Assembly (NCBI RefSeq): GCF_000330505.1
Contig: NW_004440426.1
Location: forward strand, 603,246-637,057
Direction of reading: 5' to 3'
DNA: 33,812 bases
Source: Entamoeba invadens IP1
Taxonomy: Eukaryota; Evosea; Mastigamoebida; Endamoebidae
Position 1 is the stretch's first letter. Each line of letters starts with the position of its first letter. The notes under the pieces are model-generated. The model did not search any database and had not been told where the DNA came from. It worked only from the letters and a program-made list of their open reading frames with translations. Positions 1 to 33,812 of the stretch are shown piece by piece. The position numbers and the translations under genes were made by a program.

Positions 1-1
1 A

Positions 2-1255
2 CATACGCACCATTCACTTCAATCAATATATCCATGCTTCCCTTCAAACTCTCTCATTTTTACACTGTTTGGAATTTCACCACATGTTTCAGCTTTCAAA
101 CAATCAGTGACATGCCACGAAATAGCTTCCAGAGACTTAAAAGAATTAATCGATCAAGACACTTGGCTTTACTTCAACGTCGGTGGCTTCAGTGCGTCAA
201 GTCAAATTTGTAACGCTTCAAACATCAACATATACGGAATCCCACTTGGTTATAAAACTCCCAAAACTTACTTTGTTAACAACGCATTTCACTTCGATGT
301 TTATACCAAGGCGTTTACAGTCAATAAAGTCACCATCACCCCACTCTCAGTGTCTGGTTTAACTAATAGTAACGAAACTATAATCAAAACTATTACCACA
401 CCATTCAATCTGACAGACGACGTTTCAAAGGTGACATTTTACTTCTCTTCACTTCAGCACGAGGTACATTCTTCTCATGTAGTACTCGTATACTCACCAA
501 CGTACTTCGTCTCTTTATTCATCCGAAATTTTTTTGTGCTTTGCGTCGTTGGAATTATATATATAGTTTATTTAACTAAAATGAAAACTATATTTGTGGC
601 ACCGAATCACAGCGAATTTTGGTTTGCGATGCAACACCAGGGCTTCGCTGTAATCACCGCGTTTATAATAACCTTTTTCTTGTACATTTTTGTATCAGAG
701 ATCACATTCAAAAGTCCAAGTCACTTTTTTATAATGAGTTATATTATAGCGACACCATTATGTGGATTTTTCTTGGCGTGTTTCAGCCAAAGTGTGTTAA
801 AATATAATAAAGTAATTATTTACAGTGGGACACTCCAATTCGTTGTTCTGGTCATACTTTTTATAACGGACGTTTTTCAGGAAAAGGAAGAACAGAGGTA
901 CAACGTGTGGACGTCTGTGGTACTGTTAAGCGTTGGGGAGGTACTAGTGAATGTAATGAACATGCTTTCGTTTTGCTATTTATTGAAAGAAGAAAAGAGT
1001 AGTGAAGAGAACAAAAGTCAAAGTAATATGTCGACGAGTTTCATTTGGGGTGCTATCTTACTGTCTTCATGTGTTATTGCGAAGTGTAGAGATTCATTAA
1101 TATACTCGATTGTTGTATTACCACATCAAATAACAGTTTGTAATTACTGGAATGTTGGGTTCAATGTTGTGATGACTTTATTCATTGCGACGTATTTGAA
1201 TACCATCTTGAGGAAAATATTCTTACTTGTTTGTTTCTTTATATTTAATTTATAG
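2..1255 (+). CDS. Multi-pass membrane protein, 5' end outside window
   Basis: The reading frame is open from the first bases of the window, so the N-terminus is missing; the GTG at 107 is internal and not a start. The visible part has a luminal or extracellular-looking region of about 165 residues with N-x-S/T sites, followed by about seven hydrophobic segments (first one around 537-590, the last ending at the C-terminus). An extracytoplasmic domain followed by seven helices resembles the GOST/GPR107-Wntless general architecture, but I see no family motif that proves this. The C-terminus is hydrophobic with no tail. It ends at TAG 1253-1255. Function unknown; a membrane receptor or trafficking protein is an inference from topology only. 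Confidence 0.7.
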   Translation, partial: HTHHSLQSIYPCFPSNSLIFTLFGISPHVSAFKQSVTCHEIASRDLKELIDQDTWLYFNVGGFSASSQICNASNINIYGIPLGYKTPKTYFVNNAFHFDVYTKAFTVNKVTITPLSVSGLTNSNETIIKTITTPFNLTDDVSKVTFYFSSLQHEVHSSHVVLVYSPTYFVSLFIRNFFVLCVVGIIYIVYLTKMKTIFVAPNHSEFWFAMQHQGFAVITAFIITFFLYIFVSEITFKSPSHFFIMSYIIATPLCGFFLACFSQSVLKYNKVIIYSGTLQFVVLVILFITDVFQEKEEQRYNVWTSVVLLSVGEVLVNVMNMLSFCYLLKEEKSSEENKSQSNMSTSFIWGAILLSSCVIAKCRDSLIYSIVVLPHQITVCNYWNVGFNVVMTLFIATYLNTILRKIFLLVCFFIFNL

Positions 1256-2222
1256 TTTTTTGTTATAAAGAATAATATTTATTTATAGAACTCCACGTAT
1301 GCAGTCTACTTGTATAGTCTATCTTGTTTACTTACTGTTTTATTCAATATAATGTCTATTGGATATATCTCATTTAGAGTGTTGATAGACGTGAGTGTGA
1401 CGTCGGTATTCTTTTGCTTCGCAGATACGTTTTTGTCGTTTTAAATACAGTACATCTTTGATTTGTTTTTTGATCAAATTTAATGTTTTTTTAATTAGAA
1501 AAGAATAACAATTAAATAAGAACACAAATCAATAATGAATCGACTTGTTATTATAAGTTCATTTTTAACATCATTTTATAATCAAGACTTTAAAGGACTT
1601 TAATTGTATATTAGAACTCATTACCTTCTATGCAAATACTGATTTAAGACTAAAAAACAATCTAATTCTTTTTCATATAATCGCTACTACTTTTACTAGT
1701 AGCTCGATTTTGAAGTGTCTTCAACTTTGTATTGAACTTTATTTTAACCCACTTTTGGTTGTATTTCAAATATCAAATTATTTCCTTTTAAATAAATATT
1801 ACAACTAACCACTTTCAAATAACTCGATTCCCAAATGTGAAGTGATTTGCTTATTTGCAAAAACTCCATTTGCAAATCCTTCTTTTTTCTCCCATCACAA
1901 GATATAAATGACTCATTACCCGGTTCAATACGATTCATCTCCACAAAAAGAAGTTTGTCTCTATAACAAAAAAAAAATGAAAAGAAATTGTTCTATGAAT
2001 TTTTTGATTTTTTGGACTTTATTTGAACTTGAAACCAAATCGTCATTATTTCTTTTCATGTCTCCACGGAGACCCTTTCCTTCCAAAAAACCGAATTTCT
2101 GTGCTATTTTGTAAAGTAAGGAGGAATGTGCCTAAAAAGACCAACCAGAAAACCCATTAATACAATCCACAATTAAACAACAGACGTTTCAACTTGAATT
2201 GAACTTAAAATACTAGCAACCC
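1256..2222. other. Intergenic, AT-rich
   Basis: No convincing gene. Short open frames on both strands are low-complexity or lack starts. A 44-codon protein-like stretch on the minus strand (about 1310-1441) has no start codon and is preceded directly by TAA. The last 30 bases hold the promoter of the next gene. Confidence 0.6.
2196..2206 (+). promoter_or_regulatory. GAAC-like core promoter element
   Basis: ATTGAACTT lies about 20 nt before the ATG at 2223. It matches the Entamoeba GAAC element (close to AATGAACT), which in E. histolytica lies between the TATA-like box and the start. It supports the ATG chosen for the armadillo gene. Confidence 0.45.
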
Positions 2223-4466
2223 ATGGTCCGTGAATTGTGCCAGAAATTATTAACGCTGAAAGAAGAGACTGACATCATTGAGACGTACGACTCTATAATT
2301 GGTGAATGTCAAGACAAAGAGAAAGGGACTGAGTCCAAACAATCCTGTCTTGAAGAAAATTTGCTCCAGTCGATTATTCGTGACATCCAAAGCACATCCT
2401 CTGACGTCGTCCGTTCTGCAGGAGCTGCTCTTCGTTGTCTTCTCACCAACTTTGAGCCTGCGCAGAGTTCTGCTGTTAAAAGTGGTTTACCGACAATAGT
2501 CGCTTCACAGTTACAAAAGTACAGCGACATCCCAGAGATCTCTGGTGTCTTATCGGGGTCTATTTGGGGCATGGCTGACAGTCAACACAAGAACTTGTTA
2601 GTCAATCCACAAATAGCCAATGCGCTTTCTTCTGCTCTCAATACAGAGAATGAATTTGCACTGACAAGTGCCGTTGGTGCCTTACTCACGTTGGCCGAAG
2701 ATGACGACTTTGTGAAGTTACTTGGGAAGACTCAAATATTCAAGCAAATCGCTGGACTCACTCCAGTCGCCGTGAAGGATGAAGCTCTTGCGCGTATTAT
2801 TGGAGGGTTTCTATGTAACGCAGCTGGTGAATCGACAACACAAAAGTTGTATCAAGCGGCCAATGGGATCGACTCGATATTACAGATTTTGGAGGCGCAT
2901 CAGAGTAACGTGCAAATCATCTCGAGGATCTTAAGTGGCATCCGGTCATTGAGTTCTGATGACACTGGCGTGTTAGAAGATCTTATTAAAGTGTCTAAGA
3001 GATTTATAACAATTGCTGAGACTCACCCGAGTGAAGAGGTAGTTGTCCCATTGTTAGGGATTTTATTTAACTTCTCACAGACGGACTCGATGGAAGAGGA
3101 GGTCCACAACACGTGCACTGTAGTTGTTCAAAAGTTCTGTGCTGTGTCTAAAGATGCCTCTAAAATAGCACTTGGGTACTTTATGAATCTGTCGACATGC
3201 GAAACGGTCGCAAAGGAAATGGCGAAGTCTGATGTGATCACTATGGAAGTGAAAAAGGCGATGGACAAGTATGAGAGTGTCGAGAAGATCATAACTCGAG
3301 GGTGTGGGTATCTCCAGAACATATCTGACTTTGAAGAAGGCCGCGATGGGATCATGAAGAGTGGGATCACAAAGAATATCGTCGACGAGTTCAAAAAGCA
3401 TCAAGACGAAGAAGAAGTTGTGAAGTCTTGTTTGAGTGCGATACTTAATATGTCGCAAGAAGATGAATTAGCACTTGAGTTAATGAAGTTAGGAGCAGCC
3501 AAAGAGATTGATGAAGTTTTAAAGAAGAAGAAAGATGAAGAGATAGTGAAATTGGCGTTAGTCTGTGTTATTAACATCACCTCATCTGATGGGATTGATC
3601 AGTATTTAGAGAAAGACTGGGCCAAACACACTGTCGAATGTTTAGAGAAGTACACCGACAAATTGATTAAAGAAAAAGCAGTGACTGCTATATGTGGTAT
3701 TGCTATGGCTGGAAACGCGGAGAACAATTTGAAGAACGAATTGATTAAAGAAGGCGCTGTTGAGGCCCTTGCGAAGGCGTTCCACGTGTCGCAAGTCACT
3801 GAGACCAAAGCGTTGAATGCGCTCTTTGCGTTAAGTAGTGAGACGGAAGCTGCCAAAAAGATCATCGAAGCGCGTGTCTTAAGTTCTGCTGCGCAGACTG
3901 TGAAACTGTCAGCTGCGTGTTCCGAGAATTTCTGTGGATTAGTCGCCAATTGTGCGAAGAGTCAAGACGTTCATCCCGACTTGATTACATATGTCGATGA
4001 TATCATCGCCGTCATCTCCGCTAAAAAGACTGAGAAAGCCGTTATGTTTGGGTTGAATGCTTTAATCAACTTATGTTCGAACAAAGAGACTAGAGAAGCT
4101 TTAAGAAAGTATGGAGTCGTCGCAATCGCAGCAAAGAGTATTTCTTCATTCAAAGCCGTCAAACAAATTGTCGTCTCCGGGTGGTCTGCGCTTGGAAACA
4201 TGTCGATCGACGAAGTGATAAAAACAACTGTAGACGCTGCTGGCGTCTTCGAGTTATGTGTCGACATTAGCAAATTGTATAAGGAAGACGAAACCGTCTT
4301 GGAAAAGATCGTCAACTTCATAGCCGCCGCTTGCAACAAGAGTCAAGACAATAAGAAAACCGTTAAAGAAAAGCTTCCCGCTTTACTCGACACACTCGAG
4401 GCTTCAGTCAAAAACCAGAAGACCAAGGAAATAGTACAGAAGATCAAGACGGCCGTTGGCTTATAA
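2223..4466 (+). CDS. Armadillo/HEAT-like repeat protein
   Basis: 747 residues, made almost entirely of alpha-helical repeats of about 40 residues. Typical armadillo signatures recur, such as LxxLLTNF near residue 72, GALLTLAEDD near 150, LSAILNMSQED near 412, VCVINITSSDG near 455 and LNALINLCSN near 612, where a small-residue/Asn position sits in the third helix. There is no enzyme domain, signal peptide or membrane segment. Such proteins act as scaffolds or adaptors (importin-, beta-catenin- or SmgGDS-like), but the repeats alone do not identify a partner. The start is the first in-frame ATG behind a GAAC box. The gene converges on the kinase gene with 135 bp between stops. Cytosolic location is inferred. 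Confidence 0.85.
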   Translation: MVRELCQKLLTLKEETDIIETYDSIIGECQDKEKGTESKQSCLEENLLQSIIRDIQSTSSDVVRSAGAALRCLLTNFEPAQSSAVKSGLPTIVASQLQKYSDIPEISGVLSGSIWGMADSQHKNLLVNPQIANALSSALNTENEFALTSAVGALLTLAEDDDFVKLLGKTQIFKQIAGLTPVAVKDEALARIIGGFLCNAAGESTTQKLYQAANGIDSILQILEAHQSNVQIISRILSGIRSLSSDDTGVLEDLIKVSKRFITIAETHPSEEVVVPLLGILFNFSQTDSMEEEVHNTCTVVVQKFCAVSKDASKIALGYFMNLSTCETVAKEMAKSDVITMEVKKAMDKYESVEKIITRGCGYLQNISDFEEGRDGIMKSGITKNIVDEFKKHQDEEEVVKSCLSAILNMSQEDELALELMKLGAAKEIDEVLKKKKDEEIVKLALVCVINITSSDGIDQYLEKDWAKHTVECLEKYTDKLIKEKAVTAICGIAMAGNAENNLKNELIKEGAVEALAKAFHVSQVTETKALNALFALSSETEAAKKIIEARVLSSAAQTVKLSAACSENFCGLVANCAKSQDVHPDLITYVDDIIAVISAKKTEKAVMFGLNALINLCSNKETREALRKYGVVAIAAKSISSFKAVKQIVVSGWSALGNMSIDEVIKTTVDAAGVFELCVDISKLYKEDETVLEKIVNFIAAACNKSQDNKKTVKEKLPALLDTLEASVKNQKTKEIVQKIKTAVGL

Positions 4467-4601
4467 AAGTTTTCTTAATCGACTCATTTTTTAATAGCTC
4501 TTTTCTTTTGAATCTACTAGAGTAATAAAATACTATATCTTATTAATTATTTACTATAAATTTATGGTTCAGAGATGCTGAAAATAGAATGGAGCATCTA
4601 C

Positions 4602-5608
4602 TCAATCAAACTGGATCATATCACTGAAATATTGGTGGCTCAGCGCTTTCTCACACGAAACCCTTCTATTGGGGTCATACCGTAACATCTTCTGGAGTAA
4701 ATCAAAGCCAGCGCCTTCGATGTTGACGTATCTATGAAGGGACGATATTGATATCTCTTGGAGAGGCTTATTATACCCTTTCATCTTATCGACGCCCTCC
4801 CATTTCGTCGAAGGTCCACTGTTTGGTGTTCCCAATATTTGATACATCGAAGAGACTATCGACCGTTCATCACAAAAGAGGATCTGTCCACTACACATTT
4901 CGGCGAAGATACACCCGATGCTCCAGACATCGACTGCTGGGCCATATATAGGTGCTTCAAAGTAAACTTCTGGTGGTCTATAGTATGGGGTTATAACACC
5001 TTTTGTGAATTGGTCGTAACTACTTCCAAATGGCCTCACCGATCCAAAATCTGCTATTTTCAAGATATCGTTGTTTGAAACCAATATATTTGCTGGCTTC
5101 AAATCCTATATATTAGTGGCTTAATTGTATATCATAAGGTAATAGAACAAACCCGGTGAAGTAAGAAATTGGCATGGAGATAACCCACACCAGACAGAAT
5201 CATATGTAAATACTTTTGTATTCGCTGCGGGTCATTTTTTAACTCGGTCTTGTCATGAATCTCTTGCTGTAAATCACTTGGCTCATACTCCATCACCATA
5301 AACAATTCATTTCGATGGAAATAGAAGTCGACAACGGGGACTATGTTGTCGTGCTGAAGCTCCCGCAACACTTTGATCTCACGTAAGATTTCTAAAGGAA
5401 ACTCTTCAAACGACTCCGTTATCTGTTTGTCTTTTTGTCCTAAGTCAAATCGTTTCACCGCAACTCGTTGTTTTGTTTGTAAGTCTATTCGGCGCGTGAC
5501 AGACCCATACGCACCATGTCCCAAATTATCCGCATCCGTGTTACCTTCTTTCTTAAAACGACGATTTTCAACTTCATAATAAATCTCCTGTGTTGGCTCA
5601 ACTTCCAT
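4602..5608 (-). CDS. CDK-type (CMGC) protein kinase, two exons
   Basis: Exons 5608-5153 and 5105-4602 give 319 residues. All key kinase elements are present: glycine loop GHGAYGSV near 30-37, VAVK lysine K52, PSTAIRE-like helix PLEILREI at 71-78, HRDLKPAN at 151-158, DFG at 171-173, and PPEV after the T-loop. The catalytic loop is created only by removing a 47-nt intron (GTTTGTT...ATAG) that splits HR from DLKPAN, which is strong support for the splice. CDK family members need a cyclin partner; the helix suggests a CDK7/9/10/11-like rather than a CDK1-like enzyme, but the exact subfamily is not resolved. DFG is followed by Ser rather than Leu. The start is the ATG at 5608, 24 nt behind a GAACT box; a longer Lys/Phe-rich extension to 5689 is judged non-coding. 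Confidence 0.88.
5106..5152 (-). other. Intron in CDK-type kinase (47 nt)
   Basis: Donor GTTTGTTC and acceptor ATATAG on the minus strand, phase 0 between CGG (Arg) and GAT (Asp). Removing it restores the HRD catalytic loop. Confidence 0.9.
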
Positions 5609-5631
5609 ATGTTTTATTTTGAAGAAGAAAA

Positions 5632-5637
5632 AGTTCG
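5632..5637 (-). promoter_or_regulatory. GAACT box before CDK-type kinase
   Basis: GAACTT on the minus strand, about 24 nt before the ATG at 5608. It favours that start over upstream codons. Confidence 0.4.
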
Positions 5638-5689
5638 TTGTTTTTTTAACACAAATTTTTTTTATAATAATTACGATTTTTTTATCCAT

Positions 5690-6074
5690 TGTGCTCTATC
5701 TTTCTTTTACCAAAAAAGTGTATTCAGACAGGGTCTGGTAGACTTCTTCAATTGATAATCCAAGGCTCGAAAAACCATCAGAAGCAGGACATATCTCATC
5801 ACAATACATTTGTAGTATTAAGACAATTATTATACACTAGAAAGTATTTTTTGAAATAATTATGGGGTTCATTTCTTTTAAAAATAAAAAACGAACATTT
5901 TTTATTTTTAATTAAAAAAAACAATAATTAACTATTTCAACAATCAAATAAAATTTATTTATACTCTCTATGAGATTATAAAAAGAGCAAGTATAAGATC
6001 ATTTTAGTGCGTAAATAAATTGGTAAATAATACTCTAAATTTAATTAATGGGTCGATGCAATTGAATGAAAAAG
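5690..6074. other. Intergenic, AT-rich
   Basis: Between the 5' side of the CDK-type gene and the 3' end of the Yak1-like gene, both on the minus strand. Long A/T runs; no gene seen. Confidence 0.6.
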
Positions 6075-7571
6075 TTAATTATCTTTGGGCATCACCATCG
6101 GGTGGTATTTACTCCATGACTGCGCAGGGCTTTTGTATGAATCCTGTCTCGACCCAGGAGAGAAAATAAACGAGTCACCACTCTTAAGGCTATTCCCACC
6201 AATCGACTGTCCTCCCTCAAATTTCCTCCCATCAAACGTCTCATTTCGGTCTTTCCGATCTTTTTTCTTAGCACCGTCACGCCTCTTTCGTTCTTTCTCC
6301 CGTTTCCTCCTCTGTGCTTCTTCCCACGCCAGAACTGGAGGTGTCATTGGTTGGAGTGTGAACGGATTTGGATTCAAAATATTCAGCACAATTCCTTTGT
6401 CAAGTGCCGAAGTAAAAACTGAATAATAGGCGTTGCACGTGTAAGTTTGATATTTGAATTTCGATGGCATCACACTCGGTGGACACACAATTTTTAACGC
6501 ATCGTCCGCGCTTAAAGCTGAATCTCCTGGGAAGTTTCTGCATGGTGGTACTGGCGAAGGCGGTTGATACATTTGTGGTAAAATTCGGTTTTGCAAAAAA
6601 GGGTGTTTCAGAGCTTGTCCTGGCGTCAATCGAATTTCAGGATCCCAACAAAGCGTTCGATTCAAAAAGTCTAGGTAAGACACCCTCGCCAACTTCAAGT
6701 TTTGTGGTGATTTTATTGTCAACGAGAGCCTCTCGGTAAAGTGTTCCAGACTTTTATAGTGGTGAAATTGTTTAAATGGCTCCAACTTACATTTATTTTC
6801 AAACTCAAACTCGTCTCTACTTTTGAAGACCCATCCATTCACTTCCATTTTGAAATATTTCCGCGTGTTGGTCCCTTGTTCCAAGACATTCCGCGGAGGC
6901 ATTCCAAGCATTTTTATAATCCGTTCCAATTGGTTATATTCGGAACTTCCGGGGAATATCGGAATGCCAAGAATCAACTCGGCAGCAATACACCCAAAGC
7001 TCCACATGTCAATGGCTGAGTTGTACTTAATTCCTAATATCACTTCTGGGGATCTATAGTGTCTCGATTGTATGTATGTGTATAGCGTTGAGTTCTCAAA
7101 GCACGAACTGCCAAAATCTATCAACCGAATGTTTGTTGTGTTATCAACTAACAGGATATTTTCTGGCTTCAAGTCACAGTGGGCGATGTTGTTGTTATAC
7201 AACACGTCTAAACTCTCGCCAACCTGCTTAAGTATCAAAACGGCGAGCCTCAGCTTAAGTCCTTTGCATTGTTGTTGTTTCAGGAGTTCAAACAAATTCA
7301 TCCCAAGTAACTCAGTTACTATGCAGATGTGGTTATAAAACACAAAATGGTCAAAGAGACGTAACGTGTGTCCCGAACAGTCCACATCAAACCGTGAGTT
7401 TATCAACTCCAAAACTGCGATCTCAAGCATCCCTTGTCGCATATAGGGAGGCCGATTCTTTAACACCTTAATAGCTACCTCCCTGTTGTTCACTTCGTCA
7501 AACGCCTTGACGACTTGGCCAAAGGCTCCTTGTCCAAGTCCAGATAACACTTTATACCGTGAATTTGGCAT
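6075..7571 (-). CDS. Yak1/DYRK-type protein kinase
   Basis: 498 residues from the ATG at 7571. Kinase motifs: GQGAFGQV near 13-20, VAIK lysine K35, helix-C Glu50, HCDLKPEN at 131-138 (HCD instead of HRD is a DYRK hallmark), DFGSS at 152-156, and the activation-loop YTYIQSRHYRSPEV, where the second Tyr of YxY is the autophosphorylated residue in DYRKs. YTYIQSR is closest to Yak1. The C-terminal tail (about 405-498) is Lys/Arg-rich then Ser/Gly-rich and probably disordered, with possible nuclear localisation signals. Yak1 kinases act in growth and stress signalling; in this organism the role is an inference. The TTG at 7601 is too far upstream; the ATG at 7571 lies about 30 nt behind a GAACT box. 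A strong inverted repeat lies just upstream. Confidence 0.9.
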   Translation of the reverse strand: MPNSRYKVLSGLGQGAFGQVVKAFDEVNNREVAIKVLKNRPPYMRQGMLEIAVLELINSRFDVDCSGHTLRLFDHFVFYNHICIVTELLGMNLFELLKQQQCKGLKLRLAVLILKQVGESLDVLYNNNIAHCDLKPENILLVDNTTNIRLIDFGSSCFENSTLYTYIQSRHYRSPEVILGIKYNSAIDMWSFGCIAAELILGIPIFPGSSEYNQLERIIKMLGMPPRNVLEQGTNTRKYFKMEVNGWVFKSRDEFEFENKCKLEPFKQFHHYKSLEHFTERLSLTIKSPQNLKLARVSYLDFLNRTLCWDPEIRLTPGQALKHPFLQNRILPQMYQPPSPVPPCRNFPGDSALSADDALKIVCPPSVMPSKFKYQTYTCNAYYSVFTSALDKGIVLNILNPNPFTLQPMTPPVLAWEEAQRRKREKERKRRDGAKKKDRKDRNETFDGRKFEGGQSIGGNSLKSGDSFIFSPGSRQDSYKSPAQSWSKYHPMVMPKDN

Positions 7572-7600
7572 TTTTCCCGTTGTTTGTCTATTTGTCAACA

Positions 7601-7606
7601 AGTTCT
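7601..7606 (-). promoter_or_regulatory. GAACT box before Yak1-like kinase
   Basis: GAACT read on the minus strand, about 30 nt before the ATG at 7571. It decides the start codon. Confidence 0.45.
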
Positions 7607-7620
7607 TCCTTTAAAATTTT

Positions 7621-7703
7621 CGCATTAAATGTTGTGACGTTCTGTTTTTTCAGATATGACAACTTGAGAATGAGAAATACAGAACGGCACAACATTTAAT
7701 GCG
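7621..7703. repeat. Inverted repeat, 24-bp arms, hairpin-forming
   Basis: The left arm 7621-7644 and right arm 7680-7703 are reverse complements with one mismatch in 24; the loop is 35 nt. It covers the 3' end of the hypothetical gene (stop at 7625) and lies 50-132 nt upstream of the Yak1-like start, so a transcript end, a cis-regulatory stem-loop or a small insertion scar are all possible. Confidence 0.85.
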
Positions 7704-8050
7704 TAAAAATGACGAAAAAACGGAGAAACAAACGTCGGGTCGACGCCCGTGCCGAGGAGTTGCTCCGAGTAGATGATAAAGTCGTTGTTTTCATTGTCTT
7801 TGTTGTTGTTTTTGACTGGAGTTGATGGTGTTGTGATAGGCCTTTGGAAGAGAGATGAAAAATCAAGCTCGGGGTTGCATTGGTTAAGAATGTTGAACAT
7901 CCCGACCGTTGCGTGGAGGACAGACCTATCGACCGCAAGAGAAGCGACTTGCTGTGTGCCTGTTGGTTTTTTGTCAGATGTTACAAAATTTGTTGGTTCA
8001 ATTTCAAAGTGGTTGGACGAGACGATGAACGTTCTTCTGCGGTGACTCAT
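7625..8050 (-). CDS. Small hypothetical protein
   Basis: 141 residues from the ATG at 8050 (MSHRRRTF...). I do not recognise the family. It has a basic N-terminus, an Asn/Asp-rich segment (KNNNKDNENND) around residues 80-90, and no membrane segment or signal peptide. It is supported as a gene by coding-like composition and by a GAAC box about 45 nt before the ATG. The last 25 or so residues run through the inverted repeat at 7621-7703, so the C-terminus may be recent or the true end may lie elsewhere. It lies head-to-tail with the Yak1-like gene. Confidence 0.5.
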   Translation of the reverse strand: MSHRRRTFIVSSNHFEIEPTNFVTSDKKPTGTQQVASLAVDRSVLHATVGMFNILNQCNPELDFSSLFQRPITTPSTPVKNNNKDNENNDFIIYSEQLLGTGVDPTFVSPFFRHFYALNVVPFCISHSQVVISEKTERHNI

Positions 8051-8092
8051 CTGTCTGGTAAATTTCGAGTTTTTTGTTTTGAAATAAATTTC

Positions 8093-8100
8093 AAGTTCTA
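8093..8100 (-). promoter_or_regulatory. GAAC box before small hypothetical gene
   Basis: TTAGAACTTG on the minus strand, about 45 nt before the ATG at 8050. It is the best evidence that this short frame is a real gene. Confidence 0.4.
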
Positions 8101-8610
8101 ATTGACATTTTTCTCTCAAAGTTACTTTAGGAAATTGATTTTCATTGGCATGTATAATTAGTTGTTTATTGATAAATTATTAATTATTTATTAGTTCAAT
8201 AAATTGTTATTTTTTTTAGTTGTTTATTTTTTTAACCATTTTCATTTATATTTTTTACAATTCACAATATATATAAAAAAATTATAAAGTCTAATTCCCA
8301 GTTTTATGACAACTGTTGGGTTGGAAGTAGCTCCACTTTTCCTCGAGAAGTCAACAAATAAATGAAATAATGCTCTGAGATTTTCGGAACAAACGAGATT
8401 GACGACCAACAAGAACAAAAGCAGAAGAATCAATTTAAGAAATTCACCAATTCTTCATAGTAAACTCAACATTTCTTCTTGTCATTCAATCATGAGATTT
8501 AAAAAACAGAATAAGACGCAATATAAGACATTCAAAACCATGGGATAGTATATGAGAAAAAGGGAATGAATTATTGAATAGTACGATCAAATGGTAAAAC
8601 TCGAAATCAT
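8101..8610. other. Intergenic
   Basis: AT-rich spacer between two minus-strand genes. A 63-codon open frame (8433-8242) has a hydrophobic, signal-peptide-like beginning but starts with TTG, follows an in-frame stop closely and lies in the 3' flank of the DEK-like gene; I do not call it. Confidence 0.55.
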
Positions 8611-9387
8611 TTACTCCTTTTTGGTCTTCTTTTTAGTGTTCTTCTTCTTCTCACCATCATCTTCTTTAGGCTTCTTAACTGCTTTACTGTCGTCTTTCTC
8701 TTTCGACCCCTTTTTGGTCTTCTTTTTCTTCTCAGTAATACTCTCTTCATAGACGTTGTCAAGTTCTTCTTCATTCTCTTCTTCCTCCGGTTCTTCTTCT
8801 TCAGGTTCTTCACTCTCCTCTTTCTCTTCTTTGTCATCGTCATCACTCGAACTTGTCTGATTGTCTTCTTCCTCCTTTCCTGCGTCTTCATTCTCGTCAT
8901 AGAGTTCTTGGTCTTCGTCATCTTCTTCCATTTGCGCCTCATCGATTTCCTCTTCTTCTTCGTCTTCCGCTTGGTCTTCGAACTCGACCGTTTCATCTCC
9001 ATTAGGCCGCGTTGGTGTTTTAAAGAACGTGACCAAAGCCTCGACTTTATTCTCGTCTTCTTCAATCTTAAATATCGCACAAAGGGAGTTGATCTCTTCC
9101 GCAGTTCTTTTCTCCGCAGACGCTTGACATTTCTCGGCTTGGTCGTCGGTTTCAAACCCACAAAAAGACAAAATGTTATTCAATCGTTCTTTTTGAGATC
9201 CTTGGCGTTGATACAAAAGGCGATGAACTAAAATTTGTTCCGCAGCCGGCGCAGCGGTGAGCGCGGTTGAAAACAGTTTACTTGTCCCAAGCACAATTCC
9301 ATTGCCTTTATAACGGTCGACACCGCCAATAGTTCCTGTCCCCAGTCTTTCCGGTTTTTTTCTCTCTGACCTTGTTCGTCTTCTCAT
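8611..9387 (-). CDS. DEK-like chromatin protein
   Basis: 258 residues from the ATG at 9387. Residues about 40-145 resemble the SAP-like core of DEK: a conserved stretch around LVHRLLYQRQGSQKERL, an ILSFCGF segment, and a helix ending near LVTFFKTP. The C-terminal half is a long Glu/Asp tract followed by a Lys-rich tail, the usual layout of nuclear DNA- or histone-binding proteins. DEK binds DNA and histones and affects chromatin topology. The acidic tract makes a misleading Arg/Lys-rich frame on the same strand at 8607-9161, which is a shadow. A TTG-initiated extension to 9411 is less likely than the ATG. Confidence 0.75.
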   Translation of the reverse strand: MRRRTRSERKKPERLGTGTIGGVDRYKGNGIVLGTSKLFSTALTAAPAAEQILVHRLLYQRQGSQKERLNNILSFCGFETDDQAEKCQASAEKRTAEEINSLCAIFKIEEDENKVEALVTFFKTPTRPNGDETVEFEDQAEDEEEEEIDEAQMEEDDEDQELYDENEDAGKEEEDNQTSSSDDDDKEEKEESEEPEEEEPEEEENEEELDNVYEESITEKKKKTKKGSKEKDDSKAVKKPKEDDGEKKKNTKKKTKKE

Positions 9388-9926
9388 GCTTTCTTTTCTC
9401 TGTATTTTCAAAGTCCTGTTTATTCATCCTCTTTTCCCTTTTTCTTTCTTTTTTTCTATCCATCAATTCGTCCCATTTTTATCTTTTCAAAAATATCTTT
9501 TTGATGGGTTCTCCCTCTTGTTTGATAAGTTTCCTTATTTCTATTCTTTTTGGTTTTGTTATTATTCATTATAGTTATTTTTTTTGTGAAATGGAGATAA
9601 TTAATTATTTCTATTTTTTTTCTATATTTCTTGATAGTTTAAAGACATTTTATACATTTTAGTTTATTTGTATTATAATTATAGTATTTGTTATATCTTG
9701 TTGGTTTGGGGTTTAAGTATTATAAATTCTTATATAATAAACTATATTTATAGTACATATTTAATAATCAAAAAAGTTAGCACAAATTGATTCTCGTGTT
9801 TGTTTTTGTCGGAAAACAGACGAAAACCCGATTATCAAAACTATATATATAGTAAAAAACAATTAAAAAATACGATTCCAAACAACATCCATTTTACTCA
9901 GAAATCTCACTCAATTCAAATTCTGG
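9388..9926. other. Divergent intergenic region, T-rich
   Basis: Long T-rich tracts on the plus strand make Phe-rich open frames that I regard as non-coding. It should hold the promoters of the DEK-like gene (leftward) and the phosphoesterase gene (rightward). Confidence 0.6.
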
Positions 9927-11138
9927 ATGGACCACGTTGACCACCCCAAAAGTTGTTCAGGGAGGTATCATATGATGATGGACAAGTATGGCAAACGTGG
10001 TAAAATGATGGTGGCTGTTGGTTTCATCTTTTTTTCGATAATTATACCCTCAGTTTTTGGATATGCCATATGGCGTCCACTGACTTTGATACACGCATTC
10101 ACTCCTACTGCGTCGAGGGAGATCTATTTAGGCGCTGCTTTTGTTTTTTGGGTGTTATTTAATGTCAAAGTATTTGAAGAGTTGTTATATTGTCGAGAGC
10201 TGTTAGTGTTGAGTGCTTTTGTGTTAGACATTTGTATGGTTCCAACGTCCGCTTTGCCATTTGTAGTGCTTTACGACTTAATGAGATGTGTTCTGACGAC
10301 TTTATTTAGTGTCAGACTCTCCGATATGGTGAATCAAGTCTTAGGGTTTAGTATATTAGGCATTGCTCTCTTTCTGTGTGTCCTTGGGTTCTATCGAGGA
10401 ACACATATCTCCATTGAGCGAATATTTTTGAAGTCTTCCAAAGTGAAGAGACCGATCAAATTTGTCCAAATCTCAGACGTTCATATCGGCTCAAGACTTG
10501 ATGCCTTACCCGTGAAAATGGTCGATAAAATTATTAAGGAAAATCCCGACTTTGTAGTGATCACAGGCGATTTGATTGACTCCCATAATGTCGAGCCAAT
10601 GGATTTGAATGAGTTTGACAAGTTACGAAAATGTGGCATACCCGTGTATTATTCCATTGGAAATCACGACTTATGGGCGGGTGAGGAATACGTCTCCGAG
10701 CTTTTAAAGTATTATGGGATCGTTTATTTAAAAAATCGCGTGGAGACGATTCGCTTAAAAGATGATGAGATTCAGTTTGTTGGCATTGATGATGTGCAGC
10801 GCGTGAAAGATTTCAATACCATTTTCGAGAGTGTAGAACCTCATATTGAAGATGGAAAATACACCATTTTACTTCACCATCGGCCATTAGGGTATAAGAC
10901 GGTTGTGAAAACAGGGAAAGTCGATTTACAACTTGCTGGGCATACGCACAACGGGCAGATATTCCCATTCAACATGTTCATCAAATTTTTCCATAGTAAA
11001 GCGTGTGGGTTATTCAACATCACAAGTGGAGACAATCGTTTAGTCTTATACACGCACCCGGGGTCATGTGCCTGGGGACCGCACTTCAGGACTTCTTCGA
11101 AGAATTTGATTACCGTGTTTACACTATCAAGTGAGTGA
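9927..11138 (+). CDS. Membrane-anchored calcineurin-like metallophosphoesterase
   Basis: 403 residues. The N-terminal 160 residues contain about four hydrophobic helices (28-48, 67-88, 92-117, 138-156). The catalytic domain follows with all metal-binding blocks: DVH at 184-186, GDLID at 214-218, GNHD at 245-248, LLHHRP at 315-320 and GHTHNGQ at 338-344. This arrangement resembles YkuE/TMPPE-type proteins. The enzyme should be a di-metal phosphoesterase on a membrane; the substrate cannot be read from sequence. The start is the first ATG in the frame. It converges on the gapped TLDc gene, with stops 40 bp apart. Confidence 0.9.
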   Translation: MDHVDHPKSCSGRYHMMMDKYGKRGKMMVAVGFIFFSIIIPSVFGYAIWRPLTLIHAFTPTASREIYLGAAFVFWVLFNVKVFEELLYCRELLVLSAFVLDICMVPTSALPFVVLYDLMRCVLTTLFSVRLSDMVNQVLGFSILGIALFLCVLGFYRGTHISIERIFLKSSKVKRPIKFVQISDVHIGSRLDALPVKMVDKIIKENPDFVVITGDLIDSHNVEPMDLNEFDKLRKCGIPVYYSIGNHDLWAGEEYVSELLKYYGIVYLKNRVETIRLKDDEIQFVGIDDVQRVKDFNTIFESVEPHIEDGKYTILLHHRPLGYKTVVKTGKVDLQLAGHTHNGQIFPFNMFIKFFHSKACGLFNITSGDNRLVLYTHPGSCAWGPHFRTSSKNLITVFTLSSE

Positions 11139-11177
11139 TTCTTGATTTTAACGCCTTCAAAATAAATAAAAATTCGC

Positions 11178-12179
11178 TTAGAACAGTTGCACCNNNNNNN
11201 NNNNNNNNNNNNNNNNNNNNNNNNNNNNNNNNNNNNNNNNNNNNNNNNNNNNNNNNNNNNNNNNNNNNNNNNNNNNNNNNNNNNNNNNNNNNNTTTGGAT
11301 ATCTAAGAAGTCATCTTTCAGGGTATGTAATGATGACGACCTTTTCCCATGTAGTTTTGCCCTATCCGTCCCATAGACAAAGAGTCGATTACATTGAGTA
11401 TAATTGATTTCACTCTCTTGAGTAAGGATAAAGTAAATGCTTTCTTGTGTCTTTGTGATAAACTTTTTAGGACCTGTGATCATACTCGCTTTCAGTGCAA
11501 ATGGAAAGTTCTTCGACTCCAACACGTTCTTCCCAACTTGATTGATCGAGTCCGATACATAACATCCAAATACTTCTTTCGATGAAGTTAACATGAGAAA
11601 CACTAAGTTCTCTTTCCCAATAACACTTTCATTGAACGCGGTGACTTCGTGGATGTCCGGGTCGTGCTCCTGTGCCGTGTCGAAGACCAACTTCCCCCGA
11701 CTCAATCCAGTCCACTTCTTAAAATATGAAAATGAGTTCATAAGAGCCCCATTGATGATGTCATTATCCACGACCCGAAGAAATGGCTCTTCGCTGATTT
11801 CAACTATAGTTCTTGAACTATTATTTAATGGCAAATCTGTTTGTTGCTTTTTCTCCTCCGGATGTGTGCTCTGTGTCATTCTTAAAGGCAGTTCTGTGAG
11901 TGGTCTTGTATTTTCTTTAGTTTTTGGAACGAAAGTAGGCAGTGAATAGAGGGGCTGAGTGACTTGGCTTTTTTCTTTCTGTACATCCTTAGCACCAGTT
12001 TTAGGAATCAGTTGAGTGACTTGGCTTGTGAACGAAGTATTTTGTTGCATATAATCCATTGACGGGACTACTGGAAAATACTTATTAATAACATTTGTTA
12101 ATATTTGGTTCAACACCTCTCCGGTTATGACTTCAGTCCTGTTAACGTCCACTCCATACAAATTCAATAGTTCATTCAT
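11178..12179 (-). CDS. TLDc-like domain protein, interrupted by assembly gap
   Basis: About 295 residues are readable from the ATG at 12179 before the 100-N gap; after the gap the frame closes with VQLF and a stop, if the gap length preserves frame. Residues 1-40 are unremarkable; 50-120 are Ser/Thr/Gln-rich and contain SQVTQ twice; about 136-295 look like a divergent TLDc domain (GKLVFDT, VFLMLTSSKEVFGCYVSD, a later FILTQES strand). TLDc domains occur in OXR1, NCOA7 and TBC1D24, in oxidative-stress and V-ATPase/vesicle functions. It sits immediately downstream of a complete TBC-TLDc gene in the same orientation, so the two may be related copies, but this one lacks a TBC domain. Confidence 0.65.
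   Translation of the reverse strand: MNELLNLYGVDVNRTEVITGEVLNQILTNVINKYFPVVPSMDYMQQNTSFTSQVTQLIPKTGAKDVQKEKSQVTQPLYSLPTFVPKTKENTRPLTELPLRMTQSTHPEEKKQQTDLPLNNSSRTIVEISEEPFLRVVDNDIINGALMNSFSYFKKWTGLSRGKLVFDTAQEHDPDIHEVTAFNESVIGKENLVFLMLTSSKEVFGCYVSDSINQVGKNVLESKNFPFALKASMITGPKKFITKTQESIYFILTQESEINYTQCNRLFVYGTDRAKLHGKRSSSLHTLKDDFLDIQXXXXXXXXXXXXXXXXXXXXXXXXXXXXXXXXXXVQLF
11194..11293. other. Assembly gap (100 N)
   Basis: Exactly 100 N, probably a placeholder of unknown true length. It removes part of the C-terminal region of the TLDc gene. Confidence 0.95.
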
Positions 12180-12482
12180 TAGTTTTCAAGTTTCCATTCA
12201 ATTTTTTTCAATTCAAAAATGTTGAAGCTTGTCAACACATGATAAAAAACGTCAACTATCATTATAACAATTGTATAGTTCATTTATTAAACCATCTTGT
12301 TGTATGAAAAAGAATAATTAACTATAATTATAATAATATTATTATTACTTTATTATTCAAAATATTCATTATTTGAATACTTCAAAACAGAATGATATTT
12401 GTGTATTATTAAATAATAATAAAAAACTATAAAATATACTATATGACATTCTATTTTTGAAGCAATAAGACGCAAGAATGAA
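12180..12482. other. Intergenic, AT-rich
   Basis: Between two minus-strand TLDc genes. It contains AT-only tracts and no gene. Confidence 0.6.
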
Positions 12483-14492
12483 TTAACAAAAAGAGTAGAT
12501 CTCGACTCTATCACATCGAGCACCATTAAGGTACTTAGGGAAGAGTGGTGGATTCCCAAACGTCTGAGATGCCTCTGAACTAGCCATAAGCATTTCGTCG
12601 AACATAAGTGCAGGTCTTCCACTTCCACCGCCAAAAGCCAAACAGCTGAAGTTGCTCATTATAACAAATTGATTACTATTCTTGTTCTGGGAATACCTTT
12701 TCAGTTCTGGCTTGACTGTAAATAGAAATGTCTCTTTGTTCCCATAGTAGTCACTCTTTATCTCGATATCCTCAGCAACAAATGCGCCGTACGTGTACTT
12801 CCCCTTTTGGAAGAGAAAGAGGAGCATCATCGAGTTATTCAATTTGGAGTACAGAGTTCTCAGACTGAACCCATCAACCGACGACGTGAAGATTAACTCC
12901 GGAGTGTTTTGTTTAACTCGTGGCGGTAAATACTCAACAATCTTCAAGAAAGTGTCCGAGTCGATGATTTGTGAGCTCTTCATAACTTCAGGTACAACTA
13001 TACACTTCTTTGGAATCTCATTGAGTAACTCTTCTGGTGGGAAGTTCAGTGTCATAATAAAGTGGTTGTGTGTTACATATGGTTTTAAACCTTCTTGTAA
13101 TATGAACGTAACAAATGGCTGTGTAGTTGTTGAGTGAATTTGAACAATATAAGCTATACAACTCCCTTTCATCGACTGAAGAGAAGTATAGTCAATTGGA
13201 TTCTCCTTCTTTAATAAAAAGTGAAAGAATTTCATAAAACCAACTTTGCCATTGACAAGGAAAAATTCAAGGATCGGCTTCTGGTAGATTAAGTCGAGGC
13301 CTTCGATCAATGGCATCCCAAAGGTGTCTAACACAGTCGTCACAAAAGATTCGAGATTATTCCGATTACCTACCCACTGTCAGTTGTTCATTTAAATATA
13401 AGTACTTTTGTGATATAGCATTCATTGCCTTCGTTATGTATTTAAAAAGTTGAGCATTGAAAAGTAAGAAGACAATTGAAAAGAGTTTATTTTAGTAATT
13501 AAAATAGTATTTAAATAATAATAACTAGTACTCTATTATTATTAATTTGTTATTAATATTTTAAACTAGCAATTAATTAAACTATTAAGTAATAGAAAGA
13601 ATATAGTACAAATAACAAACACGTTGCAAGGTGTGGTAAAAATTGGACCAATTCACACACCATGAAATCTACACAACTTTCAAAGTCGAATTGTGAGGTA
13701 TAGAAAAGTCCAGTACACTCGGCTTGGATTAAAAATTTGAAGACAGCGGCATAAGCGTCTGCCAAATCATACATTTGAATAAGTGTTTGGAATAAATTGG
13801 GTAAAAACGGGAAATGGACGTCATGATTTTCAAAGACTTCACAAAACAAAAACATAACGAAATTATACCTTTCGTCCGTCTCTTTTTGACAATGTGGGAG
13901 GTGGTCGGAGTTCGCCAAAACGTTTGCAAAGGTCTTTTTTGTCATCCCATTCGTTTTTGTATTTGAAATAGCAATTGCTTTCTCAAAAATTGCCAAATTG
14001 GTGACTTGTGTATTTTTTATCAACAAATAAACATATCTCATAGTGAACAACGTGGACGGGTCGAGTTTTGTTTGTAACATCTTTCGTTTTTGCTGAATTC
14101 GTGTGAAGACGTCCGTGTTCTTGTGTTTTGCAAAAAGCACTTTGAGGTACAAAAAATAGAATTCCATTTCGGTCAAGTGTGTCGGAACTAAAACCAAAAG
14201 AAAGTGATTCAAATGAGGGATTGTTGTGATTGCCGTAAAGAAATGGTCTTTAATGATTTTTGAAAGAGGAAAAACAGTGACTATTTCTGAGAACTTATTT
14301 ATTTAACAATTATAAAAAAGTATTAAAGTATAACAAACTCAGTTCTTCTTCAGTAGGTTTCTTTTGGCAAAGAAAGTCTTGTAACGTAAGTTTTTTTATA
14401 ATTTCCATATGTAATGTGATGTCGTCAAAGAAATCTTGATATTCTTGATATGGTGATTCTATGAATTGTTGATATGGTGAGATTGTTGTCAT
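12483..14492 (-). CDS. TBC-TLDc protein, TBC1D24-like, three exons
   Basis: Exons 14492-14339, 14280-13621 and 13369-12483 join in phase to 566 residues, close to the length of human TBC1D24 (about 560). Exons 1-2 and the start of exon 3 (about 50-330) form a divergent Rab-GAP TBC-like domain: FPFLPNLFQTLIQMYDLADAY near 210-235 and LEFFLVNGKVGFMKFFHFLL near 300-325 correspond to the usual late TBC helices. I cannot find the catalytic IxxDxxR and YxQ fingers, so GAP activity is doubtful, as reported for TBC1D24 itself. The TLDc domain (about 405-566) is well conserved: LIFTSSVDGFSLRTLY, YGAFVAEDIEI, YGNKETFLFTV, LAFGGGSGRPALMFDE and a terminal VEIYSF. The expected role is membrane or vesicle trafficking. 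Both splice sites are needed to unite two otherwise separate reading frames. Confidence 0.75.
13370..13620 (-). other. Intron 2 of TBC-TLDc gene (251 nt)
   Basis: Donor GTTTGTTATT after ACG T, acceptor GGGTAG before GTAATCGG. The split codon TGT (Cys272) keeps phase. The length is large for this genome, where the other introns here are 47-75 nt. Confidence 0.65.
14281..14338 (-). other. Intron 1 of TBC-TLDc gene (58 nt)
   Basis: Donor GTTTGTTATAC after CTG A, acceptor AAATAG before TCACTG. Phase is preserved (split codon ATC). Confidence 0.75.
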
Positions 14493-14991
14493 TGTGAATA
14501 TATATAATCAGAATTTCAATTTTAAACTTTTTTTTTTATAATTCATTGTAGTTTTTTTACTATTTATGATAATTCTTTTATTATTTGTTTTTTAATTTTA
14601 AATAACTATAATAACTAATAAAATAATTTCATCTTTACATCTGTGATTAATAATTTGAAAAAAAGCTTTTTTCTGGAAAGTGATGTTATTATTTCCTCTT
14701 GGATATTAGTATTATAAAAAATAGTAAATATATTATAATATTATAATACAATTAATTAATAAAACTAAAAAAAGTTAAATAAAAAGTTTGAATAAATAAA
14801 AAATAGTTTACAATATAATAAAAATATAATAAAATACGAAACCAAATAGTTATAATTTATAATTTATAATTCAAATTTTATTATTTTTGTCTCTTATTTC
14901 GTTTGTATGGTTTTCAATCCTAAATTTTTAATTATTAAAATATTAAAAAGACAAAGTAAAATATTTAGTAAAAAAACAAGAAAAAATAGTA
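14493..14991. other. Intergenic, extremely AT-rich
   Basis: Mostly A/T with repeated TATAAT-like and TTTATAATT words. No gene seen. It should hold the promoter of the TBC-TLDc gene and the 3' end of the LRR gene. Confidence 0.6.
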
Positions 14992-17183
14992 TTAGACAAC
15001 AGAGAGCAACTTAATTTGTCTGAGTTGTTTATTATTGAAATTCGAGATGATTTTTGGAGCCGCGACATCAACGGCTGTTACTGTTGTTGGCAAGTCCAAT
15101 TTACTCAAATTGATTTGACTTGCAAAAAGTGTTAAATTCATCAAATTAGTAAATTGTGAGAACTTCCACATATTTTCTTTGAATTTCCCAAAAACGTCGA
15201 CTCTCATTTTCGTGATATTTTTGAACACAGCAAAATTCGTTTTGTCGTAGACGCAATTGTACAAATGGACATATCCAACCTTTTTCTGACTCTCATTTTC
15301 AAACCCTATTTTCCCTCGACAATTTCTTAAGTGAAGTCCAAAGCATTTCCCGATCGAAAGCTCATTTGCTCCTTCCACATAAAGAAAATCCGCCGACACC
15401 TCCTTCACCGTTTGAAGTCCTTTCAAGTGGAACTCGTGGACCTCTTCTCCAAACAAGAACTCTGGTGTGATGTCTGTTCGTTTAATACCACTTTTTGGTG
15501 TTTCTTTCATGTCTTTAGTGTCTGTCAGGACTTTACTGTCTTCGCCAACATTCCCGTTCAAAAACTCGATATCCACCTTCGCCACTTTCCTTCCTCCAAT
15601 CCGCACAAAGCACACATTTTGCAACTTCAAGTCGACTAAACAACTTGAGAACATCAACTTTGGGATCTCCTCTTCTCTTATGAACTCTCCCGCACTTTTC
15701 GCTATGAACGTCAGTGCTGTCAGTTTCGACAGTTTAACTGTTGTCGCAAGTTGTGAATGGTCGCAGTCGATCAACTCGAGTCTCCTCAACTCAGTCAATT
15801 GCATGAATAAAATCCTCAGTGACCGGACTTTGAGTTGTGTGCAGTGCGTTGGTATAAGCACTGCTGGAGGCATATCGCTGCTTTCAAAAATCGCCTTAGT
15901 CGCCACACAATTCAAATTGAGTTGTTTAAAAGAGTTTAAAACACTCTTAAATGATGTCAACGTCGGGGGGACGGTTAACGAGTCTATTGTGCATTTCCTC
16001 AATGAAAGTCTTTGGAATTGTGCTGCCGACAAGTTCATTAAAGAATTCGATATCCCTACCATTTTCAGACTTTTTAAGTTCAATGGAAGATACGTCGGTG
16101 GCGACGAGAGCATTAATTTCGTCAAACTACTCGGTAAGACCAGATTTGATATCGCATACCCCGAGTTCAACTTTTCTATGAACGTCTTGTGTGATAAATC
16201 TATCGTCTTCAGACTCGTCTATAACTATTCCCAGTGATATTCACTTCAAAGAGGGGAGGTAACACCGTCGCCGCATTACTGCCTTCATAGTACTTTAAAT
16301 GGTCTTCTATGATCTCTCCAGAGTGACAGATAAAGCCATTGATATAGATATCTCCTCCTTTTAATACAACAATTGTGCCACTGGGTATTTCATTCATTTC
16401 GTCCAAGTCGGGAGACTCTGAGATTAATGAGTGCGATGTGAAGATCGTCAACTTACAGTCCCGAGTATGAAGCTTTTTCGCAATGAATCGGATGTCGTCC
16501 CAAAATGCCTCGTACTCGACGCGAACGACTATTCGCTTACAAAAGAAGTGTGAGAAGAAATCAACCAACTGACACAAGTCTGTACTTCGTGAAAGGGTGA
16601 TATCAAACGACTTCAAATTGGTATTGAATGTGGTTGCAGTATATCCATAGAGCCAATCAAATATTAATGTCTCGATATTCAGAAAGGGTCGACTGATGAT
16701 ATTATTAATATTAAGTTTACTCTCAATCGTTAGTTTGATGTTCTTTAAAAAGTTCGTTTGACTCTTTTCCAAGAGTGAGATGAGTTTGTTGACTCCTCTG
16801 CAGTTCTCCGTCCCTATGACAAATCGCAGCGAAACTAACTTCTTCGACGTCATGATCAGTTCTTGCAAAAACTTCGCCGACACGTTGTGCCGGATATCCG
16901 CAAAAAGTAACTTCGGGAAGATCGGCGATGGGTGTGGCTTTGTGTACAAATAATACGGGAGGGTTTCTATTAGGGTTTTACACTTTTTGTTGACTTGGAG
17001 GAAAGTTGTGACATCACGATATTGTGGGAGGAAGGACAATGCGTAGTAGTAGTGGTACGCAAGCAGAGTCTTTGTCTTCACTGTTTTTATATTTGCTTCT
17101 TTATCATTTTCTGGTACCCCGATTTGTGTGTCTGATGTTGTGACATTGTGTTGTGAACTGCTTGAAGGAGGTATCTTTTCCAT
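14992..17183 (-). CDS. Entamoeba-type leucine-rich-repeat protein with frameshift
   Basis: Two frames read as one gene of about 730 residues. The first (ATG 17183, stop at 16209) begins with a Ser/Thr-rich leader, then a module (AYHYYYALSFLPQYRDVTTFL..VNKKCKTLIE) matching the N-terminus of the BspA-type LRR gene at 22720. The second, open from 16218 to 14992, has no ATG start and carries irregular leucine-rich repeats (LVLPSSLTKL, LPLNLKSLKMVGISN, FPTTVTAVDVAAP-like units). The frames overlap by only about 10 nt near 16209-16218. A base insertion or deletion is likely, either an assembly error or a real pseudogene. A phase-consistent 26-nt GT..TAG interval (GTTATAG...GATAG) exists there but is too short for a typical intron. 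The start follows a GAACT box. Function unknown; LRRs imply protein binding. Confidence 0.65.
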
Positions 17184-17205
17184 CACTTCTTCAAGTAATT
17201 GTTAG

Positions 17206-17211
17206 AGTTCT
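17206..17211 (-). promoter_or_regulatory. GAACT box before LRR gene
   Basis: GAAGAACTCT on the minus strand, about 25-30 nt before the ATG at 17183. It supports that start over the GTG at 17186. Confidence 0.4.
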
Positions 17212-17323
17212 TCAAGAGTTTCAAGTAAAAATATAAATAGTAACATATTAATTAAAAATACTATAAATGAATAGTAAAACAAAAGAGCTAAAGCGATGGG
17301 AATTAAGACAACAACGTGACTCT

Positions 17324-17821
17324 TTAAGGAGTGATCTGCCACTCGTCTTCCTCTAAAAACGATATGAGGATTTTTTCAAAGCGAAGCATGTTATGCGCAC
17401 AAACGGCTTTTATCCACGCGTCGAGTTTTTGGCATCTTTCTGCAACAAAGGAAGGGTCAAAGCGACCTCTTCCAAACAAAGAAAGAAACGTGTCGCCCGG
17501 GAGTGACGGGATCGTCCCAAATTTCTGCATTTTGTCTTTTCTCTCTTCAAATCTGATATCGAGTTGTCTCTTCAACTCAACAAATTGAGAATACCTTCTA
17601 TACACGTCTTTGTTTTTCAGTCTATATTCTTCAAACGTTGTCTACAACTTAGTCATTCAGTTTAGTTTAGTGATAGTTATTATACAATACAAGTATAGTT
17701 TATAAGTATAACGAACATCGAAGTGAACTTTATAGACGGTGTATTCCCCTTTGTCATCCCTACGTGTTTGAGGGTCTGTCACCGTCACGTCCAGATACTC
17801 GTATTGAGCATAATTACTCAT
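17324..17821 (-). CDS. PX-domain (phosphoinositide-binding) protein, two exons
   Basis: Exons 17821-17717 and 17641-17324 join in phase to 140 residues, nearly all one PX domain. Hallmarks: the YTVYKVHF beta strand, RRYSQF at the phosphoinositide-contacting Arg block (near 52-57), LPSLPG-type proline loop (SLPGDTF), and a final helix with DPSFVAERCQKLDAWI. PX domains bind PtdIns3P and place proteins on endosomes, so a sorting-nexin-like or PX-only adaptor acting in endocytic trafficking is likely. No BAR or kinase domain follows. The ATG at 17821 starts the first exon; the GTG at 17605 is inside the domain. Confidence 0.8.
17642..17716 (-). other. Intron in PX gene (75 nt)
   Basis: Donor GTTCGTTATA (C instead of T at position 4 of the usual GTTTGT) and acceptor TTGTAG; phase 0 between GAT and ACA. 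Confidence 0.75.
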
Positions 17822-18338
17822 CTCTTTGCATTTTCAGTTTTTTCCTTTGGAAATTGGTTGAACTATTATTCTTGTTGTTTTGTTCTTAGTGTATAGTTTT
17901 ATCAAAAAATTCATAGCGTGAGTTGTCTCGCCATTTCCTCTTCTTTTTTAAAATAGTTTTGGTTTAGTTTAAGTGATTAGTATTTTTTTATATAATTTAC
18001 TAGTATGTATGAAAAGGGTTTGAACTAGAAAAATATGAAGTGATTTCCTTCGTAAAAGGAAATTTTTTTCAATTATTTTTAAACATTTTCAAAATGGCAT
18101 TTTGTTAATAAAAAAATTTGTGTAAAAAAAAATGTTTGACGTTTTTAAAAAAAAACTGTCATAAATAAATCAATTTTGAGTTTAATTATTTTTTGAAAGT
18201 TAAAACAAAATTAAGCGATTGACTTCGATGTTGTTAAAGTGACTCTAATACAACAAATCACTTTTAAACAAATTAAAAGACAATTTAACAGTAAACTTAA
18301 TAACAAAGGTTAGAAAGAAGGTAAAAAGAGGGTAAAAA
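17822..18338. other. Divergent intergenic region
   Basis: AT-rich, with several poly-A/T runs and a hairpin-like TTTCCTTCGTAAAAGGAAA near 18050. It should contain the promoters of the PX gene and the reductase gene. No gene seen. Confidence 0.55.
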
Positions 18339-18365
18339 ATGAAGCATAAACTAAAAAAGAAATCA

Positions 18366-19304
18366 ATGAATTCAACATTAAAATATTTGGTCATAGGTGT
18401 TGGAGGAACTGGAGGGTGTATTGGAGGGTATTTGGCACGACAAGCAAAAAATGTGACTCTTATAGCCAGAGGAGAACACAAGAAAAAAATGGAAGAAAGA
18501 GGACTTCACATTAAAACAAATGAATATGGACAGATCATTATTAATCCAGTGAATGTTAAGACAAGTGAAGAGTATAATTCAACGCCAGATGTTATTTTTA
18601 TCTGTGTCAAATATTACTCTCTTCCACAAATAATACCTTTTATTAATAGAATTGCAAAAGAGGACACCATTGTTATACCAATTCTTAATGTTATTTCTTC
18701 TGGAGAAGAGTTGAGAAAGAAATGTCCCAATTGTGTAGTATTGGATGGAACAATATATGTTCATGGATTCATTGAGTCTCCTGGAGTCATAGTTAAACCA
18801 ACTTCAATATTTAAGATATGTTATGGATTCAGAAAAAACCAATACCATGTATTCGAAGGAAAAATAACACAATTAACAAAGGACTTGGAAGAAAGTGGAA
18901 TTCAAGCAATTTATACAGATACTATACTCAAAGAGGAATTTAAAAAATTCAGTTTCACTGGTTGTATTGGTATAACTGGAGTATTTTTAAATAAAGTAGC
19001 AAAAGACTTTAAGTATGAAGATTACCCAAAGCAGATTTTATATCAACTTGTCGATGAGGTTGGATTATTATGTCATAGCCTCGGAATAACATTCGAAGAA
19101 AGTCTTCAAGAGCATGTTCAAAGTATATTAAATCAAGTTTTAGATGACTCAACCACTTCAATGCAACGAGACGTGAATGAAGGAAAAATTTCTGAGATGA
19201 GTGGACTTCTGTTTAACATCTTAGACTTGGCTCAAACATCAAAAGTGTATCTCCCCACCTTTACAACAATAGCTGCTTGGGTTAAGAGTCGTGATATTAA
19301 ATAA
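18366..19304 (+). CDS. 2-dehydropantoate 2-reductase (ketopantoate reductase) family
   Basis: 312 residues from the ATG at 18366; an upstream in-frame ATG at 18339 would add a Lys-rich MKHKLKKKS leader. The N-terminal Rossmann fold has VIGVGGTGGCIGGYLA (GxGGxGG) near 8-23, then the conserved CVKYYSL block, whose Lys is catalytic in ApbA/PanE. The C-terminal domain has STTSMQRDVNEGKISEMSG, matching the SMxxDvxxGrxTE signature. The family reduces ketopantoate with NADPH, in pantothenate synthesis, but eukaryotic homologues often act on other 2-oxo compounds. Codon choice (AGA, ATA, TTA, GGA) is more AT-rich than in the armadillo or kinase genes; together with its prokaryotic family this suggests lateral transfer, an inference. 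Isolated and divergent from the PX gene. Confidence 0.85.
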   Translation: MNSTLKYLVIGVGGTGGCIGGYLARQAKNVTLIARGEHKKKMEERGLHIKTNEYGQIIINPVNVKTSEEYNSTPDVIFICVKYYSLPQIIPFINRIAKEDTIVIPILNVISSGEELRKKCPNCVVLDGTIYVHGFIESPGVIVKPTSIFKICYGFRKNQYHVFEGKITQLTKDLEESGIQAIYTDTILKEEFKKFSFTGCIGITGVFLNKVAKDFKYEDYPKQILYQLVDEVGLLCHSLGITFEESLQEHVQSILNQVLDDSTTSMQRDVNEGKISEMSGLLFNILDLAQTSKVYLPTFTTIAAWVKSRDIK

Positions 19305-19459
19305 AATGTTATGCTTTTTTCTATATTTTATAAATAGTTTGCAATATAGTAAAAAATATTAATATAATCTAGTTATTTGCTATCTATAAATAGCTTAGAG
19401 CCTTCTTACAAATTGATAACTATAAGTTGACTAAATATATAAATTAAACACACAAAACA

Positions 19460-22400
19460 CTATTTTTGAAGGATGATGGACCTAAGTCCTATGTTAGAGA
19501 ATGAACTACATTTTGTGAGCAATTTCCCCAAAGGAACAAATTGAGGAGTATATAAAACAATTTCTTTAAGTAGTGCACACCCCTCAAAACTACTTTTGTC
19601 GACCAAAACACTGAGTTGGCATTTAATCCCAGTCAATGATGTGCACTGATAAAACACTTGTTTTTCAATTTCAGTTGCGCCAATCAGAAATACATTTTTG
19701 AGGGAGTAACACTCCGCAAACGTACTCTCTTCAATAGTCTTGACGTTAATAGGGACTATGACACTGGTAAGGGAGTAACACTTCGCAAAGCAGTTCATCC
19801 CAATTTTAGTGACACTCGAAGGTATTTCTATTCGAACAAGTGCTGTACAGCACTGGAAACAAGAACTGTTTAATTCAGATATAGTAAGTGGCAGAGTTAT
19901 TGAACTTAGTCTATCACAGATCTTATACATACTACGATTTAGTGTTCTAATACCCAATGGAAGTGAAGGTATTTGCATCAACGCATGTACATCAGTGATT
20001 ACATCATACACAGTAGTCACTCGACTCAGTTTGGCGTTGACTTGTGAAGCAAATACTGGCCATATCTTCGGCCACAATACTATTTTTGTTAATTTACAGG
20101 CGGTGCATGCACTCTTTGATATCTTCTTAATACTCCCCGGTAGTTGAAGCTCCACAAGACTACACTTAGAAAAGCAGTTTTGTCCAAACTCAGTGATCCC
20201 AAAGCTCAAATACACTTTACTGAGTCCAAAACACTCATAAAAACAGAAATCTTCAATTTTTGTGATCCCATTTGGTATTCGGACTTCTTTCAAAGCTTGA
20301 CACTTCTCAAAACAGTGGGCGCCTATGCTTTGAAGTTGTGAAGGCAAGTTAATAGAAGAGAGATTTACACAGCCTTGGAAGGACTGACTATTTAATATCT
20401 TCAAACTAGTTGGAAGGGTTATCGCACACAATTGACTGAACCCAACGAACAACCCATCTTTGAGAGTTGTTGTTCCTTGACTTATTATGACGTTCTGTAA
20501 GTTATTGCAATTGGAAAGCGTCTCACTTTCGAAGTTTGATAAATGCGATGACAGAGTGACGGAAGTCAGTTGAGAACACCCGAGAAAACACATCTTCCCA
20601 ACAGAACGGAAGTTGGAGAGGTCAAATGACTTCAAGGAACTACACCCACAAAAGCACATGTTACCAAGGCTTTCTATAGCACCAAAAAAGCGGAAGGAGG
20701 ACAGGCTTCCACAGTGATAAAAACACGAGTTATTAAGAGACTTGACTTTACAAGGAATTAAAATGCTCTTTAACGAGCTGCAGTTGGCAAAGAGTTCGCT
20801 TGGGAGTTTCTCTAATGAGGTTGAGAGCGTTATTGCACTCAGTGTTGTACATCCCGAAAAGCACTTAACTCCAAGAGAAGTCACACTATTCGGGATTTTC
20901 ACACTTTTTAAAGAGGTAAAGCCCTGGTAAGCACCATCACATATTGAAAGCACTGTATCGGATATTTCGATGGTACTTTCACTCATTTGGGGTGAAGACT
21001 TTTGGAGAGATGGAAGTGGTTCTTTACCTTCACTTTGTTCTTTAATAATCTTTGGAGTTATTGTGCGTGGTGGTTCATTAAGGGGGTGGAAGTCTGAGCA
21101 CTCTTCACTTCCGCTCATTGTGTAGTCTTCAAATTGTGAGAAGTGTAAAGTCTTTTGTTTTTCTTGTTTTTGAATCACTTTTGAATTGTTTGCATTGACT
21201 TTAAGTTGAGTCTTAGCCTCAAGTTGACTGTGTGTAAGCCACACATCGTCCGGTTTAAGTATATTATTGTCAGTGATACACGACTCCAATTCAGTGTCTT
21301 CACTTTGGTCTTCTTTTTGTTCATTTCTATTAGTTACTGGAGTATCTTGCTGTTGGAAATGTTGCTGGTCTTCCACAACAACGTCTTGAATGTGTTGAGA
21401 TGATTTCAATTGACTTTCAGTGGGGGGTGACTCCGACCTTTCATTCAAGTCTATATTTTCCCATGACATACATTGGTTATTACATTCACTCTCTTCATCA
21501 CAATTAATAATTTCACATTGAGGAGGGACTTCAAAGTTTTTTGTGTTTGGTTTTAATTCGGTTTTTTTCTTTTGAGTGGTAACATCTGAATTCTTCACAA
21601 AGAAAGAAAGCAAGTCTTTGGCTTTACTGTTACCAGAATGTTCACTAATATCTCTTAAAGCAGTTGTTTTAGTATTGTTCTTCTCAAAGAAAGGGCAATC
21701 TTGAAAACAGTCCAATCCAAAAAAGACGACGTTTTGGGGAACAACTAAATATACCAAATTCGTACATCTACAAAATGCAAAATCGCCAATTTCTTTAAGA
21801 AAACGGGGTACTTCGACTCGGTGAAGGTTCGAGCAGTTGTTGAAACATTTTTGTGAAACTTTAGTGACGGTGTTTGGAATTTGAATGGCGACTAAAGAAA
21901 AACACCCTTCAAAACAGGCATTTCCTATACTCGTTACTGTAGTTGGAATATCTATTTGAGCCAGACTCTTGCATTCACTAAATGTAAAGTCACACAAGCG
22001 TTCTAAAGTAGTGGGTAATATCACCTTTTGTAAGGCGTCACATTGATAGAAACAACACCGACCGATCTCTTTGAGGTCATAACAGTTAAAGATGACTTCG
22101 GTAAGTCTTTCGCAATATGAAAAACTGCTTTCTTCAAGTACAGAAACCCCTTCTGGTACCACTACACTCCGCAATGACTTACATGTCATGAAACACTTTT
22201 CTTTGATCGTTTGAAGAGACTTTGGTAATCGGAGATCTGTAAGTGTCGTGCATGACGCAAAACATTTCACTCCAAGTTCTCGTATTCCTTCTGGTACAGT
22301 GAACGATGTCATATCAGACGTGTCCTCAAAACAAGACGCTCCAATGCTCTTAGTCCCAAATGGAATTTCTCTCTGAAACACTGACTTATCTTTCTTTGTG

Positions 22401-22720
22401 AAACATATTTCCTTGTAAATAATATTAGGAGGGGACTCTTTCATCGTTTTACAACTGACTTTGAACCACAACACTATGTTTTGAATGTTTGGGAAGTTGT
22501 CATTATTGACTGTAAAAACATCTTGTGGAGACCAAACGTTAAGAGTCGATAAGTTTGGAAACAAAGAAAGGGTTTTGGAAGTCAATGGCACTGGATTGCT
22601 CTTAAACATTATTAACAAAGTCTTGTATTGACGACTTACTAGATGAAGATTTAATACATCTCGCAACGTTGATAAATAATAACTCACCTCCGTGGCTTGA
22701 AGAAGATCAAGCCAAACCAT
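19460..22720 (-). CDS. BspA-type leucine-rich-repeat protein (LRR_5), 1086 aa
   Basis: N-terminal 60 residues form the Entamoeba leader module (LLQATEVSYYLSTLRDVLNLH..VSRQYKTLL, then FPNLSTLNV). Two blocks of TpLRR/BspA repeats follow, about 120-345 and 585-1075, with the 23-residue consensus IxxxCFxxCxxLxxVxIPxxVTxIG. They are separated by a 230-residue acidic, Gln/Ser-rich linker. There is no signal peptide or membrane anchor at either end. BspA-like proteins are a very large family in Entamoeba and Trichomonas, some of them surface-associated and involved in binding; the role here is unknown. No frameshift seen in 3.2 kb. The ATG at 22720 is the first in frame. Confidence 0.9.
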   Translation of the reverse strand: MVWLDLLQATEVSYYLSTLRDVLNLHLVSRQYKTLLIMFKSNPVPLTSKTLSLFPNLSTLNVWSPQDVFTVNNDNFPNIQNIVLWFKVSCKTMKESPPNIIYKEICFTKKDKSVFQREIPFGTKSIGASCFEDTSDMTSFTVPEGIRELGVKCFASCTTLTDLRLPKSLQTIKEKCFMTCKSLRSVVVPEGVSVLEESSFSYCERLTEVIFNCYDLKEIGRCCFYQCDALQKVILPTTLERLCDFTFSECKSLAQIDIPTTVTSIGNACFEGCFSLVAIQIPNTVTKVSQKCFNNCSNLHRVEVPRFLKEIGDFAFCRCTNLVYLVVPQNVVFFGLDCFQDCPFFEKNNTKTTALRDISEHSGNSKAKDLLSFFVKNSDVTTQKKKTELKPNTKNFEVPPQCEIINCDEESECNNQCMSWENIDLNERSESPPTESQLKSSQHIQDVVVEDQQHFQQQDTPVTNRNEQKEDQSEDTELESCITDNNILKPDDVWLTHSQLEAKTQLKVNANNSKVIQKQEKQKTLHFSQFEDYTMSGSEECSDFHPLNEPPRTITPKIIKEQSEGKEPLPSLQKSSPQMSESTIEISDTVLSICDGAYQGFTSLKSVKIPNSVTSLGVKCFSGCTTLSAITLSTSLEKLPSELFANCSSLKSILIPCKVKSLNNSCFYHCGSLSSFRFFGAIESLGNMCFCGCSSLKSFDLSNFRSVGKMCFLGCSQLTSVTLSSHLSNFESETLSNCNNLQNVIISQGTTTLKDGLFVGFSQLCAITLPTSLKILNSQSFQGCVNLSSINLPSQLQSIGAHCFEKCQALKEVRIPNGITKIEDFCFYECFGLSKVYLSFGITEFGQNCFSKCSLVELQLPGSIKKISKSACTACKLTKIVLWPKIWPVFASQVNAKLSRVTTVYDVITDVHALMQIPSLPLGIRTLNRSMYKICDRLSSITLPLTISELNSSCFQCCTALVRIEIPSSVTKIGMNCFAKCYSLTSVIVPINVKTIEESTFAECYSLKNVFLIGATEIEKQVFYQCTSLTGIKCQLSVLVDKSSFEGCALLKEIVLYTPQFVPLGKLLTKCSSFSNIGLRSIILQK

Positions 22721-22934
22721 TTTTTGTCTTTTCAGTTTGATTATCTTTTTACTTGATAGAAAATAATAATATGTTCTTTGTTTTTTTATGTAAATTTGTA
22801 TTATTTTTTACTATATTTATATGAAAACTATTTAAAAAACAAAACTTTGACTTATAAATTATAGTTTATAAAACATACAATTATTGGTTCATTTTTAGCA
22901 TAAAGTCAGAACTTAAAATAATATTCTAATTGAC

Positions 22935-23404
22935 TCAGGTATTTGTTAGTTTTCTCTCAATTAACTCATCCATAGGCGTTAGTCTTGTTGTTTGATATGG
23001 CTCTTGTTGTTGGTTCAGCTTTACAATAATCCAAGGCAAACTTTCTTCATCAGTTTTGACCAAATTAATTGATATTAAAGGAAAAATAAACAATTCCAAT
23101 TGTTTTCTGTTATAAACATATTTAGCTTCTTAAAACAACTTAAATCTTATTTTATAGAAATGAACATCCTCTTGATCTTACAAATATTGACTTTACCAAC
23201 ACCAGAACGCTTAAATTATACAAAATGATGTTTTTGTTGCTTTACTATCCAATACTCCCATCACTATTTTGGTATGAAAAACAATGGAAACAATTATATA
23301 CTTTCTCTGTTCTATTTCTCCCCTTCTTTGAACTAGTAGTAATACGCTATCACTATTACTGTGTTCTCTCATTCAACAATTCAATCCACTTTGAACTTCT
23401 CCAT
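22935..23404 (-). pseudogene. Decayed unidentified reading frame
   Basis: Minus-strand frame from an ATG at 23404 reads as protein-like sequence for about 90 codons (MEKFKVD, FKEGEK, WEYWIVKQQKHHFV, RSGVGKVNICKIKR) but is broken by about nine stops, many of which could come from Trp or Gln codons by single transitions. It then shifts frame near 23130 to an open 65-codon segment containing KTDEESLPWIIVKLN and QTTRLTPMDELIERKL, ending at TGA 22935. I do not recognise the family. Confidence 0.4.
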
Positions 23405-23666
23405 CTTTAGTTACTACAGAATTAGCGTCACTTTATTTTCAATTGTCAGAGAACCCAGTAATATGTTGTTTTTTAACAAATTCAAAAAATGAGTCAAATG
23501 GTTGGACGAATCGGCTTATATATTTAAAACCGGCCTATATTACAAAAGGAAATACTGTCTTTGTAGAAAGAAGTTGTATCCGTGTCGTCATATAAAAAAA
23601 CAATTGAAGTTTTTGAATCAAGTTTTGGTCATTATAAACAATGGAAATAAATTGTTCAATTTTCTT
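23405..23666. other. Spacer with unexplained open segment ending at gap
   Basis: On the plus strand, an open stretch from about 23496 into the gap reads with a CLCRKKLYPCRH motif but has no ATG (preceded by TGA). It could be a fragment of a gene or element hidden by the gap. Nothing else seen. Confidence 0.3.
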
Positions 23667-23766
23667 NNNNNNNNNNNNNNNNNNNNNNNNNNNNNNNNNN
23701 NNNNNNNNNNNNNNNNNNNNNNNNNNNNNNNNNNNNNNNNNNNNNNNNNNNNNNNNNNNNNNNNNN
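23667..23766. other. Assembly gap (100 N)
   Basis: 100 N directly at the outer edge of an 81-bp inverted repeat. The mirror copy of the tandem array at 24533-24845 would be expected here, which could explain the failed assembly. Confidence 0.95.
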
Positions 23767-23847
23767 TAACAAAAAGGATAGATTTTTTAATAAAATATAA
23801 TTTATTTCCGACGTTTTCCCGATTTTAAACACAAAACACAAACAATT
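23767..23847 (+). repeat. Left inverted repeat of mariner-like element
   Basis: Begins TAACAAAAAGGATAG and is identical over 81 bp to the reverse complement of 24468-24548. Confidence 0.9.
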
Positions 23848-23858
23848 TAAATTATAAG

Positions 23859-24357
23859 TCTTTTCTTTCATATGCTTTTCCCCAAATTTCGTTGCGACAC
23901 CTCTCTATAGACGCTTTAACTTCAGCTTGTTGAATCGAAATAAATCTATTTTTTTTTCAATAAGATCGCCAAAACCAGACTAAATACGTATGTCACTTTC
24001 TACACGCCTTTTTCAAAAACCAAAAATAGTTTTTATTGGGTTGAGTTCAGAGCTGTAGGCTGCGTTATAAACAACTAAATGTTGAGTGTTAGTTACTGGT
24101 TCCCTCAAATGGTTGTGTATAGTTCAATTGTCACACCAAAACACTGCTGAAATGTTGTTGTCGTCACAATGTTTCATCAATTCCATAAAATATATATCAA
24201 GTCTTCCTCTTTTTCTCTAAGTAGCTTAAAAAATAAAAGGTGTTTTAGATTCAACCTGGCGCTGTTGTTCATTCAGTTGGATAATTGGTGGATTTTCAAT
24301 AAATTCATTCCTTGTTATCGGGTCTCTGGAGTCGATAGAAGTCAAAGATTGTGACAT
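23859..24357 (-). pseudogene. Mariner-type transposase remnant
   Basis: Read on the minus strand from an ATG at 24357: an N-terminal piece (MSQSLTSIDSRDPITRNEF...), then directly the C-terminal half of a DDE transposase with FWCDN followed by IHNHL, then NAAYSSELNPI and a degraded KRRV, and in another frame a C-terminal EVKASIERCRNEIWGKAYER. At least five in-frame stops, one or more frame changes, and the central part including the first catalytic Asp is missing. The residue expected to be the last catalytic acid after ELNPI is Lys. Not functional. Confidence 0.65.
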
Positions 24358-24467
24358 TTATATCAATTAATAAGATCAAGATTTAAAATTGAGTTAAAAT
24401 GCTCTTTCTTATTATGATTTAATTATTCATTATCACATTTATTTTTTTAATTTGATTATGGTATTTT

Positions 24468-24548
24468 AATTGTTTGTGTTTTGTGTTTAAAATCGGGAAA
24501 ACGTCGGAAATAAATTATATTTTATTAAAAAATCTATCCTTTTTGTTA
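24468..24548 (-). repeat. Right inverted repeat of mariner-like element
   Basis: Reverse complement of 23767-23847 without mismatch; continues outward into the tandem array. Confidence 0.9.
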
Positions 24549-24845
24549 AAAATGTTATCCTTTTTCAAAAAAATGGCTGTCACATTTTCTTGAAATCCAT
24601 CCTTTTAACAAAAATCCCATCCTTTTTATAATAAATTCCTGTCCTTTTTCATGAAAATCGTCATTTCTTTCGAAAATCGTCCTTTTTATCAAAAATCCTG
24701 TCCTTTTCAATAAAAATACCTGTCCTTTTTAAAACAAATCTCCATCACTTTTTATGATTTTCATCCTTTTTATTAAAAATCTTATCCTTTTAAAATAAAA
24801 TCTGTCATTTTTAAACTATTTTCCCATCATTTTGAAACGTATTTT
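24533..24845. repeat. Degenerate tandem array, about 21-bp unit
   Basis: About 15 successive variants of (C)TGTCCTTTTTNATAAAAAT, for example at 24598, 24617, 24637 and 24678. The first unit is part of the mariner-like inverted repeat, so the array belongs to the element's terminal region. Confidence 0.7.
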
Positions 24846-25094
24846 CACTGTATTTCATTTTTGATAAACTTAGATTTTTTTCTTTGACAATTTATTATAA
24901 ATTATTTATCGTTTTTGTTATTTTTAAATAAAAATTGGAAAACTCTGTATAGTCAAGTATCTCACTCCCTCTACAGTACTTAACACGTTAGAGTTTATTG
25001 TAAGTTTTTTTAGAAACTTTTTACATTAAAACACACTATTTTGCCGAACCATTAAAACAAAAATGTTTTTTTAAATAACATTTTTATTAAATTA
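24846..25094. other. AT-rich spacer between mobile elements
   Basis: No coding potential or clear repeat seen between the tandem array and the MITE. Confidence 0.5.
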
Positions 25095-25330
25095 CAGTCA
25101 TGCGAAAAAGCTGTCGCGTTTGGAAAAACCTGTCTTGAAAAAATATTTTATAGTAAATTTATAATTACTTACTATACAGTATAGCTTCTATTCGATTTAT
25201 TTGCAGGGTCATTTCACAAAAATCGAATAAAAATATTCGGCATTTCCAAATAACATTTTCTATTTCAGATCATTTGTTTATAGTACTAGAATAGTTCATT
25301 ACCACCCGAGACAGGTTTTTCGCATGACTG
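25095..25330. mobile_element. MITE of Tc1/mariner/pogo type
   Basis: 236 bp bounded by CAGTCATGCGAAAAA and its reverse complement; the inverted repeats match at 20 of 21 bp up to CTGTC. Both ends adjoin TA (25093-25094 and 25331-25332), the target-site duplication of the Tc1/mariner superfamily. No coding capacity. A second GAAAAACCTGTC lies just inside the left end. Confidence 0.75.
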
Positions 25331-25530
25331 TATATCCAAAATTCAAAACGATAATATCTGTTTGAGTCTTTGACGAAGAAAATGACTCCAATAATTATCA
25401 AAAACTAAAAGTTAAAACGATTTCAGTTTGTGTATTTGAGTCGACAAAACGCTTATTACAAATATTCATTAGCATTTTTTTTTCATTATGAAACACTTTA
25501 TGGAGATAGTTTGAAATAACATTAATTTGA

Positions 25531-25574
25531 ATATTCCTTTTTACTTTGAAATTGGATACAACCCCCAATGTTTT
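25531..25574 (+). repeat. Left terminal inverted repeat of 3.1-kb element
   Basis: Inner part CTTTGAAATTGGATACAACC... is identical over 31 bp to the reverse complement of the right end. Confidence 0.88.
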
Positions 25575-25774
25575 ATGTATTTGGGTTTTTATTTTTTAGC
25601 CAACATTTTTGAACATTGAAATTAAAAAACAAAATGTAAAACAGTCTTTCATTTGGAGACAATGAGTTTTCGTCTATTTTTTGAGTTTTAGTTTTTCATT
25701 CAAAAATCATCTTTTTCCAATACATCTCAAAATCAAACGTTGTTGAGACGATAGAGTTTCCACACTTCTACCGT

Positions 25775-26809
25775 TTGAATTCACAAAGTGATGTTGACAC
25801 AAAAACAACAAAGACAACTTGCGACATTTTTGGTGAAAAAGCAACACCATTCAATATACCAGATGTTCCAAAACCACTTTCTACAGAAAAAAGTTCATGT
25901 GATGATATTGAACATTTCTCGCATTTCTCGATACCAAACAAAGACCCTTCAATTCTCATTGTCGGTGGATTTTTTACAAACGCTTTACTTGTTTCCCATT
26001 TTGAAGAATATCACAATACACTAAAAACTACATCACTACTACATTTTCCAAAAGACCACTCCTTTCATTTGCATTTCCCCTCGTGTATTGTTTCATCCAC
26101 ATTCGTTGGTCCTTCAAATAGAAAGGACAGTCTTAAACAACTCAACCATTTACAGATTTTGCTCTTCTATAATAAAGGGAATAATAAAAACAAAACTGCA
26201 ATTCACTTTGGAGTATCACCATCGACAGTTTCAAATATTTTGAAAAGAGCTGAATGTGGGAAACCTCTGGAAGGAGAAAGGAGAGGAAGAATGATGGGTT
26301 ACAACACAAAGTTTGACTACCACACAATAACAGAAATTATAAATGAGATTGACAAAAACAACCAAATAACACTGAAAATGTTGATGGACGAAGTCAACTT
26401 AAAGAGGAAAAGGTGGATGGATGGTGTGGAACAAGTTGAAAGAGAGATGGGTGTCGAAGAGGAAAAAATAATTAAAATGAGAGAAAAACAAAATGTAAGT
26501 GTTTCGGGAATACACAACGTGTTATTAAAACTGGGATGGACACTTAAAAACACGAAACAAGAACCGATTAATCGAAACACACCAATGAGGTGTGAGCAGA
26601 GACGCGTTTATGCGGCTCACATTGATTTTATTTTGACATACAAATTCATTTTTGTATATCTTGACGAAGTTGGGTTTAATTTAAACCAACGCAGATCCCA
26701 GGGATACTCTTTAAGGGGTACATGTTGTTCCGTAAAAAACAGGTGCATAAGAGAACCCAACATAACTGCATTTGTTATGATGGTTCCAGGAAAAAAAACT
26801 CGTGTTTAA
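25775..26809 (+). CDS. IS630/Tc1-type DDE transposase, N-terminal part (frame 1)
   Basis: 344 codons from a TTG at 25775; the frame is open back to 25685 without an ATG, so the true start is unresolved (an upstream exon, a non-ATG start or a lost start). Residues about 121-165 form a helix-turn-helix (NKTAIHFGVSPSTVSNILKR) for terminal-repeat binding. A Lys/Glu-rich linker follows. FVYLDEVGF (Asp297) followed by RRSQGYSLRG is the first DDE aspartate block of IS630-type enzymes. The frame stops at 26807 just after the sequence VMMVPGKK, inside an overlap with the next frame that contains eight A. Confidence 0.75.
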   Translation: MNSQSDVDTKTTKTTCDIFGEKATPFNIPDVPKPLSTEKSSCDDIEHFSHFSIPNKDPSILIVGGFFTNALLVSHFEEYHNTLKTTSLLHFPKDHSFHLHFPSCIVSSTFVGPSNRKDSLKQLNHLQILLFYNKGNNKNKTAIHFGVSPSTVSNILKRAECGKPLEGERRGRMMGYNTKFDYHTITEIINEIDKNNQITLKMLMDEVNLKRKRWMDGVEQVEREMGVEEEKIIKMREKQNVSVSGIHNVLLKLGWTLKNTKQEPINRNTPMRCEQRRVYAAHIDFILTYKFIFVYLDEVGFNLNQRRSQGYSLRGTCCSVKNRCIREPNITAFVMMVPGKKTRV

Positions 26810-27737
26810 AATATCGACTAAAAGTTCAAATAGCCTTTTCCTTGAGGATGTTGAGGATGTTTTCATCCCACAACTCAAAGATTGGTTCAACAACTGCTTT
26901 ATTCACTTCGTATTAGATAATGCAGCTATACACAAAAAAGACATGATTTCCCTTTCCTCAAAAAACGGGATCTTTGTTTCCTTTTTAGTTCCTTATTCCC
27001 CACAATTAAATGCTATTGAAAAGTGTTTTTCAATTGCGAAATCGTACTTAAATAAAGTACTTACAGATGACAAGTATTTTCATGAAGCGATTAGAGTATC
27101 AAGATGTTATCAATTTTGTCATTTAAACTTGAAGGCAGCAAACAAAATTGAGCTTCCGGTTTTTTCCTGTCTAATAAGTGCGTCTCTTTTACATGTAACT
27201 GAAGAACAAACGGGAAATCTTCACCTGAAAACTGAAGAATGGATTAAAAGATCAAAGGAAAAAGCCCTATTTATTAATGACGATTCGTGTAATGAAAAAA
27301 TTGTCAATGTTGATGTTCCCAAAGCCGAGGGGGAATTTTCAATAACTTTTACAGAACGAAATGTATTAGAAACAACTGTCAAATACTTAACAAGAAACAA
27401 ATGTCTTCACATATTAGGTGGAAAGAGGTTTGGATTATTTTCAACAGAGAAAGAGACCTCTCCCATTTATTACAAAGAATGTGGAACACTGCTGAATTCA
27501 CTTCCGACAACAACCAGGGATGATGATCTTCCGAAAAAGAGAAAGGCATCTTTCAATGAAAAACTAGTCTCCACCTTTCAGAAACAAGCCAAATTTCAAA
27601 TTGTTTCTGGATTATTCGCACAACAAACCCATCGGGAATATCTTCAACAAACGACACCGCCATTTTTAAATCATCTCAAACAAACTAAAAAAAACTGTTA
27701 TTTCAGACCCAGCAGATCATTACCTTTCAATCAGTGA
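26781..27737 (+). CDS. IS630/Tc1-type DDE transposase, C-terminal part (frame 2)
   Basis: Open from 26781, no ATG before the domain (first near-start codon GTG 26802). Numbering from 26802, FVLDNAAIHKK gives the second catalytic Asp (D39) and YSPQLNAIEKCFS the final Glu (E73), 33 residues between them. It continues the transposase fold from frame 1 exactly: dropping one of the A8 bases at 26791-26798 joins GKK to LVFKI. Residues 110-311 are a Lys/Thr/Ser-rich linker of unknown role that leads to the protease frame. It ends at 27737 in an overlap with frame 3 that again holds eight A. Confidence 0.75.
   Translation, partial: WFQEKKLVFKISTKSSNSLFLEDVEDVFIPQLKDWFNNCFIHFVLDNAAIHKKDMISLSSKNGIFVSFLVPYSPQLNAIEKCFSIAKSYLNKVLTDDKYFHEAIRVSRCYQFCHLNLKAANKIELPVFSCLISASLLHVTEEQTGNLHLKTEEWIKRSKEKALFINDDSCNEKIVNVDVPKAEGEFSITFTERNVLETTVKYLTRNKCLHILGGKRFGLFSTEKETSPIYYKECGTLLNSLPTTTRDDDLPKKRKASFNEKLVSTFQKQAKFQIVSGLFAQQTHREYLQQTTPPFLNHLKQTKKNCYFRPSRSLPFNQ
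26791..26798 (+). promoter_or_regulatory. A8 run at first frame junction
   Basis: Eight A in the 29-nt overlap of frames 1 and 2. Reading with one A fewer joins the transposase halves. Candidate slippage site or a one-base insertion. Confidence 0.5.
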
Positions 27738-28458
27738 TTCCTCAATTGAAATATCCAACACTGTTTTCCCGAGATACATCACTGAAATAGAACACCTTTT
27801 TGATTCGGAAGATACGCAACGAGTTGTCAGAAACATTTTATCTTTCCCATACATGCCGGACATTTTTGAAAAAAGACGAATGCTTGAAAACGAACAGATT
27901 GATACCGAAATACTCGATTTTTTCAATTCATGGACAATGCTAAAAAATGACTACATTTGGAAAAACAATGTATTGGTTACAAATTGGGATATGTTCGACA
28001 ATGAAAAAACATTCACTGAACAACTTGACAAGTATTTAGATACCATCACTGAATTTGATATTTTTCTGCTTCCAGTCCTTCACCGTCATCATTTCATGAT
28101 TTGTGGTGTTTTCGTTGGCGACGACAGTGTTCCCTTTGTGGTTAAATTGGACAGTTTGGCTCCAAATACTTTTTTGGATAGTGTTGCTCTATTGCTCAAA
28201 AAGAAATTTGAAAATCGGGGATTTAAATTTGAATCTATTTGGCTTTTTTCCCCAACAATTCCACAACAACTTGATTGCGTTTCATGCGGATGTTATGCAT
28301 CTTACTTCATTGACAGGATTGTGGAATGTTGTCCTCGAACGGTTTCGGAAATAACGAGGGTTTTAGACGAAGCAGAAGCAAGATCATTTAGAGAAACAAT
28401 GAAGAAAATCACAAAACCAAGATTTGCCAATGAAATATTGGATTTGTTATGCTTTTGA
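27670..28458 (+). CDS. Ulp1-like (C48) cysteine protease domain (frame 3)
   Basis: Open from 27670; an internal ATG at 27853 would give 201 residues. From that ATG: LLPVLHRHHFMI holds the catalytic His (H79 or H80), VVKLDSL the Asp (D100), and IPQQLDCVSCGCY the oxyanion Gln (Q139) and nucleophile Cys (C145), with the Q-x5-C-G spacing of Ulp1/SENP enzymes. C48 proteases cleave SUMO or SUMO-like modifiers; transposon-borne relatives are known in MULE and KDZ elements, with unclear roles. About 60 protein-like residues precede the ATG and connect to the transposase frame, so a fusion polyprotein is more likely than a separate gene. It ends 142 bp before the right terminal repeat. Confidence 0.75.
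   Translation: MISNKLKKTVISDPADHYLSISDSSIEISNTVFPRYITEIEHLFDSEDTQRVVRNILSFPYMPDIFEKRRMLENEQIDTEILDFFNSWTMLKNDYIWKNNVLVTNWDMFDNEKTFTEQLDKYLDTITEFDIFLLPVLHRHHFMICGVFVGDDSVPFVVKLDSLAPNTFLDSVALLLKKKFENRGFKFESIWLFSPTIPQQLDCVSCGCYASYFIDRIVECCPRTVSEITRVLDEAEARSFRETMKKITKPRFANEILDLLCF
27687..27694 (+). promoter_or_regulatory. A8 run at second frame junction
   Basis: Eight A in the 68-nt overlap of frames 2 and 3. As at the first junction, one A fewer joins the frames (KQTKK to TVISDPADHY). Confidence 0.5.
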
Positions 28459-28599
28459 AAAGCCATCTGGTACTCATTCTTAAAAAAGTGTTATTAAAAC
28501 TATTATTTGGTTTTCTATTTTCTATTTTCATTAAAAAAAATAATAGTATTGTTTTAACTTCCTGAAACTGCGTTTTTTCTTTTTGTGTTCTAAATATAT

Positions 28600-28644
28600 A
28601 AAACATTGGGGGTTGTATCCAATTTCAAAGAAAAAAAGGAATAT
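28600..28644 (-). repeat. Right terminal inverted repeat of 3.1-kb element
   Basis: AAAACATTGGGGGTTGTATCC... mirrors 25531-25574. Confidence 0.88.
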
Positions 28645-29005
28645 CTTATTAATTTTTGTTATCATTTGAATATTAATTTTACTAAAATCACAAGGATAAA
28701 AAATTACAAAGAAGCCCAAACAGGTTTTCCCTCTTTTTTTATTTTTTTAAAACTCAGAAAAAAATAAAACATCAACTTTTTAAATATTTTTCGAATAAAA
28801 CAGAAAAACAAAGCTCTAATGCATTAAAAACACATATGAAAAATTTGTAGTTAATATTTTAATAAAAAAAACATAATAATACTATTAAAATAGACAATTC
28901 TTTCAAATATAATAATTCAAAATACCTCATTCAACAATCTTAAGATTAATCCTCATTGTAATATCACCCTTATTATTAACTCAAAACTCTTAATATAAAT
29001 ACACC
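28645..29005. other. Intergenic, AT-rich
   Basis: Flank of the 3.1-kb element and upstream region of the PARG gene. AAACAGGTTTTCC near 28720 resembles part of the MITE end, but no paired repeat was found. No gene. Confidence 0.5.
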
Positions 29006-30436
29006 ATGTCAACTCAAGAATGTCCTTTTTCACGTTTCTGTGTATCTGAATATTGTACATTAACACACCCATCTCCATTTTTAGATCTTTTACCACCAAC
29101 TCCAGAAGATCCCAGAATCACTACTTCTCCTTATCGACTTAGAAACTGGTTACGTATTAAAGCTGTTATACCTTTAATTAAAACAGTTTCAGATTTGTCA
29201 ATTTATTTATCTTCTTTATTGACATCAGCTTCTTTTTTTTCAAAAGGAACGCTTTCAGTGATAACCCTCCACGCCTTTGAAAATTTAACACCAGAAGAAG
29301 TGAAATCCTTTGAGGAAGAGATTTTACCGACAATCACTGAACTCGTTTTAGGCTCAGAAAATGTGTTACACCCACCACCCGTGATTATGAACACTAATGC
29401 ACTCCAACTGTTAACAAGAAGACAATGCGCATCATTTTTGGCTTGTGGTTTTCTTGGATTATTCTCTACAACACTCAGAAAGAACTATAGAAACCACCCC
29501 GATGTAACTGGCTTTGTGAGTATGTTTACTTCAAGTGATCAAGTCAGCCTAACTCGATTAAGGTGTTTTATTGGGTACTTTCATGTAATTCACAATAACA
29601 TGAAGAATCAACATTTCATGAGAGAGCTTGTGACATTCAATCGAGTAGATTCACCCCCATTTGATGTTAAACGACTCTTACAAGCAAAGATTAAATTCAG
29701 TGGAATTAGTGTGAATGACGAGATGGGCATCATGGACTTCCCAGAAACTACATTAAAGGCCGATTTTGCGAATAAATATCTTGGTGGCGGTGTCTTGAGA
29801 GGAGGGAACGTTCAAGAAGAGATCATGTTTATGGAGTGTCCAGAGATGATTTGTGGTTTATTCATTAATACTGTGATGGATGACTTTACCACAATTCGGA
29901 TATCTGGTGCTATCAGATACACCCAAATAGTTGGGTATGGTGGGAGAATTGAATTTAAAAAAATCTTTGAAGAGCAAGTGAAGCAAAACATAGTAGCTTT
30001 GGATGCACTTGTATTTGGAAGAGACAAAGAGGCTCAATTTAAGAGCGACTCTATTCAACGAGAAATGACTAAAATCTATTCTGCGGTACACAGTGCATAT
30101 GAAGATAACTTATCTGACTTTGTCACTGGGAAATGGGGATGTGGTGTTTTTGGTGGAGATGTTATTCTCAAGTTCTTGTTACAAAGCGTTGTGTGCTGTT
30201 ACTGCAAAAGAAAAATGACGTTCACAACTTTCCACGACAAAAAGACTTTTGAGGAGATCAATGAGTTCTTGCACAAACTCGAAAAGGATCCCCCAGAACT
30301 TGGAAACTTTGTTGAGTGGATTTTTTGGTATATTAATACTAAACAAGAATGGAGAACTGTACTCAAAGACGAGACATTGCCCTCAGGCTCTAAGCCATTT
30401 AAAGCTTCGACAAATGATCAATGCATAATTGCTTGA
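29006..30436 (+). CDS. Poly(ADP-ribose) glycohydrolase (PARG)
   Basis: 476 residues. The catalytic macrodomain carries the PARG signature: ANKYLGGGVLRGGNVQEEI, with GGG at 260-262 and QEE at 270-272; the second Glu (E272) corresponds to the catalytic Glu of human PARG. Upstream, VSLTRLRCFIGYF and VDFP-like blocks fit the accessory helical part of the fold. The enzyme cleaves ribose-ribose bonds in poly(ADP-ribose), reversing PARP modification after DNA damage or stress. The first 21 residues show C6-x5-C12-x4-C17-x3-H21, a Nab2/ZC3H14-type CCCH zinc-finger pattern followed by Pro, which is not usual for PARG. The start is the first ATG. Nuclear or cytosolic location is not shown by sequence. 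Confidence 0.9.
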   Translation: MSTQECPFSRFCVSEYCTLTHPSPFLDLLPPTPEDPRITTSPYRLRNWLRIKAVIPLIKTVSDLSIYLSSLLTSASFFSKGTLSVITLHAFENLTPEEVKSFEEEILPTITELVLGSENVLHPPPVIMNTNALQLLTRRQCASFLACGFLGLFSTTLRKNYRNHPDVTGFVSMFTSSDQVSLTRLRCFIGYFHVIHNNMKNQHFMRELVTFNRVDSPPFDVKRLLQAKIKFSGISVNDEMGIMDFPETTLKADFANKYLGGGVLRGGNVQEEIMFMECPEMICGLFINTVMDDFTTIRISGAIRYTQIVGYGGRIEFKKIFEEQVKQNIVALDALVFGRDKEAQFKSDSIQREMTKIYSAVHSAYEDNLSDFVTGKWGCGVFGGDVILKFLLQSVVCCYCKRKMTFTTFHDKKTFEEINEFLHKLEKDPPELGNFVEWIFWYINTKQEWRTVLKDETLPSGSKPFKASTNDQCIIA

Positions 30437-30534
30437 CATTAAAAAATTTTGGTTTCATATAACTTAGTCAATTTAGTGCTCACGTCTAATTTAAAATAAG
30501 GAAGATATATGCCTTTTATTAATAAATTAACTCT

Positions 30535-31887
30535 TCACGCAGTTTTTGGCTGTGGTGATGTTTCTTTTATATCACTTTGTTGTTCTGTTGACACTCGTGG
30601 TGTGTTTTGCACACCAAGACTTTTCAAATCGATCTCCGTGCAATCCTTCAATGTTTCTCCGAGGCCGAAATTTGACAATTTGATGGCCATATCTTCTAGG
30701 TCTCCACTAACTAATAGCCCCAATACCTCCTTCACTATTTTCTCTGCCTTTTCTAAAGTGATTTCTTCATTAATTGAATTTTGGATAGACGACCAACAGA
30801 GTACTTTTAAGACTCGATACCACTCGACTGCAATAGCAAATGCGTGTGTCTTCTCTTCCTCTTCATTTCCGGTGATCATTTGTATAAGTTTGTCCGTCAC
30901 ACTTTTGTTCTTTGAAAGAATCGTTAAGAGGAATTTTTTAGTTTGCCCGATATCAGAGCTTTTTCGACACTCAAAAAGGATTGCGATGTTGACCATCCGA
31001 TTCATAACGCTCAGAACTGCTTTATCGAGTGGCACATCTTTCAATTCCTTTTCGAGTAAAAAGAGTTCTTTTTGTGCGGCCTCGTCTTTAATCGAGAAGC
31101 TTGCCTTTTGCACGGAAATGAAAAATCGTTGTGTCATTTGTGGTATGTTTTCCAACGTCTTCTTCACAAGACTTTCGTCTTGCGACCCCGCGTTCATGAC
31201 ATTCATACACTTGCAACACTGAATTGTTTTTGTTTTGTTGTATAACACTAACTCATCTGCATGGCATTTTGTGCACTTATCGATTTTGACAAGGGCGTTT
31301 CGCGTCGCGGAAACCGTCTCAAAGACGCCAAGACACAATTTTGAATGTAATTTGGTGATCGACTCATTCAGTTGCATTCGCGACTCTTCCGTACTCAAAT
31401 CGCTTTTGTTCAAGACAAAGCAGACCGGGACGTCCATTAATATCGTGTTACATATCTCTTCTTCAAACGGCTGAAGTCTCCCCGACACGGAGTTTAACAC
31501 AAACCACACAATATGGACCCGCTTTTTCTCCGTCTGGACGTCCAAAAACTTATTTAAAGAATTTGCAAAATTTTGTGTGTCGATCGGAGAGATCCCCTTC
31601 GAGTCGTAAATCGTGATTTTCGACGAGGTGTATTTTTTGAAGTTCTCAGTCGTCTCACTTGTCTCTCCCTCAGCAGCTACCGTCTCTTTAAATATCGTGT
31701 TAATCAATGATGACTTTCCAACACCACTTTGCCCTATAACAAGTATGACTGGAATTTGGTTTAAACTCACCATTGAGGTGTATAATTTAGTCACTGCATC
31801 AATGTGCGCTTCTATGTCTTTAGATAAGGGGTTTGTCATTTCAGCGACGGCATACTCACTCGGGTCTTCAATCTCCTTTTCTGACAT
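30535..31887 (-). CDS. P-loop GTPase with zinc-binding-like insertion
   Basis: 450 residues from the ATG at 31887. GTPase motifs in order: G1 GQSGVGKSS at 52-60, G3 DSKG at 95-98, G4 NKSD at 160-163, and G5-like SAT at 193-195. Thr residues at 76-80 could be the switch-I Thr. Directly after G5 comes C205-x2-C208 ... C224/C225-x-C227, probably a small zinc ribbon. The C-terminal 200 residues are predicted helical (Ala/Glu/Lys/Leu), ending in a Pro/Ser/Thr-rich tail. It belongs to the TRAFAC/Era-like class (MMR_HSR1); similar GTPases occur in Entamoeba and fungi with unknown roles. It converges on the PARG gene. Confidence 0.85.
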   Translation of the reverse strand: MSEKEIEDPSEYAVAEMTNPLSKDIEAHIDAVTKLYTSMVSLNQIPVILVIGQSGVGKSSLINTIFKETVAAEGETSETTENFKKYTSSKITIYDSKGISPIDTQNFANSLNKFLDVQTEKKRVHIVWFVLNSVSGRLQPFEEEICNTILMDVPVCFVLNKSDLSTEESRMQLNESITKLHSKLCLGVFETVSATRNALVKIDKCTKCHADELVLYNKTKTIQCCKCMNVMNAGSQDESLVKKTLENIPQMTQRFFISVQKASFSIKDEAAQKELFLLEKELKDVPLDKAVLSVMNRMVNIAILFECRKSSDIGQTKKFLLTILSKNKSVTDKLIQMITGNEEEEKTHAFAIAVEWYRVLKVLCWSSIQNSINEEITLEKAEKIVKEVLGLLVSGDLEDMAIKLSNFGLGETLKDCTEIDLKSLGVQNTPRVSTEQQSDIKETSPQPKTA

Positions 31888-33220
31888 ATGTTTGGGTTTT
31901 TATGTTTAAGGTTTTCATTTTTTTCATTCTGCTTTGCACTTCGGTCGAAGATATAGATTTCATATGGTTGTTTTCTTATTCAATTTAGTTCGTTTGTTTT
32001 TAAAAGAGTTTGTGATGTATTTGTTGATTTTGGTAAGAGAAACGCTAAATTGCAGCGTCTATTTTAATCAAGTCAGTGTATTTTAATTCACAATTTATTA
32101 TTAATTTATAATATAAAAGTTATTTAAGTATAATTTGATTGAGCAATATCATAAATAGAATAGATATTTATAAATCATGTCAAAATAGGCTCTGGTGTAT
32201 TAATAAGTGTCTTTATCAAGTTACAAATCGATAATTAAAAAAATCAGAAAAACAAAAAAAAGAAAGAAAATTTTTGTGCAGAAAACCGTTTTTTTTAGTT
32301 CTTTTTAATAATAATTGTTAATAAATTTATTTGTGTATTTAATTTTGTTTTTTGGTTTAAAGAAAAATTCTATAACTTTACCCAATCAACTTGTATGTTT
32401 TATGGTTTTAAAATTTTTTTTACATTAATCTTTTGTTCAATAGTAAACTTTTAATAAAGTTGATTATTTTTAAACCATGTTTAATTAATTATTTTTTTAT
32501 AATTTATTTACTATACTATAATGATTTTGAATAATTAATTTGAATAATTAAAAATTAACATTTAATTTAAAAACTAAACATATCATATTTAAAAATACAC
32601 TTCAACTTAATAATAAATAATATAGTTTTGGAATTATGCCGATATAATTGATAAATTAATTTAGTAAATTTTTAATATATATATTAAATATTCATAGTTA
32701 GTAATTTAAAAAATTTTTAACCTAATACCAGGGCTGCAAACCTCAATTAAATAATCGTTTTTTGAAAAAGAAATAATGGCATTTTATCTTTTCGTATAAA
32801 ATAAATAATTTTATTCACAAAAGAACTTTTTTGCTCAATTTAAAAATAAAAATTATAAAAATTAGAAATATGCTGTTTTGGGAATGTTGTTGAATAATAT
32901 GCTCAAAACTGCACTTTATTCGCTTTTTCAAATAATAAGACCAAAAGTGTTTTGAAAAACAAATAATAACCAGAAAAAACAAATAAGAAAAATTTAAATA
33001 TTTAAACCAAAAACTAAAGAAAAATAAAACAAATAACTTTTTAAGAACATGTGTCAGTTGAATGGCATAAATAAATAATAGGAAAATGTCATTGGAATGA
33101 AGTAAAATAAAAATGTTGTCATTACATTCTGTGTTAGAACATGATATATATAACTTGTTCAAACCTTAAAGTAAAGTGACTTCCCCAAGGTGTGCAAGTT
33201 AAAATTTTTAGTCTTTTTTA
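31888..33220. other. Long AT-rich intergenic region
   Basis: About 1.3 kb of A/T-rich sequence. A minus-strand 115-codon frame (33162-32815) is Phe/Leu/Ile-rich because of base composition and is not called. CAGGGCTGCAAAC near 32731 resembles the possible transposon end at 33221. Confidence 0.5.
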
Positions 33221-33254
33221 CAGGGAAAGGGCGTGCAAGACTAAATTTTGGTTA
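33187..33254 (+). repeat. Two imperfect direct repeats, possible transposon end
   Basis: AAGGTGTGCAAGTTAAAATTTT (33187-33208) and AAAGGGCGTGCAAGACTAAATTTT (from 33226) are related and about 40 bp apart. TA (33219-33220) followed by CAGGG at 33221 is like the end of a Tc1/mariner-class element. Only one end lies in the window. Confidence 0.3.
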
Positions 33255-33320
33255 AAATAACATTTTTTTAAAAAATGTTTTTTATTAGGTTTTTATTGAA
33301 AAAAGATCTTTTAAATATCA

Positions 33321-33812
33321 ATGAAACGAAAATGCTCAATGAAAAGAGAAATTGATTTGCTGAGCTTTCTAAAGTTATACAACGAAGAATTAGACAATAA
33401 CAAACTATCGATTGATGAGTATGAAGCAAATTCATCTTATTTATCATGTAAAGATATCAACAAAACAATTGAAACAAAAATAAAACGCGTTAAACAATTG
33501 ACAAACGAAATCGAAGAAATAACACAAACAAGTGCTTTGTTGAAAAGACAAATTGAAGAAGAAAGGATCAGAGTTAGAATTTTGGAAAAGAAAAACAAAA
33601 CACAAAGTGGAACTCGAACTGGTTTTACTCGTAAAAAAGAAGTGGTTAAAGATCAGGAATTAAGCACGCTGGGTCAAACTGTCATGAAAGCAAACGATGT
33701 CAATAATGAAGTGTTCAAGCAAATTCAAGAGTTGAGAGAAATTGTGACAGATGATGAACTTGTAATGAATGTTGTTGATGATAAAGCAGTAACTACAAAA
33801 ACAGTTGAACTT
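33321..33812 (+). CDS. Coiled-coil protein, 3' end outside window
   Basis: An ATG at 33321 opens a frame of 164 codons that reaches the last base of the window without a stop. The product begins MKRKCSMKREID. It is highly charged (Lys/Glu), with a heptad-like coiled coil at about residues 45-95 (KIKRVKQLTNEIEEI..., LLKRQIEEERIRVRILEKK), then an RTGFTRKKE basic patch. No family recognised. It starts 100 bp inside a possible transposon end, so it may be an element-encoded protein rather than a host gene. Confidence 0.55.
   Translation, partial: MKRKCSMKREIDLLSFLKLYNEELDNNKLSIDEYEANSSYLSCKDINKTIETKIKRVKQLTNEIEEITQTSALLKRQIEEERIRVRILEKKNKTQSGTRTGFTRKKEVVKDQELSTLGQTVMKANDVNNEVFKQIQELREIVTDDELVMNVVDDKAVTTKTVEL

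What the first reader, a model, noticed from the sequence alone, without database searches (positions are those of the whole stretch)
25531..28644. DNA transposon combining an IS630/Tc1-type DDE transposase with a Ulp1-like C48 protease
Seen: 44/45-bp inverted termini enclose, on one strand, a helix-turn-helix plus DDE core (D297 of frame 1; D39 and E73 of frame 2) and a protease domain with H79/80, D100, Q139 and C145 in Ulp1 spacing. Known: Ulp1-type proteases are carried by MULE and KDZ transposons; I do not know of one in the IS630-Tc1-mariner class. Inference: a lineage in which a desumoylase-like domain is part of the transposase polyprotein, perhaps to process the polyprotein or counter SUMO-dependent silencing of the element.
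Basis: partly seen in the sequence, partly recalled or inferred. Interest (0 to 1): 0.88.

Follow-up and report, generated by a model that had tools for sequence, protein, structure and literature searches.

The report
Mariner-type transposon with fused SUMO-protease domain
A Tc1/mariner-type jumping gene carries, joined in one reading frame to its DNA-cutting transposase in several copies, a Ulp1-like protease domain that is predicted to strip SUMO-type tags and would likely help the element move or escape silencing.

Summary
At 25532-28643 lies a full-length DNA transposon: 49/50-nt terminal inverted repeats (TIRs) flanked by TA, a helix-turn-helix/DDE_3 (IS630-Tc1-mariner) transposase, and a C48 (Ulp1-like) protease with His, Asp, Gln and Cys in place. 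It is not a chance neighbour: of 13 loci found in the same genome with a DDE core of this kind, 11 carry protease-domain sequence, 1 runs into N before it, 1 shows none. In six copies, TIRs of one type (TATTCCTTTT...) enclose both parts. The eight transposases usable in a tree form one clade (99/97), nearest to a protease-free family. In 5 of 10 copies readable across the joint, transposase, linker and protease share one frame, so the ancestral product was probably one polyprotein; the window copy is broken at two A-runs. Eleven 80-81-bp nonautonomous elements share one subfamily's ends. Ulp1-type proteases are described in MULE, CACTA, Ginger1 and Crypton elements; ten literature searches gave none in Tc1/mariner, but the key Entamoeba paper (Pritham 2005) was not readable. 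Most likely function (inferred): removal of SUMO-like tags at the transposition complex; self-processing at a diglycine is not supported. New variant of a known kind.

The parts
25532..25533 (.). TA, presumed target-site duplication, left
   Evidence: Sequence; all six TIR-defined copies begin and end at TA. No empty site was compared.
25534..25582 (+). left terminal inverted repeat, 49 nt
25685..26809 (+). open frame 1: N-terminal part of the transposase, HTH and first half of the DDE core
   Evidence: 97% identical to the C200 copy, 41% to an intact 699-aa ORF on C137
26150..26260 (+). helix-turn-helix match (HTH_23, residues 156-192)
   Evidence: E 5e-5, just under the curated cut-off
26663..26665 (+). 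first catalytic Asp of the DDE core
   Evidence: alignment A2
26781..27737 (+). open frame 2: second half of the DDE core, transposase C-terminus, linker
   Evidence: DDE_3, E 8e-10
26791..26798 (+). run of eight A at the first frame joint
   Evidence: the run is two shorter in the C200 copy, which is also out of frame here
26916..26918 (+). second catalytic Asp
27018..27020 (+). catalytic Glu (33 residues after the second Asp)
27687..27694 (+). run of eight A at the second frame joint
   Evidence: again two shorter in C200
27670..28458 (+). open frame 3: C48 (Ulp1-like) protease
   Evidence: hhalign 97.4% against four C48 proteins of the same genome
28090..28092 (+). protease His141
   Evidence: invariant in alignment A3
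28150..28152 (+). protease Asp161 (Asn in 8 of the 10 copies where the position can be read)
28267..28269 (+). protease Gln200
28285..28287 (+). protease Cys206
28592..28641 (-). right terminal inverted repeat, 50 nt
28642..28643 (.). TA, presumed target-site duplication, right

Best explanation
This is a decayed copy of a Tc1/mariner-group transposon family whose transposase carries a C-terminal Ulp1-like (C48) cysteine protease, which likely acts by removing SUMO-type tags at the element's own transposition complex. Shown: TIRs with TA at their ends, the DDE transposase, the C48 domain with its catalytic residues, their repeated joint occurrence, and shared frames in several relatives. Inferred: one transposase-linker-protease polypeptide of about 1,000 residues in the active ancestor; binding of the TIRs through the HTH part; cut-and-paste at TA; delivery of the protease to the bound element, where it deconjugates SUMO from the transposase, chromatin or repair proteins and so favours mobility or counters silencing. 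The 80-81-bp elements are presumably moved in trans.
For: Co-occurrence: protease sequence in 11 of 13 loci with this DDE core. Same TIR type around both parts in six copies: C72 (the window), C200, C137, C186a, C186b, C88. Flanks: BLASTN of 600 bases on each side found one match at E <= 1e-6, 74% over 91 bases between the right flanks of C186a and C88. Single frame: C107 is open for 482 codons from the DDE core through the linker until N begins; C11 is open from the transposase C-terminus to the protease His and Asn; C88 from the catalytic Glu to the start of the protease; C186a and C186b keep one frame with stops in it. One clade: 8 rows, 99/97, next to the protease-free C68a family at 89/89. 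Constraint between subfamilies: protease C72/C137 dS 2.04, dN 0.81; C137/C11 1.96 and 0.55. His, Asp/Asn, Gln and Cys all readable in 7 of 11 copies. Enzyme identity: C48 over the Pfam cut-off in four copies, hhalign 97.4%. The same genome holds SUMO/ubiquitin-like genes (Rad60-SLD, best E 1.5e-19) and Ulp-type C48 genes. Parallel fusions: DDE_Tnp_4 + C48 in the same genome, USP + DDE_3 elsewhere (P0010), Ginger1 with C-terminal Ulp1 or OTU.
Against: No enzymatic, expression or transposition data. Frames differ across the joint in 5 of 10 copies, including the intact-looking C137 pair of overlapping ORFs, so two separate products are possible. Among near-identical copies selection on the protease is not detectable: C137/C186a 1 synonymous and 5 nonsynonymous changes; C72/C200 3 and 3, p 0.11. 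The acid is Asn in most copies. Four of 11 protease copies lack or do not show one of the key residues. C55 has the transposase without a detectable protease. The single-sequence AlphaFold2 model of the window protease is poor (pLDDT 39), so the fold was not confirmed. SUMO specificity rests on family resemblance alone.
Confidence: 0.5

Rival explanations
1. Two products from one element: the transposase ends at its own stop and the protease is a separate, overlapping ORF (or reached by frameshifting or slippage at A-runs), acting as an accessory protein in trans.
For: C137 has a 699-aa transposase ORF overlapping a 386-aa protease ORF in another frame; C72, C200, C190 and C143 also differ in frame. 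In C72 and C200 both joints lie at A-runs that differ by two between the copies.
Against: C107, C11, C88, C186a and C186b read on in the same frame. C107 and C186a are about 98.5% identical to C137 (C137/C186a 0.986, C137/C107 0.986) and are in frame where C137 is not, which points to a later frame break in C137.
Confidence: 0.25
2. The protease cuts the polyprotein itself, releasing transposase and protease.
For: Overlapping or fused layout; adenain-like relatives of C48 process viral proteins (recalled).
Against: A diglycine between the domains is seen only in C72 and C200, in none of the stretches examined from C137, C107, C186a, C186b, C11, C88, C190. Other cleavage sites were not tested.
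Confidence: 0.12
3. The C48 domain is no longer an active protease but a SUMO- or ubiquitin-binding tether.
For: Asn in place of Asp in 8 of 10 readable copies; SIM-like acidic/hydrophobic motifs in one subfamily's linker.
Against: Cys, His and Gln are invariant in the five best copies; His-Asn-Cys sites are active in other cysteine proteases (recalled: papain, some USPs).
Confidence: 0.1
4. Chance neighbour: the transposon landed beside or around a host protease gene.
For: The genome has several Ulp-type genes outside this family.
Against: The pair recurs in 11 loci, inside TIRs in six, at diverged subfamilies.
Confidence: 0.01

Closest known systems
Tc1/mariner families of Entamoeba invadens (Hydargos, Gemini, Piglet, Mogwai, Gizmo; Pritham 2005, listed in PMC2657916)
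   Same: Tc1/mariner superfamily; that survey states TIRs under 50 bp; presumably the same genus
   Different: No protease is mentioned in PMC2657916 (0 occurrences of the word in the main text). Pritham 2005 itself is not held, so this family may already bear one of these names.
Ginger1 DNA transposons (PMC2836005, passages read)
   Same: DDE transposase with a C-terminal Ulp1 (or OTU) domain, some with about 44-58-bp TIRs
   Different: Gypsy-integrase-like transposase with zinc finger and GPY/F motif; not the DDE_3/IS630 type
MULE and CACTA elements with ULP1-like regions (PMC2528002 and PMC2836005, passages read)
   Same: cut-and-paste transposons carrying a C48 domain
   Different: other transposase superfamilies; in grapevine MULEs the ULP1 region can lie in the opposite orientation
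Crypton elements of oomycetes with C48 peptidase (PMC3212892, section 6 and passages read)
   Same: a C48 peptidase carried by a mobile element
   Different: tyrosine recombinase. The same paper's MarCry-1_FO joins a mariner transposase to a Crypton, but C48 is named there for CryptonF-2_PS and related elements and for some CryptonS, not for MarCry
Kyakuja-Dileera-Zisupton (KDZ) transposons (recalled; one search, listed no KDZ paper)
   Same: Ulp1-like protease with a transposase
   Different: different transposase class

Membership tests
IS630-Tc1-mariner superfamily | DDE_3/Tc1-type catalytic core with D, D, E | tested here: met
   DDE_3 E 8e-10 in the window, 1.6e-17 in the C137 relative; D-D-E aligned with other DDE_3 transposases
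IS630-Tc1-mariner superfamily | TA target site and TIRs | tested here: met
   TA at both ends of six of six TIR-defined copies; TA at both ends of 10 of 11 short elements, L096 has TT at its left end. The search pattern itself contained TA, and no empty site was compared
IS630-Tc1-mariner superfamily | N-terminal helix-turn-helix DNA-binding part | tested here: inconclusive
   HTH_23 23.5 bits against a cut-off of 24.6 in the window; weak HTH matches in relatives
Tc1 subfamily (DD34E) | 34 residues between second D and E | tested here: not met
   33 residues; the same spacing in C137 by the alignment. Not filed as Tc1 proper
Peptidase family C48 (Ulp1/SENP) | C48 profile match | tested here: met
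   over the Pfam cut-off in C72, C200, C137 and C186a. C190 and C11 pieces gave no C48 match
Peptidase family C48 (Ulp1/SENP) | His-Asp-Gln-Cys active site | tested here: met
   H141, D161, Q200, C206 in the window; in relatives the acid is mostly Asn
Peptidase family C48 (Ulp1/SENP) | deconjugation or maturation of SUMO-like proteins | not testable with these tools
   needs an enzyme assay
Peptidase family C48 (Ulp1/SENP) | Ulp1 fold | tested here: inconclusive
   single-sequence model pLDDT 39, not searched further
Ginger1 | Gypsy-integrase-type transposase | tested here: not met
   Pfam finds DDE_3, no integrase family,

The most novel reading that the evidence does not exclude
Fusion of a ubiquitin- or SUMO-deconjugating protease to the transposase is a recurrent, convergent solution in IS630-Tc1-mariner and other cut-and-paste elements: here C48 at the C-terminus of a DD33E transposase, in the same genome C48 behind a DDE_Tnp_4 transposase, elsewhere a USP in front of a DDE_3 transposase. 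It would mean that these transposases are held down by Ubl conjugation and carry their own antidote, with the protease tethered to the element ends.
Probability: 0.4. Interest if true: 0.75.

Novelty: new variant of a known kind. Interest (0 to 1): 0.6.

Why it matters
Transposons of several superfamilies have picked up Ulp1-type proteases and nobody has shown what they do. A small mariner-type element with a fused protease, protease-free sister families in the same genome, and 80-81-bp derivatives that show what the ends alone can do is a compact natural comparison set for asking whether SUMO removal helps transposition or escape from silencing. Tc1/mariner transposases are usually regarded as needing no partner, so a built-in deconjugase would be unexpected there.

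Tried and rejected
Programmed -1 frameshifting as the rule for the family: rejected. The breaks at A-runs are confined to C72/C200 (both joints) and C137 (second joint), the direction differs between C72 and C200, and only one of the two C200 joints has the usual slippery phase by my reading (and the sequence; the slippery motif is recalled). An intron at the second joint (GT...CAG around 27603-27706) does not join the two frames in phase (by eye, no call). Protease as a host gene: rejected (recurrence). Structure route: one AlphaFold2 job on the window protease alone gave pLDDT 39; no fold search was run on it. Relatives outside the genome: the C137 transposase found 3 proteins, none with C48; the C137 protease found none; a profile of 9 transposase rows found 20 proteins, none annotated with PF02902 and one (P0010) with USP; viral contigs, one scan with the C137 transposase: none. 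Bacterial genome contigs were not scanned. SUMO-interaction motif: seen in one subfamily, not pursued. Rows dropped before counts: C111 (N-terminal stretch only, near a contig end), C90 (protease fragments, no transposase found in the held stretch) and the free-standing C127 and C7:116894 proteases are outside the 13; C186a, C186b, C11 and C151 were dropped from the tree and C88 never entered it, so those five belong to the family by similarity and not by the tree; C12, C97 and C71 were dropped from the tree as near-duplicates. The 13 loci are a lower bound, because the genome search scores only its best candidates.
Full report
What is there. The window lies on contig C72 of a 35-Mb genome in 233 contigs. 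Between TA dinucleotides at 25532-25533 and 28642-28643 lies an element with inverted arms 25534-25582 and 28592-28641 (47 of 50 columns identical). Three + strand frames encode an HTH plus the first catalytic Asp (25685-26809), the second Asp and the Glu (26781-27737; DDE_3, E 8e-10), and a C48 protease (27670-28458; 22.6 bits against a cut-off of 20.7). The second Asp and the Glu are 33 residues apart.

The window copy is broken. Frame 1 has no Met before residue 202, and both frame joints fall at A8 runs. A second copy on C200, 99.0% identical over 3,107 aligned bases, has six A at both places and is also out of frame there. The other indels between the two copies are one base near the left end, a 60-base indel in the linker and one base near the right end.

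Relatives in the genome. Searches with the three frames and with the C190 relatives gave 13 loci with this kind of DDE core: C72, C200, C137, C186a, C186b, C11, C88, C190, C143, C23, C151, C107 and C55. Protease-domain sequence was found in 11; in C151 only the N-terminal part, in C88 a decayed one. C107 runs into N after the linker. C55 shows no protease at E <= 0.05 with four protease queries. In five protease-free mariner-type loci of the same genome (C68a, C178, C59, C7, C193) the same four queries found nothing. Six copies have TIRs of one type, starting TATTCC or its TA-plus-TTCC equivalent, around both parts. TIRs were not found for C190, C143, C23, C55 and C151; for C11 a weak pair without TTCC was seen, and for C107 only the left end. 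Flank comparison of the six found a single match between different flanks, 74% over 91 bases between the right flanks of C186a and C88.

One protein or two. In C107, C186a, C186b, C11 and C88 the transposase, the linker and the protease (in C107 only as far as the N run) lie in one frame. C107 is open for 482 codons; C11 and C88 have stop-free pieces that cross the joint. In C72, C200, C137, C190 and C143 the frames differ. C23 and C151 are too broken to judge. The protease-free C68a transposase (485 aa) ends about where the linker begins in the alignment, as if linker and protease had been added to a complete transposase.

Phylogeny. A tree of 149 columns and 23 rows puts C137, C107, C72, C200, C143, C23, C190 and C55 in one clade (99/97), with C68a next (89/89, not a fully supported branch). 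Several outside rows have long branches.

Selection. Between subfamilies, synonymous sites are near saturation while amino-acid change is lower: protease C72/C137 dS 2.04 and dN 0.81; C137/C11 1.96 and 0.55; C72/C190 1.41 and 0.81. The DDE part is more constrained (for example dN 0.40 for C72/C137). Among near-identical copies nothing is significant, and the protease of C137/C186a has more nonsynonymous than synonymous changes (5 and 1), as expected of copies that decay after insertion.

Protease. His, acid, Gln and Cys can all be read in 7 of 11 copies (C72, C200, C137, C186a, C186b, C190, C23). C11 lacks the Gln, C143 the His, C88 was not read to the Cys, C151 not to the active site. The acid is Asp in C72 and C200 and Asn in the 8 others that can be read. 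Profile comparison with four C48 proteins of the same genome: probability 97.4%, E 1.6e-11 over 180 columns. The nearest in-genome C48 sequence outside the family is the free-standing C127 protein, 31% over 103 residues. A search of solved structures with the window protease gave only sub-threshold SENP1 matches, E 0.55 and worse, behind an unrelated chain at 0.39.

Short derivatives. A 21-base pattern from the C137 end matched 36 times, against 0 for the reversed control. Ten head-to-head pairs were listed, and an eleventh was seen in a fetched stretch: 80 or 81 bp, two ends and almost nothing between. They lack transposase and protease, so if they moved they were presumably moved in trans.

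How it probably works. The transposase brings the protease to the element ends. In a cell with SUMO-like genes (Rad60-SLD best hit E 1.5e-19; SUMO and ubiquitin were not told apart) the protease would remove SUMO-type tags from the transposase, chromatin or repair factors. SUMOylation in E. histolytica is reported (PMC8198320, abstract read). All of this step is inference. Parallels make it more than a guess: Ginger1 transposases end in Ulp1 or OTU domains and its authors propose a role of these domains in repair (PMC2836005, passages); the same genome has a DDE_Tnp_4 transposase in one frame with C48 (L074); and a metagenomic protein joins a USP to a DDE_3 transposase (P0010).

Novelty. Ten searches and passages of the papers named above gave no Tc1/mariner element with C48. 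PMC2657916 lists five Tc1/mariner families in E. invadens and does not use the word protease in its main text. Pritham 2005 was not available. So the pairing looks new for this superfamily, within a known kind: DNA transposons that carry Ubl proteases. Confidence that the transposase and protease belong to one element: about 0.97. That the ancestral product was one polyprotein: about 0.75. That it acts as a SUMO/Ubl deconjugase at the transposition complex: about 0.5.

Noticed in passing
L074 (G000:C186:467225-467617) and L076 (G000:C114:329139-329603): A different transposase type (DDE_Tnp_4, PIF/Harbinger-like by recall) in one open frame with a C-terminal C48 domain. L074: DDE_Tnp_4 E 1.2e-13 and C48 E 9.7e-7 in one ORF. 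L076: DDE_Tnp_4 E 1.4e-6, C48 24.6 bits in the genome search but not listed in the Pfam scan. L072 is a 97.5% copy of the L074 protease part.
   Followed up: partly
protein P0010 (940 aa, metagenome): Ubiquitin-specific protease (UCH, E 8e-9) in front of a DDE_3 transposase (E 2e-9) in one ORF; groups with P0014 (1085 aa) and a Tritrichomonas musculus protein P0019 in the tree (99/97).
   Followed up: partly
L087-L096, L098: Eleven 80-81-bp inverted-repeat elements with the C137-type ends; the middle occurs in both orientations.
   Followed up: yes
C137, C186a and C107 linkers: Two tandem SIM-like motifs (VIIV, VIDL with acidic neighbours) before the protease; not seen in the C72, C200, C11, C88 or C190 stretches examined.
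   Followed up: partly
window 26791-26798 and 27687-27694: The two longest A-runs of the coding part sit exactly at the two frame joints; both are two bases shorter in C200, and neither copy keeps frame. Slippage, assembly error or a frameshift signal cannot be told apart.
   Followed up: partly
L069 (G000:C127:20158-20559) and L075 (G000:C7:116894-117034): Free-standing C48 proteins, 97% alike over 62 residues, nearest in-genome relatives of the transposon protease outside the family.
   Followed up: no
L073 (G000:C187:63951-64208): C48-like stretch next to a 1.4-kb run of N; perhaps a Polinton-type protease (guess).
   Followed up: no
window 28994-30436: Full poly(ADP-ribose) glycohydrolase gene (PARG_cat_C E 5e-52) starting about 350 bases right of the element.
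   Followed up: no
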